Source of the DNA: Devosia neptuniae
GTDB taxonomy: Bacteria > Pseudomonadota > Alphaproteobacteria > Rhizobiales > Devosiaceae
DNA: 64,000 nucleotides
Reading direction: 5' to 3'
Assembly: GCF_025452235.1 (NCBI RefSeq)
Contig: NZ_CP104965.1
Location: forward strand, 2,724,501-2,788,500
The position numbers and the translations under genes were made by a program. Under the pieces are notes generated by a model, which was given only the letters and a program-made list of their open reading frames with translations, made no database searches and had not been told where the DNA came from. This document shows, one piece after another, positions 1 to 64,000 of this stretch. The stretch's first letter is position 1, and every line of letters starts with the position of its first letter.

Positions 1-495
1 GACGCCGAGACCAACTATTATCCGATGTGGACCTACCGGGCGACCTATACCTGGGAGGCCAATTTCCCGGCCGGGCAGACCGTCAAGGTCGAGCATCGCT
101 ACAAGCCCAGCGTGGGCGGCACGACCGGCGTTAGCTTCCTGAGCGAGCCCTATGAAGGGTTCGACCCGGCCGCTGAATACCGGACGCGCTACTGCACGGA
201 TGAGAGCTTCATCAATGCCGTGCGCAAGACGGTCAAAAGCGGGGATGATCCCTGGGCGGCGCCGTTCTACGAGAGCTGGATTTCCTACATCCTGACGACG
301 GGCGGCAATTGGGGCGGTGGTTACATCCCCAAATTCCGGCTGGTGGTCGACAAGGGCGATGAAGCCAATCTGGTCTCGTTCTGCGGTGACGACATCAAGA
401 AGACCGGGCCGACCACGTTTGAAATGGTGGCGACCGATTTCTACCCGGAAAAGGAACTCGATATCCTCATTCTGCAGCGGCACGAGGATTTCTGA
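1..495 (+). CDS. DUF4424 family protein, 3' part only
   Basis: The reading frame is open from the first base, so this is the C-terminal part (about 164 residues visible) of a longer protein. The visible stretch reads W-x-Y-x-x-x-Y-x-W then FPAGQTVKVEHRYKPSVGG, and later YILTTGGNWGGG, LVVDKGDEANLVSFCGDD, KKTGPTTFEM and TDFYPEKELD. These match my memory of the C-terminal half of the DUF4424 family, exported proteins of unknown function common in Hyphomicrobiales. The signal peptide and N-terminal half would lie upstream of the window. The next gene starts two bases after this stop, so they are probably cotranscribed. The family call rests on motif recall, not on a search. Confidence 0.8.
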   Translation, partial: DAETNYYPMWTYRATYTWEANFPAGQTVKVEHRYKPSVGGTTGVSFLSEPYEGFDPAAEYRTRYCTDESFINAVRKTVKSGDDPWAAPFYESWISYILTTGGNWGGGYIPKFRLVVDKGDEANLVSFCGDDIKKTGPTTFEMVATDFYPEKELDILILQRHEDF

Positions 496-497
496 GG

Positions 498-977
498 GTG
501 AGCCTGGTCATTCGCCCGGCTCGCGCGGCTGATGCCGCAACCATTGTCGGCTTCGTGCGAGCGCTGGCAGCCTATGAAAAGCTCGAGCATGAAGTGCAGG
601 CCAATGAGGCCGATATTGTGCGCGACCTGTTCGGTGCCGATCCCAAAGTGTTCTGCGAGATCGCCGAATGGCAGGGCGAGCCGGTCGGGTTTGCGCTGTG
701 GTTTTATACTTATTCCACTTTCCAGGGGCGGCACGGCATCTGGCTCGAGGATCTGTTCGTCGATCCGTCCTTGCGCGGCAGGGGGATCGGCAAGGCCCTG
801 CTGGTCAACCTGGCGCAGCGCTGCGTAGCCGAAGGGCTGGGACGCTTTGAATGGTGGGTGCTCGACTGGAACGAGCCGAGCATCGATTTCTATAAAGCGC
901 AGGGCGGAGTGATGCAGGACGAATGGACCAAGGTGCGCGTCGATGGCGACGCGCTGGCCCGGCTGGGGGCGCTATGA
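498..977 (+). CDS. GNAT family N-acetyltransferase, SSAT-like
   Basis: A 159-residue protein with a GTG start two bases after the previous stop. It carries the GNAT acetyl-CoA pyrophosphate loop RGRGIGKA at about residues 93-100, an upstream LEDLFVDP strand, and a C-terminal VLDWNEPSIDFYKAQG segment. That combination is typical of the small GNATs related to spermidine/spermine or thialysine N-acetyltransferases. It should transfer an acetyl group from acetyl-CoA to an amine in the cytoplasm; the acceptor cannot be read from sequence. Its stop overlaps the folA start (ATGA), so the two are translationally coupled. Confidence 0.85.
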   Translation: MSLVIRPARAADAATIVGFVRALAAYEKLEHEVQANEADIVRDLFGADPKVFCEIAEWQGEPVGFALWFYTYSTFQGRHGIWLEDLFVDPSLRGRGIGKALLVNLAQRCVAEGLGRFEWWVLDWNEPSIDFYKAQGGVMQDEWTKVRVDGDALARLGAL

Positions 978-1498
978 GCATCAAAATTGCCATGATTGCG
1001 GGGGTCGCCGAAAATGGCGTGATCGGCAGCGAGCAGACCATTCCCTGGCGCATCCCCTCCGACTTTGCCTTTTTCAAGCGCATGACCATGGGCAAGCCCA
1101 TGATCATGGGGCGCAAGCAATATGAGACCGTGGGCAAGCCCTTGCCCGGCCGCACCAATATCGTGGTGACCCGGCAGGAGGGCTATCAGCCCGAGGGCGT
1201 GCTGGTGGTCTCCAGCGTGGATGCCGCGTTGGAAAAAGCGCGAGAAATTGCGGAAAAAGACGGTGTTGACGAGATCATGATCATTGGCGGCGGCGATATT
1301 TATGCCCAGCTTATGGGCGTGGCCGACCGGCTTTATATCAGCCATATCGCGCTTTCGCCGGGAGGCGACATCCGGTTTCCCGCAATAAATCCCGCAGAAT
1401 GGGCGATTGTGGATGAGCCGGCGGTGACCCCGATGGAAAAGGACCAGGCCAGCTACCGCGTCAAAGTGTACGAGCGACATAAGGCTGGCGCGCATTGA
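974..1498 (+). CDS. folA: Dihydrofolate reductase
   Basis: A 174-residue enzyme that reduces dihydrofolate to tetrahydrofolate with NADPH. The ATG at 974 overlaps the upstream stop as ATGA and gives the normal DHFR N-terminus MSIKIAMIAG; the longer open frame from 923 adds only a shadow of the GNAT gene. Recognisable features are the Met20-loop region GVIGSEQTIPWRIPSD with the catalytic acid at Asp30, the NADPH motif GRKQYETVGKPLPGR, and the IIGGGDIY helix near residue 112. Length and motifs match chromosomal FolA. Folate genes beside hflKC are a normal arrangement in Hyphomicrobiales. Confidence 0.96.
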   Translation: MSIKIAMIAGVAENGVIGSEQTIPWRIPSDFAFFKRMTMGKPMIMGRKQYETVGKPLPGRTNIVVTRQEGYQPEGVLVVSSVDAALEKAREIAEKDGVDEIMIIGGGDIYAQLMGVADRLYISHIALSPGGDIRFPAINPAEWAIVDEPAVTPMEKDQASYRVKVYERHKAGAH

Positions 1499-1561
1499 TC
1501 GGGTGGCGCGCTTGCCTATATATGTCCACGACGAAACAAACATATCCCTGAAAGGATTGCG

Positions 1562-2689
1562 ATGCCGTGGGAGAGTAACGGAGGCGGGGGTGGCCGCAAT
1601 AATAATGGCGGCCCCTGGGGGCAAGCGCCCGGTGGCGGCGGCAGTGGTGGTCCACGCCGGCCAGGGGGTGGCAATACGCCCAACCTCGAAGATATTCTCA
1701 ACCGCGGCCGTGACCAGTTCCGTGGCGGTGTACCCGGTGGACGCTGGGCGCTGATTGGCGGCGTGCTCGCCGTTCTGGCATTCTGGGGGCTGAATTCGAT
1801 CTATACGGTCGATCCGCAGGAAGTGGGCGTCGAGCTGCGCTTTGGCCGGCCCAAGCCCGAATTGTCCATGCCGGGCCTGCATTTCCACCTGTGGCCGATC
1901 GAGACTGTCGAGCGCGTCACGGTGACCGAGAACCAGACCACGATCGGTGCCGCAACCGCGTCCGGTTCGCGCGCCAATTCCAATGGCGGCAGCGGGCTGA
2001 TGCTGTCGGGCGACCAGAACATCGTCAATGTGCAGTTCTCGGCGCTGTGGTCGGTAAGCGATCCGGTGGCTTATCTGTTCAATGTGCGTGACCCCGAAGA
2101 AATGGTCCGCAATGCCGCTGAAAGCGCGATGCGCGAAGTGGCAGGCCGCCGTCCGGCCCAGGACATCTATAGCGATGACCGCCGTGGTATCGAGCTGGAG
2201 GTCCAGCAGATCACCCAGTCGATCCTCGACAGCTACCAGCTGGGCGTGCGCATCGGGCAGGTGCTGATCGAAAATGCCGGTCCGCCGGCCGAAGTCATCG
2301 ACGCCTTCAACGAAGTGCAGCGTGCCCGCCAGGACGAAACGCGCCTGCAGGAAGAAGCCCGTTCCTACGCCAATACCCTGTTGGGTGATGCGCGTGGCCG
2401 GGCGGCGGCTCTGCGCGAAGATGCGGCTGCGTACAGCAACCGCGTGGTGCAGGAAGCAACCGGTGAAGCCCAGCGTTTCAACGCGATCTATGCCGAATAT
2501 GTCAATGCGCCCGAAGTGACCCGCAAGCGCTTGTTCCTCGAGACCATGGAAGAAGTGTATAGCGGCTCCGAAAAGGTGCTGATCGAGAACGGGGCCAATG
2601 GGCAGGGCGTCGTGCCCTATCTGCCATTGCCTGAACTGCGCCCAGGCGCCAGAACGACCACGCCGCCGGCGACCGGGACGGGGAACTAA
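1562..2689 (+). CDS. hflK: Membrane protease modulator HflK
   Basis: A 375-residue SPFH/prohibitin-family protein that with HflC forms the large membrane complex controlling the FtsH protease. The first ~45 residues are very rich in Gly, Asn and Pro, as usual for HflK. One transmembrane helix follows at about residues 62-82, then the SPFH domain beginning YTVDPQEVGVELRFGRP and an Ala/Glu/Arg-rich coiled-coil region (about 240-310). AAAGGA ends seven bases before the ATG. A region with TATATG-like bases upstream at 1517-1527 may hold a promoter, but I cannot fix it. The stop is three bases before hflC. Confidence 0.95.
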   Translation: MPWESNGGGGGRNNNGGPWGQAPGGGGSGGPRRPGGGNTPNLEDILNRGRDQFRGGVPGGRWALIGGVLAVLAFWGLNSIYTVDPQEVGVELRFGRPKPELSMPGLHFHLWPIETVERVTVTENQTTIGAATASGSRANSNGGSGLMLSGDQNIVNVQFSALWSVSDPVAYLFNVRDPEEMVRNAAESAMREVAGRRPAQDIYSDDRRGIELEVQQITQSILDSYQLGVRIGQVLIENAGPPAEVIDAFNEVQRARQDETRLQEEARSYANTLLGDARGRAAALREDAAAYSNRVVQEATGEAQRFNAIYAEYVNAPEVTRKRLFLETMEEVYSGSEKVLIENGANGQGVVPYLPLPELRPGARTTTPPATGTGN

Positions 2690-2692
2690 GCC

Positions 2693-3826
2693 ATGAGCAA
2701 TCGTCTGATTATCCTTGGCGTTGCCATTCTCGCCGCCCTCTATGTCGTGTTCTCCTCGATCTACATCGTGAACGAGCGCGAACAGGCCATCGTCATGCGC
2801 TTTGGCCAGATCACCGATATCCGCACCGAACCGGGGCTCTACTTCAAGATCCCGACCGATATCGTGGATACGGTGCAGATCATCGAAAACCGGCTATTGC
2901 GCTATGACATCGCCAATATGACGGTGCAGGTTTCGGGTAACGCCTTCTACCAGGTCGATGCCTTCCTGACCTACCGCATCTCCGATCCGCGGTTGTTCCG
3001 TGAACGTGCCTTGGGCCAGCTTTCGGTGGCCGAAGACCGTATCGGGACGCGTTTCGACTCGGCTTTGCGTCAGGTCTATGGTCTGCGCGAATTCAATGCG
3101 GCCCTGTCCGAACAGCGCCCGCAGATGATGCGGGAAGCGCGTGACCTGATCCGTCCGGATATGGCGGAACTGGGCATTGAAGTGGTCGATGTCCGCATTC
3201 TGCGCACCGATCTCGATCAGGATGTTTCGGCCACCACATTCGAGCGCATGCGAGCCGAGCGTCTGGCGGAAGCGGCCCTGTTGCGAGCCCGTGGCCAGGA
3301 GCAGGCACAGAGCCTGCGCGCAATCGCCGACCGTCAGGCCGTCGAAATCGTGGCAGCGGCTACCCGTGATGCGGAAATCATCCGTGGTACGGGCGATGCC
3401 GAGCGGAACCGGCTGTTTGCCGCGGCCTATGGGCAGGATGAGGAATTCTTTGAATTCTTCCGCTCGATGCAGTCCTACCGCACCGCGCTGACCGGCACCG
3501 GGACCACCATGGTGTTGTCGCCCGATAGCGAGTTCTTCCGCTATTTCGGCTCCAATGGGGAAATCCCGGCGGCCAATCCCAATCTGGCGCCGCCGCTGCC
3601 GGTCGCGCCGGTACCCGAAACGCCGGCGACCAGCGATGAACCGGCCCTGGACGGGCTGGGCATCGAGGATAGCGTGGCGCCGACCATGACGCTGGAGGAC
3701 GGCTCGCAGCTGGCTCCAACGGTCGGCACGGAAGCGCCGCCGGCCGTTGAGGTGGAACCGGCTCCGGTCGATACCACTCCGACCCAGACGACGACGCCGC
3801 CGGCCAATCCGCCGGCAAGTCCCTAA
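2693..3826 (+). CDS. hflC: Membrane protease modulator HflC, with long C-terminal tail
   Basis: The partner of HflK in the FtsH-regulating HflKC complex, 377 residues. It has an N-terminal transmembrane helix (about 5-25), then the SPFH signature ending IYIVNEREQAIVMRFGQITD, and a coiled coil around residues 190-240. The SPFH core ends near residue 285. Roughly 90 further residues are rich in Pro, Thr, Ala and Glu with no predicted fold, which is longer than the E. coli protein. In the known type II topology of HflC this tail would be periplasmic. It is separated from hflK by three bases and followed by a strong terminator, so hflKC ends its transcription unit here. Confidence 0.95.
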   Translation: MSNRLIILGVAILAALYVVFSSIYIVNEREQAIVMRFGQITDIRTEPGLYFKIPTDIVDTVQIIENRLLRYDIANMTVQVSGNAFYQVDAFLTYRISDPRLFRERALGQLSVAEDRIGTRFDSALRQVYGLREFNAALSEQRPQMMREARDLIRPDMAELGIEVVDVRILRTDLDQDVSATTFERMRAERLAEAALLRARGQEQAQSLRAIADRQAVEIVAAATRDAEIIRGTGDAERNRLFAAAYGQDEEFFEFFRSMQSYRTALTGTGTTMVLSPDSEFFRYFGSNGEIPAANPNLAPPLPVAPVPETPATSDEPALDGLGIEDSVAPTMTLEDGSQLAPTVGTEAPPAVEVEPAPVDTTPTQTTTPPANPPASP

Positions 3827-3831
3827 AAATC

Positions 3832-3863
3832 AACCGGCGCCCTAGGGCGCCGGTTTTGTTTTT
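3832..3863 (+). terminator. Rho-independent terminator after hflC
   Basis: Arms 3832-3842 and 3845-3855 form a perfect GC-rich inverted repeat (AACCGGCGCCC and its complement) followed on the plus strand by TTTTGTTTTT. It starts five bases after the hflC stop. The A-rich bases on the other side may also let it serve the convergent minus-strand gene that ends at 3873. Confidence 0.93.
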
Positions 3864-3872
3864 GGGCAAGGT

Positions 3873-4412
3873 TTAAGTGTTGGGATTGGCAATCCGGTAG
3901 AGCACATGCGGGCGCAGGGGATGGCCCGCGGCAATGCGGGGGTGTTCGAAATCGGCGCTCGGGTCGCGGACGAGGCCGAGTTTTTGCATCACGCGCTGGC
4001 TGGGCAGGTTCACCTGGGCGGTGAAGGCTGCGACCTCGGGGGCGCGCAGCTGCGTGAAGGCGTGTTCGAGCACGGCGCGGGCGGCTTCGGGGGCGTAGCC
4101 CTGGCCCCAATAATCCTTGCCGAGCACCCAGCCGATTTCGAGCTTTGGGTCGGTGGGAATGGGAAAATTGATGTCGGCTGTGCCGGTCAGGCCGAGCATG
4201 GCGCCATCCGACTTGCGCTCCACCGCCAGGAAGTGGGCGGTGCCATTGGCGAGCCCGGCGATCATTTTATCGATCCAGGCATCGGCCTCCGCGCGGCTGC
4301 GGGTGGCGGGGTAGAACCGCATGACGTGGGGATCGCCAACGATCGCGGCGAAGGCCTCGCGGTCAGTGTCGCGCCATTCGCGCAGCAGCAGTCGCGGGGT
4401 CTCCAGTTTCAT
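3873..4412 (-). CDS. GNAT acetyltransferase, RimJ/RimL type
   Basis: A 179-residue GNAT of the ribosomal-protein-alanine-acetyltransferase-like branch. It starts METPRLLLREWRDTDREAFAAIVGDP after MKL, has the acetyl-CoA region KDYWGQGYAPEAARAVLEHA near residues 98-117, and ends NLPSQRVMQKLGLVRD, all typical of the RimJ/RimL family. Many such proteins do not act on ribosomal proteins, so the acceptor is open. It lies just downstream of serB on the same strand and overlaps it by four bases, so it is probably cotranslated with serB. Confidence 0.88.
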   Translation of the reverse strand: MKLETPRLLLREWRDTDREAFAAIVGDPHVMRFYPATRSRAEADAWIDKMIAGLANGTAHFLAVERKSDGAMLGLTGTADINFPIPTDPKLEIGWVLGKDYWGQGYAPEAARAVLEHAFTQLRAPEVAAFTAQVNLPSQRVMQKLGLVRDPSADFEHPRIAAGHPLRPHVLYRIANPNT

Positions 4413-5281
4413 CGCACGATGTCTTCTTCGCTATAGCCTTGCAGGTAGAGCAGGGCGGTGAGGTCGCCGTGGTCGATGCGGATGCCGGCTTCGGCCGCGA
4501 CGGCAGGCTTGGCGTGGAGGGCGACGCCGAAGCCGGCGACGCGGATCATGTCGAGATCGTTGGCGCCGTCGCCGACGGCGATGGTGGCGCTGAGCGGCAG
4601 GTTGCGCTCGGCGGCGAGGGCGGTGAGGCGCTCGCGCTTGGTTGATTTGTCGACGATGGGCTTTTGCACCGTGCCGGTCAGCGCGTCGCCGTCGAAGAGC
4701 AGGACGTTGGCGATGGCCTCGTCGAAGCCGATGCGCTTGGCGAAATAGTCGGCGAAGAAGGTGAAGCCGCCCGAGACGAGCGAGGTATAGGCGCCATAGG
4801 CCTTCATGGTCTGGATCAGGGCGCGGCCGCCGGGAGCCAGCGTGATCTGTTCGCGGCGCACTTCCTCGATGACCTTGCGTTCCAGGCCCTTGAGCAGGGC
4901 GACGCGGGTATCCAGTGCCTGAGCGAAATCGAGTTCGCCGCGCATGGCGCGGTCGGTGATCTCGGCGACCTGCTGCTTGATGCCGAGGGCCGCGGCGAGT
5001 TCGTCAATGCATTCCTGCTCGATCATTGTGGAATCCATGTCGGCGACGAGGATCGGCTTGCGGCGGCCTTCGGTCTCCACGAGAGCAGCATCGACCTTGC
5101 GGTTGCCGATGACTTCGCGGGCAAGGGCCAGCGCATCGGTTGACTTCGGCTCGATGATCTCGCAGGCAATGGCGTGATTGAGCCAATTGAGCTCGCCGCC
5201 GATCTGTTTGACGACGGCGGCAGCCAAAGCCGGATCGAGTTCGGAATCGGCGGGATTGGCGATGAGGCAAAGGACCGGCAT
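4409..5281 (-). CDS. serB: Phosphoserine phosphatase
   Basis: A 290-residue HAD-superfamily enzyme for the last step of serine synthesis (phosphoserine to serine). Motif I is DMDST at residues 81-85 with the nucleophile Asp81; motif II is LVSGGFTFF; motif III/IV is VGDGANDLDM. The N-terminal ~75 residues resemble the regulatory part found in alphaproteobacterial SerB. The start at 5281 gives MPVLCLIANP, the expected N-terminus; the open frame upstream to 6115 is only antisense to miaA. Only 27 bases separate this start from the divergent miaA start. Confidence 0.95.
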   Translation of the reverse strand: MPVLCLIANPADSELDPALAAAVVKQIGGELNWLNHAIACEIIEPKSTDALALAREVIGNRKVDAALVETEGRRKPILVADMDSTMIEQECIDELAAALGIKQQVAEITDRAMRGELDFAQALDTRVALLKGLERKVIEEVRREQITLAPGGRALIQTMKAYGAYTSLVSGGFTFFADYFAKRIGFDEAIANVLLFDGDALTGTVQKPIVDKSTKRERLTALAAERNLPLSATIAVGDGANDLDMIRVAGFGVALHAKPAVAAEAGIRIDHGDLTALLYLQGYSEEDIVR

Positions 5282-5308
5282 GGTAGGCAACACTTTCTGG
5301 GGGGCAGC

Positions 5309-6181
5309 GTGACGGGCCGCAGGCGCGCCGTTCTGATAGCGGGTCCGACTGCCAGCGGCAAGTCGGCGCTGGCGCTCGCCATGGCGGAGCAAGAGGGCGG
5401 CGTCATCGTCAATACCGATGCCATGCAGGTCTACGACACGGTGCGGGTGGTTACGGCGCGGCCGAGCGAGGCGGAGGAGGCGCGGGCGGATCATCGGCTT
5501 TATGGGACGGTGCCCGCTTCTTCGCGTTTTTCCACCGGGCAATGGCTGAGCGCGGCAAAGGCGGTGATTGAGGCGAGTGAGGGGCCGCTGTTTTTCGTTG
5601 GCGGAACAGGGCTTTACTTCGATGCCCTGCAAAACGGATTCGCGGATGTACCGGAGATTTCGGCTGATATCACGCTTGAAGTTCAACAAGAGATTCAAGA
5701 CCTGGATGGCGCACAGCGACTGGCACTCTTGCAACGCGAAGACCCGCTCACTGCTGCGCGCCTCAAGGTCGCTGACCCGCAGCGATTGATCCGGGCTTTG
5801 GCGGTCAAGCGCGCGACGGGGCGGACATTGTCGAGCTTTCAGGATGAGCCGCAGGCTGGGTTGCTTGGTGATTTCGCCGTGGAGCGCATGGTGCTCGATC
5901 CGGATCGGGATGTGTTGCGCGGGCGGATTGCCACGCGTTTTGCCGCTATGTTTGAGAGCGGCGCGGTGGCCGAGGTCGAGGCGCTGCGGGCGCAGCAGCT
6001 CGATCCCAGCCTGCCGGTGATGAAGGCGATTGGGGTGCCGGAAATCAGTGCGTGGCTGGATGGAACGATGGGGGAAGGCGAAGCGATCCGGTTGGCGACG
6101 ATTGCGACCCAGCAATATGCCAAGCGGCAGCGGACCTGGTTTCGTAACCGAATGGGGGATTGGCCGCGGCGGGTGGTTTGA
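5309..6181 (+). CDS. miaA: tRNA dimethylallyltransferase
   Basis: A 290-residue MiaA that transfers the dimethylallyl group to A37 of tRNAs reading UNN codons. The GTG at 5309 is preceded by a G-rich stretch at 5299-5304 and places the P-loop GPTASGKS at residues 12-19, as in the family. The open frame from 5174 would run antisense through serB and is rejected. Other family features are the NTDAMQVYD and FVGGTGLYFDAL motifs and the C-terminal ATQQYAKRQRTWFRN segment that contacts tRNA. Its promoter must lie inside or very near serB. Confidence 0.94.
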   Translation: MTGRRRAVLIAGPTASGKSALALAMAEQEGGVIVNTDAMQVYDTVRVVTARPSEAEEARADHRLYGTVPASSRFSTGQWLSAAKAVIEASEGPLFFVGGTGLYFDALQNGFADVPEISADITLEVQQEIQDLDGAQRLALLQREDPLTAARLKVADPQRLIRALAVKRATGRTLSSFQDEPQAGLLGDFAVERMVLDPDRDVLRGRIATRFAAMFESGAVAEVEALRAQQLDPSLPVMKAIGVPEISAWLDGTMGEGEAIRLATIATQQYAKRQRTWFRNRMGDWPRRVV

Positions 6182-6221
6182 GATTTTGGATTTAGGTTCG
6201 AGACGGACAACGTCGGTCTGC

Positions 6222-6326
6222 CCTCCCTCCCCCTTGAGGGGAGGGCCGGGGTGGGGGTGGTTGCCGCTTCAGCGCTAAAGCTCGTCGACCCCCTCCCTCG
6301 ATCCCTCCCCTCAAGGGGGAGGGAGG
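6222..6326. repeat. Intergenic inverted repeat, polypyrimidine/polypurine type (copy 1)
   Basis: The 386-base gap between miaA and the MATE gene (6182-6567) contains no gene. It holds two 24-base arms (6222-6245 and 6303-6326) that are perfect reverse complements, each of the form CCTCCC...TTGAGGGG, separated by 57 bases. A related element occurs at 23765-23939. It probably belongs to a dispersed repeat family, and it could fold in RNA between these convergent genes. Confidence 0.85.
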
Positions 6327-6440
6327 CGAACGAGCCAATCGCACGGGTTACAGTTTAGCCCATCCACCCGAGTCGAGCCCGAGGGAGAGCGGTGGGGAGG
6401 GGAGACGCGGATGACTCTGGGGTTGCTCAATCAAACCACA

Positions 6441-6532
6441 ATGTCGTTCCGGCGGAGGCCGGAATTCATGTCTGCATCTTCCCACGGTGTGCGTGGATGA
6501 TCTTCAGCATGGATCCCGGCCTGCGCCGGGAT
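6441..6532. repeat. REP-like pair of short palindromes
   Basis: Two hairpins lie 50 bases apart: TTCCGG/CCGGAA at 6447-6464, and ATCCCGGC/GCCGGGAT at 6513-6532. The words CCGGGATGACA and TTCCGGC are typical of repetitive extragenic palindromes in alphaproteobacteria. No coding sequence is seen here. Confidence 0.6.
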
Positions 6533-6567
6533 GACACCGCGTTGTTGAAGGGTTCAGAGTGAGCAAT

Positions 6568-7983
6568 TTATGACGCGCGGGACACCAGGCCGATGCGTTC
6601 GCGGAGGGCGAAGCGGATTACCAGGACCAGGGCGACGAAGGCCAAGCCTGCGGCGAGGCCGGTCCAGATGCCGATGCCGCGCCAGTTGAGGGTGAAGCCC
6701 AGGATGTAGGCGACAGGCAGGCCGAGGGCCCAATAGCCGATAAAGGCCAGCACCATAGGGATTTTGGTGTCGCTGAGGCCGCGCAGCGCGTGGGCGGCCA
6801 CGACCTGAGCCCCATCGACCAGTTGGAACACGCCAGCGACCATGAGGAAGCTGGCGGCCAGCGCCAGCGCATTGGCATTTTCGGCATGGCTGGGATCGAG
6901 GAACAGGCGGACGATGAAGGGCGCCAGCGTGAGAAACACGATGCAGGACAGCGCCATGAAGCCGGTGCCCAGGGCGAATGCCGTCCAGCCGGCGCGGTGG
7001 ATGCCCTTTGGATCGTTGCGGCCATAGGCGAGGCCCACGCGCACGGTGGCGGCGGTGCCCAGGCCCAAGGGGACCATGAAGGCCATGCTGGCGCATTGTA
7101 GCGCAATGGCGTGGGCGGCCACTTCGTCGGTGCCCAATTGACCCATCAGTAGGGCGGCGGCGGTGAACAGGCCAACCTCGGAGAGCAGGGTCAGGCCAAT
7201 GGGGGTGCCGATGCGGAAAATCTCAGCGAACCGCGACCAGTCCGGTTTCCAGAACCGAACCAGCAGGTGAAAACGCCGGAAGCGGCGGTGCCGCAGGACA
7301 TAGGCGGCGAGTGCGGCGAACATCAGCAGATTGGTCAACAGCGTCGCCAGGGCCGCGCCGCGAAGTTCGAGCCGCGGAAAACCGAAATTGCCGAAGATCA
7401 GCGCATAATTGAGCAAGGCGTTGCAGACCACGCCACCGACCGTGACCAGCAGGATGATGCGGGTGCTGGCAAAGGCCGAGAGCAGCGAGCGGAAGGCGAT
7501 AAGTCCCAGGGCGGGAAACAGCATCCACACGGCGACATGGATATATTGTTCGGCCATGATGGATAGGCCCGCATTCTGGCCCAGCAGGGCAAAGATGGGC
7601 CGGATCTGCCATAGAATCGGTATCAGGCAGACCGCCAGCACAATGGCGGCCCAGCAGCCTTGCCGCACGATGCGGCGCACTGCCTTGATGTCGCGCGCGC
7701 CACGCGCCTGGGCGACGAGGGGCGCGACGGCGCCGACAATGCCGGTGCTGCCGACCAGGAATGGCATGAGGAAGGTGGTCGCCAGCGTGCCGGCGGCGAG
7801 ATAGCGCGGCCCGAGCCAGCCCAGCATGATGACGTCCGTCATGGTCAGTGCGGTCGCGGCCAATTGCGCGATAACCAGCGGCCAGGCCAGCGTGAACGTG
7901 GCCCTCAGTTCATCCCGCCAGCCCGAATCGGCCGGAGCGGCATTGGCGGCCGCGCCGGGCGCCGCCGTGATGTGCTCGTTCAT
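6568..7983 (-). CDS. MATE family multidrug efflux protein
   Basis: A 471-residue integral membrane protein of the MATE (NorM-like) family, exporting cationic compounds in exchange for Na+ or H+. About twelve hydrophobic helices in two halves are visible. Family segments include FTLAWPLVIAQLAATALTMTD near residue 30, MLGWLGPRYLAAGTLATT, and LGLGTAATVRVGLAYGRND, where the second half carries the conserved VRVG. The ATG at 7983 is chosen because it directly precedes a hydrophilic leader and the first helix; the frame upstream to 8268 has no family character. It is divergent from the DUF423 gene. Confidence 0.92.
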   Translation of the reverse strand: MNEHITAAPGAAANAAPADSGWRDELRATFTLAWPLVIAQLAATALTMTDVIMLGWLGPRYLAAGTLATTFLMPFLVGSTGIVGAVAPLVAQARGARDIKAVRRIVRQGCWAAIVLAVCLIPILWQIRPIFALLGQNAGLSIMAEQYIHVAVWMLFPALGLIAFRSLLSAFASTRIILLVTVGGVVCNALLNYALIFGNFGFPRLELRGAALATLLTNLLMFAALAAYVLRHRRFRRFHLLVRFWKPDWSRFAEIFRIGTPIGLTLLSEVGLFTAAALLMGQLGTDEVAAHAIALQCASMAFMVPLGLGTAATVRVGLAYGRNDPKGIHRAGWTAFALGTGFMALSCIVFLTLAPFIVRLFLDPSHAENANALALAASFLMVAGVFQLVDGAQVVAAHALRGLSDTKIPMVLAFIGYWALGLPVAYILGFTLNWRGIGIWTGLAAGLAFVALVLVIRFALRERIGLVSRAS

Positions 7984-8065
7984 TTGATGTCGTCCCAATC
8001 GCCAGCCAGCATTAGACGAAGCCTGCCTGGCGCGATAGAGCATGGCGGCAAAAGGAACCATTGCC

Positions 8066-8434
8066 ATGCAGCCAATCAACAATCTGCCCCGCCGTCTGCT
8101 GCTGCTCGCGGCCGGTGTTGCCGGGGCCGTGGGCGTCGTCTCGGCGGCCGCCGCGTCGCATGCCGGGGAGAGCCGGAACCTGTCGGCGATTGCCACCATC
8201 TGCCTGGCGCATGGCCCAGCTTTGCTGGCTTTGTGCGGCGCGGGGCCGGATAGAAGCCCGCTTCGCATCGCCGGCTATTTGCTCGCGGCGGGCACGCTGA
8301 TTTTCAGTGCAGACCTGGGGATTCGCGAATGGCTGGGCCATGGCGCATTCCCCGGAGCGGCGCCATTGGGCGGCGCCGGCATGATCTTTGGATGGGTTCT
8401 GGTGGCAATTGGTGCACTCTTTTCGCGGCAATGA
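8066..8434 (+). CDS. DUF423 family small membrane protein
   Basis: A 122-residue hydrophobic protein with four predicted transmembrane segments. It resembles the DUF423 (YgdD) family: an N-terminal helix with a GAVGVVSAAAASH turn, LAHGPALLAL in helix 2, AGTLIFSADLGIREWLGH, and a C-terminal APLGGAGMIFGWVLVAIGAL. No biochemical role is established for the family. ATG 8066 has AAAGGAA eight bases upstream and is preferred over the in-frame ATG at 8042. Confidence 0.75.
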   Translation: MQPINNLPRRLLLLAAGVAGAVGVVSAAAASHAGESRNLSAIATICLAHGPALLALCGAGPDRSPLRIAGYLLAAGTLIFSADLGIREWLGHGAFPGAAPLGGAGMIFGWVLVAIGALFSRQ

Positions 8435-8524
8435 CTGTGCTTGCTGCAAAAAAGCTGGAATCATGCTGGAACCATTCCGCCGTCCGGCGCATTTGGTCGT
8501 CGATAATATCTTTGGAGGGTTTCC

Positions 8525-8797
8525 ATGCATAAGTTTCTGATCATCGCCGCCGCCGCTTTGTCGCTGGCAGCGTGCACCCCAACCCAGCAGGGTGCTGCGG
8601 TGGGTGCGGGCGCAGGCGCCATTGTCGGCGCTGCCACCACCGGTAGCGTTCTGGGTACTGTCGTTGGTGCCGGTGTCGGCGGCGTGGTCGGCGCTGCTGC
8701 GGGCAACATGATTGGCCGTGTCGAAGGCAGCGGCAACCGCTGCGTCTACGAACGCCCCAATGGCACGCGCTACGTTGATAGCTGCCCGCGCGGCTAA
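8525..8797 (+). CDS. Small glycine-zipper lipoprotein
   Basis: A 90-residue secreted lipoprotein. The signal peptide MHKFLIIAAAALSLAAC has a lipobox ending at Cys17. Residues 23-66 are a run of Gly/Ala repeats of the glycine-zipper type (GAAVGAGAGAIVGAATTGSV and so on), which can pack in the outer membrane. The C-terminus has two Cys (CVYERPNGTRYVDSCP) that could form a disulfide. Similar small proteins are common outer-membrane-associated lipoproteins in rhizobia. GGAGGG at 8514-8519 is the ribosome binding site. Confidence 0.85.
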   Translation: MHKFLIIAAAALSLAACTPTQQGAAVGAGAGAIVGAATTGSVLGTVVGAGVGGVVGAAAGNMIGRVEGSGNRCVYERPNGTRYVDSCPRG

Positions 8798-8850
8798 ATA
8801 GAGGTTGCAGCATCGCCCCATGCTGCGACGCGCCCCCAGGCGCCAAAAAG

Positions 8851-8886
8851 CACCCGGTCCGGAGTCCCTCCTGGGCCGGGTGTTTC
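8851..8886 (+). terminator. Probable terminator after the lipoprotein gene
   Basis: CACCCGG (8851-8857) pairs with CCGGGTG (8876-8882), followed by only a short TTTC. It is weaker than the other terminators in this window because of the poor T tract. Confidence 0.5.
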
Positions 8887-9097
8887 ATCGATCGAGCGAA
8901 GTGCCTTGAATTTGCATCCGATAGCGACAATATTTGGTCTCTGACGTTACACTTGTCTTGCGCTATCTGACGACCGGCATGCCGGAAACTTGGCTACCTC
9001 CTGATCTGTGAATCGTTCGGCAGGGCCTGTCTCAAAGAGGCCCATGTTCAACTCCTGGCCGCGCGAGCGGCGAGCACTCATTAAGAGGATGCACCCC
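8887..9097 (+). other. Upstream region of the cold-shock gene
   Basis: About 210 bases without a gene. A weak promoter match is TTGAAT (8906-8911), 17 bases, AATATT (8929-8934). If used, it would give a transcript with a 5' leader of about 155 bases, as is common for csp genes, whose leaders refold in the cold. The open frame that continues upstream of the csp start lacks family character. Confidence 0.35.
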
Positions 9098-9313
9098 ATG
9101 GCTACCATTACCGGTACCGTCAAATTCTTCAACACCACCAAGGGCTTCGGCTTCATTTCGCCTGAAAATGGCGAAAAGGATGCGTTTGTCCATATCTCCG
9201 CCGTCCAGCGTTCGGGCCTGCAGGGCCTGTATGAAGGCGACAAGGTGACCTACGAACTCGAAACCGGCCGCGACGGCAAGGTTTCGGCGACGAACCTGAC
9301 CCTGCTGAGCTAA
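9098..9313 (+). CDS. Cold-shock domain protein (CspA family)
   Basis: A 71-residue single-domain nucleic-acid chaperone with an OB fold. RNP1 is KGFGFI at residues 15-20 and RNP2 is DAFVHIS at about 28-34; the N-terminus TGTVKFFNTTKGFGF and the C-terminus GKVSATNLTLL match the family. AAGAGGA lies eight bases before ATG 9098, which decides the start against the in-frame ATG at 9089. It acts by melting RNA structure in the cytoplasm. A terminator follows, so it is monocistronic. Confidence 0.95.
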   Translation: MATITGTVKFFNTTKGFGFISPENGEKDAFVHISAVQRSGLQGLYEGDKVTYELETGRDGKVSATNLTLLS

Positions 9314-9332
9314 GCGGCGGTTTGCGTTGACG

Positions 9333-9358
9333 AAAGGGCCCCTTGCGGGCCCTTTTTT
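9333..9358 (+). terminator. Rho-independent terminator after csp
   Basis: AAAGGGCCC (9333-9341), loop CTTGC, GGGCCC (9347-9352), then TTTTTT. It lies 20 bases after the csp stop. Confidence 0.93.
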
Positions 9359-9399
9359 GTTGGCTGGCGACGCCGATGCGATTGCCCTAGAACCAAGCC

Positions 9400-9864
9400 A
9401 TGCTGCGTGAATTTTTCAATCTGTGGAATCCGAGGGTCGATTCGGCGCCCGGGCTTCGCCAATCCGGCGCGGTGCCCTATGTGGTGCGCGACGGGCGGGT
9501 GGTGTTCCTGCTGGTTACCTCGCGCCGCACCGGGCGCTGGATTTTTCCCAAGGGCTCGATCAGCCAGGGCATGACGCCGTGGGACAGCGCGGCCAAGGAA
9601 GCCTTCGAGGAGGCCGGGGTGACTGGCGTGGTGGGCACCGAGCCGCTGGGCAGCTATCGCCTGAGCGACAAGGGGCAATTGGTCGATGTCGATCTCTATC
9701 CGCTGCTGGTGGAAGACCAGCTCGACAGCTGGGACGAGATGGAGCAACGCCGGCGGCACTGGGTGTTGCTCGGTGAAGCCAAGCGGCTGCTCAGGGATCG
9801 CGCACTGACGCGAGTTGCCGACCGGCTGTATCACAGGCTGATGACAGAGCTCACCAACCAATAG
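9400..9864 (+). CDS. Nudix hydrolase with a divergent Nudix box
   Basis: A 154-residue Nudix protein resembling the diadenosine/diphosphoinositol polyphosphate hydrolase group (RRTGRWIFPKGSISQGM). The box spans residues 52-74. The metal-binding core EAFEEAG with Glu67, Glu70 and Glu71 is intact, but the first box Glu is Met58 and the Arg of REUxEExGU is Lys66. It should hydrolyse a nucleoside-diphosphate-linked compound; the substrate is unknown. Its 3' end overlaps the convergent phosphate transporter gene by 34 bases. Confidence 0.85.
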   Translation: MLREFFNLWNPRVDSAPGLRQSGAVPYVVRDGRVVFLLVTSRRTGRWIFPKGSISQGMTPWDSAAKEAFEEAGVTGVVGTEPLGSYRLSDKGQLVDVDLYPLLVEDQLDSWDEMEQRRRHWVLLGEAKRLLRDRALTRVADRLYHRLMTELTNQ

Positions 9865-11264
9865 AGCAGCGCGCCCATGGCGGTGGCGGCGGGCAGGGTG
9901 ATGACCCAGGCCGCGGCGATGCGCGCGACCTTGAGGCGGCGCACCAGATAACGCCGATCATGGCGCCGTTCGCGGGCGATGGCTTCTTCCGGGGTGGCGT
10001 TGAGCGAAGCCGGATCGAGGAAGCGCGCATTGCCGGCGGCGGCGCCCTGCATGTTCCGCATGGCCAGATATTCGCGCAGGAAACCCACGCCAAACACCGC
10101 GCCCACCGCGACGTGGGTGGAGGAGACGGGCAGGCCGAAGGCCGAGGCCAGCAGGACCGTGCCGGCGGCCGACAGGGCCACGCAGAAGGCGCGGATTTCG
10201 TTGAGCTTGGTGATCTGCTCGCCAATGGTGTGGATGACGCGGGGGCCGAAGAGCGCCAGGCCACAGGCTATGCCGAAGGCGCCGATGGCCAGGGTCCAGA
10301 GCGGCGCGATGCCGCCGGCGATGGGGCTCGGCGCTGCCCCGATGGCGGAGAGGATGGCGACGAAGGGGCCGACGGCATTGGCGACGTCGTTGGAGCCATG
10401 GGCGAAAGAGAGCAGGGCGGCAGCGACAATCAGCGGCGGGCGGAACAGGCGGCCGACCTGCTTCTTGCGGTTTTCCATGGTCAGTGAATTCATGCGGACC
10501 CAGGGCATGGCGATGATCCAGCCGAGGGCGGCGGTGGCCAGGCTAATGGCGGCGATGGTGTAGACATCGGGGCGCCAGCCCTGTGGATGCAGCTTGGTGC
10601 TGAGATAGCCGGTGAAGAGGCCCGCCATGGCGGCGACCAGCAGCGGCACCCAGAGGCGGGCGGCGCCGACCTTGTCGATGCGCCGCGTGATCAGCTTGCG
10701 GATAAGGGCGTGGATGGCGGCGGCCAGGATGCCGCCGAGAATGGGGGAGAGGGTCCAGGTGACGGCGATGGTGCCGACCACGGGCCAGGCGACGGCGTTT
10801 AGCCCGGCCGCTGCGGCGAAGGCGCCGACAATGCCGCCGACAATGGCGTGGGTGGTGGAGACGGGCGCGCCGAAGAGGGTCGATATATTGATCCACAGGG
10901 CGGCGGCCAGTAGCGCGGAGATCATGGCCAGCATCATAGTGCGGTCGGCAAAGCCATGGTCCCAGACCAGCAGGTCGCGGGAGACCGTGGTGATGACTTC
11001 ATTGCCGGCAAAGAGGGCGCCACAAATCTCGAAGACGGCCGCCAAGGCGAGGGCGCTGCCCATGGTGATGGCCTTGGCGCCCACGGCCGGGCCGACATTG
11101 TTGGCGACGTCATTGGCGCCGACATTGAGCGCCATATAGGCGGTTGCGGCCGCGCCGATCACCGCCAGGTAGCGCAGTGGACCATCGGGAATGAACCAGG
11201 TGGCCCAGAGCACTGCGGCCCCCACGAAGAGAGCGGCGATGACGATGAGCAGGGCCCGGTTCAC
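9831..11264 (-). CDS. PiT family inorganic phosphate transporter
   Basis: A 477-residue membrane protein from the GTG at 11264. It contains the two PiT signature repeats, GANDVANNVGPAVGAKAI in the first half and GSNDVANAVGPFVAI in the second, plus two STTHAIVGG/SSTHVAVGA motifs, with about eleven hydrophobic segments. PiT proteins carry metal phosphate with protons or Na+ at low affinity. The start is uncertain: the frame is open to 11450, but that part overlaps the next gene and looks non-coding, and no clear ribosome binding site precedes 11264. No phoU-like DUF47 gene adjoins it. Confidence 0.9.
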   Translation of the reverse strand: MNRALLIVIAALFVGAAVLWATWFIPDGPLRYLAVIGAAATAYMALNVGANDVANNVGPAVGAKAITMGSALALAAVFEICGALFAGNEVITTVSRDLLVWDHGFADRTMMLAMISALLAAALWINISTLFGAPVSTTHAIVGGIVGAFAAAAGLNAVAWPVVGTIAVTWTLSPILGGILAAAIHALIRKLITRRIDKVGAARLWVPLLVAAMAGLFTGYLSTKLHPQGWRPDVYTIAAISLATAALGWIIAMPWVRMNSLTMENRKKQVGRLFRPPLIVAAALLSFAHGSNDVANAVGPFVAILSAIGAAPSPIAGGIAPLWTLAIGAFGIACGLALFGPRVIHTIGEQITKLNEIRAFCVALSAAGTVLLASAFGLPVSSTHVAVGAVFGVGFLREYLAMRNMQGAAAGNARFLDPASLNATPEEAIARERRHDRRYLVRRLKVARIAAAWVITLPAATAMGALLYWLVSSVISL

Positions 11265-11398
11265 GCCAAGGCTCGCGGCGCTGCAGCGCGACGGGGCAGG
11301 GAGGTTGGGCTGGCCGAAATCATCTGCGGTGCATTGTCCAGAATGGGGTCTCCACCTTGGACAATTGTTTGCAGCATTTGTCGACCGAAATGGGAAGG

Positions 11399-11857
11399 CT
11401 AGTTGGCCAGCTGGCGGGCCAGCTCGGTGCCCAACTCGCCCATCAGCCATTCGGTGCCCTGCTTGCGCTGGTCGACAGTGTCGAGGCCGTCGAAGAAGCA
11501 GCCGTGTTCGGTGACGGTGAGGCGGGTGCCGGTGCCATCGGCGAAGAGTTCGACAGCGGCGACCGAGACCGAGATGCGCTGTCCGCCCAGGCTCATCTGG
11601 TAGGTATAGACGATGCGGTTGTTTTCCACGATGTCCTGATAGGTCACGTCATAGCTGTAGCTGCCGCCATTGGGGCCATCGCCCTCGGCATATTCGCGGC
11701 CGCCCTCGCGGAATTCGAAGACCTTGGTGTCATTGCCGGCGGCGAACCAGCGCTTCTTGATTTCGGGATCGGCCCAGGCTCGGAAGACGCGGGCGGGATC
11801 GGCGGGGTATTTGCGCTCGATGACAAAGGTGCCGTGGGCGATGGAGCGTTCGGTCAT
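11399..11857 (-). CDS. SRPBCC/AHSA1 family protein
   Basis: A 152-residue helix-grip protein of the AHSA1 (activator of Hsp90 ATPase homologue) branch of SRPBCC. Typical segments are IERKYPADPARVFRAWADPEIKKRWF near residue 15 and LTVTEHGCFFDGLDTVDQRKQGTEWLMGELG at the C-terminus. Such proteins bind a hydrophobic ligand; their biological role is mostly unknown. AGAGGAA lies seven bases before the ATG. In many alphaproteobacteria this gene pairs with an ArsR regulator; none is adjacent here, although the promoter carries striking repeats. Confidence 0.85.
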   Translation of the reverse strand: MTERSIAHGTFVIERKYPADPARVFRAWADPEIKKRWFAAGNDTKVFEFREGGREYAEGDGPNGGSYSYDVTYQDIVENNRIVYTYQMSLGGQRISVSVAAVELFADGTGTRLTVTEHGCFFDGLDTVDQRKQGTEWLMGELGTELARQLAN

Positions 11858-11880
11858 TTGTGGTTCCTCTCCGTTGACTG

Positions 11881-11941
11881 TTAAGTTGAACCTTAAGTGA
11901 TGGTAATCGAGGCTGTCAACGATTAAGTTATGAGTTAAGTG
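11881..11941 (-). promoter_or_regulatory. Promoter of the SRPBCC gene with paired TTAAGT repeats
   Basis: TTAAGT occurs at 11881, 11893, 11923 and 11935: two pairs with a 12-base period, the pairs 42 bases apart (four helical turns). On the minus strand a TTGACA -35 box (11914-11919) lies between the pairs, and 17 bases on, the -10 position falls inside one repeat. This arrangement fits an operator for a dimeric regulator. Confidence 0.6.
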
Positions 11942-11964
11942 TTGTGCCATTCGCCACTGCGCTA

Positions 11965-11994
11965 TTGACACCTGCGCCGGCTTGCACCTATCAA
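11965..11994 (+). promoter_or_regulatory. Promoter of the ilvBN leader
   Basis: TTGACA at 11965-11970, 18 bases, TATCAA at 11989-11994. It would start transcription near 12001, about 20 bases before the leader peptide start. It is divergent from the SRPBCC promoter. Confidence 0.65.
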
Positions 11995-12021
11995 TGCCCC
12001 GGTAATTTAAGGAGAGGTCCC

Positions 12022-12072
12022 GTGCGGGCACTCATTCTCGTAGTAGGCAGGCGCATCGGCAACGTGGGATAA
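12022..12072 (+). CDS. ilvB operon leader peptide
   Basis: A 16-codon open frame, GTG to TAA, encoding MRALILVVGRRIGNVG, with AAGGAGAGG ending four bases before the start. The run Leu-Ile-Leu-Val-Val consists of the end products of the pathway, the hallmark of ribosome-mediated attenuation. When charged branched-chain tRNAs are scarce, the stalled ribosome should prevent formation of the terminator at 12105-12126. Arrangements of this kind precede ilvIH in other rhizobia. Confidence 0.85.
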   Translation: MRALILVVGRRIGNVG

Positions 12073-12104
12073 AATCCCGCGCGATAGCTGGTGCGCCGAA
12101 AACA

Positions 12105-12126
12105 GGTCCCGAACGGGGCCTTTTTT
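12105..12126 (+). terminator. Attenuator terminator upstream of ilvB
   Basis: GGTCCC (12105-12110), loop GAAC, GGGGCC (12115-12120), then TTTTTT. The 5' arm could instead pair with GGGAT at 12066-12070, which lies at the end of the leader ORF and also pairs with ATCCC at 12074-12078. These are the alternative structures expected of an attenuator. Confidence 0.85.
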
Positions 12127-12188
12127 ATTGCCCGGTTTTTGCCGCTACGAGATCGGGCCAAGCAGTGGACTTTAGGAAGGACTTTACG

Positions 12189-13958
12189 ATGGCCGAACAG
12201 ATGACCGGCGCAGAAATGGTGATACAGGCGCTGACCGATCAGGGGGTCGAGCACATTTTCGGCTATCCCGGCGGCGCGGCCCTGCCGATCTATGACGCCA
12301 TGTTCCAGCAGGACAAGGTTCAGCACATTCTGGTGCGCCACGAGCAGGGCGCGACCCATATGGCGGAAGGCTATGCCCGCTCCACCGGCAAGCCCGGCGT
12401 GGTGCTGGTGACTTCGGGCCCCGGCGCGACCAATGCGGTGACCGGCCTGACCGATGCGCTGATGGATTCCATCCCGCTGATCTGCATCACCGCCCAGGTC
12501 CCCACCACGCTGATCGGCAGCGACGCCTTTCAGGAATGCGACACGGTTGGCATTACCCGCTCCTGCACCAAATACAATTATCTGGTGAAGCGCGTGGAAG
12601 ACCTGCCGCGCATCATGCATGAGGCTTTCCTCATCGCCACGACCGGCCGCCCCGGCCCGGTGGTGATCGACATTCCCAAGGATGTGCAGTTTGCGCTGGG
12701 CGACTATTACATGCCCGACCTCGATACATTGCGGCACCAGAGCTATCGCCCGCAGATGGATGGCGACACCGCTGCCATCGAGGCGGCTGTCGATCTGATG
12801 CTCAAGGCCGAACGCCCGATCTTCTATACCGGTGGCGGCGTGATCAATGCCGGCCCGGAAGCGTCCAAGCATCTGCGCGAACTGGCCGAACTGACCGGCT
12901 TTCCCGTGACCTCGACCCTGATGGGGCTGGGTGCATTCCCCGCATCCAATCCGCAATGGATGGGCATGCTGGGCATGCACGGCACTTACGAAGCCAACCT
13001 CGCCATGCATGACTGCGACGTCATGATCAATATCGGCGCGCGGTTCGACGACCGGATCACCGGCCGTATCGATGCCTTCTCGCCCAATAGCCGCAAGATC
13101 CATGTCGATATCGATCCCAGCTCGATCAACAAAGTGGTGCGCGTCGACATCCCGATCATCGGCGATTGCGAGCGCGTGCTGGGCGAAATGGTCCGCATCT
13201 GGCGCTCCAAGACCAATCAGCCGCGCACCGAGGCCATCGCGCCATGGTGGAAGCAGATCGAGAAGTGGCGCGCGGTGGATTCGCTCGGCTACAAGAACTC
13301 CGACACGGTGATCAAGCCGCAATACGCCATCGAGCGGCTGTATGAGGCGACCAGGAAGCAGGGCAAGGAGGTGTTCATCACCACCGAAGTGGGCCAACAT
13401 CAGATGTGGGCCGCCCAGCACTTCCATTTCGATAAGCCCAATCACTGGATGACCTCCGGCGGGCTCGGTACGATGGGCTATGGCCTGCCGGCCGCGGTCG
13501 GCGTGCAGGTGGCCCATCCCGATGCGCTGGTGATCGATATTGCCGGCGAAGCCTCGGTGCAGATGACGATGCAGGAGATGTCGACGGCGGTGCAGTATCG
13601 CCTGCCGATCAAGATTTTCATTCTCAACAATGAGCGCATGGGCATGGTTCGCCAGTGGCAGGACCTGCTGCATGGATCGCGTTACGCGCATTCCTATTCG
13701 GAATCGCTGCCCGATTTCGTCAAGCTGGCCGAGGCCTATGGCGGCAAGGGCATTCGTTGCGACAACCCGGCAGAGCTCGACGCGGCGATTGCCGAAATGC
13801 TCGATTATGACGGTCCGGTGCTGTTCGACGTGCTGGTCGAGAAGGATGAGAACTGCCTGCCGATGATCCCATCGGGCAAGCCGCATAACGAGATCATTTT
13901 GCCTGATACCGCCAATATCGGGGACATCATCGACGAGAAGGGACGGCAGTTGGTGTGA
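12189..13958 (+). CDS. ilvB: Acetolactate synthase large (catalytic) subunit
   Basis: A 589-residue ThDP-dependent enzyme joining two pyruvates (or pyruvate and 2-oxobutyrate), the first common step of valine, leucine and isoleucine synthesis. The catalytic Glu52 is in RHEQGATHMAEGYA, FGYPGGAALPIYD is the N-terminal motif, and the ThDP diphosphate site is GEASVQMTMQEM...ILNNERMGMVRQWQ, with Glu replacing the usual Asp as I recall for other alphaproteobacterial enzymes. AGGAAGGA ends seven bases before ATG 12189, which decides the start. It is controlled by the leader and attenuator upstream and works with ilvN. Confidence 0.97.
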   Translation: MAEQMTGAEMVIQALTDQGVEHIFGYPGGAALPIYDAMFQQDKVQHILVRHEQGATHMAEGYARSTGKPGVVLVTSGPGATNAVTGLTDALMDSIPLICITAQVPTTLIGSDAFQECDTVGITRSCTKYNYLVKRVEDLPRIMHEAFLIATTGRPGPVVIDIPKDVQFALGDYYMPDLDTLRHQSYRPQMDGDTAAIEAAVDLMLKAERPIFYTGGGVINAGPEASKHLRELAELTGFPVTSTLMGLGAFPASNPQWMGMLGMHGTYEANLAMHDCDVMINIGARFDDRITGRIDAFSPNSRKIHVDIDPSSINKVVRVDIPIIGDCERVLGEMVRIWRSKTNQPRTEAIAPWWKQIEKWRAVDSLGYKNSDTVIKPQYAIERLYEATRKQGKEVFITTEVGQHQMWAAQHFHFDKPNHWMTSGGLGTMGYGLPAAVGVQVAHPDALVIDIAGEASVQMTMQEMSTAVQYRLPIKIFILNNERMGMVRQWQDLLHGSRYAHSYSESLPDFVKLAEAYGGKGIRCDNPAELDAAIAEMLDYDGPVLFDVLVEKDENCLPMIPSGKPHNEIILPDTANIGDIIDEKGRQLV

Positions 13959-13989
13959 TTGCACACGGAGCCCGGTGACCATTCACCGG

Positions 13990-14063
13990 GTCATTCCCCG
14001 CGAAAGCGGGAAGCTCCGTTTTCTCTGCCACTAAACAGAGGTTCCCGCTTTCGCGGGAATGAC
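13990..14063. repeat. Dispersed palindromic repeat, family B copy 1
   Basis: Arms 13990-14012 and 14042-14063 are near-perfect reverse complements built on TTCCCGCTTTCGCGGGAA; each arm is itself a small hairpin. It sits between ilvB and ilvN, within one operon, so the RNA hairpin could affect the ratio of the subunits. Other copies are at 15540 and 43275. Confidence 0.88.
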
Positions 14064-14117
14064 ACTGTGAGGGTGGCAGGGGCGGTGCAACGATCCAAAG
14101 CCTTGAGGAACCAAAAA

Positions 14118-14672
14118 ATGAACGCACATTTGCAGCCTACCGGCTCGGCTTATTTCCTGACCAAGGAAACTCAGGAGATCGAGCGGCATACTCTGTCGGT
14201 TCTGGTCGATAACGAGCCGGGGATTCTCGCGCGCGTGGTCGGCCTGTTCTCGGCGCGCGGCTATAATATCGAAAGCCTGACCGTCAGCGAGACGGAACAC
14301 GGGCGGCGACTTAGTCGCATCACCGTTGTGGTCATTGCTACGCCCAAGACGCTGACCCAGATCAAGCTGCAGCTCGAGCGCCTTGTGCCAGTACACAAGG
14401 TGCATGACCTGACGGCCGAGGGCGCTTCGCTGGAGCGTGAGCTGGCGCTGATCAAGGTGGCGGGTTCGGGCGATCATCGCGCCGAAACGCTGCGCCTGGC
14501 TGACGCCTTCCGGGCGCAGATCGTGGATGCCAGTGTCGAGAGCTTCGTGTTCGAAGTCACTGGCAAGCCGGCCAAGATCGACAGCTTCATCGCCCTGATG
14601 CAGCCGCTTGGTCTGGTGGAAGTGGTGCGGACCGGGCTGGCGGCCATTTCGCGCGGTCCGCAGGGGATGTAG
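14118..14672 (+). CDS. ilvN: Acetolactate synthase small (regulatory) subunit
   Basis: A 184-residue regulatory subunit (also called IlvH) that stimulates the catalytic subunit and confers feedback inhibition by valine. It has an N-terminal ACT domain beginning [20 protein letters not shown] with [10 protein letters not shown], and a C-terminal domain [23 protein letters not shown] 14118 follows GAGGAA; the frame upstream to 13959 translates only the repeat. It is separated from ilvB by 159 bases containing the palindromic repeat. Confidence 0.96.
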
Positions 14673-14766
14673 GCCGCCGCTTATTGATCGCTGTTATCAC
14701 AAGGTTCGATTGGGCGGCGCGCCCAGTCTGGTATATGGCAGGGATAGCATTTTTCGAGTCCCTGCC

Positions 14767-15510
14767 ATGACCCTGCTTTCCGTCAATCTCAATGCCGTCG
14801 CCCAGCTTCGCAACCGGCGTGATCTGCCGTGGCCGAGCGTGGTGGGCATGGCCCAGGTGGTGCTCGATGCGGGTGCCAGCGGCGTTACCGTGCATCCGCG
14901 GCCGGACGAGCGGCATATCCGGCGCAGTGATGTGTTCGATCTTTCGGCGTTATTGCGGGATGAATATCCGCAGGCTGAGTTCAACATCGAGGGCTATCCG
15001 AGCGAGGATTTCATCGCGCTGATCGAGCTGGTCAACCCGCAGCAGGTGACGCTGGTGCCAGACGATCCGGCACAGGCGACGTCGGACCATGGCTGGGACT
15101 TCCACGCCAACAACAATTTCCTGACCTCGGTGGTGCAAAAGCTCAAGCAGCCGGGCCGGCGGATTTCGCTGTTCTGTGATCCGGATGCGGGGACCAAGGG
15201 GATCAGCGCGGCCAAGGCGACGGGTGCGGATCGGGTCGAGCTTTATACCGGGCCTTATGGCGGGTGCTATGATGATCCGGCGCGGGCTGAGGCGGAGCTG
15301 GCCGCGCTGGCCGATACGGCTGCGGCGGCGCATGCGGCGGGGCTGGGGCTCAATGCCGGGCATGATCTGACGCTGGAGAATTTGCCAGCGTTCCAGGCCG
15401 CAGTGAAGGGCGTGGATGAAGCCTCGATCGGGCATGGGCTGACGGCTGATGCGCTGCTGATGGGGTTCCCGGAGGCGGTGCGACGGTATCGGGAAGTGTT
15501 GGAGGGGTAG
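14767..15510 (+). CDS. pdxJ: Pyridoxine 5'-phosphate synthase
   Basis: A 247-residue TIM-barrel enzyme condensing 1-deoxyxylulose 5-phosphate with 3-amino-2-oxopropyl phosphate to pyridoxine 5'-phosphate. Recognisable features are the N-terminus [62 protein letters not shown], and the C-terminal [14 protein letters not shown] and [14 protein letters not shown] phosphate-binding loops. ATG 14767 fits the family start. Placement after ilvBN is common in the order, without a pathway link. Confidence 0.95.
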
Positions 15511-15539
15511 GGGCGTAAGCTACAACTGCCCTAACCACA

Positions 15540-15619
15540 GTGTCATTCCCGCGGAAGCGGGAACCTCTGTTTGCCGCATATGGAAGAAACGGAGGTTCCC
15601 GCTTTCGCGGGAATGACAC
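15540..15619. repeat. Dispersed palindromic repeat, family B copy 2
   Basis: Arms 15540-15567 and 15592-15619 are reverse complements over 28 bases with one mismatch, each containing the core CCCGCTTTCGCGGG or its variant. It lies in the 236-base gap between the convergent pdxJ and TetR genes; the rest of the gap shows nothing recognisable. Confidence 0.88.
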
Positions 15620-15746
15620 CGTGGGTGGGTGACGAGCTTAGTGGGTCGACAAGGCAGGCGTGGTGGAGTGAAGAGCGCCACGACCTCGTGGTTCGACAGG
15701 CTCACCGTGAGGTCTATTGAGGGCGTTACGGGCTCTGCTGAGGGAG

Positions 15747-16394
15747 CTAGCGTTTCCCAAACGCTCTTAGAAACGTCGCCACCCCCGCTTTCGCGGCCTT
15801 TTGGACCGCGGCTTCGGTGGGGCGGGTGCACATGCCCTGATCCTTGGGGAGGTCCGCGTTGATCAGTGCCATGAAATGGCGCGCGACCAGGCTGGGATCG
15901 TCGATCTCGAGATAGCCGTCACGGCCGAGCTTGGCGAAAACTGCGGCGATGACCGGCCAGTCCTTGCCGGGACCATATTCCTTCCAGGCGCTGAACAGGT
16001 GAGGCCAGCGATGGGCTTCGCGCTCCATCAATGAGGCGAGGGCGCGGCCATCGATGTCGCACATGCAGCGGCCCAGGAGGCCCGCGGCGAAATCGGTCAG
16101 GGCCTGTTCGAGATTGTCGGGCTTGTCGGGAAAGCTGTGCAGCACCTGCATAAGCGAGGCGCTGGAGCGGGCGGTGACGTCCTCGACCACGGCGATGAAG
16201 AGCTGATCCTTGTCGCCGATCTGGTTGTAGACGGTCTGTCGGGAGACGCCGGCTTCGATGGCGATGGCATCAATGCCGGCAGCGCTGACGCCGTCGCGGA
16301 CAAAAGCGCGCTTGGCCGCATCCAGAATCGCCTGCCGCTTGGCGACGGCGCGGGGAAAGGCTCTTTCGGTGGGCAGCAGCTCGATCTGACTCAT
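15747..16394 (-). CDS. TetR family transcriptional regulator
   Basis: A 215-residue repressor. The N-terminal helix-turn-helix reads RQAILDAAKRAFVRDGVSA then GIDAIAIEAGVSRQTVYNQIGDKDQLF, standard for TetR; the C-terminal part is a helical ligand domain of the AefR-like type. An alternative start at 16409 adds five residues. It is divergent from a Bcr/CflA drug exporter gene and is most simply that exporter's repressor, acting through the palindrome between the two starts. Confidence 0.9.
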   Translation of the reverse strand: MSQIELLPTERAFPRAVAKRQAILDAAKRAFVRDGVSAAGIDAIAIEAGVSRQTVYNQIGDKDQLFIAVVEDVTARSSASLMQVLHSFPDKPDNLEQALTDFAAGLLGRCMCDIDGRALASLMEREAHRWPHLFSAWKEYGPGKDWPVIAAVFAKLGRDGYLEIDDPSLVARHFMALINADLPKDQGMCTRPTEAAVQKAAKAGVATFLRAFGKR

Positions 16395-16432
16395 GGCTTC
16401 ACCATACACGAAATGCCTAATTTTACAACATT

Positions 16433-16448
16433 GTCAAAAATATTTGAC
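16433..16448. promoter_or_regulatory. Candidate TetR operator
   Basis: GTCAAA, spacer AATA, TTTGAC: a perfect inverted repeat in the gap between the TetR and MFS starts. A MFS promoter match, TTGACT (16457-16462), 17 bases, CAATAT (16480-16485), lies just downstream, so a bound repressor could block it. Confidence 0.5.
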
Positions 16449-16578
16449 GCCGGTGCTTGACTGATTTTACACTTGTGTCCAATATCGGGTCATCGGCTGC
16501 CGTGCCTCCCCACCGCGCCGAACAGCTTTTCCCAATGTGCGGCTCGTGGCTTCGGCGGCGGCCGAGAGGTATTCGAAA

Positions 16579-17784
16579 ATGAACCCAACAATCCTGCGCG
16601 CGGCGCTGGTGCTCGGCTTGCTGTCGGCCATCGGTCCCTTCGCCATCGATATGTATCTGCCGGCTTTGCCGGCTATCGGCGCCAGCCTTGGTGCCGACAC
16701 TGCCGGCGTACAGGCCAGCCTCATGGCTTTCATGGCCGCCATTGCGGTCTGCCAGTTGTTCTACGGCCCGGTCAGCGACATGGTCGGGCGCAAGCCGCCG
16801 CTGTATTTCGGCCTGGCGCTGTTCACCGCCGGCGGCATTGCCTGCGCGCTTGCCCCCTCAATCGAATGGCTGGTCGTGGCCCGTTTCGTGCAGGGCATTG
16901 GCGCCTGTGCCGCCATGGCATTGCCGCGCGCCATCGTGCGGGATGGCTATACCGGTGCGGATGCTGCGCAATTGCAGAGCCTGCTGATGCTGGTCTTTTC
17001 GGTGTCGCCGATCCTGGCGCCGTTGGGCGGTAGCCTTATCGTGCAGTTCGGCGACTGGCGCGTGATCTTTTATGCCGTGGCCGGCATTGGCCTGCTCGGC
17101 ATCCTGCTGGTGGCGTTTTTCCTCAAGGAAACCCGTCCGGCTTCGGCGCGGCTGGAAAGCAGCGTCGGCAGCGCCATCAAGGGTTATGGCGTGCTGCTGC
17201 GCGACCGTAATTTCCTGGGCCTGTCGATGATCGGCGCCTTCGGGATGGCCAGCTTCATGGCGTACCTCGCCAATTCGTCCTTCATCCTGATCGACCATTA
17301 TGGGCTGAACCCGACGCAATACAGCATCATGTTCTCGATCAATGCGGTGTCGTTCATCGGCGTCTCTCAGCTGACGGGCGTGCTGACCCGCCGCTATGGC
17401 CTCAATGCCGTGGTGCGCACGGCGGTCAATGGCTTTATCCTGGTGATGGTGGCGCTGGCGGCGGTCTTCGCGCTGGGTGTCGACCGGCTCGATGTGCTCG
17501 CCGCGCTGCTGTTCGTCGGCTACGGGTTCCTGGGCCTCGTGATCCCGACCACGGCGGTGCTGGCGCTCGAAGAGCATGGCGCCATTGCGGGTACGGCTTC
17601 GGCCCTGATGGGCACGCTGCAATTGGTGACGGCTGCGGTGGTGATGGGCATCGTCGGCAGCTTCTTTGATGGAACTGCGCGGCCCATGGTGCTGGGCATC
17701 GCGGCTTGCGCTATCATCGCTTTTGCGCTGACGCGCCTGACCATCAAGCGGTCGCGCGCGCCGCTGGCGGCAGCAGCCGAATAA
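16579..17784 (+). CDS. Bcr/CflA family drug resistance transporter
   Basis: A 401-residue, twelve-helix MFS exporter of the bicyclomycin/chloramphenicol resistance (DHA1) group. Motif D-like SAIGPFAIDMYLPALPAIG is in helix 1, the loop 2-3 motif A is YGPVSDMVGRKPPLYFG, and helix 4 carries ARFVQGIGACAAMALPRAIVRD, all classic for Bcr. GAGAGG lies nine bases before ATG 16579; the frame upstream to 16537 is ignored. It expels small toxic compounds using the proton gradient; the actual substrate is unknown. Confidence 0.92.
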   Translation: MNPTILRAALVLGLLSAIGPFAIDMYLPALPAIGASLGADTAGVQASLMAFMAAIAVCQLFYGPVSDMVGRKPPLYFGLALFTAGGIACALAPSIEWLVVARFVQGIGACAAMALPRAIVRDGYTGADAAQLQSLLMLVFSVSPILAPLGGSLIVQFGDWRVIFYAVAGIGLLGILLVAFFLKETRPASARLESSVGSAIKGYGVLLRDRNFLGLSMIGAFGMASFMAYLANSSFILIDHYGLNPTQYSIMFSINAVSFIGVSQLTGVLTRRYGLNAVVRTAVNGFILVMVALAAVFALGVDRLDVLAALLFVGYGFLGLVIPTTAVLALEEHGAIAGTASALMGTLQLVTAAVVMGIVGSFFDGTARPMVLGIAACAIIAFALTRLTIKRSRAPLAAAAE

Positions 17785-18061
17785 GCTTGGGGTGCCGGCA
17801 CTGCCGGCGCCCTCATCGCTGCCTAGTCCTGCACCACTGTCATAGCAGGTCGAACAGTGCGTCAGGGATGAGCTGACGGCGCGGCTTGATTAGGGCAGAT
17901 TTGGTGTCCTAACCACAAAAAACCCAGCTCCCACCAATGCTTACATAAATGTGCCTAAGGACAATTGGTGTCCCCGCACCACCAAATAGTGCCTCCTTGC
18001 CAGCTTTCGTTAAAGGCACATATATCGCCTCAGTTACGATTTGTTACCAAGGAGGGCTCCA

Positions 18062-18676
18062 ATGTCCAAACTCAAGATTGCCGTCATTATCTCGTCCACC
18101 CGCCCGACCCGCTTTGGTGAACTGCCTGCCAAGTGGATTGCCGACAAGGTCAACGAGCGCCCCGAATTGCAGGCTGAAATCGTCGACCTGCGCGACTTCG
18201 ACCTGCCGTTCTTTGACGAAATGGCTTCCAATGCCTGGATGCCTTCGGCCAATCCGGAAGCCATCCGCTGGCAGAACAAGATCAGCGAATTCGATGGCTA
18301 TATCTTCGTCACCGCTGAATATAACCGCTCGATCACCGGCGCCCTGAAGAACGCTCTCGACCAGGCCTATGTGAACTGGAACAAGAAGCCGTTCGGCGCT
18401 GTGGGCTATGGTTCGGTCGGTGGCGCTCGCGCTGTCGAGCACCTGCGCAATATCGGCGTTGAGCTGCAGATGGTTCCGACCCGTTCGGCCGTGCATATCG
18501 GTGGCGCCGACTTTGCCGCCGTGCATCCCGGTTTCGGTGGCACCAAGACCATTGCCGATCTCGAAGCCTCGATCGGCAACTCCGCCAATGACATGCTGAA
18601 CCAGCTGACCTGGTGGGCCAAGGCAACCAAGGCCGCGCGTGACGAAGACGCTGCTGTCGCCCAGGCCGCCGAATAA
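18062..18676 (+). CDS. NAD(P)H-dependent FMN reductase family protein
   Basis: A 204-residue flavodoxin-like protein. The FMN phosphate loop is SSTRPTRFGE near residue 11, and the second signature VTAEYNRSITGALKNALD is near residue 81; VGYGSVGGARAVEHLR follows. The family reduces FMN, quinones or azo compounds with NAD(P)H. AAGGAGGG lies just before the ATG. The 277 bases upstream (17785-18061) hold no gene; the word TTGGTGTCC occurs there twice (17900 and 17963 region). It ends at a hairpin terminator. Confidence 0.9.
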   Translation: MSKLKIAVIISSTRPTRFGELPAKWIADKVNERPELQAEIVDLRDFDLPFFDEMASNAWMPSANPEAIRWQNKISEFDGYIFVTAEYNRSITGALKNALDQAYVNWNKKPFGAVGYGSVGGARAVEHLRNIGVELQMVPTRSAVHIGGADFAAVHPGFGGTKTIADLEASIGNSANDMLNQLTWWAKATKAARDEDAAVAQAAE

Positions 18677-18710
18677 GCCTTACGAAGACCTCCAAACCTT
18701 CGTTTACCAG

Positions 18711-18745
18711 CAGGGGCCGTTCCAGAAGGGACGGCCCCTGTTGCA
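18711..18745 (+). terminator. Probable terminator after the FMN reductase gene
   Basis: CAGGGGCCGT (18711-18720) and ACGGCCCCTG (18731-18740) are perfect complements, extended by inner CC/GG pairs, and are followed by TTGCATT. The stem is strong but the T tract poor. Confidence 0.7.
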
Positions 18746-18832
18746 TTGAAACCAATGTGGCGACATGGTGTTGTGTGTGACTGGCGGCGGGTGTATAGCG
18801 GCGCCCGCCCTGATCAAGAGAGCACAAGGTTC

Positions 18833-20758
18833 ATGACGCAGACGAACGCTGCCGGCGACACCGCCGGAGTCGATGCGAGCGGCGCCGTACATTCCCATCC
18901 TGACAAGCACCTGCCCGTCCTCGTTCTGGGGGCGCTCGGCGTGGTTTATGGGGATATCGGCACGAGCCCGATCTATGCTTTCCGCGAGGCCATGCATATC
19001 CGCCCCGGCGCCGCCTCGAGCGCCACCGAAATCCTGGGCCTGCTGTCGCTGATCGTCTGGGCGCTGACGCTGACCGTGGCGGTCAAATACATCTTCTTCG
19101 TCACCCGCGCCGACAATAACGGGGAAGGCGGCACGCTGTCGCTGATCGCCCTGGCGCGCAAGACCTTCACCAATCCACCGGCCTGGATTACGGGACTCGG
19201 GGTCGTGGGGGCGGCGCTGTTTTTCGGCGACGCCATTATTACGCCCGCCATGTCGGTGCTGTCAGCCGTCGAAGGCCTGGAAGTGGTGGCGCCTGACCTG
19301 ACGCGTTTTGTGGTGCCGATCACCATCGTCATCATCATCGGCATCTTTATGGTCCAGCGCTTCGGCACGGCCAAGGTATCGATCGTTTTTGGGCCGGTCA
19401 CCGCGATCTGGTTCCTGACGCTGGGCATATCCGGGCTGGTCCATATCGTGGATTATCCGGTGGTGCTGTGGGCGATCAATCCGTTCCTGGGGCTCGAATT
19501 CCTCGCCACCCATATCGGCATTTCGTTTGTGGTCATCGGCGCGATTTTCCTCGCCGTCACGGGTGCTGAGGCGCTTTATGTCGACCTCGGCCATTTCGGC
19601 CGCAAGCCGATCGTCATCGCCTGGTTTGGCATGGTGTTTCCGTGCCTGTTGCTGAACTATTTCGGGCAGGGGGCCTTCGTGCTCCGTGTCGGCGTCGAAA
19701 ATGTCGAGAGCCCGTTCTTTGAAATGCAGCCCGAATGGGCGCTGGTGCCCTTTGTGGCGCTGGCCACGGCGGCGACCATCATTGCCAGCCAGGCGGTGAT
19801 TTCGGGCATGTTCAGCCTGGCCCAGCAGGCTATCGCGCTCAACATGTTGCCGCGCATGGTGGTGGAGCACACGTCCGAAACCCAGAGCGGGCAGATCTAC
19901 ATGCCGCAGATCAATGCCATGCTGATGGTGGGCGTGCTGCTGCTGGTGGTGGCGTTCCGCAGTTCGGCAGCCTTGTCGCATGCCTATGGCATTGCCGTGT
20001 CGGGCGTGATGATCGTGACGCTGATGCTGCTGGTGGTGGTGATGTGGCGCAACTGGAAGTGGCACCCGCTGGCGGTGATCGGCTTTGGCGTGTTCTTTGC
20101 CATGCTCGATGGCGCGTTCTTCGTCGCCAATGCGTCCAAGCTGTTCCAGGGCGGCTGGGTGCCGGCGGTGGTTGCCGCACTGGTCGCCGTCGTGATGTGG
20201 AGCTGGATGGCCGGTCGGCGCCGCCTGTCGGAAAAGACCCGACGCGACGAAGTGCCGTTGCAGTTTTTGGTCGACAATCTCTCCAAGAAGAAGCCCAATA
20301 CCGTGCCGGGTACGGCGGTGTTTCTGACCAGCGATATCGAAGGCGCGCCGACGGCGCTGCTGCACAGTCTCAAGCACTACAAGGTGCTGCATGAGCAGAA
20401 TGTCATCCTCACCGTGCGCACCTCGGCCTCGCCGCGCGTGCCTGACGACGAGAAAGTGACCATCGACGCCTATAATGAGCTGTTCAGCCGTGTCGTCGTC
20501 ACCTTTGGCTATATGGAAACGCCCAATATTCCCAAGGCACTGGTATTGGCCCGCAAGCTGGGCTGGAAGTTCGATATCATGTCGACCTCCTTCTTCCTGT
20601 CCCGCCGCTCGCTGAAGCCCGGGCTGAAGAATGGCCTGATCCGCAATCTGCAGGATCGGTTGTTCACCCGGCTGGCGCGCAATGCCAGCGACGCGACGGA
20701 ATATTTCCATATCCCCACCGGCCGCGTGGTGGAAATCGGCACCCAGGTCGTGCTGTAG
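18833..20758 (+). CDS. kup: Kup family low-affinity potassium transporter
   Basis: A 641-residue membrane protein with about twelve helices in the first ~430 residues and a cytoplasmic C-terminal domain. The family signature is VLGALGVVYGDIGTSPIYAFREA near residue 30, followed by TRADNNGEGGTLSLIALARK, FFGDAIITPAMSVLSAVEGLE, and SQAVISGMFSLAQQAIALNMLPR. It imports K+ with protons. ATG 18833 is chosen because it begins the hydrophilic N-terminal tail usual in Kup; the open frame from 18746 lacks a plausible site. Confidence 0.95.
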   Translation: MTQTNAAGDTAGVDASGAVHSHPDKHLPVLVLGALGVVYGDIGTSPIYAFREAMHIRPGAASSATEILGLLSLIVWALTLTVAVKYIFFVTRADNNGEGGTLSLIALARKTFTNPPAWITGLGVVGAALFFGDAIITPAMSVLSAVEGLEVVAPDLTRFVVPITIVIIIGIFMVQRFGTAKVSIVFGPVTAIWFLTLGISGLVHIVDYPVVLWAINPFLGLEFLATHIGISFVVIGAIFLAVTGAEALYVDLGHFGRKPIVIAWFGMVFPCLLLNYFGQGAFVLRVGVENVESPFFEMQPEWALVPFVALATAATIIASQAVISGMFSLAQQAIALNMLPRMVVEHTSETQSGQIYMPQINAMLMVGVLLLVVAFRSSAALSHAYGIAVSGVMIVTLMLLVVVMWRNWKWHPLAVIGFGVFFAMLDGAFFVANASKLFQGGWVPAVVAALVAVVMWSWMAGRRRLSEKTRRDEVPLQFLVDNLSKKKPNTVPGTAVFLTSDIEGAPTALLHSLKHYKVLHEQNVILTVRTSASPRVPDDEKVTIDAYNELFSRVVVTFGYMETPNIPKALVLARKLGWKFDIMSTSFFLSRRSLKPGLKNGLIRNLQDRLFTRLARNASDATEYFHIPTGRVVEIGTQVVL

Positions 20759-21988
20759 TTGGCATCTCTGGATATCGCCATTTGTGGCGCGGGGCCGGCT
20801 GGCCTCGCCACTGCGCTTTATATGCGGCGGTTGGGACATAGGACGGTCATCCTCGAACGCTTCGACGCGCCCAAGCCGCTGGGCTCGGGGCTTATCTTGC
20901 AGCCCACGGGCCAGGCCGTATTGCACGATCTCGGATTGCTCGACGCCATAGAGGCGCTCGGCGCACCCATCGAGCGCTTGCATGGTGCCGATGCCCGCAC
21001 CGGCCGGGTGGTGCTCGACGTGCGCTACAATAGCCTGCCGGGTATTGGGCGCGGGCTTGGTATTCACCGCGCGGCGTTGTTCAGCGTGTTGCATGACGCC
21101 GTGCTGGCGGCGGGCATTCCCATCCGCACCGGCCATGCCGTCGCTGCCTTGAGCGATCTATCCGATGGACGCCGCGCGGTTATCCTGGCCGAGGAGCAGC
21201 GCACCGAGCCATTCGATCTGGTGATCGACTGTCTGGGTAGTGGCTCTCCTTTGAAGCCCCATTCCGCCGGGCAGGGCAAATCGCGCAGCCTGCCATTTGG
21301 CGCCATCTGGGGCACCGTCCCCTGGCATGAGCAAGGGTTTGAGGCGACGGCGCTGACCCAACGCTACCGGGCGGCCAGCGTCATGATCGGCGTCTTGCCC
21401 ATCGGGCGTTCGAGTCCTGATGGCCCGCCACTGGCGGCTTTCTTCTGGAGCCTCAAGCCAGACGACTACGAAGCGATCCGCCAAAACGGCTTGGCCGCCT
21501 GGAAGGCGGAGGTGCTGAGCCACTGGCCGGGCGTGCAAGTCCATCTCGATGCTGTGGACGATTTTGCCGATATGACCCTGGCGCGCTATGCCCACCACAC
21601 CATGACAGTGCCGGCTGGTGAGGCGCTGGCCTTTGTCGGCGACAGCGCCCATTCGGCCAGCCCGCAATTGGGGCAGGGCGCCAATATGGCGCTGCTCGAC
21701 GCCCGCGCGCTGCACCTGGCGCTGCGCGAGCATCCCGATGATCTGGGCAAGGCGCTGGCCCATTACGCCAAGCTGCGGCGCGGCCATGTCAGGCTGTATC
21801 AGGCGCTCAGCGCCATGTTCACGCCGTTCTATCAATCGGACAGCCGCGTGCTGCCGGTGATCCGCGATCTATTCGTGTCGGTGCTGGCGAAAATCCCGCC
21901 GGCCCCGCAATTGCTGGCAGCAATTGTCGCGGGGGCGCTGCTCTCGCCGATCAAGAAACTGGATCTGAAGGCACCGCCGCGCGGCTAG
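20759..21988 (+). CDS. FAD-dependent monooxygenase (UbiH/PHBH-like)
   Basis: A 409-residue flavoprotein of the aromatic hydroxylase superfamily. The FAD ADP-binding fold is DIAICGAGPAGLATALYMRR at residues 5-24, a DG-like motif DLVIDCLGSGSP is near residue 150, and the second FAD motif FVGDSAHSASPQLGQGANMALLDA is near residue 290. The TTG start directly abuts the kup stop; the next ATG (20821) would remove the FAD loop, so TTG is required. It probably hydroxylates an organic substrate with NAD(P)H and O2. Cotranscription with kup is likely but functionally unexplained. Confidence 0.88.
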   Translation: MASLDIAICGAGPAGLATALYMRRLGHRTVILERFDAPKPLGSGLILQPTGQAVLHDLGLLDAIEALGAPIERLHGADARTGRVVLDVRYNSLPGIGRGLGIHRAALFSVLHDAVLAAGIPIRTGHAVAALSDLSDGRRAVILAEEQRTEPFDLVIDCLGSGSPLKPHSAGQGKSRSLPFGAIWGTVPWHEQGFEATALTQRYRAASVMIGVLPIGRSSPDGPPLAAFFWSLKPDDYEAIRQNGLAAWKAEVLSHWPGVQVHLDAVDDFADMTLARYAHHTMTVPAGEALAFVGDSAHSASPQLGQGANMALLDARALHLALREHPDDLGKALAHYAKLRRGHVRLYQALSAMFTPFYQSDSRVLPVIRDLFVSVLAKIPPAPQLLAAIVAGALLSPIKKLDLKAPPRG

Positions 21989-22423
21989 CTACTTCACCAC
22001 GTCCGGGCACACATAGGGCACACTGGCCAGCGCGAAATGCTGTTCCTGCACGTCGCTGCCCAGCTTGAGGCTGAGTACCAGTTCGGTGGCGGTGACGCTG
22101 GAAATATCGGCATTGATGGTCATGCCATCCTCGTCCCAGCTGATGGCGGTGTCGGACACCTGCTGCCATTTGGAGAGGCGATAGGTTTCCCAGCAGCTGT
22201 CGGAGACCAGCGTACCGTCCTCAAGGAAAATCTGCATCGGGCCCGGGCGCGAGGGATCGTCATCGGTGCGGACCCAGACCTTGTTGAGCAGCGGGTTGGC
22301 GGTTTCCCCGGCATCGTCGGTGGCGTCTTCGACGTCCTGGGCATCCTGGCCTGCGGCGGGCAAACTTGCCGCGCCAACGCCCCAAACGCTCAGCAAAGCA
22401 ATGATCGCAGCTTTGGTATCCAT
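21989..22423 (-). CDS. Exported hypothetical protein
   Basis: A 144-residue protein I cannot assign to a family. ATG 22423 follows GGGAGAAG and gives a cleavable signal peptide (MDTKAAIIALLSVWGVGAASLPAAG), an acidic linker (DAQDVEDATDDAGE), then a compact domain with WVRTDDDPSRPGPMQIFLEDGTLVSDSCWETYRLSKWQ. Two Cys (in DSCWE and YVCPD) may form a disulfide in the periplasm. The layout resembles small lipocalin- or META-like domains, but I would not assign one. It converges on the monooxygenase gene, sharing no bases. Confidence 0.8.
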   Translation of the reverse strand: MDTKAAIIALLSVWGVGAASLPAAGQDAQDVEDATDDAGETANPLLNKVWVRTDDDPSRPGPMQIFLEDGTLVSDSCWETYRLSKWQQVSDTAISWDEDGMTINADISSVTATELVLSLKLGSDVQEQHFALASVPYVCPDVVK

Positions 22424-22520
22424 CCGGCACTTCTCCCGTGTCTCACCATGCATCTGGTGATTATCCCCGCGCCCGCCAAGGGAGCGGGGAAAAAACGGCG
22501 AATTTAGGTTGGCTGCGTTG

Positions 22521-23645
22521 CTATTCGGCAATAGCGCTCATCACGCGCTGCCATTCCTTCACGCGCTTGGTCTGATTGGGCCATAGATCATAATCGGTGA
22601 TGCCGAGCGCCTGCTGGGCATGCTGGGGCCAGTTGGGATCGTCGAGCGCGCCGCGCGCCAGGGCGATGAAATCGGTGTGGCCCTTGGCGATCAATGCGTC
22701 ATCGGCCTTGGGGTCGCCGCCGAGCAGGCCCACGGCCATGACGGGAATGTCGGCGCCGTCGCGCACGGCCTTGGCCAGCGGCACCTGATAGGCGGGGCCG
22801 GTCTTGATCGAGGCGCCATCAAAGCCGCCGCTCGAGCAATCGACGGCGTCGACGCCCAGCGCCTTGAGTTCGCGGGCGAGCACGACGCTATCCTCGGTCT
22901 GCCAGCCATCGGGGTGATGATCGCTGACCGACAGGCGCACCAGCAGGGGCTTGTCCATGGGCCAGACGGCGCGCACGGCCTCGGCCACTTCGAGCACCAG
23001 CCGCATGCGGTTTTCCCGGCTGCCGCCATAGCGATCGGTGCGCCTATTGGCGAGCGGGGAGAGGAATTGGTTGAGCAGGTAGCCATGTGCGGCGTGGATT
23101 TCGACCGTGTCGAAGCCGGCCTGATTGGCGCGCACTGCCGCCGCCGCGAAGGCCTCGATGATGTGGGCGATGCCTGCGTCGTCCAGTTCGGTGGGCTTGG
23201 TGAAATTGCGGTTTTCGGCATGGATGAGCGGGCTTGGGCCCACCGGGGTCCAGCTCTCGAAACCGATGGCGTGCTTTTCCGCCTCGGTTTCGTCAAAGCC
23301 ATTGCGCCACGGCACGGGTGTCGAGGCCTTGCGGCCGGCATGGGCGAGCTGAATGCCCGCCGCCGCACCCTGGCTCTGGATGAATTGCACAATGCGGGCG
23401 AGGGCGGGGATGTGTTCGTCCTTCCACAGGCCAAGATCGCCATAGGAGATGCGGCCTTCCGGAACGACGCCGGTCGCTTCCAGAATGACGAGGCCAAAAC
23501 CGCCAATGGCAAAGCGCCCCAGATGCACCAGGTGCCAATCGGTGGCAAAGCCATCCTTGGCCGAATATTGGCACATGGGGGCGACGACGGTGCGGTTGCG
23601 CAGGGTGACGCCGCGCAGGGTGGCAGGCGAGAAAAGCTGAGGCAT
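22521..23645 (-). CDS. NADH:flavin oxidoreductase, old yellow enzyme YqjM type
   Basis: A 374-residue FMN TIM-barrel protein. The start at 23645 gives MPQLFSPATLRGVTLRNRTVVAPMCQYSAKDG, with the Cys in the APMCQYS motif typical of the thermophilic-like (YqjM) class. Other motifs are GFDTVEIHAAHGYLLNQFLSPLANRRTDRYGGS with the substrate-binding His pair, and the C-terminal FIALARGALDDPNWP phosphate site. It should reduce activated C=C bonds with NAD(P)H. The frame upstream to 23912 crosses the repeat element and is not coding. Confidence 0.93.
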   Translation of the reverse strand: MPQLFSPATLRGVTLRNRTVVAPMCQYSAKDGFATDWHLVHLGRFAIGGFGLVILEATGVVPEGRISYGDLGLWKDEHIPALARIVQFIQSQGAAAGIQLAHAGRKASTPVPWRNGFDETEAEKHAIGFESWTPVGPSPLIHAENRNFTKPTELDDAGIAHIIEAFAAAAVRANQAGFDTVEIHAAHGYLLNQFLSPLANRRTDRYGGSRENRMRLVLEVAEAVRAVWPMDKPLLVRLSVSDHHPDGWQTEDSVVLARELKALGVDAVDCSSGGFDGASIKTGPAYQVPLAKAVRDGADIPVMAVGLLGGDPKADDALIAKGHTDFIALARGALDDPNWPQHAQQALGITDYDLWPNQTKRVKEWQRVMSAIAE

Positions 23646-23764
23646 AGGGGGCTCGTGGCGGTCAAACAGGGCCGGGAGGCGGCCGCCACAAGCATGCACA
23701 TTCCCATATTCATCGGCAAGTGCCGATGGAACATTCACTGAGGCCGGTCTGCAAATGGCGGTTT

Positions 23765-23939
23765 GCGAGCCGCGATCCCCGCTTTTTCGCATATGCGAAA
23801 AAGCTGACCTCCCTCCCTCTTGAGGGGAGGGATTGAGGGTGGGGGTGTCGGGGCCCAGGCGAGCGCCGAGTTCATTGATGGTCCGACACCCCCACCCTAG
23901 CCCTCCCCTCAAGGGGGAGGGGACTGGATCGCGGCTCGC
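23765..23939. repeat. Nested palindromic element (family A copy 2)
   Basis: The 309-base gap 23646-23954 holds three nested or adjacent inverted repeats. The outer arms GCGAGCCGCGATCC (23765-23778) and its complement (23926-23939) are perfect. A 24-base perfect palindrome occupies 23781-23804. Inner polypyrimidine/polypurine arms span about 23809-23850 and 23883-23922 and share the TTGAGGGGAGGG core with the repeat at 6222-6326. The whole looks like one composite mobile-type repeat unit. It carries no ORF. Confidence 0.85.
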
Positions 23940-23954
23940 GGCTGAATGTCGAAC

Positions 23955-25388
23955 CTAACGGGCGGTGGCGAAGCTTGATTGCGTGGTCTGTCGGCCGACC
24001 AGCCCGGTCATGCGGAGGGCGGCGACGAAGGACAGGGCCGCGACGGCCGCGCCGAGCACGAAGACCGGGATGATCGCGTGGTGGATCTGGTCTGATGTGA
24101 CCGCGGTGGCAAAGCCGGCAGAATTGGCAGCCACGCCGGCCAGAGCCGCGCCGATGGCGTTGCCGGCCGATTGGGTGGTGGGCAGCAGGGCTGAGGTGCG
24201 GTCGCGGTCGGCGTCGCTGGCCGATTCCATCAGCGTGAGGTTGAGATAGCCGTTGGACATGCCGAACCCCGCGCCGATCGCCAATTGTGCGATCAGGACG
24301 ATCACGATCTGGCTTGTGAGCAAGCCAACCAGCACGCCCAGGAGGCCAAGCGTGATGAGGGCAGGGCCGGTGCGGATCAGCACTTTGCGCGTCGCGCGCT
24401 CGCGCACATTGGCCACGGTGATGGCAGATAGACTCCAGGCCACGGCCATGACTGCACCGATGGCGCCGGCCAGGGTGGGACCATAGCCCCAGAGCTGCTG
24501 CACCAGCAGCACCAGATAGACGGCGGCCGAAGCCCCGGCGATGGGCATGAGCAGCACGACCCAGAAGCCGCTGCCGATCACCGAATTGGGCCAGAAGGCA
24601 CCCGTCGGCATCAGGCGGACGCGGCTGCGCCGATCGAGCAGCACCGAGCCGGCGAGCAGCAATGCGGCGCCGACCAGCAATGCCGTCGCTTGCAGCGGCG
24701 GGGCGATGCTGGCCAGGGCAACCAGCATGATCCCGCCGCCAATGGTGAGCAGGCGAATGCCGGGAAAGCCGGGGCTTTGGGTGTCCGAATCCCTGGATTT
24801 GCCGGGCACGACGAACATGACCATCACGGCAAAGATCAACACCAGCGGCACATTGACCAGGAAGGCGGCGCGCCAAGACACCAGTTCGGTCAATAGCCCG
24901 GCGCCGAGCGGTCCGCCAAAGGCGGCCACGGCCCAGACCGAGGCCTGGGTGCCGAACACTTTGGGCACGAGGCGGGAGGGGAAGAGTTCGGGGATCAGCG
25001 CGAAACAGATGGCGGCGACGATGCCTTCGCCCAGGCCCTGGAACGAGCGGCCGACCAGTACTTCGGTCATGGTGGAGGCATTGGAGGCGATCAGCGTGCC
25101 GACGAGGAACACGGCGCTGGAGGCCAAGAGCGCGGTGCGCGAGCCGAGGCGTTGCTTGATCAGCGCGGCGCCGGCGCCACCCATGATGGCAAAGACCAGA
25201 TAGAGCGTCAGCGCCCAGGAAATTAGCTCGATGCCGCCCAGATGCAGTACCGCAGTGGGCAGCGCCGTGCCGGCGAGAAAGGCGTTGAAGGCGAAGAGCG
25301 CAACGCCCAGGCACAGGATCAGCGTGACCGTGGCATAGCGCGGCGCAAAGATCTCCGCCCAGCTGCCGCTGCTGGAAGTTTCAGACAT
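23955..25388 (-). CDS. MFS transporter, DHA2-like, 14 helices
   Basis: A 477-residue major facilitator protein with about fourteen hydrophobic segments. Motif C-like GGPLGAGLLTELVSWRAAFLVNVPLVLIF is near residue 160, and VGRSFQGLGEGIVAAICFALIPELFP near 112 corresponds to motif B; motif A is weak (IKQRLGSRTALL). These are traits of drug:proton antiporters of the 14-helix type. It begins MSETSSSGSWAEIF after AGGGAGG about eight bases upstream. It is divergent from an exported hydrolase gene across a region with two palindromes. Confidence 0.88.
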   Translation of the reverse strand: MSETSSSGSWAEIFAPRYATVTLILCLGVALFAFNAFLAGTALPTAVLHLGGIELISWALTLYLVFAIMGGAGAALIKQRLGSRTALLASSAVFLVGTLIASNASTMTEVLVGRSFQGLGEGIVAAICFALIPELFPSRLVPKVFGTQASVWAVAAFGGPLGAGLLTELVSWRAAFLVNVPLVLIFAVMVMFVVPGKSRDSDTQSPGFPGIRLLTIGGGIMLVALASIAPPLQATALLVGAALLLAGSVLLDRRSRVRLMPTGAFWPNSVIGSGFWVVLLMPIAGASAAVYLVLLVQQLWGYGPTLAGAIGAVMAVAWSLSAITVANVRERATRKVLIRTGPALITLGLLGVLVGLLTSQIVIVLIAQLAIGAGFGMSNGYLNLTLMESASDADRDRTSALLPTTQSAGNAIGAALAGVAANSAGFATAVTSDQIHHAIIPVFVLGAAVAALSFVAALRMTGLVGRQTTQSSFATAR

Positions 25389-25406
25389 ATAGGCCTCCCT
25401 GGAATA

Positions 25407-25454
25407 AACAAGTTGTGTCTTGTTATATCCAGCAAATTAAAAAAGCAATTGCTT
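25407..25454. promoter_or_regulatory. Palindromes in the MFS/hydrolase divergent region
   Basis: AACAAG (25407-25412), six bases, CTTGTT (25419-25424) is an inverted repeat 19 bases upstream of the MFS start. AAGCAATTGCTT (25443-25454) is a perfect 12-base palindrome. The A/T-rich surroundings contrast with neighbouring DNA. They are candidate operators for an unlinked regulator. Confidence 0.45.
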
Positions 25455-25605
25455 GTTTTATTGAGCGGTGTCGAAACCCGCTTGGACGAGGCTAGCACAG
25501 GCGGGTTGGAAAAATGGCGGGCATGTCGATTTGCGGCTGGTTTGTTCGTCGTGTGGTCAAAGCCGGCCATTGTGGCCTGGCTCCCGTGCTCGAATGGAGA
25601 ACACC

Positions 25606-26502
25606 ATGTTCGCACGCTTGTTTCGCTCACTCGTTGCGCTGACGGCATTCGCCGCCGTCAATCCAGCCCTTGCTCAAACCACAGAGGAGACTCCCGCCAT
25701 GCCCACTCCCGTTCAATCAGGCTATGCGCCGGTCAATGGCGTCGAGATTTATTATGAGGTGCACGGGCAGGGTACGCCCATCGTCCTGCTGCATGGCGGG
25801 CTGATGTCGGCCAGCAGTTTCGCGCCGATCGTTGGGACTCTGACCGAGAACCACCAGGTCATCGGCATCGACCTGCAGGGGCATGGCCATACTTTGCCGT
25901 TTGAGCGGCCGATGAGCTTTGAGGCTATGGCCGCCGACGTTGCCGGCGTGATCGAATATCTGAAATTGGACGCGCCCGCCGTGCTTGGTTATTCGCTGGG
26001 GGCGACGACCGCGCTGCGGCTGGCGCTCGATCGGCCTGAACTGGTCGGCAAGCTGATCGTGGTGTCCGCGCCTTATGCGTTCGAGGGTTGGCACAGCTAT
26101 AATGCCGAAGGCATGCGCGCCATGACCGGCGAAATGGCGGCCGGCATGGTGGGCTCGCCGCTCTACAATGCCTATGCCGCCGAACAGCCCGATGCTGAGC
26201 AACACTTCCCCATTCTGCTCGACAAGGTCGGCGATATGATGCGCGGTGGGTTCGATTATTCCGCCGAGATCGGCAGCCTCAACATGCCGACCATGCTGGT
26301 TTATAGTGATTGGGACGCGATAAAGACCAGCCACATGGCTCAGTTCTTCGAGCTATTGGGTGGCGGCCAGCATGATGCGGGCTGGGATGGCTCGGGGATG
26401 AACCAGAACCGGCTGGCGATCATTCCGGGGCTGACGCATTACACGATGATCTCGCCGCAACTGGCCGAGATTGCGCTGGGATTTATCGGAGACGGTGAAT
26501 AG
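25606..26502 (+). CDS. Exported alpha/beta hydrolase
   Basis: A 298-residue alpha/beta-hydrolase with a signal peptide (MFARLFRSLVALTAFAAVNPALAQ), so periplasmic. The oxyanion loop is VLLHGGLM, the nucleophile elbow is GYSLGA (Ser near residue 129), and the likely acid and His are in VYSDWDAI and GLTHYTMI. It resembles the haloperoxidase/esterase-like group; substrate unknown. GGAGA lies just before ATG 25606, preferred over ATG 25594. Confidence 0.88.
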   Translation: MFARLFRSLVALTAFAAVNPALAQTTEETPAMPTPVQSGYAPVNGVEIYYEVHGQGTPIVLLHGGLMSASSFAPIVGTLTENHQVIGIDLQGHGHTLPFERPMSFEAMAADVAGVIEYLKLDAPAVLGYSLGATTALRLALDRPELVGKLIVVSAPYAFEGWHSYNAEGMRAMTGEMAAGMVGSPLYNAYAAEQPDAEQHFPILLDKVGDMMRGGFDYSAEIGSLNMPTMLVYSDWDAIKTSHMAQFFELLGGGQHDAGWDGSGMNQNRLAIIPGLTHYTMISPQLAEIALGFIGDGE

Positions 26503-26531
26503 ACATTCCATCCGCGTGCCGCTCCTCCCCG

Positions 26532-27536
26532 CTAGGCGCTGTCCATTTTCTGAAGACTGCCGGTCAGCACTTTGGTGCGGGGAGGGCCGCTATAGGTGCC
26601 GTTGAGGCGTTCGAGCAGCATCTGCGTGGCCATGTTGGCTTGCAGGGCCGGCTGCACCCCGGCGCGGGTCAGGTGCGGGCGGATATAGTTCATCTGTGGC
26701 TGGTCGCCGTAGACGGCGACGGCAAGGTCTTCCGGGACGTGGATGCCGTGGTCGAACAGGCGGGCGATGCCGCCGAGCGTCATCAGGTGGTTGCCGAAGA
26801 ATAGTGCCGTGGGCATGTGCTGTTTGTGCGTCTCTAGCAGCCAGTCGACGCCTTCAATTCCGGATGGCGCCAGGAATGTCCCTTCCCATTCCAGGATGTC
26901 GTCGGGCGCCAGGCCACTGTCCAGCAGGCCATTGCGCAGACCGCGGGCGCGGTCCATCGCCTCGCTGAAGAAATGCGGGCCGGTGATCTGCGCCACGCGG
27001 CGATGACCGCGTTCTGCCAGATACTTGCCCATGTCGTAGCATGCGCTCTCATCGTCGACCCGCAGGCTATCGACGGCCTGGTTGGGGAGCTTGCCGATAA
27101 AGACCGTGGGGATGTCGATGCTCAACAGGGCGTCGTGCATGCCGTGGAGGGCAAAGTCGCCGATGATCAGGCCATCGACCCGCTTGTTGCGGATTTGCCT
27201 GAGATATTCGTAGACGTGCTCCTGGCTATGGCCGCCGGGGACATCGGTGTTGAAGATCAGGGTGTCCAGACCAACCGCCTCCAGGTCCGTCTGCACGGTC
27301 TTGACCAACTCCGGGTAGAAGGGGTTGCGGATGTCGGGGATGAGCATGGCGACCATATTGGTGCGGCCGGTGCGCAGGCTCTGCGCCTGCGGATTTGGGA
27401 AATAGCCCAGTTCCGCCACGGCCTGCATCACGCGTTCGCGCAGATGCGGGGACACGCGGTCGGCATGATTGAGCACATGCGACACGGTGGTCCGGGACAC
27501 GCCGGCGCGTTCGGCAACCTTGGAGATCGTTGTCAT
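26532..27536 (-). CDS. LacI family transcriptional regulator
   Basis: A 334-residue sugar-responsive regulator. The N-terminal LacI helix-turn-helix and hinge helix read TISKVAERAGVSRTTVSHVL with LRERVMQAVAELGYFPN, followed by a periplasmic-binding-protein-like domain (MVAMLIPDIRNPFYPELVKTV, VDGLIIGDFA, VAVYGDQP). It is divergent from the GH172 and Opp-type transporter operon, with an inverted repeat 36 bases from its start. It probably represses that operon until its sugar appears. Confidence 0.93.
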   Translation of the reverse strand: MTTISKVAERAGVSRTTVSHVLNHADRVSPHLRERVMQAVAELGYFPNPQAQSLRTGRTNMVAMLIPDIRNPFYPELVKTVQTDLEAVGLDTLIFNTDVPGGHSQEHVYEYLRQIRNKRVDGLIIGDFALHGMHDALLSIDIPTVFIGKLPNQAVDSLRVDDESACYDMGKYLAERGHRRVAQITGPHFFSEAMDRARGLRNGLLDSGLAPDDILEWEGTFLAPSGIEGVDWLLETHKQHMPTALFFGNHLMTLGGIARLFDHGIHVPEDLAVAVYGDQPQMNYIRPHLTRAGVQPALQANMATQMLLERLNGTYSGPPRTKVLTGSLQKMDSA

Positions 27537-27571
27537 GGGTTAATTCGCTAGCATCCAAGCGGGCAGTTTGC

Positions 27572-27605
27572 AAATCGGTTTGTGAATGCATTTGCAAACC
27601 GATTT
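27572..27605. promoter_or_regulatory. Candidate LacI-type operator
   Basis: AAATCGGTTTG (27572-27582) and CAAACCGATTT (27595-27605) are perfect complements separated by 12 bases, with TTTGCAAA words overlapping both arms. It lies 36 bases upstream of the lacI-type start. The rest of the 340-base gap (27537-27876) holds a very short ORF after GGGAGA (27704-27727, MSLFDSA) and a small hairpin at 27771-27793. Confidence 0.6.
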
Positions 27606-27876
27606 TTTGGTGCTACGGTTTGCTCGTCGGGAAACAATTCCCGGCGGCAGATGGCCAAACTGACATGAGTGCAGTGCCGAATCGCCTTCAGGGAGAACGA
27701 TGCATGAGCCTTTTCGACAGCGCTTAGCCGAGGTTCCGCGAGCTTAATCATTCACGAGTGGCAGCCTCTCCCGACGGTTTTTGCGAGCGTCGGTGGCTCC
27801 GTCCTTTCGCCCATGTGCCAGCGCTTGGCTGGCCCGTGTCCGCCCCCGCTTTGACCTCATTCACTCTGGCAAATTC

Positions 27877-28992
27877 ATGAACGCACCTTTTTCCGGCCTC
27901 GACCTCAATCTCGGGAATCTCTACCGCCTATCGGATGCCAGGACCCGCTCGATCTCCCCCGAGAACTTCACCGGGGAGAAGGGCCGTGGCGGCATGGCAA
28001 CGGAGGGCACCGGCGCCAGCTGCGCGCGTGGCCTGGGGCAGGGCTGGAAAGTTTCGCCGTCCATCCGCATCGAGCCCGGCGAAACCCGGGTGCTTGCCGA
28101 TATCGAAGGTCCGGGCGCCATCCAGCAGATCTGGCTGACCACGGCAAATCTGCGCTGGCGCGACCTCATCCTGCGCATTTACTGGGACAACCAGGAGCAT
28201 CCGTCCGTCGAGGCGCCGGTGGGCGACTTCTTCTGCTCGGGCTGGAACCGCTTTGCCCAGGTGACCTCGCTGGCGGTCTGCGTCAATCCGGGACGCGCCT
28301 TCAATTGCTACTGGCAGATGCCGTTCCGCCAGCGCGCCCGCATCACGATCGAAAACCGCGATCCCGACGAGCATGGCATCATCTATTACCAGGTGAATTA
28401 TGCGCTGACCGAGGTGCCCGAGGACGCCGCCTATTTTCATGCGCAGTTCCGCCGCACCAATCCGCTGCCGTTCAAGCAGGACTACACCATTCTCGATGGC
28501 GTGCAGGGCAAGGGCCATTATGTGGGCACCTACATGGCCTGGGGCACCAATAATTCGGGCTGGTGGGGCGAAGGCGAGATCAAGTTCTTCATGGACGGGG
28601 ACAAGCAATTCCCCACCGTTTGCGGCACCGGTACCGAGGATTATTTCTGCGGCGCCTATAATTTCGACGGCGGCGTGGTCGATGAGACCATGGAGAGCGC
28701 CTACCGCGAATTCACCACGCCCTATGCCGGGCTGCCGCAGGTGTTGCGGGCCGATGGCGTCTACCAGAGCCAGATGCGCTTCGGCATGTATCGCTGGCAT
28801 ATCCATGATCCGATCCGCTTCGACACCGACCTGCGGGTCACCATGCAGGCGCTGGGCTGGCGCACCGAGAAGAAGGACCGGCGCTACCTGCCGCTGCAGG
28901 ACGACATCGCCTCGGTCGCCTTCTGGTACCAGGTGTTGCCCACCGCGCCATTCTCGCAGCTTCCCGACCGCGACTATCTCGAAGTCATCTAG
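27877..28992 (+). CDS. GH172 (DUF2961) glycoside hydrolase
   Basis: A 371-residue DUF2961 protein. This family is now GH172, whose studied members are difructose-anhydride-I synthase/hydrolases and exo-alpha-D-arabinofuranosidases. Family landmarks are LGNLYRLSDARTRSISPENF, GEGEIKFFMDGD and CGTGTEDYFCGAYNF. Glu233 and Glu254 lie 21 residues apart, matching the spacing I recall for the two catalytic Glu of the bifidobacterial enzyme (E270/E291). There is no signal peptide, so it acts on an imported oligosaccharide in the cytoplasm. The start is ATG 27877, without a clear ribosome binding site. It is first in an operon with an Opp/Dpp-type importer. Confidence 0.9.
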   Translation: MNAPFSGLDLNLGNLYRLSDARTRSISPENFTGEKGRGGMATEGTGASCARGLGQGWKVSPSIRIEPGETRVLADIEGPGAIQQIWLTTANLRWRDLILRIYWDNQEHPSVEAPVGDFFCSGWNRFAQVTSLAVCVNPGRAFNCYWQMPFRQRARITIENRDPDEHGIIYYQVNYALTEVPEDAAYFHAQFRRTNPLPFKQDYTILDGVQGKGHYVGTYMAWGTNNSGWWGEGEIKFFMDGDKQFPTVCGTGTEDYFCGAYNFDGGVVDETMESAYREFTTPYAGLPQVLRADGVYQSQMRFGMYRWHIHDPIRFDTDLRVTMQALGWRTEKKDRRYLPLQDDIASVAFWYQVLPTAPFSQLPDRDYLEVI

Positions 28993-28995
28993 GCC

Positions 28996-29994
28996 ATGAA
29001 CCTTCTCCGCTACATTGCCGGGCGGCTCGTGGTCTATGTATTGGTGATCGTTTTTGCGCTCACCGTGCTGTTCTTCGTGCCGCGGCTCGGCCCGACGGAT
29101 CCGGTCGAAGCCATGCTGGCCAAGGTCGCCTCCCAGGGCGCCTATATGGATGCCGCGCAGGTGGACATGCTGCGCCAGTCGCTTGCCGACACGTTCGGGC
29201 TCAATGGCTCGCTGCTGGAGCAGTATTGGGCCTTCATCAAGCGCATCGTCTTCACCGCCGATTTCGGCCCATCGTTATCGATGTATCCGACCCCGGTGAT
29301 GGAACTGATCTGGAACGCGCTGCCCTGGACTTTCGGGCTGCTGCTGGTCTCCACGCTGATCGCCTGGGTGCTGGGGAATTTCGTCGGCCTGCTGTCGGGC
29401 TGGCGCCCGACCAGCAACAGCTCGCGGGTGATGGAAGGCATTGCGATCTGCCTCTATCCGATCCCCTACTACATCCTGGCGCTCGTGCTCTCGATCCTGT
29501 TTTCCTATGTGTGGAAGATCTTTCCGCTGACCACCACCATTCGCGGGGCGCCGTGGAGTTGGGACCTGATCGCCAGCATTGCCTGGAACTCGTTCCTGCC
29601 TGCCATGTCCATCGTCATCGTGGTGTTTGGCTGGTGGGTGATCTCGGTGAAGGCGCAGACCACAGCGCTGCGGGAAGAAGAATTCGTGCGCTATGCCCGG
29701 CTCAAGGGGCTCAGCGACGGGCGCATTCTCACCCGCTATGTGCTGCCCAATGCCATCCTGCCGCAGATCACGTTCCTGGCGCTGCAAATCGGGCTGATGT
29801 TCAACGGGTCGCTGATCACCGAGATCCTGTTCGATTATCCGGGCTTGGGGCTGCTGATCTATTCGGCAGTGCTGCAGGGCGACTTCAACCTCCTGATGGG
29901 CACGATCAGCCTTTCGGTCATCGCGGTTGCCACGGCGACCATGGTGATCGACCTGATCTACCCGCTCATCGATCCCCGTATCAGGCACAGATAG
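28996..29994 (+). CDS. Oligopeptide/oligosaccharide-type ABC permease (DppB-like)
   Basis: A 332-residue inner-membrane permease. An N-terminal helix followed by FFVPRLGPTDPVEAM is typical of DppB/OppB proteins; six helices are visible. The EAA loop that docks the ATPase is EEFVRYARLKGLSDGRILTRYVLPNAILP (about residues 228-256). It starts three bases after the GH172 stop and ends three before the next permease, so the genes form one operon. In this context it probably carries a sugar rather than a peptide. Confidence 0.92.
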   Translation: MNLLRYIAGRLVVYVLVIVFALTVLFFVPRLGPTDPVEAMLAKVASQGAYMDAAQVDMLRQSLADTFGLNGSLLEQYWAFIKRIVFTADFGPSLSMYPTPVMELIWNALPWTFGLLLVSTLIAWVLGNFVGLLSGWRPTSNSSRVMEGIAICLYPIPYYILALVLSILFSYVWKIFPLTTTIRGAPWSWDLIASIAWNSFLPAMSIVIVVFGWWVISVKAQTTALREEEFVRYARLKGLSDGRILTRYVLPNAILPQITFLALQIGLMFNGSLITEILFDYPGLGLLIYSAVLQGDFNLLMGTISLSVIAVATATMVIDLIYPLIDPRIRHR

Positions 29995-29997
29995 ACC

Positions 29998-30837
29998 ATG
30001 CGCAGCTTTTTCACCCATGCGCCGTTTCGACTGTATCTCGGCCTCTTTCTTGTCGCCGTGTTCGTGGTCATGGGCGTGATATTGCCCTGGTTCGCACCAT
30101 CGGACCCCCTGGTCTGGTACACGGCACCCCGCAACCAGAATCCCAGCGCCGAATATCTGCTGGGCACCACGAGCCTTGGACAAGACGTGTTCTGGCTTTT
30201 GACCCATGCGCTGCGCAATTCGCTGCTGCTGGGATTGATCGTGGCCGGGCTTTCCACCGTCATTGGCGTGTTTCTCGGCCTGGCTGCCGGCTATGCCGGC
30301 GGCTGGCTCGACAAGGTGCTGTCATTCTTCATGGATGCCTTGTTGTGCATTCCCTCGCTGCCGATCCTGATCCTGATGGCGGCATTGTTTGGTGGCCAAT
30401 TGGCGCTGCCGATCATCGGGCTCATCCTGGTGCTCTTCAACTGGCCGTATCCGGCACGGCAGGTGCGGGCCGTGGCGCTGACAATGCGCGAGCGCGAGTT
30501 CATCAACGTCGCCTGGTTCAGCGGGGAATCCAGTGTCCGCATCCTGGTGCGCCACATCTTCCCCTATATTGCGGGGTGGTCGGCGGCCAATTTCATCAAC
30601 ACCGTGCTGGTGGGTATTTCGACCGAAAGCGCCGTCGCGGTGATCGGGCTCTCCAGCGCCCAGCAGGCGACGCTGGGCACCATGATCTATTGGGCCATCA
30701 ACTATCAGGCGCTGCTGGCCGGAAAATTCGTCTGGATCGGATCGCCTGTGGTGTCCATCGTGCTCTTGTTCATCGGCCTTTTCCTCGTGTCCTCGGGCCT
30801 GTCCATGCAGTCCGCGACCCGGAGGATGAGCGTATGA
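29998..30837 (+). CDS. ABC permease (DppC-like)
   Basis: A 279-residue second permease of the importer. It has the DppC N-terminus (one helix, then PWFAPSDPLVWYTAPRNQNPSAEYLLGTTSLGQDVF), five further helices and an EAA loop MREREFINVAWFSGESSVRILVRHIFP. The stop overlaps the next ATPase start as ATGA. It pairs with the product of the preceding gene to form the membrane channel. Confidence 0.92.
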   Translation: MRSFFTHAPFRLYLGLFLVAVFVVMGVILPWFAPSDPLVWYTAPRNQNPSAEYLLGTTSLGQDVFWLLTHALRNSLLLGLIVAGLSTVIGVFLGLAAGYAGGWLDKVLSFFMDALLCIPSLPILILMAALFGGQLALPIIGLILVLFNWPYPARQVRAVALTMREREFINVAWFSGESSVRILVRHIFPYIAGWSAANFINTVLVGISTESAVAVIGLSSAQQATLGTMIYWAINYQALLAGKFVWIGSPVVSIVLLFIGLFLVSSGLSMQSATRRMSV

Positions 30838-31658
30838 TCACCATCGACAACGTCACGGTGGGTTACGGCACGTCCGGCTTCGTCACCGCCGTGGACGGGG
30901 TGAGCCTCACCATCAATGACAACGAAATCCTGGGCATTGCCGGGGAATCCGGTTCGGGCAAATCGACGCTCATGCGGGCCGTGTATGGCGACTTTTCCAC
31001 GGGACTGCGGATCAAGAGCGGCACCGTTCGCGGACACTTCGAGGATGCGCGGACCGGGCATGCGATCGACGCGCCGTCGAGCGAATTCGGCAAGCTCTGG
31101 TGGGACCAGATCAGCTATATCCCGCAGGGCTCGATGAGCGTGCTCAACCCGCTGATGAAAATCGAGAAACAGGTGATCGACGGGCTGCCCGATCGCGAGC
31201 GGCAGGGTGGCCGAAGGGCGCTCAGGCAGCGGATCGTGGATTTCCTGGCCGGCTTCGGGCTTGAGGAAAATGTGCTCAACGCCTATCCGCACCAGCTTTC
31301 CGGCGGCATGCGCCAGCGGGTGCTGGTGGCCATTGCCGCGTTCGTTAATCCCCGTCTCATCCTTGCCGACGAGCCCACCACGGCGCTCGACGTGGTGGTG
31401 CAAAAGAAAATCCTGCTGATGATGGTCGAAATCCAGCGGCGCCAGCGCAATAGCCTGGTGCTGGTCTCCCATGACATGGGCGTGCACTACCAGATCACTG
31501 ATCGGCTGGCGATCATGTACAAGGGCAAGATCGTGGAGGCCGGGCCAACGGCCGAGATCTTTGCCAATCCGCAGCACGATTACACCAGGAACCTCATCGC
31601 CTCGCTGCCGCGCCTGCATGGCAAGCGCTCGGCCGATGTGGTGGGAGAGCACGCATGA
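30834..31658 (+). CDS. ABC transporter ATPase (DppD-like)
   Basis: A 274-residue ATPase. Walker A is GESGSGKST at residues 37-45, the signature is LSGGMRQRV, Walker B is LILADEPTTALDVV, and the switch His is in VSHDMGVHY. It ends with the C-terminal DppD-type HDYTRNLIASLPR element. ATG 30834 overlaps the upstream stop; the open frame extending back to 29226 is a shadow of the permeases. It forms a heterodimer with the next gene's product to power import. Confidence 0.94.
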   Translation: MITIDNVTVGYGTSGFVTAVDGVSLTINDNEILGIAGESGSGKSTLMRAVYGDFSTGLRIKSGTVRGHFEDARTGHAIDAPSSEFGKLWWDQISYIPQGSMSVLNPLMKIEKQVIDGLPDRERQGGRRALRQRIVDFLAGFGLEENVLNAYPHQLSGGMRQRVLVAIAAFVNPRLILADEPTTALDVVVQKKILLMMVEIQRRQRNSLVLVSHDMGVHYQITDRLAIMYKGKIVEAGPTAEIFANPQHDYTRNLIASLPRLHGKRSADVVGEHA

Positions 31659-32551
31659 GCGGCGTTCCCATTCTCGAAGTGGATGGCGTCAGCCGGGAAT
31701 ACCGCAAGGGCGGGTTGTTCTCCGGCAGCGGGTTCAAGGCGGTGGACAATGTGTCCTTCTCCATGCCGGCGGTGCCGCAGGTCTTCTCCATCGTGGGGGA
31801 GTCCGGCTCGGGCAAGACGACGCTGGCCCGCATGGTGTTGCGTCTGGTCGAACCCAGCGCGGGCAGCATTCGCCTGCTTGGCCGGCCATTGACCGGACGG
31901 CATAAGGATCGCGTCGACGATCTCGAATTCCGCCGGTTGGTCCAGCCGATTTTCCAGAACCCGTTCGAGGCATTCAGTGCCTATCTGCCGATCGAGGACT
32001 ATCTGCGCAGGACGGCGATCAACCTTAAAATCGCCCATACCAGCGCCGACGTGGACCAGGTTTGCGACCGTGCGCTGCGTTCGGTCGGGCTGAGCCTCGA
32101 TCGCATTCGCGGCAAGTATATCCGCCAGTTTTCCGGTGGCGAACTGCAGCGCATCAGCGTTGCCCGCGCCCTTATTCCGCGGCCAAAGCTGATCGTGGCG
32201 GACGAGCCGGTGTCCATGGTCGACGCGTCGCTGCGCATGAGCATTGTCAACCTGTTCCGCCAGATCGTGGAAGAGCAGGGCGTGTCCTTCATCTACATCA
32301 CGCACGACCTCTCGACCGCCTATTACCTGTCCGACCAGGTCTCGATCATGAATGCCGGCCGGGTGGTGGAGAGCGGCGTGCCAACCGACATCCTGGACCG
32401 TCCCACGCATAATTATACCCGCGAATTGATGGCCGCGATCCCAACCGTTGAGGAACGCTGGGGCGAGTTCGCTGCTATCGACGCCAAATACCGGACCAAC
32501 CCGACCGGGCAGGCAGGTGCGCCAATGCACCAAACTGACCGTCACGCTTAA
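31655..32551 (+). CDS. ABC transporter ATPase (DppF-like)
   Basis: A 298-residue second ATPase, overlapping the first as ATGA. Walker A is GESGSGKTT near residue 49, the signature is FSGGELQRI, Walker B is LIVADEPVSMVDAS and the switch region is ITHDLSTAYYL. The insert QPIFQNPFEAFSAYLPIEDYL replaces the usual QDPYASLNP, a variant typical of sugar-related Opp systems. A C-terminal NYTRELMAAIPTVEERW element follows. Confidence 0.94.
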   Translation: MSGVPILEVDGVSREYRKGGLFSGSGFKAVDNVSFSMPAVPQVFSIVGESGSGKTTLARMVLRLVEPSAGSIRLLGRPLTGRHKDRVDDLEFRRLVQPIFQNPFEAFSAYLPIEDYLRRTAINLKIAHTSADVDQVCDRALRSVGLSLDRIRGKYIRQFSGGELQRISVARALIPRPKLIVADEPVSMVDASLRMSIVNLFRQIVEEQGVSFIYITHDLSTAYYLSDQVSIMNAGRVVESGVPTDILDRPTHNYTRELMAAIPTVEERWGEFAAIDAKYRTNPTGQAGAPMHQTDRHA

Positions 32552-32571
32552 CCAAGCAAGAGGAGGAGATC

Positions 32572-34500
32572 TTGTTGAAAAATTCCCTACGCAACGGCGC
32601 CAGAAGCAGACTATTCGCCCTCGGACTCGCGGTGGCCCTCGGTGGCACCATGCTCACCAGCTCGGCCCTGCCGGCCTGGGCGCAGCAGATGACCGATGTG
32701 GGCACGCCGCGCGAACAGACGCTCGTCGTGGACATGCTCAATGCCCGCGTTGGCAACCCGACCAACATGAACATGTACCAGCAGGGCGTGACCATCAATC
32801 AGGGTTATCACCAGCTGGCCGGCGCGCAGCTCTATGACATCGACACGGCCAAGGGGACGCAGATTCCCGACCTCGCCGCCGAAATGCCGGTGCCGAACGA
32901 GGACTTCACCGTGTTCCAGGTGAAGCTGCGCCAGGGCCTGACCTGGAGCGACGGCCAGCCGTTCTCGGCCGACGACGTGGTCTTCACCGACCAGATGATC
33001 CGCAACACATCGGCGCTTGCCTATAGCGCCGCCTATAGCGACCAGATCGCATCGATCACCAAGGTGGACGACAACAGCGTCGAGATCACCACCACGCGGC
33101 CAACCCCGCGCCTGTCGGTGGTGTTGGGTTCGGTGATCTATGGGAACTCCTTCCATGTCGTGCCCAAGCACATCTGGGAGAAGCAGGACCCGGCGACATT
33201 CCAGAATTTCCCGCCGGTTTCCATCAGCGCCTACAAATATAAGGACCATGATCCCAATGGAACCTGGTTCCTGTGGGAGAAGCGCGAAGACTGGCAGAAT
33301 TCCGATGTCGGGCAGATCATCGGCGAGCCCAAGGCGCAATATGTGCTATTCCGCAGCTTCGGCACGGAAGAGCGCCGGGTGCTGGCCATGGCCGCCAATG
33401 ATATCGACATCCTGACCGACATTTCGCCGGAAAGCCTGGATATCCTGCGTGGGCAAAATGACAAGGTGCGCGCCTGGTTCACCGATTTCCCCTATGCCAA
33501 TCTGGATGACCCGTGCGAGCGCGGGATGCATTTCAACACATCCAAGGCGCCATATGACGATGCCAAGACCCGTTGGGCGCTGGCATTGGCGATCAATCTC
33601 GAGCAGGCCAGCATCGCTACGTTCTCGGGCATGCTGCGGGCTTCTCCGCTCGCCATTCCCCCGACCACCGTGCTCATGGACACCTACCATCAGCCCATGA
33701 GCCAGTGGCTCAGCGAGTTCACGCTAGAAGACGGCTATAAGCCGTTTGACCCTGATTATGCCCTGCGCCTGGGCGAGCGGCTGCGCTCGGAGGGGGTGGA
33801 GAATATTCCCGAAGACCCCGCGGCGCTGCGCGAACTGCTGGGGGTCGGCTGGTGGAAACACGACCCGGCCCAGGCCACCAAAATGCTCGAGGAGGCCGGC
33901 TTTACCAAGAATGGCAACCAGTGGATGAAGCCCGATGGTACCCCGTTCACCATCAACATCCTGGCGCCCGCCGATTTCGAAATTGAGTCACAGCGTCTCG
34001 CGTTTGCGGTCGCCAATGAGTGGACCCAGTTCGGCATTCCCGCCCAGGTGCAGCAGATGCAGGCCGGCGCGTTCTTTACCGCAGAGAACACCGGCGATTA
34101 CGAGGTTGGCTCCTATTGGGGCTCGTCCTGCGCCATCACGCCGGACCTCTTCGTGCGGATGGAAGGCTGGCACAAGGATTATGTCCGCGACAACGGCGTG
34201 CCGACATCCTCAAACCAGGGCCGCTATGTCGATGAGGAACTGAGCACACTGATCGACGGACTTCGCGCCATGCCGGCCGATGATCCCAAGATCGTCGAGA
34301 CCGGCACGGAAATTCTCAAGGAGCTGGTGGAAGGCCTGCCAGTGATCGAGATGTTCGGCACTTCCAAGTTTGTGCCGGTCAACGAGACCTATTGGACCAA
34401 TTATCCTGCCGCGGACAATTACTACGAAGGTCCGTGGTGGTGGTGGAGCAATTTCAAGTTCATTGCCGCCCAGTTGGAGCCGGCTGCGCCCGGCCAGTAA
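32572..34500 (+). CDS. ABC substrate-binding protein, family 5
   Basis: A 642-residue periplasmic binding protein (SBP_bac_5), larger than peptide-binding members. No ATG precedes the signal peptide (RSRLFALGLAVALGGTMLTSSALPAWA), so the start is TTG 32572 or TTG 32575, just after AGGAGGAGA (32561-32569). The family segment KLRQGLTWSDGQPFSADDVVFT is present. The partner GH172 enzyme suggests that the ligand is an oligosaccharide containing fructose or arabinose, an inference from context only. A perfect hairpin follows the stop. Confidence 0.92.
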   Translation: MLKNSLRNGARSRLFALGLAVALGGTMLTSSALPAWAQQMTDVGTPREQTLVVDMLNARVGNPTNMNMYQQGVTINQGYHQLAGAQLYDIDTAKGTQIPDLAAEMPVPNEDFTVFQVKLRQGLTWSDGQPFSADDVVFTDQMIRNTSALAYSAAYSDQIASITKVDDNSVEITTTRPTPRLSVVLGSVIYGNSFHVVPKHIWEKQDPATFQNFPPVSISAYKYKDHDPNGTWFLWEKREDWQNSDVGQIIGEPKAQYVLFRSFGTEERRVLAMAANDIDILTDISPESLDILRGQNDKVRAWFTDFPYANLDDPCERGMHFNTSKAPYDDAKTRWALALAINLEQASIATFSGMLRASPLAIPPTTVLMDTYHQPMSQWLSEFTLEDGYKPFDPDYALRLGERLRSEGVENIPEDPAALRELLGVGWWKHDPAQATKMLEEAGFTKNGNQWMKPDGTPFTINILAPADFEIESQRLAFAVANEWTQFGIPAQVQQMQAGAFFTAENTGDYEVGSYWGSSCAITPDLFVRMEGWHKDYVRDNGVPTSSNQGRYVDEELSTLIDGLRAMPADDPKIVETGTEILKELVEGLPVIEMFGTSKFVPVNETYWTNYPAADNYYEGPWWWWSNFKFIAAQLEPAAPGQ

Positions 34501-34508
34501 AACGACTT

Positions 34509-34536
34509 CCAACGGCGGGTGCATGCCCGCCGTTGG
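34509..34536 (+). other. Stem-loop after the binding-protein gene
   Basis: CCAACGGCGGG (34509-34519) and its exact complement (34526-34536) form an 11-pair stem with loop TGCATG. No T tract follows, so it may protect the 3' end of the abundant binding-protein mRNA or act as a weak terminator. Confidence 0.65.
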
Positions 34537-34576
34537 ACCATCCGCGCTTGAGCCCAAATGTCGCGGGCTTTAAAAT

Positions 34577-34591
34577 TGATAAGCGTTGTCA
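34577..34591 (+). promoter_or_regulatory. RirA-type iron-responsive operator candidate
   Basis: TGATAAGCGTTGTCA fits the TGA-N9-TCA rule of the iron-responsive operator bound by RirA, the Rrf2-type iron regulator of rhizobia. It overlaps a possible -35 (TTGATA, 34576-34581) 39 bases before the siderophore-binding protein gene. Confidence 0.5.
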
Positions 34592-34630
34592 TATTAGGTA
34601 GAGCCTTCTCATTCAACAGGAGAACGGCTC

Positions 34631-35539
34631 ATGAAATCAGTTTTGCTCGCCGCCCTCGCCGCCACCGTGCTCGCGACATCGGCGGCCGTTGGCCAGGACA
34701 TTGTGGTTGCGCACGCCCAGGGCGAAACCAGCCTGACGGGTGTTCCCACCAAGGTATTGGTGCAGGACTGGGCGACCTTCGATAATCTGCACGCCTTGGG
34801 CGTGGTTGCTGCCGGCGTGCCCGCTTCGAACGCTCCGCGTTACCTGCAGGAGGCTGTCCCTGCGGATGCGCTGCGGATTGGCTCGCTGTTCGAGCCTGAT
34901 TTCGAAGGGATCGCTGCCGCCGACGCGGACGTGTATTTCGTCGCGGCCCGTTCGGCCGAGGCCTATGGCACCGCAAAAGACATCCTGCCTACGATCGACA
35001 TGTCGCTGGCGGACAATGCCGACATTATCGGCGGCATCGAAGGCAATCTCACCAAGCTTGGTGAAATCTTCGGGCTGCAGGACAAGGCCGCAGAACTCAA
35101 TGAAGCGCTCGATGCCAAGGTTGCCGAGGTGAAGGCTGTCGCTGAAGGCAAGGGCAATGCGCTGGTGCTGGTGACCAATGCCGGCAATCTGGGCGTCTAT
35201 GGACCCGATAGCCGCGTCGCCTGGATTCACAATCAGCTCGGCATTCCTTCGGCGATGCCCGATGTCGAGGATGGCGATCATGGTGGCGACGGCGTGTCGT
35301 TTGAATTCGTGCTCGAGACCAATCCGGATTGGCTATTCGTGGTCGACCGTGATGCCGGTACCGGGGAATCGAGCGGCGCCGCGGCAGCGCTGCTGGACAA
35401 CGAATTGATCAACCAGACCAAGGCCGCGCAGGCCGGCCACATCATATATCTCGATCCCCAGGCCGCCTATATCACCATGCACGGCTATACCGGCGTGATG
35501 CTGATGCTCGATCAAGTGCTCGCCGGCCTCAACGGCTAA
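34631..35539 (+). CDS. Siderophore ABC transporter substrate-binding protein
   Basis: A 302-residue periplasmic protein of the FatB/YclQ type (class III, TroA-like fold). A signal peptide MKSVLLAALAATVLATSAAVGQ is followed directly by the mature chain without a lipobox Cys. Segments such as PTKVLVQDWATFDNLHALGV, DVYFVAARSAEAYGT, and VLVTNAGNLGVYGPDSRVAWIHNQLGI resemble binding proteins for catecholate or petrobactin-like siderophores. It heads a four-gene importer operon. AGGAG lies upstream of the ATG. Confidence 0.9.
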   Translation: MKSVLLAALAATVLATSAAVGQDIVVAHAQGETSLTGVPTKVLVQDWATFDNLHALGVVAAGVPASNAPRYLQEAVPADALRIGSLFEPDFEGIAAADADVYFVAARSAEAYGTAKDILPTIDMSLADNADIIGGIEGNLTKLGEIFGLQDKAAELNEALDAKVAEVKAVAEGKGNALVLVTNAGNLGVYGPDSRVAWIHNQLGIPSAMPDVEDGDHGGDGVSFEFVLETNPDWLFVVDRDAGTGESSGAAAALLDNELINQTKAAQAGHIIYLDPQAAYITMHGYTGVMLMLDQVLAGLNG

Positions 35540-35555
35540 TTCCCGACCCTGTTCC

Positions 35556-35581
35556 GCCCGGCCCAGGCATAGGGGCCGGGC
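35556..35581 (+). other. Stem-loop between binding protein and permease
   Basis: GCCCGGCCC (35556-35564) and GGGCCGGGC (35573-35581) are perfect complements around an 8-base loop, without a T tract. It sits exactly between a binding-protein gene, usually made in excess, and the permease genes. Confidence 0.65.
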
Positions 35582-35590
35582 GTGCACAAT

Positions 35591-36565
35591 ATGGAAGGCC
35601 GGCCAGTGCGCATGCTCAGCCTCGCCATCGCCGTGACGATCGCGCTCGCTATCGTGAGCCTCTTCATCGGCGTGAGTAACATCTCGCTGCTGGGTTTGCT
35701 GTCGGCCAGCCCGGAAGAGCGGCCGATGCAGGTGCTGCTGATCAGCCGCATTCCTCGCACGCTCGCGATTATCCTGTCGGGCAGTGCCATGGCGGTGGCG
35801 GGTCTTGTCATGCAGATGATCGTGCGCAACCGGTTTGTCGAGCCCTCGACTGCCGGCACGACCGAGTCGGCGAGCCTGGGCTTTCTTGTGGCCACCCTCG
35901 TTGTGCCCGGCTGGCCGTTGATGGGCAAAATGCTGATCGCTGCAGGATTTGCGCTTGCCGGCACGGCGCTGTTCCTGCGCATCCTGCGTGCTGTGCCGTT
36001 GCGCGACGTGATGCTGGTGCCGCTGGTCGGCATCATGCTGGGCGGCATCGTTGGCGCTGTGGCCAGCTTCATCGCCTATCGCTTCGAGCTGCTGCCGTCT
36101 TTGCTCGCCTGGAACATGGGTGATTTCTCAGGCATTCTGCGCGGACGTTACGAGTTGCTGTGGATCGGGTTTGGCTGCGCCGTCCTCGCCTATATCGCGG
36201 CCGATCGCTTTACCGTCGCCGGCATGGGGCGGGACTTCACCACCAATCTTGGCCTCAACTATCAACGGGTCATGGTATTGGGGCTGGTGATCGTCTCGCT
36301 GGTCAGCGCCACCGTGCTGGTCACCGCCGGCTCGATCCCCTTTCTGGGGCTGATCATTCCCAATCTCGTGAGCCTGATGGTTGGCGACAATATGCGCCGA
36401 ACGGTGCCCTGGGTCGTGGTGATGGGTGCGGGCTTTGTCCTGGCCTGTGACGTCCTTGGCCGCATCATACGGTTCCCCTATGAAATCCCGATCAGCGTCG
36501 TGGTCGGCGTCATCGGCAGCGCGGTGTTCCTCTATCTCCTGTTGCGGACACGCCGCCATGCCTGA
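35591..36565 (+). CDS. Iron-siderophore ABC permease (FecCD family), first
   Basis: A 324-residue permease with about nine helices. FecCD landmarks are LISRIPRTLAIILSGSAMAVAGLVMQMIVRNRFVEPSTAGTTE and the C-terminal GSIPFLGLIIPNLVSLMVGDN with the ATPase-contacting loop. It resembles FatD/YclN. Start candidates are ATG 35591 (used here), GTG 35582 and ATG 35612. The stop overlaps the next gene by eight bases. Confidence 0.92.
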   Translation: MEGRPVRMLSLAIAVTIALAIVSLFIGVSNISLLGLLSASPEERPMQVLLISRIPRTLAIILSGSAMAVAGLVMQMIVRNRFVEPSTAGTTESASLGFLVATLVVPGWPLMGKMLIAAGFALAGTALFLRILRAVPLRDVMLVPLVGIMLGGIVGAVASFIAYRFELLPSLLAWNMGDFSGILRGRYELLWIGFGCAVLAYIAADRFTVAGMGRDFTTNLGLNYQRVMVLGLVIVSLVSATVLVTAGSIPFLGLIIPNLVSLMVGDNMRRTVPWVVVMGAGFVLACDVLGRIIRFPYEIPISVVVGVIGSAVFLYLLLRTRRHA

Positions 36566-37565
36566 AGCCGCCACCACACTCGTCCCCGCGCCTGGTCTGC
36601 GCCGCATCGGTGGACTATCCCGTCCGGCCTTCGTGCTGCTGGTCCTTGGCGCGCTGACCCTGATCTCGATTGTTTGCTTCATGGTGCTCGGCGCCAAGGG
36701 CAGCTGGAGCTTTGTCATCCCCTTCCGCGGGCGGAAGCTGCTGGCGTTGTGCCTTGTCGCCTATTCGGTGGCGATATCGACGGTGCTGTTCCAGACCGTC
36801 ACCAATAATCGCATCCTCACGCCCTCAATCATGGGGTTTGATGCGCTCTATGTGTTGCTGACCACGGCGACGGTGTTCTTTCTCGGGGTCGGTGCGCTGA
36901 CCGGCATTGATCCGCAATTGCGGTTCGGCATCGAGATCGTCGCCATGGTGGTGTTCTCCGGCCTGCTGTTCCGCTGGCTGTTTCTGGGCGAGGAGCGCAA
37001 CCTGACCCTGTTGGTACTGGTTGGCATCGTCTTCGGCATCCTGTTCCGCAGCCTCAGCCAGTTCATGCAGCGGATGCTCGATCCGAACGCCTTCCAGGTG
37101 CTGCAGGATTCCTTCTTTGCGAGCTTCGCGACCGTCGATACCACGCTGCTGTTCATCGCCAGCGGCGTAGTGGTGCTGGTGAGTCTGGTCGCAATGCGGC
37201 TGGCACACACTTTCGATGTGCTGGCGCTGGGCCGGTCCCACGCCATCAATCTGGGGATCGATTACCGGCGCACGGTGGTCATCATCCTGATGCTGGTTTC
37301 CGTGCTGGTGGCGGTATCGACGGCGCTGGTCGGGCCGATCACCTTTTTCGGCTTGCTGGTCGCGACGCTGGCCCACTCCCTCGTCGGCAATAGCCGCCAC
37401 TGCTATGTGCTGCCGGCGGCGGCACTGCTGGCTATCACGTGCCTTGTCGGTGGCCAGACCATTCTGGAACGCATCTTCGCCTTCGACACCGCGCTCTCGA
37501 TCATCATCGAGTTCCTGGGGGGCATCGTTTTCATCATTCTCGTTCTGCGAAGGGCCGCACGATGA
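36558..37565 (+). CDS. Iron-siderophore ABC permease (FecCD family), second
   Basis: A 335-residue permease of the FatC/YclO type, pairing with the preceding permease. VAYSVAISTVLFQTVTNNRILTPSIMGFDALYVLL corresponds to the family's helix 2 region and VGPITFFGLLVATLAHSLVG to the C-terminal signature. ATG 36558 overlaps the upstream gene; the frame back to 36426 is a shadow. Its own stop overlaps the ATPase start as ATGA. Confidence 0.92.
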   Translation: MPEAATTLVPAPGLRRIGGLSRPAFVLLVLGALTLISIVCFMVLGAKGSWSFVIPFRGRKLLALCLVAYSVAISTVLFQTVTNNRILTPSIMGFDALYVLLTTATVFFLGVGALTGIDPQLRFGIEIVAMVVFSGLLFRWLFLGEERNLTLLVLVGIVFGILFRSLSQFMQRMLDPNAFQVLQDSFFASFATVDTTLLFIASGVVVLVSLVAMRLAHTFDVLALGRSHAINLGIDYRRTVVIILMLVSVLVAVSTALVGPITFFGLLVATLAHSLVGNSRHCYVLPAAALLAITCLVGGQTILERIFAFDTALSIIIEFLGGIVFIILVLRRAAR

Positions 37566-38320
37566 TCGTCGCCGATGAGGTCACCAAAAAATACGGCAAC
37601 ACCAGCGTCGTCGATGGCGTCTCGCTCACCTTGCCCAGGAGCGGCATCACCTCGATCATCGGGCCGAACGGGGCAGGCAAATCGACTCTGTTGTCGATGA
37701 TCAGCCGCCTGATGAGCATGGATCGGGGCACTGTGACGGTGGATGGGCTCGATGTCACCACCACCGCGAGCGACGTGCTGGCGCGCCGGCTCTCGATCCT
37801 GAGGCAGGACAATCACATGACCGCGCGCCTCACTGTGCGGGACCTGGTGAGTTTCGGCCGCTATCCATATACCAAGGGTCGGCTGACGCAGGAGGACAGG
37901 ACCCATATCGAGGCTGCCATTGGCTATCTCAATCTTGCCGAACTTTCCGACCGCTTCCTCGATGAGCTGTCAGGCGGCCAGCGCCAGCGCGCCTTCGTTG
38001 CCATGGTGCTCTGCCAGGACACCGATTATGTGTTGCTCGATGAGCCGCTCAACAATCTCGATTTGAAGCATGCCGTCAGCATGATGCAGCAGCTGCGCCG
38101 CGCCGCTCGCGAGTTGAAGAAGACCATCGTGGTGGTGCTGCACGATATCAATTTCGCCTCGGTCTATTCAGACCACATCGTCTGTATGAAGGACGGCAGG
38201 ATCGCTCATGAAGGCCCGCCGGAAACCATCATCACCAGCGATGTGCTCACCGCCATCTACCAGACCCCGGTCCGCGTCGAGCTGATCGGGGAGCGTCGTA
38301 TCGGCATCTATTACGAATAG
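37562..38320 (+). CDS. Iron-siderophore ABC ATPase
   Basis: A 252-residue FepC/YclP-type ATPase. Walker A is GPNGAGKST near residue 34, the signature is LSGGQRQRA, Walker B is YVLLDEPLNNLDLKH, and the switch His is in VVLHDINFASVY. The LRQDNHMTARLTVRDLVSFGRYPYTKGR segment is typical of iron-chelate importers. It completes the binding protein-permease-permease-ATPase set and ends six bases before the convergent operon. Confidence 0.94.
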   Translation: MIVADEVTKKYGNTSVVDGVSLTLPRSGITSIIGPNGAGKSTLLSMISRLMSMDRGTVTVDGLDVTTTASDVLARRLSILRQDNHMTARLTVRDLVSFGRYPYTKGRLTQEDRTHIEAAIGYLNLAELSDRFLDELSGGQRQRAFVAMVLCQDTDYVLLDEPLNNLDLKHAVSMMQQLRRAARELKKTIVVVLHDINFASVYSDHIVCMKDGRIAHEGPPETIITSDVLTAIYQTPVRVELIGERRIGIYYE

Positions 38321-38326
38321 CAGGCG

Positions 38327-40021
38327 TCAGCGGACGTGCAGGCGATCGACGCTGAAGACGCGGTTCATCACCACCAGCGCCAGCAGCGTAACCAGCATCA
38401 TGCTGGCCGATACGGCGTAGACGGTGGGTTCGAGCACGAAGGTTGCTTCGGCATAGATGCGCACGGGCAGGGTCGTGGTGCGGGCATTGGTGAGGAAGCT
38501 GGTGACGGTGACTTCGCCAAAGCTCATCAGGAAGGCCATGATGCCCGAGGCCACCAGACCCGGCATCAGGCCGGGGATGACGATGAGCACGAAGCGCCTG
38601 ATGCCATCGGCGCCCAGGCTTTGGGCGGCTTCTTCCTGGGCGCGATCGAGTTGTTGCACTGAGGCGACCAGCAGGCTGATGCTGAAGGGGATGACCAGCA
38701 CGACATGCAGCGCCATCAGGCCGACAAAGGTCGGCACGGTGTAGAATAGCTGCAGCAGGCGCAGCATGCCGATGCCGATGGCGACGCCGGGCAGCGACAA
38801 AGGCAGGGTCCAGAACATGGACAGCGCCGAAATTCCGGGGAAGCGGAAGCGGGTCAGCGCGAAGGCGGCGGGCAGCGAGATGGCGAGGGCAAAACCGGTC
38901 GCCGCGAGGGCCAATTGCACCGAAACCACAAAGCTTTCGGTATAGCCGCCCTGGGTGAAGACCAGTTCATACCAGCGCAGGGTGAAGCCCTTCCAAGCGG
39001 CCGACGTGCCCTGGGGCACATTGTTGACGCTCTGGATGCAGACCAGGATCAGCGGAAGGATCAGCAGGCCCAGCGCGCAGGCGACCAGTAGCCGCGACAG
39101 GATGGGCGCGACAAGATCAAGCAGGCGCATGGCCCAGACGGGCAGGGTTAGCGTCGGCCCGCGCGGCTTGAGCGATTGCCAGGGCATCAGCTTGGCAAAG
39201 CCCCAGCCTACCAAAGCCGCGAAGGCGAGGCTGGCAAAGGTCATCAGCAGGGCCAGTGCCGAAGCGGTGGGGGAATTGAGATTGGAAATGGCCTCCTGCC
39301 ACACCAGCATGCCGGTGGTCCAGACGCGCCCGCCGCCCAGCAATTTGGCCGAGACATAGGCCGTGGTGGCCATGAGGAACACCACGATGATGCCGGCCCG
39401 CAGGCCGGGAAAGGCCAGGGGGAACCGCACGGTCCAGAAGGCCATGGTGGGCGAGGCACCAAGGCTGGTTGCGGCTTCATAGACGCGGGGGGAGGTGCCT
39501 TGCAGCACATCGTAGAGCGCCAGCACGATGAAGGGCATGAACACCTGCGCCAGCGCGATGGCCACCGCGACATGATTGTAGAGCATGCCATTGAACGGGC
39601 CGATGCCGAGCAGCCCCAGCACGCCATTGATCAGCCCATCTGGAGCCAGCAGCAGCACGACGCCCAGCGAGCGCACGACGACATTGGTCAGCAGCGGAAT
39701 GAGAATGACCATGAAGGCCAGAGCCCGCCATTTGGAGGGCACCCGGACCAGCCAGAGCGCCAGCGGAAACCCCAGAATGGCCGAGAGCAGGGTAACGCCT
39801 GCCCCCAGCAACAGGGTTTCCACCAGCACGCCGACATAAAAGCCATCGCCCAGCACCAATTGGAACTGGGCAAGGCTGGGTGGAAGGAACAGGGGACCGA
39901 ACGGATCGGCATATTCATGCAGCGAGAGCAGCACCACCACCGCCAAGGGGGCGGCAAAGGCCAGCAGCAGCCACAAGGTGACCGGGGTCGCGAGGATCTG
40001 TCCCTTCCAGCGTGCGAGCAT
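38327..40021 (-). CDS. Fused double permease of a polyamine/Fe3+-type ABC importer
   Basis: A 564-residue membrane protein with about twelve helices. It contains two complete permease domains of the PotB and PotC type in one chain. The first EAA loop, VYEAATSLGASPTMAFWTVRFPLAFPGLRAG, is at about residues 183-213; the second, EEAAQSLGADGIRRFVLIVIPGLMPGLVASG, is at about 466-496. Such fusions are better known for Fe3+ and some polyamine-type importers. It is last in a four-gene operon and overlaps the binding-protein stop by one base (TAATG). Confidence 0.92.
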   Translation of the reverse strand: MLARWKGQILATPVTLWLLLAFAAPLAVVVLLSLHEYADPFGPLFLPPSLAQFQLVLGDGFYVGVLVETLLLGAGVTLLSAILGFPLALWLVRVPSKWRALAFMVILIPLLTNVVVRSLGVVLLLAPDGLINGVLGLLGIGPFNGMLYNHVAVAIALAQVFMPFIVLALYDVLQGTSPRVYEAATSLGASPTMAFWTVRFPLAFPGLRAGIIVVFLMATTAYVSAKLLGGGRVWTTGMLVWQEAISNLNSPTASALALLMTFASLAFAALVGWGFAKLMPWQSLKPRGPTLTLPVWAMRLLDLVAPILSRLLVACALGLLILPLILVCIQSVNNVPQGTSAAWKGFTLRWYELVFTQGGYTESFVVSVQLALAATGFALAISLPAAFALTRFRFPGISALSMFWTLPLSLPGVAIGIGMLRLLQLFYTVPTFVGLMALHVVLVIPFSISLLVASVQQLDRAQEEAAQSLGADGIRRFVLIVIPGLMPGLVASGIMAFLMSFGEVTVTSFLTNARTTTLPVRIYAEATFVLEPTVYAVSASMMLVTLLALVVMNRVFSVDRLHVR

Positions 40022-41064
40022 TAGCCGGCGATCTCGCGATTGAAGCGGCTGGACCAGGCGGTCTGCTGCTGGGCGACATATTCCCAGTCAAAGGCCGGCA
40101 TGCGGCCGATCTGCTCGGGCGTCAGCAGCTTGTCCTTGAAGTCGTCGGGAATGGCGACATTCTTGACGGTGGGGGAGTAATAGGCCTCGCGCATATAGGC
40201 CTGCATGCAGGCTTCGCTCAGATGGAGATTGATCCATTCTTCGGCCAGCACCTGATTGCGGGCGCCCTCGGTGATGCAGGCGACGTTCATGGCCGGGCAG
40301 AGGCCTTCGGTGGGGTCAGCGATGGCGATGTCGGAATTGACCGTGTCGGATTGCTTGCGCGAGAGCGAGCCGAACTCGATGGTGAGATCGGCAATGTCCT
40401 GATCGAACATCTGGAAGGCCTGATCGGCGCTGGTCTGCAATGCGGCGAAGGGCTTGAGCTCCTGGATTTTCTGGAAGGCGAGGTCGAGGTTTTTCTCGTC
40501 ACCGCCCCAGGCCAGCGAGGTCATCAGCAGGCCCGCCGTGCCTTCGGCGCCGGGATAGGTCGGCCAGGCGATGCGGCCCTTCCATTCGTCCTTCCAGATA
40601 TCCTTCCACGAGGTGATCGGCGCGGAGGCCTTGGAGCCCTTATAGGCAATGGTCACCGGATTGAGCGCCACGCCATAGCCGCCCAGCTTGGCCATGTCAT
40701 AGAGGTTTTCAAATTGCGGCACCGCGTCGGTGGGGGCCTGTGTCACGCCATCGGCTACGGCCTGGCGGCTTTCGAAAATGTTGAGATAGAGCACGTCAAA
40801 GCTGGGGCGGCCGCGCTCGGCATAGGCGCGGGCCCGGCGCTCGCCGGTGCCGCCCAGCACATAGCTGACGGTGCAGCCATATTTTTCCACCAGCGGCTTT
40901 TCGACATATTCGCGCACGATGCGTTCCTGCACGCCGCCCCAGATGCCCACGACGAGCTCGTCGCCGGGGGCAGGCTGGGCAAGGGCGGGCCTGACGAAAT
41001 GGAAGGGTGCCAGCACGCCGGCGCCCAGCACCAGCTTGCCGAATGTACGGCGGTTCATGCTCAT
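40021..41064 (-). CDS. Polyamine-type ABC substrate-binding protein, Tat-exported
   Basis: A 347-residue periplasmic binding protein of the PotD/family 1 type. The N-terminus MSMNRRTFGKLVLGAGVLAP has a twin-arginine motif (NRRTFGK) and a hydrophobic stretch ending ALAQ, so export as a folded protein is likely. AAGGAGA lies six bases before ATG 41064. The ligand is unknown; the creatininase-family enzyme in the same operon suggests an amide or guanidino compound. It is followed by the fused permease. Confidence 0.9.
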   Translation of the reverse strand: MSMNRRTFGKLVLGAGVLAPFHFVRPALAQPAPGDELVVGIWGGVQERIVREYVEKPLVEKYGCTVSYVLGGTGERRARAYAERGRPSFDVLYLNIFESRQAVADGVTQAPTDAVPQFENLYDMAKLGGYGVALNPVTIAYKGSKASAPITSWKDIWKDEWKGRIAWPTYPGAEGTAGLLMTSLAWGGDEKNLDLAFQKIQELKPFAALQTSADQAFQMFDQDIADLTIEFGSLSRKQSDTVNSDIAIADPTEGLCPAMNVACITEGARNQVLAEEWINLHLSEACMQAYMREAYYSPTVKNVAIPDDFKDKLLTPEQIGRMPAFDWEYVAQQQTAWSSRFNREIAG

Positions 41065-41079
41065 AATGGTCTCCTTGGC

Positions 41080-42102
41080 TCAGATGAAGGTTACGCTGCC
41101 CGGCAGCGCATGAATCCGGCATTGGCTGCCAACGGGCGGCACCGGCGTGTCGGAAGGGATGATGACGCGGATGCGTCCGGCGGGGGTGTCCACATCGGTC
41201 TCGATGGCGTCGCCCAGAAAGGCCGAAGCCGAGACGCGGCCGTCGGTCAGGGCCGGGCCGGCGCTTTCCTCGAAGCGCAGCCGGGAGGCGCGGAGCACGG
41301 CTTTGGTAGCGCCATCGGGGGCGCCTGAGCAGGTCAGGCCCTGGCCGTGGAAAACGCCGTCCATGACCTGGCCGCTGACCACGGCGCGCTCGCCGAGAAA
41401 CGCGGCGGTGAATTCATGGCGCGGGGCATCGCAGACTTCGCGCGGGGTGCCCACTTCGACAATGCTGCCGGCATTCATCACCACGACGCGGTCGGCCATG
41501 GCGAGGGCTTCGGACTGATCGTGGGTGACAAAGACCGTGGTGATGGAGAGGCGCTGTTGCAGCGCGCGGATTTCGAGGCGCATTTCGGCGCGCAGATGGG
41601 CGTCGAGATTGGAGAGGGGTTCATCGAGCAGCAGCACCGATGGCTCGATCACCAGCGCCCGTGCCAGGGCGACGCGCTGTTGCTGGCCGCCCGAAAGCTG
41701 GCTGGGATAGCGGTCGGCGAGCTTTTCGAGGCCGACCAGCGCTAAAGCTGCCGCCGCTTTTTCCTGTCGCAGGGGGCGCGACACGCTGCGCATGCGCAGG
41801 CCGAAGGCGACATTTTCGAGCACATTGAGATGGGGGAAGAGGGCGTAGGACTGGAACACCATGCCGATATTGCGCCGATGCGCCGGCAGGCTGGTGGCGT
41901 CCACATCGCCGATGAAGACGCGGCCGCTGGTGGGCGGGACGAAGCCGGCAATCATGCGCAGGGTCGTGCTCTTGCCGCAGCCGGAGGGACCGAGCAGCGC
42001 CACCAACTCGCCCTGCGCGATCTCGAGCGTGATGTCCTTGGCCGCGACCGTGCCGTTATAGGTCGCCATGAGATTGTCGAGCACGAGGAACGGCTTGGAC
42101 AT
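41080..42102 (-). CDS. ABC importer ATPase, PotA type
   Basis: A 340-residue ATPase with Walker [10 protein letters not shown] at residues 38-46, signature LSGGQQQRV, Walker [17 protein letters not shown], switch [17 protein letters not shown], and a C-terminal TOBE-type domain (about 245-340). It energises the importer formed with the two downstream genes. The start is ATG 42102; the frame upstream to 42459 runs antiparallel to nothing real but in a shadow frame of creatininase. It begins 28 bases after creatininase. Confidence 0.93.
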
Positions 42103-42130
42103 GAAGGCAAGTCTCCGAAAGCTCTGGTGT

Positions 42131-42946
42131 CTAGCCGCTGAAGGCGGTGGCTCGTGTGAGCCGCGCGAGGGGGAAGGCGAGGACTTCGCTGGCCACTTGC
42201 ACCAGCGCCTGGGCCGCACGCTCCACCGCGATGGCGCCGCGTTCGGCATCGGAAATGGCCGCATTGCCGCTGACGCCGGATGGGTGCAGGTCCTGGGATT
42301 GCCAGCCGAAGCCCACCGGGCCATCGGGCCGCAGATAGGTGAATTCCTGTTCCATCTGCATTGAAAGCGGCACGAAATCCTCGGCGTGCTGCATTGCCAC
42401 GAGGTCGGGATGCAGATGCAGCATGACTGACGTTTCGACCTCACCGCCGTGAATGCCATGCAGCCGCTCGCGGTCGGAAAAGAGGTCCGCCTGTTCGGTG
42501 ATGTTGAACCAGGAGGTCGCTACTGCGAACATGCCCAGCTTCACCCGCAATTCGCGGCAGACGATTTCCATCACCTGCGGTTGCCCGCCATGGGAATTGA
42601 AGAAAATGATCTTGCGGACGCCGGCCCTATGCACGGATTCCCCGATTTCATACCAGGCCCGCGCCAGTGTCTCGTAGGACAGGCTCAGCGTGCCGGGATA
42701 GGCGTGATGCTCGTTGGATTTGCCGATTGGCAGCATGGGCAGGACCAGCGCCGGCAGGTCGGCAGGCATTAGTTCAACGGCGCGCTCGACGATGCCTGCA
42801 TTAATCGCCGCGTCGACCCGGACGGGCAGGTGGGGGCCATGCTGCTCGACGGCGGCGATGGGCTGGATGGCGACGACATTGGACATGTCGAGCTGGGCAA
42901 AGTCGCGCGTGGTCAGGTCCCACCACCAATGCGAGGGCAAGGTCAT
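42131..42946 (-). CDS. Creatininase family amidohydrolase
   Basis: A 271-residue member of the creatininase/FAPy-deformylase family, two-metal amidohydrolases opening cyclic amides. The expected ligands are visible: Glu34 and His36 in AAVEQHGPHLPV, Asp45 in RVDAAI, His119 in FFNSHGGQ, and Glu169 in HGGEVETS. The family includes creatinine amidohydrolase, mycofactocin peptidase MftE and riboflavin-pathway ArfB, so the substrate cannot be named. It is first in an operon with a complete ABC importer, which suggests that it acts on the imported compound. Confidence 0.9.
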   Translation of the reverse strand: MTLPSHWWWDLTTRDFAQLDMSNVVAIQPIAAVEQHGPHLPVRVDAAINAGIVERAVELMPADLPALVLPMLPIGKSNEHHAYPGTLSLSYETLARAWYEIGESVHRAGVRKIIFFNSHGGQPQVMEIVCRELRVKLGMFAVATSWFNITEQADLFSDRERLHGIHGGEVETSVMLHLHPDLVAMQHAEDFVPLSMQMEQEFTYLRPDGPVGFGWQSQDLHPSGVSGNAAISDAERGAIAVERAAQALVQVASEVLAFPLARLTRATAFSG

Positions 42947-43010
42947 TCACTAGCCTGGATGTTTTCTTACGAGAGGTTGTGTCGCCAAACGTGGTGAAAG
43001 CGACAAAAGA

Positions 43011-43055
43011 AAACATATACAAACGCAATTGCGCGTCAAACGCTTTCGTATGTTT
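43011..43055. promoter_or_regulatory. Inverted repeats upstream of the creatininase operon
   Basis: AAACATA (43011-43017) pairs with TATGTTT (43049-43055), and between them CGCAATTGCG (43024-43033) is a perfect palindrome. The A/T-rich stretch lies 65-110 bases upstream of the operon start and is a probable operator or promoter zone. Confidence 0.45.
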
Positions 43056-43154
43056 ACGCAGCAGATTGATGAAGTGGCTAAATTGTAGGCAGTTTGGTGC
43101 CGGGATGGAGGCGTGAATGCGCTTGCCGCTTGCGCTGGTCCCTTCCTTTATCGT

Positions 43155-43229
43155 CATCACCCGGCTGGTCTGGGTGATCCATCGCTCCGCATGTGCTGAA
43201 GCATGGATTGCCCGGATGAGCCGGGCAAT
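43155..43229. repeat. REP-like palindromes
   Basis: ATCACCC/GGGTGAT (about 43155-43177) and ATTGCCCGG/CCGGGCAAT (43207-43229) are two hairpins in the 436-base gap 42947-43382. They are typical alphaproteobacterial extragenic palindromes. No coding sequence is seen in this gap. Confidence 0.6.
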
Positions 43230-43274
43230 GACGGTGGAACTTGGCTTGGTGCTAACGCTGCCAACCATCCGCGA

Positions 43275-43353
43275 TGTCATTCCCGCGAAAGCGGGAACCC
43301 CTGTTTTCTTGCTTTGCATCCCGAACGGAGGTTCCCGCTTTCGCGGGAATGAC
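43275..43353. repeat. Dispersed palindromic repeat, family B copy 3
   Basis: Arms 43275-43299 and 43330-43353 are perfect complements over 24 bases, each with the CCCGCTTTCGCGGG core. It has the same architecture as copies at 13990 and 15540. Confidence 0.88.
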
Positions 43354-43382
43354 GCCGTGGGTACAGCGCCAGAATCGCGCGG

Positions 43383-44186
43383 TCAGGCGGCGCTGGGGAG
43401 GGTGCGGAGTTTGTCCATGAAGCGGGAGACGCGGGCGGCGTCGACGGCTTTCCAGGTGTCGCCATCGACCTTGAAATGGGTGCCGATCACGCAGCCATCG
43501 GCGATGGACATGATCTCGGTGACATTGTCGATATTGACGCCAGTATTGGCAAACAGCGGGGTGTCGGGCATGGCGTCGCGCACGCTGCGCAGGTTGGAGG
43601 TTTCGGCCGGCTGGCCAGTAATCGGGCCGGAAACCAGCAGCACATCGGCCAGCGAGGAAAACACTGCGCTCTTGGCGCGCAGCTCGATCGGCCGCCGGTC
43701 GAGCGAGTCGGCAAATTCGGCGTTGATGTTGAACATCAGCTTGAGATCATTGCGGCCCAGCTGGCGCCGCAGGCGCAGGGATTTGGCGGCGTTTGGCTCC
43801 CACAGGCCCATATCGGAGGCAAAAAGCCCGGTGAAGATTTCGCGGGCGAAGGTGGCCCCGGTCGCGGCGGCAATGGCTACGGTGGCATAGGGGTCCCACA
43901 GGAAATTGACGCCGAAGGGCACGCTCAGCATAGGCTTGACCGCCTGAACCACCGCGGTCATTGCCGCGATGGCTTCGATGGAGCCGGTCAGCTCGTAAGG
44001 GCGGTCATTTTCATTGCCGAACATAATGGCGTCGACGCCGCCCGCCTGCAGCTTGTCGATATCGGCAATGACGCCCTCGATCAGTTTGTCGACGCCGCCA
44101 TCGGCATCATAAAGCGGGCTGCCGGGCAGGGCGCCGATATGCGCCATGGCAATAACGGTTTTCTGGCGACGATCAAACAAACTCAT
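43383..44186 (-). CDS. BtpA/SgcQ family TIM-barrel protein
   Basis: A 267-residue protein of the BtpA family (photosystem I biogenesis protein BtpA, E. coli SgcQ). Typical segments are TVIAMAHIGALPGSPLYD at the N-terminus, GGVDAIMFGNENDRPYEL, PFGVNFLWDPYATVAIAAATGATFAREIFTG, and TPLFANTGVNIDNV. The fold is a phosphate-binding barrel; outside photosynthesis the role is unknown, but SgcQ is in a sugar cluster. It lies 56 bases after a DeoR gene on the same strand and is probably cotranscribed with it. Confidence 0.88.
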   Translation of the reverse strand: MSLFDRRQKTVIAMAHIGALPGSPLYDADGGVDKLIEGVIADIDKLQAGGVDAIMFGNENDRPYELTGSIEAIAAMTAVVQAVKPMLSVPFGVNFLWDPYATVAIAAATGATFAREIFTGLFASDMGLWEPNAAKSLRLRRQLGRNDLKLMFNINAEFADSLDRRPIELRAKSAVFSSLADVLLVSGPITGQPAETSNLRSVRDAMPDTPLFANTGVNIDNVTEIMSIADGCVIGTHFKVDGDTWKAVDAARVSRFMDKLRTLPSAA

Positions 44187-44242
44187 ATTTAGCAGCTCCG
44201 GCTAGTTTTGATTGCAGGGATCGCGCCAGAAAACCTTGGGCC

Positions 44243-45088
44243 TCACGACGCGACGATGACTTGGGTATTGGTATTGGCGAGGGCCTCGGCGATGTCGGGC
44301 GGCGGCGGGGCGTCGGTGACCAGGATATGCACCTTGTCCAGCGGCACGATGCGCGACAGCGCCCGGCGGCCGAATTTGGATGAATCGCACAGCACCACCA
44401 CGCTGCCCGCATTGGCGATGAAGGCGCGCTTCACCTCGGTATCCTCGGGCGAATAATCGTAGAGCCCGTTGGCATCGAGCCCCGACACGCCAATGAAGAC
44501 GCGGTCGAGGAAATGGCTCTTGAGATTTTCGATGGCCTGGGGGCCGATGACCGAAAATTCGGGCACGCGGATCTGTCCGCCCAGGATGTAGACCGAGCCA
44601 TTGCCATTGGCCATTTGCATGCCGACGCGCAGATTATTGGTGAAGACGCGCAGGTCGCGGCGCGGCGCCAACTCACTCGCCAGTGCCAGGATGGAAGTGC
44701 CCACATCGAGCCCTAGTGATTCGTTGGGGCCCACCAGTTTGGCGGCCGCCGCAGCAATCGAGGATTTCTGCTGGGTCTGCCGGCGCATGCGCTGGTCGAA
44801 TGCCGGCTCGTCCTCGTCAAAGCTGGTCGGGGCGTGCGGCCCGGGGGCCACGGCGCCGCCATGGGTGCGCGCTAGCACGCCGCGCTTGTCGAGCAGGTCG
44901 AGATCCCGGCGCACCGTCATGCCGGACACGCCCAATTCCTCGGACAGCCCGGCAATCGATACAAAGCCGTTGCGCTCGAACGAGGCCATGATGCGCGCCT
45001 GCCGCAGGGCGGCAGGTATGCGTTCGGGCCGGTTGGGATTGTCCTCCGGGCGCTGGCCTTCTGCCTGTTCCGATGTGTCTCTTGTCAT
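44243..45088 (-). CDS. DeoR/GlpR family transcriptional regulator
   Basis: A 281-residue repressor with the DeoR helix-turn-helix near residues 40-75 (VSIAGLSEELGVSGMTVRRDLDLLDKRG then THGGAV) and a sugar-phosphate-sensing domain with LGLDVGTSILALA, VFTNNLRV, LGGQIR and DRVFIGVSGLDANGL. The N-terminal ~30 residues are hydrophilic and longer than usual. It is divergent from the SDR gene; a TATAAT box at 45181-45186 and several GTTAT words lie between them. It probably senses a phosphorylated sugar used by this locus. Confidence 0.9.
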   Translation of the reverse strand: MTRDTSEQAEGQRPEDNPNRPERIPAALRQARIMASFERNGFVSIAGLSEELGVSGMTVRRDLDLLDKRGVLARTHGGAVAPGPHAPTSFDEDEPAFDQRMRRQTQQKSSIAAAAAKLVGPNESLGLDVGTSILALASELAPRRDLRVFTNNLRVGMQMANGNGSVYILGGQIRVPEFSVIGPQAIENLKSHFLDRVFIGVSGLDANGLYDYSPEDTEVKRAFIANAGSVVVLCDSSKFGRRALSRIVPLDKVHILVTDAPPPPDIAEALANTNTQVIVAS

Positions 45089-45249
45089 TCCTCTATCCCG
45101 CTATGCCTGTTCAGGCGGTTTCCCATTCGCATGTTTGGCGTAGCACAGAGAATTGCGTTATTGAAGGTTGTTTTTTGTTATATAATGTTAGAAAGTGCAA
45201 GAGTGTTCGCAATGACGCGGATGGCGCAGCGTAGGCAATAGTGAGATTC

Positions 45250-46023
45250 ATGTCGGAGTTTGCAGGAAAGTCCGTCCTGGTGACGGGTGGCGCATCGGGT
45301 ATCGGGGCCGCAATCGTGCGGACTTTTCACGAGGCTGGCGCCAAGGTGAGCATATTGGATCTCGATGCCGGCCGGGCCGCCGCGCTGGCACAGCAATTGG
45401 GCGACAATGCCTTTTCCGGCGTTATCGACGTGCGCAGCCGCGAGTCCGTGCAGGCCGCCTTTGATGGCGTGCTGGCCCAGGCCGGTGGGGTGGACATTGT
45501 CTGCGCTAATGCGGGTGTTTCGAGCATGCAGCGCTCGGTTGACCTGACCGACGCCGATTGGGATTTCAACATGGATGTCAATGCCAAGGGCATCTTCCTG
45601 ACCAACCAGATCGCCTGTCGCTATTTCCTGGCCGAGGGGAAAGCGGGCATTATCGTCAATACTGCTTCGCTGGCCGGCAAGGTCGGCGCGCCGCTTTTGG
45701 CGCATTATTCGGCCAGCAAATTTGCCGTGCTCGGCTGGACGCAGGCTTTAGCCCGCGAGCTGGCGCCGCAGAATATCCGCATCAACGCGGTCTGCCCCGG
45801 CTTCGTCCGCACCGGCATGCAGGAGCGCGAAATCGTCTGGGAAGGCGAATTGCGCGGCATGACGCCCGAAGCAGTGCGCGCGGATTATGTTAGCCAGACC
45901 CCGATGGGCCGGATCGAGGAGCCTGAAGACGTGGCTGTCGTTGTCCGTTTCCTTGCCTCGGACAGCGCGCGTTTCATGACCGGGCAGGGCATTAATGTCA
46001 CCGGCGGCGTGCGGATGGACTAG
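45250..46023 (+). CDS. Short-chain dehydrogenase/reductase
   Basis: A 257-residue classical SDR. The cofactor motif TGGASGIG is at residues 12-19, NAG at 87-89, and the catalytic set is Ser140, Tyr153 and Lys157 (HYSASKFAV). Asp37 in ILDLDA at the end of strand 2 suggests NAD(H). The C-terminus TGQGINVTGGVRMD is typical of sugar alcohol or acetoin dehydrogenases. The start is ATG 45250; GTG 45241 is possible. The upstream region has a TATAAT box but no well-spaced -35. The next gene starts five bases on. Confidence 0.9.
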   Translation: MSEFAGKSVLVTGGASGIGAAIVRTFHEAGAKVSILDLDAGRAAALAQQLGDNAFSGVIDVRSRESVQAAFDGVLAQAGGVDIVCANAGVSSMQRSVDLTDADWDFNMDVNAKGIFLTNQIACRYFLAEGKAGIIVNTASLAGKVGAPLLAHYSASKFAVLGWTQALARELAPQNIRINAVCPGFVRTGMQEREIVWEGELRGMTPEAVRADYVSQTPMGRIEEPEDVAVVVRFLASDSARFMTGQGINVTGGVRMD

Positions 46024-46027
46024 GGAA

Positions 46028-47092
46028 ATGATGGCGACGATGGACAATGAGGCGGGGATAGTCTGGCATCCTAGAGCCAGCACGCATGTGCGGCGGTTGA
46101 TTGCTGAGATCGGCCAGCGCAGTGGCGAATTCCCCGATGCCCTCGCCAACCATCTGCCCATGGTGCTTGAGGCGATAACGCGGCTTGGCGCTAGTCCGGA
46201 GCGGCTTTCCGAATATGCCGCGCATTATATTGCCGCTCATGCCGTGCCGTTTCCGCCGCCCGCGATTGCGCCGTTGAGCGAGGCGAATTGGCGGGGGTAT
46301 CTCGGCCATCGTGAGCGCGAAACTGATCTACGGGATTTCTTTACCCAGCGGGTGAGCGAGCTGGGGGGCAGCGAGACCATTGCGCGCTATATGCCCGAAC
46401 TCGCCGCTGGCGTCGCCGCCAGCGCCACGCACGGGCTGATGCGGCTGGCCTATGCCGTATTGCGCCGCGATGAGGCCGAGATCGGCATTGCGCTGGGCTA
46501 TTGGGCCGCCACTTATCTGGCCTTTCCCGCTGTTCTAAAACGCGTGCCTGACGTCACCGAGCCGGCCGAACTGGTGGTGGGCATGGTGGGTGAGCCGAGC
46601 TTTGCCAATGTCACGGTTACCTCCACGCTGTTGTGGAAATGGATCGAGGCCATGGGCGAGATTCCCGCTTTCCAGCAGCGGCTGGGGCGGCTTGTTCCGG
46701 CTGCCGATGTGCTGACCAAGGTGCGGTCGGCCTCGCTGGTGCTCTATGCCGGGACGATGAGTTTTGAGGCGCTGCATGCGGTCACCGGCAGCCATTGGCT
46801 GCGGCTGGTCAGCCCGCATGTGGTGGATGCGCCCGCGCTTGTCGTGCATTTTTGGGAAGTGGTGCTTTCGCTCTATCCCAAGATTGGCATGCCGCCGCTG
46901 CCCGATGCGCAATGGCTGGCCCAGCAACGCCAATTGCCGGTGCCGCCGGATAGCGCCATCGCCGCCGCGGCCGTGGCCTCCAATGACGAGCACGACCATA
47001 GCCTGGTCTTCTCCGCGCTCGAAGAATTCCGTTTTACGGGTGACCCGCTTTATCGCGTTCTGGCGGCGCGGCGCATGGGGTTGATCGACTAG
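46028..47092 (+). CDS. Questin oxidase-like (DUF4243) protein
   Basis: A 354-residue protein resembling the questin oxidase family, Baeyer-Villiger-type enzymes first known from fungal polyketide pathways. Matching features are ANHLPMVLEAITRLGASPERLSEYAAHYIA near the N-terminus, AASATHGLMRLAYAVLRRDEAEIGIALGYWAATYL, and ALHAVTGSHWLRLVSP. Start choices are the adjacent ATGs at 46028 and 46031 or ATG 46040. It is cotranscribed with the SDR; its 3' end overlaps the convergent amidohydrolase gene by four bases. The substrate in bacteria is unknown. Confidence 0.82.
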   Translation: MMATMDNEAGIVWHPRASTHVRRLIAEIGQRSGEFPDALANHLPMVLEAITRLGASPERLSEYAAHYIAAHAVPFPPPAIAPLSEANWRGYLGHRERETDLRDFFTQRVSELGGSETIARYMPELAAGVAASATHGLMRLAYAVLRRDEAEIGIALGYWAATYLAFPAVLKRVPDVTEPAELVVGMVGEPSFANVTVTSTLLWKWIEAMGEIPAFQQRLGRLVPAADVLTKVRSASLVLYAGTMSFEALHAVTGSHWLRLVSPHVVDAPALVVHFWEVVLSLYPKIGMPPLPDAQWLAQQRQLPVPPDSAIAAAAVASNDEHDHSLVFSALEEFRFTGDPLYRVLAARRMGLID

Positions 47093-48309
47093 CGGTAGAC
47101 CTCAACCGCCGCCCGCCGGAAGCTTGGCCGGCCGCGCTTCCATCCTGCCAGGGCGGGCGCAATTTGGCGTGTCGCTGAGACCGCACCGGGCGCATCGAAT
47201 ATCACCATGTCGGCTGGTGCGCCGATGGTCAGCCCATAGGTGCCGCCAAGCATTTTGGCGGCGTCGCTGGTGATCATTCGCACCACCTGATCCATGTCAT
47301 CGCCCCGGGTCACCTGCGCGACATTGGCGTAGAAATTGGCCATGCGGATCAGCGAGGCATCGCCAAAGGGGGTGAATGGGTTGAGCACATTATTGGTGGC
47401 CAGCGACGTGACGACGCCGCGCCGGGCCAGCAGGTGCGCCGGCGTCAGGCCGCGTGGCACCAGATGGTCGCGATCCCGGCCCAGGAGGAATAGGTCGGTC
47501 GCCGGGAGCACCGTCACCGCGATGCCGGCCGCTGCCAACGCATCGGCGATTGCGTCGCGTTGTTCGGCCGGAAGCGCGGATAATTGCGTGACGTGGCCCA
47601 GCGATACCTTGCCCGCGAAGCCACGACGGCGCGTTTCGGCGATGACTGCTGACAGGTTGCTGCGTTCAGGCGACAGGTCGAAATCGATGTGGAAATCGAC
47701 CCGCGTGCCATGCCGTTCCGCCAGATCGAAAATCAGCCCGATATGCCGCGCCGGATCTGGGTCGGTATAGGGACAGCCCCCAACCAGATCGGCGCCCTCG
47801 CGGCAGGCCATGTCGAGCATGGCTAGCGTCTCCATCTCCTGCGTCAGGCCCTCCTGCGCGAAGGCGCAGATTTCGATATCGATGAGATGGGCGCAATCGG
47901 CCTTGAGGCGGCGCAGGGCGCGGAAGGAACGGGTGCCGGCGCGTGGATCGATCTCGACGAAGGTGCGTAGCCGCGTCGTGCCGTGTACGATTGCCTGTTC
48001 GAGCACATGCCGCGCCCGGGCGTAGACATCGTCCTCGGTGAACCCGGCTTTGGCCACGGCGGTCAGGGTCACGGCCTCGGTTAGCGTGCCCTCGCAGATC
48101 GGGCAGCGGCCGAGAATGCCGGCTTTGTCGAGGTGGATATGGGTTTCGACCAGCCCCGCCGACACATAGCGTCCGCCGGCTGACTCGCTTGGCCCCTCAT
48201 GCGGCAGGCCGGGCGCCATGGCCGCGATCTTGCCGGCTGCGACGCCGATATCGAGCAGCGGCTGGCCCGGCGCGATATGGCAATCGCGCAGCACGAAATC
48301 GAAATTCAT
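47089..48309 (-). CDS. CodA/AtzC-type amidohydrolase with altered active-site residues
   Basis: A 406-residue TIM-barrel amidohydrolase of the cytosine deaminase group. The HxH metal pair is His57/His59 in THIHLDK, and further His occur in VDFHIDFD and LGHVTQL. Where cytosine deaminase has a catalytic Glu after the third His (HCDE) this protein has Phe (HIDF), and where the metal Asp lies (GHDDVFDPW) it has ATNNVLNPF. It belongs to a subfamily whose reaction I do not know. It overlaps the kinase gene by four bases and is the last gene of a five-gene operon. Confidence 0.85.
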   Translation of the reverse strand: MNFDFVLRDCHIAPGQPLLDIGVAAGKIAAMAPGLPHEGPSESAGGRYVSAGLVETHIHLDKAGILGRCPICEGTLTEAVTLTAVAKAGFTEDDVYARARHVLEQAIVHGTTRLRTFVEIDPRAGTRSFRALRRLKADCAHLIDIEICAFAQEGLTQEMETLAMLDMACREGADLVGGCPYTDPDPARHIGLIFDLAERHGTRVDFHIDFDLSPERSNLSAVIAETRRRGFAGKVSLGHVTQLSALPAEQRDAIADALAAAGIAVTVLPATDLFLLGRDRDHLVPRGLTPAHLLARRGVVTSLATNNVLNPFTPFGDASLIRMANFYANVAQVTRGDDMDQVVRMITSDAAKMLGGTYGLTIGAPADMVIFDAPGAVSATRQIAPALAGWKRGRPSFRRAAVEVYR

Positions 48310-49802
48310 GCTGCTTCCGCCTGAAAGTATGGCTTCAGCCGCTCATAGAGGTCGCGATAGCGCGCATAGGAATGGTCGTAGACGGCGTGGTTGTTCGCGT
48401 TGGGCATGATCAAGTCGCCCATGCGGGATAGTGCCGACACTTCCGACCAGTCCTTGGCCAGCCCGCAGCCTATGGCCGCGACGAAAGCGGCGCCGAGCGC
48501 CGAGCCATAGTGATTGTCCAGCAATTGTACGGGCTCGCCGAGCACATCGGCCATGATCTGCATCCAGACGCGGCTATTGGTGCCGCCATCGGAGGCCATG
48601 AAGCGGCGCGGGGCGTGGCCGATTTCGGCTAGCACGTCGACATGATGGCGGAAGCCGTAGGCCACCGCCTCCAATAGCGCCCGCCAGATATGGCCGCGCC
48701 CATGCGAGAGGCTCAGCCCGACAAAACTGCCCCGGGCCAGCGGATCGTGGATCGGGGTCTTCTCGCCCAGGAAATAGGGCAGGCAGATCAGCCCATCGGA
48801 GCCGGCCGGGACAGCGGCGGCGAGGGTGTCGAGGTCTTTGTGGGGGCGCTCGCCTTCGGCGCTTTGCCCGATCAACCCACCCAGCCAGTTCAGCGCCGAG
48901 CCGGACGAGGCCATGCAGCCATTGGGCGCCAGCAGGCCCGGCACGAGATGATAATCGAGATAGAGCCTGGTATCAGGCAGGGCGCGGTCGGTGGCCACGA
49001 CGATATCGCCCGCGCCGCCGAATTTGAGCAGTACGTCGCCCGCTTGAGTAATTCCGGCGCCGAGGGCGGAAACGATGTGGTCCGCCGCGCCGCCGAATAC
49101 CGGCAGGCCCCTGGGCAATCCGGTCGCGGCGGCAGCCGCGGTCGAGACCGTCCCCATCTGCTCATGCGACACTGTCCGCCGCGGCACGGCTGTCCGTTCG
49201 ATCCCCGCCAGCGCGACGAGGTCATCGGCGATCAGGCCGCTTGCCAGATCGGTGAAGCCCGCTTCCAGCGCCCAATTTTGCTCCACGGCGCGCGTGCCGG
49301 TCAGCCGCCAGTTGATATAGTCATAGGAGCCAAACACGGTGGCGATCCGCGTAAAAACTGTGGGCTCGTGGCGGGCGATCCAGCGCAGCTTGGCGGCTAC
49401 CAATTGCTGGTTGATGCCATTGCCGGTGCGCTGCAGGAACGCTGTTTCATCGACCTGCTGGCGGAGCTCTTCAACCTCGGTTGAACAGCGGCCATCGCTT
49501 TGCTGGATGGACGGGCGCAGCAGATTGCCATCGGCGTCGAGCAGGATAACGGCGGGCAACATGCCGGTGACGCAGATGCCTGCAATCTCGTTGGCGGGCA
49601 CCGCGCTGGTTACTTCGCGCAAGACGGCAATGGTATTGGCCCACCATTGTTCGGGGTCTTCCTCGGCCCAGCCGGCATGGGGCGATGACAAGGTCACCGG
49701 CCGGCTGGCGACGGCGAGGACTTCGCCGGGCAGGCGGGCGGCGATGGCCATGGTGGAGGTCGTGCCGATATCGAGGCCGATAACAATGCTGGGTGTGGTC
49801 AT
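48306..49802 (-). CDS. FGGY family carbohydrate kinase
   Basis: A 498-residue kinase of the gluconokinase/xylulokinase type. The phosphate-1 loop is GLDIGTTSTM at the N-terminus; GWAEEDPEQWW, ICVTGMLPAVILLDADG and SDGRC match the first domain, and DGGTNSRVWMQIMADVLGEPV with GSALGAAFVAA match the second. Start ATG 49802 is chosen over the open frame to 49895. A sugar kinase between amidohydrolases suggests that the substrate of the locus contains or yields a sugar or polyol. Confidence 0.92.
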   Translation of the reverse strand: MTTPSIVIGLDIGTTSTMAIAARLPGEVLAVASRPVTLSSPHAGWAEEDPEQWWANTIAVLREVTSAVPANEIAGICVTGMLPAVILLDADGNLLRPSIQQSDGRCSTEVEELRQQVDETAFLQRTGNGINQQLVAAKLRWIARHEPTVFTRIATVFGSYDYINWRLTGTRAVEQNWALEAGFTDLASGLIADDLVALAGIERTAVPRRTVSHEQMGTVSTAAAAATGLPRGLPVFGGAADHIVSALGAGITQAGDVLLKFGGAGDIVVATDRALPDTRLYLDYHLVPGLLAPNGCMASSGSALNWLGGLIGQSAEGERPHKDLDTLAAAVPAGSDGLICLPYFLGEKTPIHDPLARGSFVGLSLSHGRGHIWRALLEAVAYGFRHHVDVLAEIGHAPRRFMASDGGTNSRVWMQIMADVLGEPVQLLDNHYGSALGAAFVAAIGCGLAKDWSEVSALSRMGDLIMPNANNHAVYDHSYARYRDLYERLKPYFQAEAA

Positions 49803-49839
49803 CGGCGGGATATCCTGAGGGGAGGGGATTGCATGGCGG

Positions 49840-51417
49840 TCAGAGGCCGATGGCCGTGCCGTCGCCGCGCGGGTCGTGCGCGCCGAGGAGGCCATATTCG
49901 TTGATGGCGATCACGCCGGCCTGTCCGGCTAGCGGGCTCAGTGCGGGGAGGGGGCTCAGGCGATGGGCGCGGCGTGCGAGGTCGGCCGTCACGGCGGCGC
50001 CCACGGTTTCTTCGAGCTTGAGATTGTCGCTGGCGTCGGAAAAGGTCTTGCCGAGCAGGAAGCGCGGCAGGGCCAGCGCCTGGGCTGGGTCGAGGTGGAA
50101 ATCGATTAGGCCGCTCAGGACCACGGACAGCGTCTGCGGCTGCCCATCGGCGCCTTGCGTGCCATAGAGCAGGGCGGGTTGGTTGTCTTTCAGGGCTATG
50201 CCGGGATTGAGCGTGTAGAAGGGACGTTTGCCCGGCACGATCTCGTTGGGATGCCCGGCAAGGGTCGAAAAGGCCGCGCCGCGGTTCTGCCAGATGATGC
50301 CGGTGTCGCCGGCCACCACGCCGCTGCCCCAGTCGAAATAGGTGCTCTGGAGCACGCTGACACTGCCGCCTTGCGCATCGGTGGCGCCGAAATAAACCGT
50401 GTCGGCGCTTTGGTAGGGCTCGGGCCAGTCCAACGCCCGGTCGGGATCGATTGCGGCTGCTTTGTCAGCGAGAGTGCCGCCTGAAAGCCAATGGTCTACC
50501 GGTTGGGCGACAAAGTCTGGGTCGGCAATGCCCTGGCGGTCGAGGAAGGCCTGTTTCACGGCCTCGACCAGCAGGTGATAATGGGCCGCGCTGCCCAGCT
50601 GCATTTCGGACAGATTGAAACGCTCGAGCACGCCCAAGATTGCCAGCGTGGTCACGCCTTGCGTGGGCGGTGGCGGGGCCAGCAGTTCAAAGCCACGGTA
50701 GTTGAGGCTGATCGGTGCGGCGATTTGGGTGCGTGTCGCTGCCAGATCGGTTGCTGTCAGGGGCGAGCCGGCTTCCGCCAGTCCGGCCGCAATGCGGGCG
50801 GCTAGCGGCCCCTCATAAAACCCGGCAATGCCGTCGCGGGCGAGTTCGCGCAGGGTTGCGGCCAGTTGCGGCTGGGCGAAGCGTTCTCCCGCGCGAGGTA
50901 TCCGGCCATCCGGCGCGAAGATTGCGGCGAAGCCGGGCCAATTGGCATAGTCACTGGCGCGGAAATTGAGCCAGAAGGCTTGTGATGGGCTGAGGGCGAA
51001 GCCGTTTTCGGCAAGGCCGATTGCGTCGGCCATTAGGTCGGGAAGCTGCCCCGAGCCGCCCCAATGTTCGGCAGAATAGTCCAGGGCGGTGCCCCAAGAG
51101 TGCACGGCACAGGCGCTGGTCAGCGCGGCCAATGGGCCACGGGTGGGGATGGGTTGGTCGGCAAAATCGGGATAGTTTGAGGCGGCCGCGCCGATCCCCA
51201 TCAGGCAGGTGCGGCGGCCGGAACTGTCGGCGATGATCCAGACCGCGTCGCCGCCTAACCCGCAGAAATGTGGGTAGACCACGCTGAGAACAGCGGCCAT
51301 GGCGATTGCTGCGTCGATAGCGGTGCCACCGGCTGCGAGAACGCGTGCGCCGGCTTGGCTGGCGAGGACATGCGGGCTGGTCACCATGCCCGTTTTGGAG
51401 CGCGCCGGGCCTCTCAC
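49840..51417 (-). CDS. Gamma-glutamyltransferase-like Ntn hydrolase (oxamate amidohydrolase-like)
   Basis: A 525-residue protein of the gamma-glutamyltransferase superfamily, which self-cleaves to expose a Thr nucleophile. The GTG start at 51417 overlaps the upstream stop as GTGA. SPHVLASQAGARVLAAGG and GLGGDAVWII mark the large subunit. The cleavage site reads SADTVYFGATD: the Thr is kept, but GGT's TTH is TVY, as I recall for the oxamate amidohydrolase HpxW group. GSGVVAGDTGIIWQNRGAAFS follows. No signal peptide is seen, unlike classical periplasmic GGT. It probably cleaves a small amide. Confidence 0.87.
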   Translation of the reverse strand: MRGPARSKTGMVTSPHVLASQAGARVLAAGGTAIDAAIAMAAVLSVVYPHFCGLGGDAVWIIADSSGRRTCLMGIGAAASNYPDFADQPIPTRGPLAALTSACAVHSWGTALDYSAEHWGGSGQLPDLMADAIGLAENGFALSPSQAFWLNFRASDYANWPGFAAIFAPDGRIPRAGERFAQPQLAATLRELARDGIAGFYEGPLAARIAAGLAEAGSPLTATDLAATRTQIAAPISLNYRGFELLAPPPPTQGVTTLAILGVLERFNLSEMQLGSAAHYHLLVEAVKQAFLDRQGIADPDFVAQPVDHWLSGGTLADKAAAIDPDRALDWPEPYQSADTVYFGATDAQGGSVSVLQSTYFDWGSGVVAGDTGIIWQNRGAAFSTLAGHPNEIVPGKRPFYTLNPGIALKDNQPALLYGTQGADGQPQTLSVVLSGLIDFHLDPAQALALPRFLLGKTFSDASDNLKLEETVGAAVTADLARRAHRLSPLPALSPLAGQAGVIAINEYGLLGAHDPRGDGTAIGL

Positions 51418-52601
51418 CGGCCCACCAGCACGCCATTGGCGGCGACCACCAGGCCAGCCTTCATCACCATGCGGCGTGCGGGGCGCGTGGCGACGGCCTC
51501 GGCGGTTGAGTTGGCACTCATCAAGACGAGATCGGCGGGTTGGCCCTCGGCAATGCCATAGGTTGTGACGCCAAGGGCGCGGGCGGCGTGATGGGTTGCC
51601 ATATCGAAGGTCAGGGCAATATCGGCATCGGCCAAGAGGCCCTGCCGATAGCCGATCAGCATGGCGCGTTCCAGCATGTCGCCATTGCCATAGGGCGCCC
51701 AAGCGTCGCGGATATTGTCCGATCCGGTAAACACTGTAACGCCGGTTGCGTGCAGGCGCTTGACCGGCGGCATGGGGACGGGGCCGGGGCCATTGGTCAT
51801 GATCGCCACGCCTGCGCCGGCCAAAGCCTCGAGCGTTGGCCCGATGTCGAGCGGTTCGCCCAGGCAAAAGGCGTGGCTGACGGCGACGCGGCCGCCCAAT
51901 CCAGCGGCTTTGGTTCGTGCGGCGATATCGGTCAGTTCAAAAAGGCCCAGCAGGCCGCCATCGTGCAGGTGGATATCGATGCCGGCGCCGTGCTTTTCGG
52001 CGAGGCTGAACACCACGTCGAGATGGCCGCTGATATCGCCATCGATCCCTGCCGGATCGAGCCCGCCAATAAGGTCCGCGCCATTGCTTAGGGCGGCATC
52101 GAGCAACTCGGCTGTGCCGGGATCGCGCAGAATGCCGCTTTGCGGAAAGGCCACGATTTGCAGATCGATCAGCCTGGCATAGCGCTGGCGCAGGGCGAGC
52201 AATTGCTCAAGATGGGCGAGACCGATTTCGGTGTCGATATCGACATGGCTGCGCACCAGACCCGTGCCGAAGGGCACGATCTGTTCGATCAGTTTTGCGC
52301 CGCGTTCGAGCACGGGTAGCGTGACCGAGCGGCGCAGCTGCTTTTCGCGCTCGATCCGCTCGCCGACGCTATCGCCGGGCAGATGCGAGATGAAGGGCAG
52401 GCCCAGCAGCGTCTTGTCGAGATGGATATGGCCCTCGACAAAGGAGGGCGCCAGCAATAGCCCGGTGCCCGGCACCAATTCCGCCGTGTCCGCCGTTAGC
52501 GTGTTTGGCCCCGCAATCCTGGTGATGCGGCCGCCGCTGACCAACACATCGGCGCGATCGCCGCTGGGTAGCATCACATCGGAAAATAGCGTCGTGCTCA
52601 T
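51414..52601 (-). CDS. CodA/AtzC-type amidohydrolase (aminohydrolase)
   Basis: A 395-residue metal-dependent amidohydrolase related to cytosine deaminase and N-isopropylammelide aminohydrolase AtzC. The metal pair is His58/His60 in EGHIHLDKT; DIHLHDGGL and VSHAFCLG supply later His, and FTGSDNIRDAWAPYGNGDML retains the metal Asp, unlike the paralogue at 47089. It should deaminate or hydrolyse a nitrogen heterocycle. It overlaps its neighbours on both sides by four bases (GTGA downstream, ATGA upstream), showing tight coupling. Confidence 0.9.
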   Translation of the reverse strand: MSTTLFSDVMLPSGDRADVLVSGGRITRIAGPNTLTADTAELVPGTGLLLAPSFVEGHIHLDKTLLGLPFISHLPGDSVGERIEREKQLRRSVTLPVLERGAKLIEQIVPFGTGLVRSHVDIDTEIGLAHLEQLLALRQRYARLIDLQIVAFPQSGILRDPGTAELLDAALSNGADLIGGLDPAGIDGDISGHLDVVFSLAEKHGAGIDIHLHDGGLLGLFELTDIAARTKAAGLGGRVAVSHAFCLGEPLDIGPTLEALAGAGVAIMTNGPGPVPMPPVKRLHATGVTVFTGSDNIRDAWAPYGNGDMLERAMLIGYRQGLLADADIALTFDMATHHAARALGVTTYGIAEGQPADLVLMSANSTAEAVATRPARRMVMKAGLVVAANGVLVGR

Positions 52602-54034
52602 GAAGCGACCGCGCTGGCTGGGGCGAAGTGGACTTTGTCGTAGCGATCGAGCGCGTGGTAATGCGCCTGCGCGTCGGCCAGGAACAGGCCGCGGGAAATC
52701 CCTGCGACGATCTTGGGCACGCCGGATTTGAGCCCGGTTATGCCATTGCAGACCGGGCCGAGGCTGGGGACAGCGCCGTGGTTGAACACATGGATATTGC
52801 CCAGGATGGGCGCGGCACCCGGCACTTTTTCGGTGAATTCGAAGGCTGGGCCGAGGAAGGGATAGGCCAGAAGGGCTGGGTCTTCTTCGCCGGGTGGGGC
52901 GGTGAAGCGGTCCTTCCAGAGCGCGATTTCGTCCACCAGCCCGGCCAGTTCGGGCCGTCGGGCCAGATCGATGGAATAGCCGGTGCCCAGCAGCAAATGG
53001 TTGAAGCGGTAGCGCTCGCCACTATCGGCGGTGAGCGTGATGGCGTCGCCTTCCAGCTGTGCTGCGCCGGTTCGCGTGCCAAGCACCAGACGGCAATTGG
53101 GGAAGCCCATGGCGAGCTCGTACATGGCGATGGTTGGCGGGGTTTTGAACGAGAGCAGCCGCCGCGCGAAGCGGTAACGTTGCAGGTCGTCGAGGTCGGA
53201 AAAATGGTTGAGGAAGCCCGGGAAATTGGACCAGTCCAGCACTTCGGTCTGCGGCAGCGCCTGGCTCCGCGCTAGTACGGTAACGCTGCGCGCGCCGGCT
53301 TCCAGCGCCGTCACCGCCCAATCAAAGCCTGAGGCGGCGGCGCCAATCACACCGACATCCTTGCCCGCCAGCGTTGTTGCGTCGAAGGCCTCGCCGCTAT
53401 GGGTCCAGCGCTCGCGCGGCAAGGCGCCGATTATGGCATCGGGGATGTGCAGGCCGCCCGATCCTTCCATGCCGGTCGCCAGCACCACTTTGCGGGAGGT
53501 CAGTGTTTCGGCTGCGCCGTTGTGGTCGAGCCGCAGGGTGATCAGCCCATTGGGGCCTTCTTCGATGGCCAGCAGCCTTGTGTCATTGCGGATATCGAGC
53601 CCGATGACGCGGCGGAACCAGATGAGATAGGCCATCCAATCCTGCCGGGCGATCATCTCAAGGCTGGTCCAACTCTGGGGGCCATGCACGGCCTCGTGCC
53701 AGGCGCGATAGGTGAGCGAGGGCAGGCCCAGATCGGGGCCGGTCAGCGTTTTCGGCGAGCGCAGCGTGCGCATGCGCGCCGTGGTGATCCACGGGCCTTC
53801 CTGCCCTTGCGCGGCCGCATCGAGCACCAGCACATTGCCGACGCCCTGCTGCTTGAGCCCGAAGCCGATGGCGAGCCCTGACAGGCCCGCACCGATGATG
53901 ACGACGTCCCGTACCAGCTCGCCCGAGGGCAGGGTGCGCGGCGGCACCCATTGGCGCAGCGGCTTTTCCACCAGCGCCAGGTCGCTGAGCGCGCGGGCTT
54001 CCAGCGCCATCAAGGCAGGGGTGAGACCGGTCAT
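52598..54034 (-). CDS. FAD/NAD(P)-binding monooxygenase-like protein
   Basis: A 478-residue flavoprotein with two dinucleotide folds: VVIIGAGLSGLAIGFGLKQQG (FAD, GxGxxG at 48-53) and VGVIGAAASGFDWAVTALEAG (second fold, near residue 230). VVLATGMEGSGGLHIPD and LLLGTGYSIDLARRPEL resemble flavin-containing or Baeyer-Villiger monooxygenases, but no clear FxGxxxHxxxW/Y fingerprint is seen. It is first gene of the left operon, divergent from the importer across 440 bases, so it may carry out the first oxidation of the substrate. Confidence 0.87.
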   Translation of the reverse strand: MTGLTPALMALEARALSDLALVEKPLRQWVPPRTLPSGELVRDVVIIGAGLSGLAIGFGLKQQGVGNVLVLDAAAQGQEGPWITTARMRTLRSPKTLTGPDLGLPSLTYRAWHEAVHGPQSWTSLEMIARQDWMAYLIWFRRVIGLDIRNDTRLLAIEEGPNGLITLRLDHNGAAETLTSRKVVLATGMEGSGGLHIPDAIIGALPRERWTHSGEAFDATTLAGKDVGVIGAAASGFDWAVTALEAGARSVTVLARSQALPQTEVLDWSNFPGFLNHFSDLDDLQRYRFARRLLSFKTPPTIAMYELAMGFPNCRLVLGTRTGAAQLEGDAITLTADSGERYRFNHLLLGTGYSIDLARRPELAGLVDEIALWKDRFTAPPGEEDPALLAYPFLGPAFEFTEKVPGAAPILGNIHVFNHGAVPSLGPVCNGITGLKSGVPKIVAGISRGLFLADAQAHYHALDRYDKVHFAPASAVAS

Positions 54035-54474
54035 GGCTAAGGGCCTCCTGGACTTGGGTGAGTGGTGCGAGCTTATACCGGAGGGCGCAGCTGTAAAGTG
54101 TTTGAATGTGTAATTTTTGAAACCCGGCGCGTGATTTTGATAGGGAATGTTGGATTCCAGGTCCAGTTTTCACGGCAAAATGTGGGGGCTTAGCGCGCTT
54201 TTGCTGGCCTTCATGCTGGTCAAAATTCATCCGACCAATCGGTGAGCACTAAACAAAACTTCCCGTGTAACCGGATAAAATGGCGTTATCTCCAGCGGCC
54301 AATGCGCGTATCAAAGTCTTGGGTCGTCTATTTTTTAGTCACTCTGACAATACCTTGGGCATGCATGTTGCAATAAGTTATATTTTTGGAAGTTATGTGA
54401 AATTCTGTTTGACAGGTTAAAGGGTTTGGATAGGCTCGCCTCCCGTAATCAACCTCCTTGAAGGCAGGGTTCCG
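54035..54474. other. Divergent control region of the nitrogen-compound locus
   Basis: There are 440 bases without a gene between the monooxygenase and importer genes, richer in A/T than the flanks. Besides the sigma-54-like element at 54357-54373, a sigma-70-like TTGACA lies at 54409-54414 with a poor -10 (TAGGCT, 54431-54436). On the minus strand TATAAG (54071-54076 region) could be a -10 for the left operon. I found no match to the TetR palindrome at 61901 and no convincing NtrC site. Confidence 0.6.
54357..54373 (+). promoter_or_regulatory. Candidate sigma-54 (-24/-12) promoter
   Basis: GGGCATGCATGTTGCAA has GG at 54358-54359 and GC at 54370-54371 with exactly ten bases between, and matches TGGCACG-N4-TTGCA except for two positions. 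Transcription would begin near 54383, about 90 bases before the importer gene. Sigma-54 control with NtrC is usual for nitrogen scavenging genes. Confidence 0.5.
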
Positions 54475-55770
54475 ATGACCAAGGTTTTTCCCACTTCGCT
54501 TCTATGCCGTGCCAGCATTCTCGGTGTTGGGTTTGCGGCGCTCATGGCTTCGACCACGCTGGCGCAGGACAAGCCGCTGGCCGGGGTGACGCTGACGCTC
54601 GCCTCTCAGAATGACCAGTTCGGCGCCGTGCTCGCCAAGCTGGCGCCAAAGTTCAAGGAAGACACCGGCGCCGATCTGCGGGTCGAAATCCTCAGCTATG
54701 GCGAGCTGCTGACCAAGACGACCGCCGATTTTATCGGCGACACCAAGGGCTATGATCTGGTCACCATGGATATCGTGTGGGCCGGGCAATATGCCGAAAA
54801 CGGCTATTCGGTCGATCTGACCGATTGGGTTAAGCGCGACGCCGCCGAGATGGACCTGGACGATATCTACCCGGTGCTGCTCGAAGCTTTGGGCCAATAT
54901 GAAGGGCGCTACGTCGCCTTCCCCTTTGCGGGCTATGCCAATGTGCTGGCTTATCGCAAGGACCTGTTCGAGGCCGCGGGTCTCAAGGTGCCCACCACGA
55001 CCGAAGATTTTGTGGCCGACGCCAAGGCGCTGACCGATCCGGCCAAGAACCAGTATGGTTTTGTCGCCAATGGGCAGATGGGCCCCGCCGTCGCGCAGGA
55101 TTGGATGCAGTATAATAGCCAGCTCGGGGGCTCCATCATGGGCGCCGATGGCAAGCCGGCGCTGAATTCGGCCGAGAACGTGCATAGCCTTGATGTCTAT
55201 AAGGAGCTGTTTGCCGATACCGCTCCTCCGGGCGCCATCGAATATGATTGGGGCGGACGCGAGGAGAGCTTCCGCCAGGGCCTAGTCGCCATGATGCAGA
55301 CCTGGTCGGTCGGCGCGCCTGGCTATAGCGACCCCGCCGTCTCCAATGTGGTGGGCAAGGTGGGCATTGCCACGGCGCCCGTCGCGGAAGGGCTTGAGCC
55401 CCGCTATGGCGTGGGCGGCTGGGGCATGGCGATCAATGCCGATATCACGCAATCCCAGCAGGAAGCGGCCTGGACCTTCATCAAATGGCTGACCAGCAGG
55501 ACCATCCATAAGGAATTCAATATGGAAGGCGCCGGCTCGTTCATGCGCAAAAGCGAAATGACCGACCCGGACCTGCTGGCCAAGTTCGATTTCCTGCCCG
55601 TCATCGCCAAGACCTACGAAAACGGCAATGGCGAATACCGGCCGCGTATCCCGCAGTATCCCGAATTGCAGGACCTGCTGGGGACTGCGGTGAACTCCGT
55701 GCTGGCTGGGGCGGCAGAGCCGCAGGCGGCGCTGGACGAAGCTCAGGCCAAGGCTGAAGAGCTGTTTTAG
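54475..55770 (+). CDS. ABC substrate-binding protein, sugar (CUT1) type
   Basis: A 431-residue periplasmic family 1 binding protein. The signal peptide ends TTLAQ, near residue 31. VTLTLASQNDQFGAVLAKLAPKFKEDTGADLRVEILSYGEL and GYDLVTMDIVWAGQYAENGYSVDLTDWV are typical of the maltose/glycerol-phosphate-type proteins, and the C-terminus has VGGWGMAINADITQSQQEAAWTFIKWLTS. It heads the right operon. The partner genes suggest a nitrogenous or glycosylated ligand even though the family mostly binds sugars. Confidence 0.92.
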   Translation: MTKVFPTSLLCRASILGVGFAALMASTTLAQDKPLAGVTLTLASQNDQFGAVLAKLAPKFKEDTGADLRVEILSYGELLTKTTADFIGDTKGYDLVTMDIVWAGQYAENGYSVDLTDWVKRDAAEMDLDDIYPVLLEALGQYEGRYVAFPFAGYANVLAYRKDLFEAAGLKVPTTTEDFVADAKALTDPAKNQYGFVANGQMGPAVAQDWMQYNSQLGGSIMGADGKPALNSAENVHSLDVYKELFADTAPPGAIEYDWGGREESFRQGLVAMMQTWSVGAPGYSDPAVSNVVGKVGIATAPVAEGLEPRYGVGGWGMAINADITQSQQEAAWTFIKWLTSRTIHKEFNMEGAGSFMRKSEMTDPDLLAKFDFLPVIAKTYENGNGEYRPRIPQYPELQDLLGTAVNSVLAGAAEPQAALDEAQAKAEELF

Positions 55771-55859
55771 TCCCGATCCTCGGCTCCCCGCACTCGCTGC
55801 GGGGAGCTCTCGCGACGGCCCGTGGCCGCCCAGTTATGCCCAGCAAGGCGGAATTTCTT

Positions 55860-56834
55860 ATGAGCCAGTCCGGTGTGATCGACCAAGAGGATGGTGCTTT
55901 GCCGCAGAGCAAACCTGCCCGCCGCCGATTGCCGTTTTCTGGCTCCTATACCGACAATCGCCGCCTGTTCCTGTTCTGCCTCGGCGCGCCCGCTGTGCTC
56001 TATGTGCTGGTGGTCGGGGTGTGGCCGCTGGCGCAGGGCGTCTGGTACAGCTTTTTCGACTACAATCTGCTCAAGCCCAACCGCACGAAGTTCGTGGGGC
56101 TCGATAATTATTTCGATATCTTTGCCGATCGCTCGGCGCGCCAGGCCATTCTCAACACGTTCCAGTTCACTATTTTCAGCGTCGCCATTCAGCTGGTGCT
56201 GGGGTTTGGGCTGGCGCTGCTGCTGTGGCGGGATAGCCGTTTCAACCGGATATGCCTGGCTTTCCTGTTGATCCCGGCCACCATCACGCCGCTGGTGGTG
56301 GGCCTGATCTACAAGGCCCTGCTTGGCGCCGATTATGGGCTGATCGGCTATTTCCTGGCCAATGCGGGCATTGGTCCGCGCACCGGGTTGATGACCGATG
56401 GCAGCACGGCGCTGTGGACGCTGATCCTGATCGATTGCTGGGAATGGACGCCGCTGATGGCGCTGATCCTGCTGGCGGGCCTCAAATCGCTGCCATCCGA
56501 TGTGCTTGAAGCCGGGCAAGCTGATGGCGCGACGAGCTTGCAGCGCTTCACCATGCTGATCGTGCCGCTGATGCTGCCCTCGATCTTTCTCGCACTGGTG
56601 CTGCGCACCATGGATGCCTTCCGGGTGTTTGACACGGTCTATGTGACGACCGGGGGCGGACCCAATGATGCGACCAACACGCTGATGCTGCTGGCGGTCA
56701 AGCAGGGGTTGCAATTCTTCAATGTCGGCTACGCCTCGGCCATCGGCAATGTGACCATCCTGTTCATTGCCATCATGGCGGGCGTGCTGATTTTCTGCGT
56801 GCGGCGCGCCGATGTGCGCATCAATGGGCGGTGA
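55860..56834 (+). CDS. ABC permease, MalF/UgpA type
   Basis: A 324-residue permease with six or seven helices and the CUT1 EAA loop (LKSLPSDVLEAGQADGATSLQRFTMLIVPLMLPSI). FDTVYVTTGGGPNDATNTLMLLAVKQGLQFFNVGYASAIGN is a strong MalF-type segment. ATG 55860 has AAGGCGGA seven bases upstream and is preferred to the in-frame ATG 55836. It forms the membrane channel with the following permease, four bases away. Confidence 0.92.
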   Translation: MSQSGVIDQEDGALPQSKPARRRLPFSGSYTDNRRLFLFCLGAPAVLYVLVVGVWPLAQGVWYSFFDYNLLKPNRTKFVGLDNYFDIFADRSARQAILNTFQFTIFSVAIQLVLGFGLALLLWRDSRFNRICLAFLLIPATITPLVVGLIYKALLGADYGLIGYFLANAGIGPRTGLMTDGSTALWTLILIDCWEWTPLMALILLAGLKSLPSDVLEAGQADGATSLQRFTMLIVPLMLPSIFLALVLRTMDAFRVFDTVYVTTGGGPNDATNTLMLLAVKQGLQFFNVGYASAIGNVTILFIAIMAGVLIFCVRRADVRINGR

Positions 56835-56838
56835 AGCG

Positions 56839-57660
56839 ATGAGCAAGATTTCCCAGCGCCATATCATTGCCGAGCGCAGCGCCCTCATCGTCATCACCGT
56901 GCTGTTCCTGCTGCCGGTCGCCTGGCTGATCGCCACGGCCTATAAGCCCTCCAACCAGATTTTCAGCGTGCCGCCACGGCTCGATTTCACTCCGACGCTG
57001 GATCAATTCCGCTCGGTCATGTCCTATTTCGATGTGGCTTCGCTCACCCGCTCCTCGCTGATCATCAGCCTCGGCGCGGCTTTTCTCTCGCTGCTGCTGG
57101 GCGTGCCGGCCGGCTATGCGCTGGCGCGTTCGCGCTCACGGCTGGCCAATGGCGTGGCCTATTTCTTCCTCGCCATCCGCATGGTGCCGGCCATTGCGGC
57201 GCTGATCCCGTTTTACCTGATGATGCGCGATGTGGGCCTGTTGGGCAGTTGGTGGGCCGTCATCATCATCAACACCATGCTCAACTGCGCCTTCGTCACC
57301 TGGATGATGTTCTCCTATTTCCGGGCGCTGCCCAAGGACATGGAAGAGGCGGCCATGACCGATGGCTGCACCCAGTTCGGCGCGTTTTTCAAGGTCGCCG
57401 TGCCGGCGGCGCGTTCGGGCATTATCGCCTGCATCCTGTTCTGCGTCATGTTCTCCTGGAACGACTTTTTATACCCCATGTTTCTCACCAAGCTCGATTC
57501 CAAGCCGCTGTCGGTGGCGCTGCTCACCGCCTATGGCACCAAGGACATCACCTGGGGCACGCTGGGCGCGCTGGCGCATTTTTCCACCGTGCCCATCGTG
57601 CTCATGGCGCTCTTTCTCAATCGATATTTCGTTCAGGGCGCGACCAATGGCGTTCAATGA
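56839..57660 (+). CDS. ABC permease, MalG/UgpE type
   Basis: A 273-residue second CUT1 permease. An N-terminal helix is followed by TAYKPSNQIFSVPPRLDF, the core includes VPAGYALARSRSRLANGVAYFFLAIRMVPAIAALIPFYLMM, and the EAA loop is FRALPKDMEEAAMTDGCTQFGAFFKVAVPAARSGI. FSWNDFLYPMFLT is the usual late helix. ATG 56839 is four bases after the preceding stop; GTGAAG upstream is a weak binding site. Confidence 0.92.
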   Translation: MSKISQRHIIAERSALIVITVLFLLPVAWLIATAYKPSNQIFSVPPRLDFTPTLDQFRSVMSYFDVASLTRSSLIISLGAAFLSLLLGVPAGYALARSRSRLANGVAYFFLAIRMVPAIAALIPFYLMMRDVGLLGSWWAVIIINTMLNCAFVTWMMFSYFRALPKDMEEAAMTDGCTQFGAFFKVAVPAARSGIIACILFCVMFSWNDFLYPMFLTKLDSKPLSVALLTAYGTKDITWGTLGALAHFSTVPIVLMALFLNRYFVQGATNGVQ

Positions 57661-57684
57661 GCCGACACTGCGGGGACTGCCGAC

Positions 57685-58821
57685 ATGGCCCAGATAATCT
57701 TCGAGCGCGTTTCCAAGACCTATGAAGGCGGCCATTCGGCCGTAAACGAGCTGGATCTGGAAATCGCCGATGGCGAATTCATGGTGCTGGTCGGTCCCTC
57801 GGGCTGCGGCAAATCCACCGCTCTGCGCATGATTGCGGGGCTTGAGGACATTACCGGGGGCCGGTTGATCATCAATGGTGAAGTGGCCAATGAGCTAGCG
57901 CCGCGCGACCGCAACATCGCCATGGTGTTCCAGTCCTACGCGCTTTATCCGCACCTGACGGTCGCGGAAAACATCGCCTTCGGTCTCAAGGTGCGGCGTG
58001 TCCCGAGGGAAGCGATCGAGGCAAAGGTGCGCGAGACAGCGGCGCTGCTCGAACTCACCGATTTCCTCAATCGGAAGCCGGCCAAGCTATCGGGCGGCCA
58101 GCGTCAGCGCGTCGCCATGGGCCGCGCTTTGGTGCGTTCGCCCAATGCCTTTTTGATGGATGAGCCGCTGTCCAATCTCGATGCCCGCCTGCGTGGGCAG
58201 ATGCGGGCCGAGATCGCCAAGCTGCAACGGATGACGGCGGTGACCACGGTCTATGTCACCCATGACCAGGTGGAGGCCATGACCATGGGCCACCGCGTTG
58301 CCGTGATGAACAAGGGCCGTTTGCAGCAGCTCGACACGCCGCGCCGGCTCTATGACAAGCCGGTTAATCTGTTTGTCGCCAGCTTCATCGGCTCGCCGCC
58401 CATCAACTTTCTCAAAGGCACTTTGCGCAGTCTCGACGGCGGCCTGGCGGCGCAGACCGGCGCCTTCACTTTGCCGATCGTGGGCAGGGAAGGGATGAGC
58501 GTCGGGCAGGCTGTGGTCATCGGCATTCGCCCCGAGGCATTGCGGCTGGTGCCGCAGATGGCGCCTACCGGTGGGCTCATGGCGCGCGCTGCCTTTGTCG
58601 AGGATTTGGGCGCGACGCTGCTGGCCCATCTCGATATTGCCGATGCCGAAGTGGTGTCGCCCGGCGTGATCGAGCAGGAAGAGGACCTGCATGCCATCCG
58701 CCCCCGGTTGCGGGTCGTGCTGGATGGCGGGCTCAACATTATCAGCGGGGAAGCGCTGTCCTTTGCGGTTGATCCAGCTGCCATCCATGTGTTCGACGCC
58801 GCGTCCGGCATGGCGCTTTGA
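57685..58821 (+). CDS. ABC importer ATPase, MalK/UgpC type
   Basis: A 378-residue ATPase. Walker A is GPSGCGKST at residues 37-45, signature LSGGQRQRVAMGRALVRSP, Walker [17 protein letters not shown], switch VTHDQVEAMTMGHRVAVM. The C-terminal third is the regulatory/TOBE domain with FIGSPPINFLKG. It completes the CUT1 importer. The hydrolase gene begins one base after its stop, tying uptake to degradation. Confidence 0.94.
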   Translation: MAQIIFERVSKTYEGGHSAVNELDLEIADGEFMVLVGPSGCGKSTALRMIAGLEDITGGRLIINGEVANELAPRDRNIAMVFQSYALYPHLTVAENIAFGLKVRRVPREAIEAKVRETAALLELTDFLNRKPAKLSGGQRQRVAMGRALVRSPNAFLMDEPLSNLDARLRGQMRAEIAKLQRMTAVTTVYVTHDQVEAMTMGHRVAVMNKGRLQQLDTPRRLYDKPVNLFVASFIGSPPINFLKGTLRSLDGGLAAQTGAFTLPIVGREGMSVGQAVVIGIRPEALRLVPQMAPTGGLMARAAFVEDLGATLLAHLDIADAEVVSPGVIEQEEDLHAIRPRLRVVLDGGLNIISGEALSFAVDPAAIHVFDAASGMAL

Positions 58822-58822
58822 C

Positions 58823-59494
58823 ATGAGCGATTTCTGGCCCGAGATCGCGCCAGCGCGCCGCAGCGCCATGGCGTTGCTGATCATCGATATGCAGGTCGAT
58901 TTCTGCGCCCCCGGCGGCTGGGTCGACCAGCTGGGCGAAGATGTCAGCAATACGCGCGCCATGATTGCCCCGATCCAGCGCGTGCTTGCCGCCGCGCGTG
59001 CGGCTGGGATCACGGTCATCCATACGCGCGAAGGGCACAAGCCGGACTTGTCCGATCTGCCTGCCAACAAGCAATGGCGTACGCGTGTCCATGGCCTGGG
59101 CATTGGCGATATGGGTGCCGCTGGCCGTATTCTGGTGCGTGGGGAACCGGGCTGGCAGATCGTGCCGGAGCTGGCGCCGATCGAGGGCGAGTTGATCATC
59201 GACAAGCCCGGCAAGTCCTCGTTTTACGCCACGGACCTGGAAGAGCAGTTGCAGGCACGCGGCATAGACCGGCTGGTCATTGTCGGCGTCACCTCCGACT
59301 GTTGCGTGCAATCGACCTTCCGTGATGGCTTTGAGCGGGGTTTGGAATGCGTGGTGCTCGAAGACTGCACCGCGGCTGTCGAGACCGCCAACCACGCCGC
59401 CGCCATGGATATTCTCAAAGCCTATGGCGGTCGCTGGGGCGGCGTCTCCAATACGGCCGGCTTCACCGCCATGCTCGAGCACGCTGATGCCTGA
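58823..59494 (+). CDS. biuH: Biuret hydrolase-like cysteine hydrolase (isochorismatase superfamily)
   Basis: A 223-residue cysteine hydrolase. The triad is visible as Asp22 (LLIIDMQVDFC), Lys128 (IIDKPGKSSF) and Cys161 (VTSDCCVQST). The Asp-Lys-Cys spacing (106 and 33 residues) equals that I recall for Rhizobium biuret hydrolase (D36, K142, C175). HTREGHKPDLSDLPANKQWR and RGEPGWQIVPEL also match that enzyme. RutB-type ureidoacrylate hydrolases are close relatives, so another ureide is possible. Biuret hydrolysis yields allophanate, the substrate of the AtzF-like enzyme two genes on. The stop overlaps the next start by eight bases. Confidence 0.85.
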   Translation: MSDFWPEIAPARRSAMALLIIDMQVDFCAPGGWVDQLGEDVSNTRAMIAPIQRVLAAARAAGITVIHTREGHKPDLSDLPANKQWRTRVHGLGIGDMGAAGRILVRGEPGWQIVPELAPIEGELIIDKPGKSSFYATDLEEQLQARGIDRLVIVGVTSDCCVQSTFRDGFERGLECVVLEDCTAAVETANHAAAMDILKAYGGRWGGVSNTAGFTAMLEHADA

Positions 59495-60050
59495 CACGTT
59501 TCCAACTATTGCCGCTAATCCCTATGCCTGGCCCTTTGATGGCCAATGGAATGCCGCTGACACCGCACTCCTCCTCCTGGGCTTTCACGAGAGCACTGTC
59601 CGTAACGTTGGTGCCCAAAGTGAGCTTGCCGTCGCGATGGGGCTTGCCGATCTGGCCCACAGTCTCGGCATTGCCGTGGTGGTGTCGCAGCGGGCTGCGG
59701 AGGCGCTGGTTTCAGACCTTGCTCTGTATCGGTCGAAAGCTGTGCAGCATCGCGGCGACAATGCGTTTTTTGGTACCCAGCTCGAAGCCGATTTGCGCCA
59801 GCGTGGCACCCACAATCTGCTGATCGCGGGCCTGCCGACTGATGGCTTGGTCCACGCCACTCAGCGCACTGCCAATGACATGGGGTTTGAATGCCTGCTG
59901 GTATCCGACGCCAGCAAGGCCACTAGCCCCGCTCGCCACACCGCGCAATTGCGCATGACTACTTTCGGCAACGGCCTGTTCGGCGCGGTAGCCGACAGCG
60001 CCGCCATCCACGCCGCGCTGGCTCCTCAGGGGAATTTACACCATGCTTGA
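59487..60050 (+). CDS. Catalytically dead paralogue of the biuret hydrolase-like protein
   Basis: A 187-residue protein of the same superfamily. It keeps the biuret-hydrolase-type N-terminus (ANPYAWPFDGQW), the core strands and the LLIAGLPTDGLVHATQRTANDMGFECLLVSDA region. The triad is gone: Asp becomes Gly32 (LLLLGFHE), Lys becomes His88 and Cys becomes Leu121. About 40 residues forming the substrate lid (HTREGH...) are missing. Yet the frame is intact and overlaps both neighbours by eight bases, which indicates selection as a protein. It may be a structural or regulatory partner of the active hydrolase or of AtzF. Confidence 0.85.
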   Translation: MPDTFPTIAANPYAWPFDGQWNAADTALLLLGFHESTVRNVGAQSELAVAMGLADLAHSLGIAVVVSQRAAEALVSDLALYRSKAVQHRGDNAFFGTQLEADLRQRGTHNLLIAGLPTDGLVHATQRTANDMGFECLLVSDASKATSPARHTAQLRMTTFGNGLFGAVADSAAIHAALAPQGNLHHA

Positions 60051-61872
60051 GACCAATTGGTCCGCCACTACCGGCAGCCTAGACCTCTCCACGCTCAGCG
60101 CCGGCTATGCCAGTGGGGCGCTGACGCCGACCCGGGTCATCTCGGCCATTTATGACCGTATCGCCGCGCGTGGCGAGGATCATGTGTGGATCCATCTTGT
60201 CGATCGGGCGGACGCCTTGGCCGCCGCAGCGGCGCTGGAGAGCGCGGGCTATGACGGACGCCCGCTCTGGGGCATTCCGTTTTCTGTCAAGGATTGCAAT
60301 GACATAGTGGGGCTGCCCACCACCAATGCCCTGCCGGAAGGCGCCTATATTGCGCAGACCAGTGGGCAGGCCATTACCCGCCTGTTCGACGCCGGCGCCA
60401 TCCTGATCGGCAAGACCAATATGGATCAGTTCGGCATTGGCCTCGTCGGTATGCGCACGCCTTATGGCGCCTGTTCCTCGGTGTTCGACGAGGATTTCAT
60501 CTCCGGCGGCTCCAGCTCCGGCTCGGCGGTTTCGGTCGCGGCGGGGCTAGCGAGTTTTTCCATCGCCAATGACGCCGCAGGATCGGGCAGGGTGCCGGCG
60601 GGTTTCAACAATATCGTGGGCATCAAGCCGACGCCGGGCCTGGTCAGCAATGCCTGCGTTTCGGGCGGCGGGTGCGTCAAGACCATCGAGACCCTGGCGG
60701 TGTTCGCGCTGACCGTGGAAGACGGCATGGACGTGCTGCGCCTCATCGCGGGCTACGATCCATCCTATCCATTCTCCAAGCCCGAGGCCGATCTGGTGCC
60801 GCTGGTGCCAGCCGCCCCAGCGCCGCATTTCCGCTTCGGCATCCCCAAGGGCGCAGCCTTGCGGTTCTTTGGCGACAGCGAAGCCGAACGGCTGTTTGCG
60901 GAGGCCGTCAAACGCCTGCAAGCACTGGGTGGCGAGGCGGTGGAGGTCGACTTTGCGCCGTTCGAGGAAACCCAGCGCATCCTTTATGAAGGTCCCTGGA
61001 TTTCCGAGCGGGCACTGAGCCTCGACGCGGTGCTGGAACGCCATCGTGACGCCATCCATCCGGTCACGCGGCAGATATTGTCCAATTCCGGCAAGTTCAC
61101 TGCGCTCGACACGTTTGGCGCGATCCATCGTATTGCCGAGCTCAAATGCGCTACTCGCCCGATCTGGGACGATATTGCCGTGCTGATGGTGCCGACAACG
61201 CCCACCATTTACCGCAAGTCCGAGATTGAAGCCGACCCGATCGCGCTCAATGCCAGGCTGGGCATCTACACCAATTTCGTCAACCTGATGGGGTTGTGCG
61301 GCATTGCCGTGCCCAATGGTTTTCGCGTCGATGGCCTGCCGCTGGGTGTGACCTTCCTGGCGCCCGGCTTTGCCGAGGCAAAGGCTGCGGGTGTCGCTGC
61401 CGCGTTCCACCGTGCCACCCGCCTGTCGCTTGGCATGTTCGCCAATGCCTATCCGGCACCGAGCGAGCCTGAGCTTGGTGCGGATTATCGCGAAATCGCC
61501 GTGGTGGGCGCTCATCTTTCCGGCATGGCGCTCAATCATGAATTGCTGGAGTGTGGCGCCATTTTTCGCCGGGCTGCGACGACCAGTGACAAATACCAGC
61601 TCTTCGCGCTGGGCACGACCCCGCCAAAGCCAGGTCTGGTTCGAACAGCATCCGGCGGCAGCAAGATCGCGGTCGAGGTGTGGGCCTTGCCGCTTGCCGG
61701 TTTTGGCGATTTTGTATCCCGTATCCCGGCGCCGCTGGGCGTCGGCAAACTGGAACTGGAGGATGGCAGCCAGATCACCGGCTTCCTCTGCGAAGCGGCC
61801 GCTACCATTGGGCAGCCCGACATCAGCGGTTTTGGCGGGTGGGCGGCCACCTACCACCAGGCTGCTGACTAA
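60043..61872 (+). CDS. atzF: Allophanate hydrolase (AtzF type)
   Basis: A 609-residue two-domain enzyme splitting allophanate to ammonia and CO2, the last step of cyanurate/biuret and urea-carboxylase pathways. The amidase-signature triad is Lys83 (FSVKDCND), Ser157 (GGSSSGSA) and Ser181 (AGSGRVPAG), with the same spacing as I recall for AtzF (K91, S165, S189). The C-terminal domain (about residues 455-605: AVVGAHLSGMALNHELLECGAIF ... KLELEDGSQITGFLCEA) is specific for allophanate hydrolases. No urea carboxylase is in the window, so the allophanate should come from biuret or a related compound. Confidence 0.93.
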   Translation: MLETNWSATTGSLDLSTLSAGYASGALTPTRVISAIYDRIAARGEDHVWIHLVDRADALAAAAALESAGYDGRPLWGIPFSVKDCNDIVGLPTTNALPEGAYIAQTSGQAITRLFDAGAILIGKTNMDQFGIGLVGMRTPYGACSSVFDEDFISGGSSSGSAVSVAAGLASFSIANDAAGSGRVPAGFNNIVGIKPTPGLVSNACVSGGGCVKTIETLAVFALTVEDGMDVLRLIAGYDPSYPFSKPEADLVPLVPAAPAPHFRFGIPKGAALRFFGDSEAERLFAEAVKRLQALGGEAVEVDFAPFEETQRILYEGPWISERALSLDAVLERHRDAIHPVTRQILSNSGKFTALDTFGAIHRIAELKCATRPIWDDIAVLMVPTTPTIYRKSEIEADPIALNARLGIYTNFVNLMGLCGIAVPNGFRVDGLPLGVTFLAPGFAEAKAAGVAAAFHRATRLSLGMFANAYPAPSEPELGADYREIAVVGAHLSGMALNHELLECGAIFRRAATTSDKYQLFALGTTPPKPGLVRTASGGSKIAVEVWALPLAGFGDFVSRIPAPLGVGKLELEDGSQITGFLCEAAATIGQPDISGFGGWAATYHQAAD

Positions 61873-61900
61873 CGCTTGCAACAAACTGCTTGCAACGAAC

Positions 61901-61916
61901 CGTACCGTACGGTACG
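61901..61916. promoter_or_regulatory. Candidate TetR operator (perfect 16-base palindrome)
   Basis: CGTACCGTACGGTACG is a perfect palindrome in the 96-base gap between atzF and the TetR gene, a form typical of TetR operators. A direct repeat GCTTGCAAC lies just upstream at 61874-61882 and 61888-61896. Confidence 0.75.
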
Positions 61917-61968
61917 CCTCTCGTCGAAATCGGCTGAGCCATCGGCCGCATCGCGTGAGGACTGACCC

Positions 61969-63649
<1,681 letters not shown>

Positions 63650-63658
63650 GCGACAAAG

Positions 63659-63686
63659 CGGCCGGGGCGACCCGGCCGTTTTCTTT
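63659..63686 (+). terminator. Rho-independent terminator after ilvC
   Basis: CGGCCGGG (63659-63666), short loop, CCCGGCCG (63671-63678), then TTTTCTTTCT. It starts nine bases after the ilvC stop. Confidence 0.92.
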
Positions 63687-63691
63687 CTGCC

Positions 63692-64000
63692 ATGCAGATC
63701 GTTCCCGTTTCGCAAATCGATATTCGTCTGGTGCCCGGCGCCTGGCCGCTGCCACCCGCTATGCGCGCCGAGGTGCCGGCCTTTTGGCAATCGGCACTCG
63801 ACGCCAATCCGCACCTGTGGGATGGGCGCATTCTTGGGCTGACAGCGCCAGGCGGCGGGCCGGTCGCGATCCGCGATGGCGCATTGCAGGCGGAGGCGCT
63901 CGAGGATGCCTATTCGGCATTCATGCTTTGGCGCAGCCAGGGCTTTCCCGATATCGGGCTCTGCCACACCTTCGGCTGGGCATTGATCGTGAGCAGCGAT
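63692..64000 (+). CDS. Probable Nudix hydrolase, 5' part only
   Basis: The frame opens at ATG 63692 and runs without a stop to the end of the window (103 codons). The sequence MQIVPVSQIDIRLVPGAWPL, then ANPHLWDGRILGL and SAFMLWRSQGFPDIG, resembles the N-terminal domain of a group of rhizobial Nudix hydrolases in which the Nudix box comes later. The box itself would lie outside the window, so the call is tentative. The start is unclear because the ilvC terminator lies only six bases upstream, which leaves little room for a promoter or binding site. Confidence 0.6.
   Translation, partial: MQIVPVSQIDIRLVPGAWPLPPAMRAEVPAFWQSALDANPHLWDGRILGLTAPGGGPVAIRDGALQAEALEDAYSAFMLWRSQGFPDIGLCHTFGWALIVSSD

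Follow-up and report, generated by a model that had tools for sequence, protein, structure and literature searches.

A conserved, catalytically dead isochorismatase-like protein as the probable non-catalytic subunit of a two-subunit amidohydrolase

The window, a 64-kb stretch (64,000 nucleotides) of the Devosia neptuniae genome, encodes an isochorismatase-like (IHL) protein that has lost its catalytic residues, directly behind a paralogue that has kept them. The dead protein, encoded by the open reading frame at 59487-60050, is called here subunit b, and the product of the adjoining upstream gene (58823-59494) subunit a; all coordinates are those of the window. We consider it likely that b is the non-catalytic subunit of a two-subunit isochorismatase-like amidohydrolase and that one of its loops shapes the active site of a. 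The pair is most likely a nitrogen-releasing ureide hydrolase, with b as its dead half. An implication is that two isochorismatases annotated beside AtzF do not necessarily amount to two enzymes, or to biuret breakdown.

The genes stand in an operon-like order, in which a sugar-type ABC transporter (54475-58821) is followed by a, b and AtzF, with a divergent FAD oxidoreductase gene upstream (Table 1). AtzF scores above the cut-offs of two NCBIfam allophanate hydrolase models (704 and 659 bits). Over residues 32-431, the substrate-binding protein is matched by 5iai (E = 2e-227), a ribitol-bound structure whose ligand would hint at the compound imported.

Table 1. Features of the locus, in window coordinates
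Feature	Position	Strand	Basis or remark
FAD-dependent oxidoreductase, divergent, conserved neighbour	52598-54034	-	24/26 loci
Sugar-type substrate-binding protein	54475-55770	+	PF01547; 5iai match
ABC permease 1	55836-56834	+	24/26 loci
ABC permease 2, true start may be later	56812-57660	+	24/26 loci
ABC transporter ATPase, UgpC/MalK-like	57685-58821	+	ATPase of this cluster in 25/26 loci
Subunit a, catalytically complete BiuH-like IHL protein, 223 aa, Asp22/Lys128/Cys161	58823-59494	+	PF00857, 8e-48
a loop Tyr201-Gly-Gly-Arg204, aligned to BiuH Gln215-Val218	59423-59434	+	Arg at Val218 position 40/40
a/b overlap, 8 nt	59487-59494	+	Sequence
Subunit b, catalytically dead IHL protein, 187 aa + stop	59487-60050	+	PF00857, 1.4e-15
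b Gly32, aligned to BiuH Asp36	59580-59582	+	HMM alignment
b His88-Asp91, aligned to BiuH Lys142-Lys145	59748-59759	+	HMM alignment
b Leu121, aligned to nucleophile Cys175	59847-59849	+	HMM alignment
b dimer helices (BiuH alpha4/alpha5 equivalents) and intervening strand	59850-59966	+	Regional dN/dS, conservation, helix roles as described in PMC5806882
b partner loop GNGLFG, aligned to BiuH Gln215-Gly220	59967-59984	+	99% mean pairwise identity, 27 rows
AtzF, allophanate hydrolase, 609 aa	60043-61872	+	NCBIfam models; 4gyr, E = 1e-144
TetR-type regulator, possible regulator	61969-62625	+	Relative in L040 only, of 26 loci; not a conserved neighbour

Conservation of subunit b and loss of its catalytic residues

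Subunit b has the domain and fold of an IHL protein, as judged from its membership in the Isochorismatase family PF00857 and from an AF2 model with a pLDDT of 92.4 and a pTM of 0.89. As the original prediction held, it aligns with its BiuH-like neighbour, the two sharing 29% identity over 129 columns (E = 1e-16), far above chance. The Asp36-Lys142-Cys175 triad of BiuH, which marks an active IHL enzyme, is replaced in b by Gly32, His88 and Leu121, the residues named at the outset, and the HMM alignment to BiuH agrees with that assignment.

Residue states were read from one HMM-alignment column per residue in 40 loci, the window included and nine twice-fetched loci dropped; the same 40 carry both a and b. 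In b, the Asp36 position is Gly in 34 loci and Asp in six. The Lys142 position is His in 31, Cys in three, Phe in two, Ile in two, Leu in one and Val in one, and is never Lys, while the Cys175 position is Leu (28), Ile (5), Ala (5), Met (1) or Ser (1), and never Cys. The expectation that homologues always lack the triad is therefore nearly right, holding for Lys and Cys in all 40 and for Asp in all but six. As to a cysteine at another triad position, three of the 40 loci (L041-L043) have one at the Lys142 position. All 40 b proteins have Asp at the Lys145 position, Gly at the Gln215 position and Leu at the Val218 position. The lid, said earlier to be deleted, is shortened, with about 26 of its alignment columns missing in the window and in the conspecific locus L004, but the other homologues retain a divergent lid segment, with shorter gaps in some.

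The a proteins present the opposite picture at the triad. Subunit a of the window keeps Asp22, Lys128 and Cys161, and the triad and Lys145 are retained in 40 of 40 loci. Its Gln215 position is occupied by Phe (22 loci), Tyr (13), His (4) or Asp (1), and its Val218 position by Arg in every case. On the NCBIfam BiuH equivalog, which has a cut-off of 370 bits, a scores 294.8 bits and b 103.4 bits. The description of a as biuret-hydrolase-like is thus apt as far as its likeness to BiuH goes, although its score and the missing Gln215 suggest that it is probably no standard BiuH.

The gene for b is conserved and real, and is not a decaying copy. Its reading frame is open in 40 of 40 loci, and that of the window is free of frameshifts, as first noted; in another genome of the same species (G076) the gene is 90% identical. 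The ratio dN/dS was computed for 38 locus pairs, each with a dS of 0.05-1 in both genes; the pairs share loci and so are not independent. For b the median is 0.259, against 0.145 for a; AtzF (35 pairs) gives 0.117 and the binding protein (33 pairs) 0.070, so that b evolves faster than the other three. A ratio near 1 had been named as the sign of decay; with a median of about 0.26 and values below 1 in all 38 pairs (range 0.14-0.62), and with Lys and Cys absent throughout, the maintained non-catalytic role that was originally proposed is supported.

Constraint within b is unevenly distributed. The dimer helices and loop (b residues 122-166) have a dN/dS of 0.081 in b and 0.077 in a, and are the most constrained part of b. 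The corresponding values are 0.156 and 0.150 for the stretch between the Lys and Cys positions, 0.254 and 0.173 for the N-terminal part, 0.372 and 0.146 for helix 2 and the lid, and 0.464 and 0.308 for the C-terminus. Mean pairwise identity over 27 rows of b follows a similar course, at 99% for the GNGLFG loop, 89% for the alpha4 equivalent and 76% for the alpha5 equivalent, with 33-39% for the helices at residues 35-41, 44-59 and 76-84. The old site is itself partly constrained, GDNAF (residues 90-94) being 97% and the loop that once held the Cys (116-123) 83% identical. Because these two motifs and the Lys-to-Cys stretch are constrained, it is possible that b retains a ligand pocket.

The association of b with a is strict. 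With b as the query, the window's own genome gave three matches, namely b itself, a and one more distant IHL protein, and among the 136 genomes of the family sample close homologues of b occur in the window's genome and four others. A scan of one genome per species yielded 163 loci that encode a relative, and the best 80 of these were retained for analysis. Within those 80, the b family comprises 26 loci (L040-L065), 47-90% identical and all recorded as alphaproteobacterial; the remaining 54 show at most 37% identity and are mostly ordinary BiuH. Subunit a lies directly upstream in 26 of the 26 loci, and in 40 of 40 of the deduplicated set. AtzF lies downstream in 23 of the 26, being missing there in L049, L050 and L056, and the genomes of L049 and L050 each gave a single AtzF match at E <= 1e-60, located elsewhere and 46% identical. 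The idea that b always sits between biuH and atzF is therefore right as to a BiuH-like upstream gene and too strong as to AtzF. Further loci in the order a-b-AtzF are found on Rhizobium plasmids, and the transporter genes are differently arranged in some loci (e.g., L037, L038, L051 and L052). In Rhizobium beringeri TP37 (L035:1873-9427), a and b have open frames, while those of the binding protein, ATPase and AtzF are each broken in two, through either genuine disruption or sequencing error.

When 397 genomes of the window's order were surveyed, a second branch of six b proteins (L126-L131) came to light; these retain Asp but carry His at the Lys position and Ala or Ser at the Cys position. 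The 12 best matches to a model of a come from the same 12 genomes that bear a window-type b, and the next-ranked matches inspected (L193-L200) are standard BiuH in eight of eight cases. Eighteen matches inspected below the b list consist of 16 BiuH, one pair in which a is dead (L147) and one odd protein, a divergent IHL on a long branch with Glu-Asn at Gln215-Gly216 and Asn at Lys145 (L145:1072-2169). A standard BiuH, with the Asp, Lys and Cys of the triad as well as Gln215, accompanies the window-type pair in ten of the 12 genomes (L201-L210); a search for one in the genome of the window found none.

Overlaps of 8 nt had been pointed out on both sides of b, and both are real in the window. 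The a/b overlap is conserved: in the 25 loci measured by candidate start codons (all of L040-L065 but L054), it spans 8 nt in 22 and 4 nt in three. No such conservation is seen between b and AtzF. Within L040-L065 these two genes overlap in L040 (by 8 nt) and L051 (by 11 nt), and 19 loci have gaps of 4-105 nt instead; no start was assigned for this spacing in L045 and L065, and no AtzF follows b in the three loci named above.

A proposed two-subunit enzyme and its alternatives

In BiuH and TrtA, the active site is reported to take a glutamine (Gln215 and Gln202, respectively) from the neighbouring subunit, at the last dimer helix (PMC5806882, PMC7948467). We infer that a and b form a physical heteromer along the same lines. 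Subunit a would supply the working Asp-Lys-Cys site; b would retain the fold and most of the BiuH-type dimer face, and its GNGLFG loop, which comes after the last dimer helix, would be inserted into the active site of a, as the neighbour's residues are in BiuH and TrtA. Subunit b would then be needed to shape that site, would probably also stabilise a, and the product of the pair would feed AtzF. The strict pairing of the two genes, the strong constraint on the dimer helices and loop of b, the loss of catalytic residues in either partner (see below), the retention of b where AtzF does not follow and the conserved short a/b overlap all count in favour of b as a partner of a. As a counterpoint, helix alpha2 of BiuH (95-102) is also described as part of the dimer interface (PMC5806882), and that region is the segment lost or changed in b.

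The substrate is probably another ureide rather than plain biuret, because the residue at the Gln215 position, which in BiuH grips the far end of biuret, is Gly in b and Phe, Tyr, His or Asp in a, so that neither chain brings the glutamine in any of the 40 loci; the score of a below the BiuH cut-off points the same way. The presence of AtzF behind b points to a product resembling allophanate. Biuret is nonetheless a possible substrate, above all in the organism of the window, which has no standard BiuH among its matches, and a could possibly work alone as a homodimer. Riboflavin breakdown was considered as a role for the operon, given the host genus Devosia and the match of the binding protein to 5iai; the word isochorismatase is absent from the main text of the lumichrome pathway paper, as far as that text was covered (PMC12746152). 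Among the entries seen in one open-access library, judged by title or the start of the abstract, there was no paper on a comparable dead or heteromeric IHL protein, and one that concerns isochorismatase and a pseudoenzyme (PMC4207490) is, from the part covered, unrelated.

There are several other possible scenarios for b. That it is an assembly chaperone or stabiliser of a, which leaves the active site or never touches it, is unlikely in our judgment. The model for such a protein is AtzG, described as a non-catalytic obligate partner in a related pathway, without which AtzE is insoluble (PMC6219798), and the a/b overlap suggests coupled synthesis; however, conservation in b peaks in the loop for the partner's site, beyond what folding help alone would need, and catalytic residues have been lost in either partner. 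It is improbable that b acts as a homodimeric ligand-binding sensor or regulator of the operon. The fold of b is kept, as are the Asp at position 145, GDNAF and the former Cys loop, but helix 2 and the lid, which would have to close the pocket, are among the least constrained parts, and a free-standing sensor sits poorly with the strict pairing of b with a. The same conserved motifs, together with His at position 142 in 31 of 40 loci and Asp at 145 in all of them, could be read as a migrated or different site (e.g., His88/Asp91) that catalyses another reaction. We think this very unlikely, since Lys142 and Cys175 are both gone, nine of the 40 have Cys, Leu, Phe, Ile or Val in place of His at position 142, and helix 2 and the lid are relaxed.

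The earlier suggestion of a chaperone or scaffold fares worst where it makes b a partner or scaffold of AtzF, which we find hard to credit: AtzF does follow b in most loci, but it is absent behind b in three, the single AtzF match of two of these genomes lies elsewhere, and the b/AtzF overlap is unconserved. The evidence, which is that of sequence comparison, favours b as the dimer partner of the upstream enzyme. Finally, a decaying copy would explain why b evolves faster than its neighbours and has lost its lid in the window's lineage, but it is already contradicted by the open frames, the dN/dS values and the patterned constraint.

Pairs with both sites intact, b dead or a dead

The a and b proteins form separate clades. 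In a careful tree of 70 IHL proteins, built without five long rows and with the BiuH rows thinned, a (21 rows) joins the first genes of the pairs L075, L078, L101 and L147 with support of 97/90, and b (21 rows) joins the second genes of the same pairs with support of 100/99. The dead b proteins sit on a long stem in this tree, for which treekit issued a warning that long branches meet. In a quick tree of 86 rows, with 22 BiuH/TrtA rows drawn at random and the other family rows thinned, the a clade was unresolved. L150 and L211 are absent from both trees.

Both triads are intact in four pairs, from Falsigemmobacter (L075), a Rhodobacteraceae genome (L078), a Salipiger plasmid (L150) and genome G806 (L211). 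L078 and L150 are close relatives, with a proteins 89.6% identical, so the four pairs represent fewer than four lineages. Intact pairs thus occur in Rhodobacterales (L075, L078 and L150) and G806, and the dead b of the window type in Hyphomicrobiales. The Salipiger pair (L150:15001-24353) lies among genes for a peptide-type ABC transporter, an amidase, an AtzG-like protein, AtzE and HpxZ, a neighbourhood that points to ureide or oxalurate breakdown. In two further loci, one of them a MAG, a is dead and b intact: in L101 (the betaproteobacterial MAG) and L147 (G454, from the window's order), Ala replaces the nucleophile Cys of a, with Asp and Lys retained. These pairs (L101:2963-4338 and the frames at L147:518-2178) are a mirror image of that in the window.

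The Gln215 position of the b loop is Gly in all four intact pairs, and Leu or Arg in the pairs in which a is dead. Since the Gly is already present in intact pairs, the change in the loop seems to precede the loss of catalysis, and from tree and motifs together we infer that the heteromer predates the death of b. In addition, the change of Lys145 to Asp in b is accompanied by that of Val218 to Arg in a in all 40 loci, and neither is found in the four intact pairs. This swap would fit a requirement for a salt bridge in the dead site; on the tree it is one or two events, not forty. We regard as evenly balanced the broader proposal that a and b are an old obligate IHL heteromer with two composite active sites, each drawing on both chains, and that some lineages have abandoned one site and some the other, both being intact in the rest.

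Actinobacteria may have evolved a comparable dead subunit a second time. In three actinobacterial loci (L069:8366-8983, L088:8240-8956 and L115:8480-8998), a degenerate IHL gene precedes a standard BiuH gene and overlaps it by 4 nt. Ala occupies the Lys position in all three; the Cys position is Thr in L069, Cys in L088 (by alignment) and Gly in L115; and the Asp position is Gly in L069 and unaligned in the other two. The C-terminal dimer part, with EMSGGIFG, is conserved and the front is variable. A model of the L115 protein reached a pLDDT of 84.8 and a pTM of 0.85, from 15 rows of which 12 were active-type relatives. In the quick tree, which included the actinobacterial rows, the long branches joined, and a plasmid search with the actinobacterial form gave no record covering 80% of the query.

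Intact, b-dead and a-dead forms of one pair all occur in bacteria, as small soluble proteins with solved relatives; if the proposal is true, they make up a natural series leading from a homo-oligomeric enzyme to a one-site heteromer. The order of events, a change in the shared loop and then the loss of catalysis, is directly testable in this pair.

Comparison with known systems

Eukaryotic parasites supply the best-described cases of a dead paralogue completing a live enzyme. Within the IHL family, BiuH of Rhizobium leguminosarum 3841 (6AZO) is reported to be a homotetramer with a full triad and Gln215 in every subunit (PMC5806882), whereas b lacks the triad and neither a nor b has Gln215. TrtA resembles the present case in being an IHL paralogue of BiuH encoded nearby, whose site is completed by the neighbour's Gln202; it differs in being itself active and eluting as a homodimer, according to its description (PMC7948467), b being dead and tied to a.

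The 1-carboxybiuret hydrolase AtzE/AtzG was the comparison made in the original prediction, and it remains apt as to role, because AtzG is described as a small non-catalytic obligate partner of an amidohydrolase that acts before AtzF (PMC6219798). It does not extend to descent. AtzG derives from GatC and AtzE from GatA (PMC6219798), so that AtzG is no degenerate paralogue of its partner; b is an IHL protein beside an IHL enzyme, and is thus no member of the AtzG family.

A parallel to the proposed mechanism lies in the prozymes of trypanosomatids, in which a dead paralogue of deoxyhypusine synthase or AdoMet decarboxylase forms a complex with the active subunit and activates it (PMC3663545, PMC5201418). 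Subunit b is likewise a paralogue of its active partner and, by its residues, dead. The prozymes belong to other folds and organisms, and both complex and activation are reported for them (PMC3663545, PMC5201418), whereas for a and b both are proposed from sequence; and unlike in the prozymes, either subunit is found dead in different genomes here. By analogy, b is best read as a bacterial counterpart of the trypanosome prozymes.
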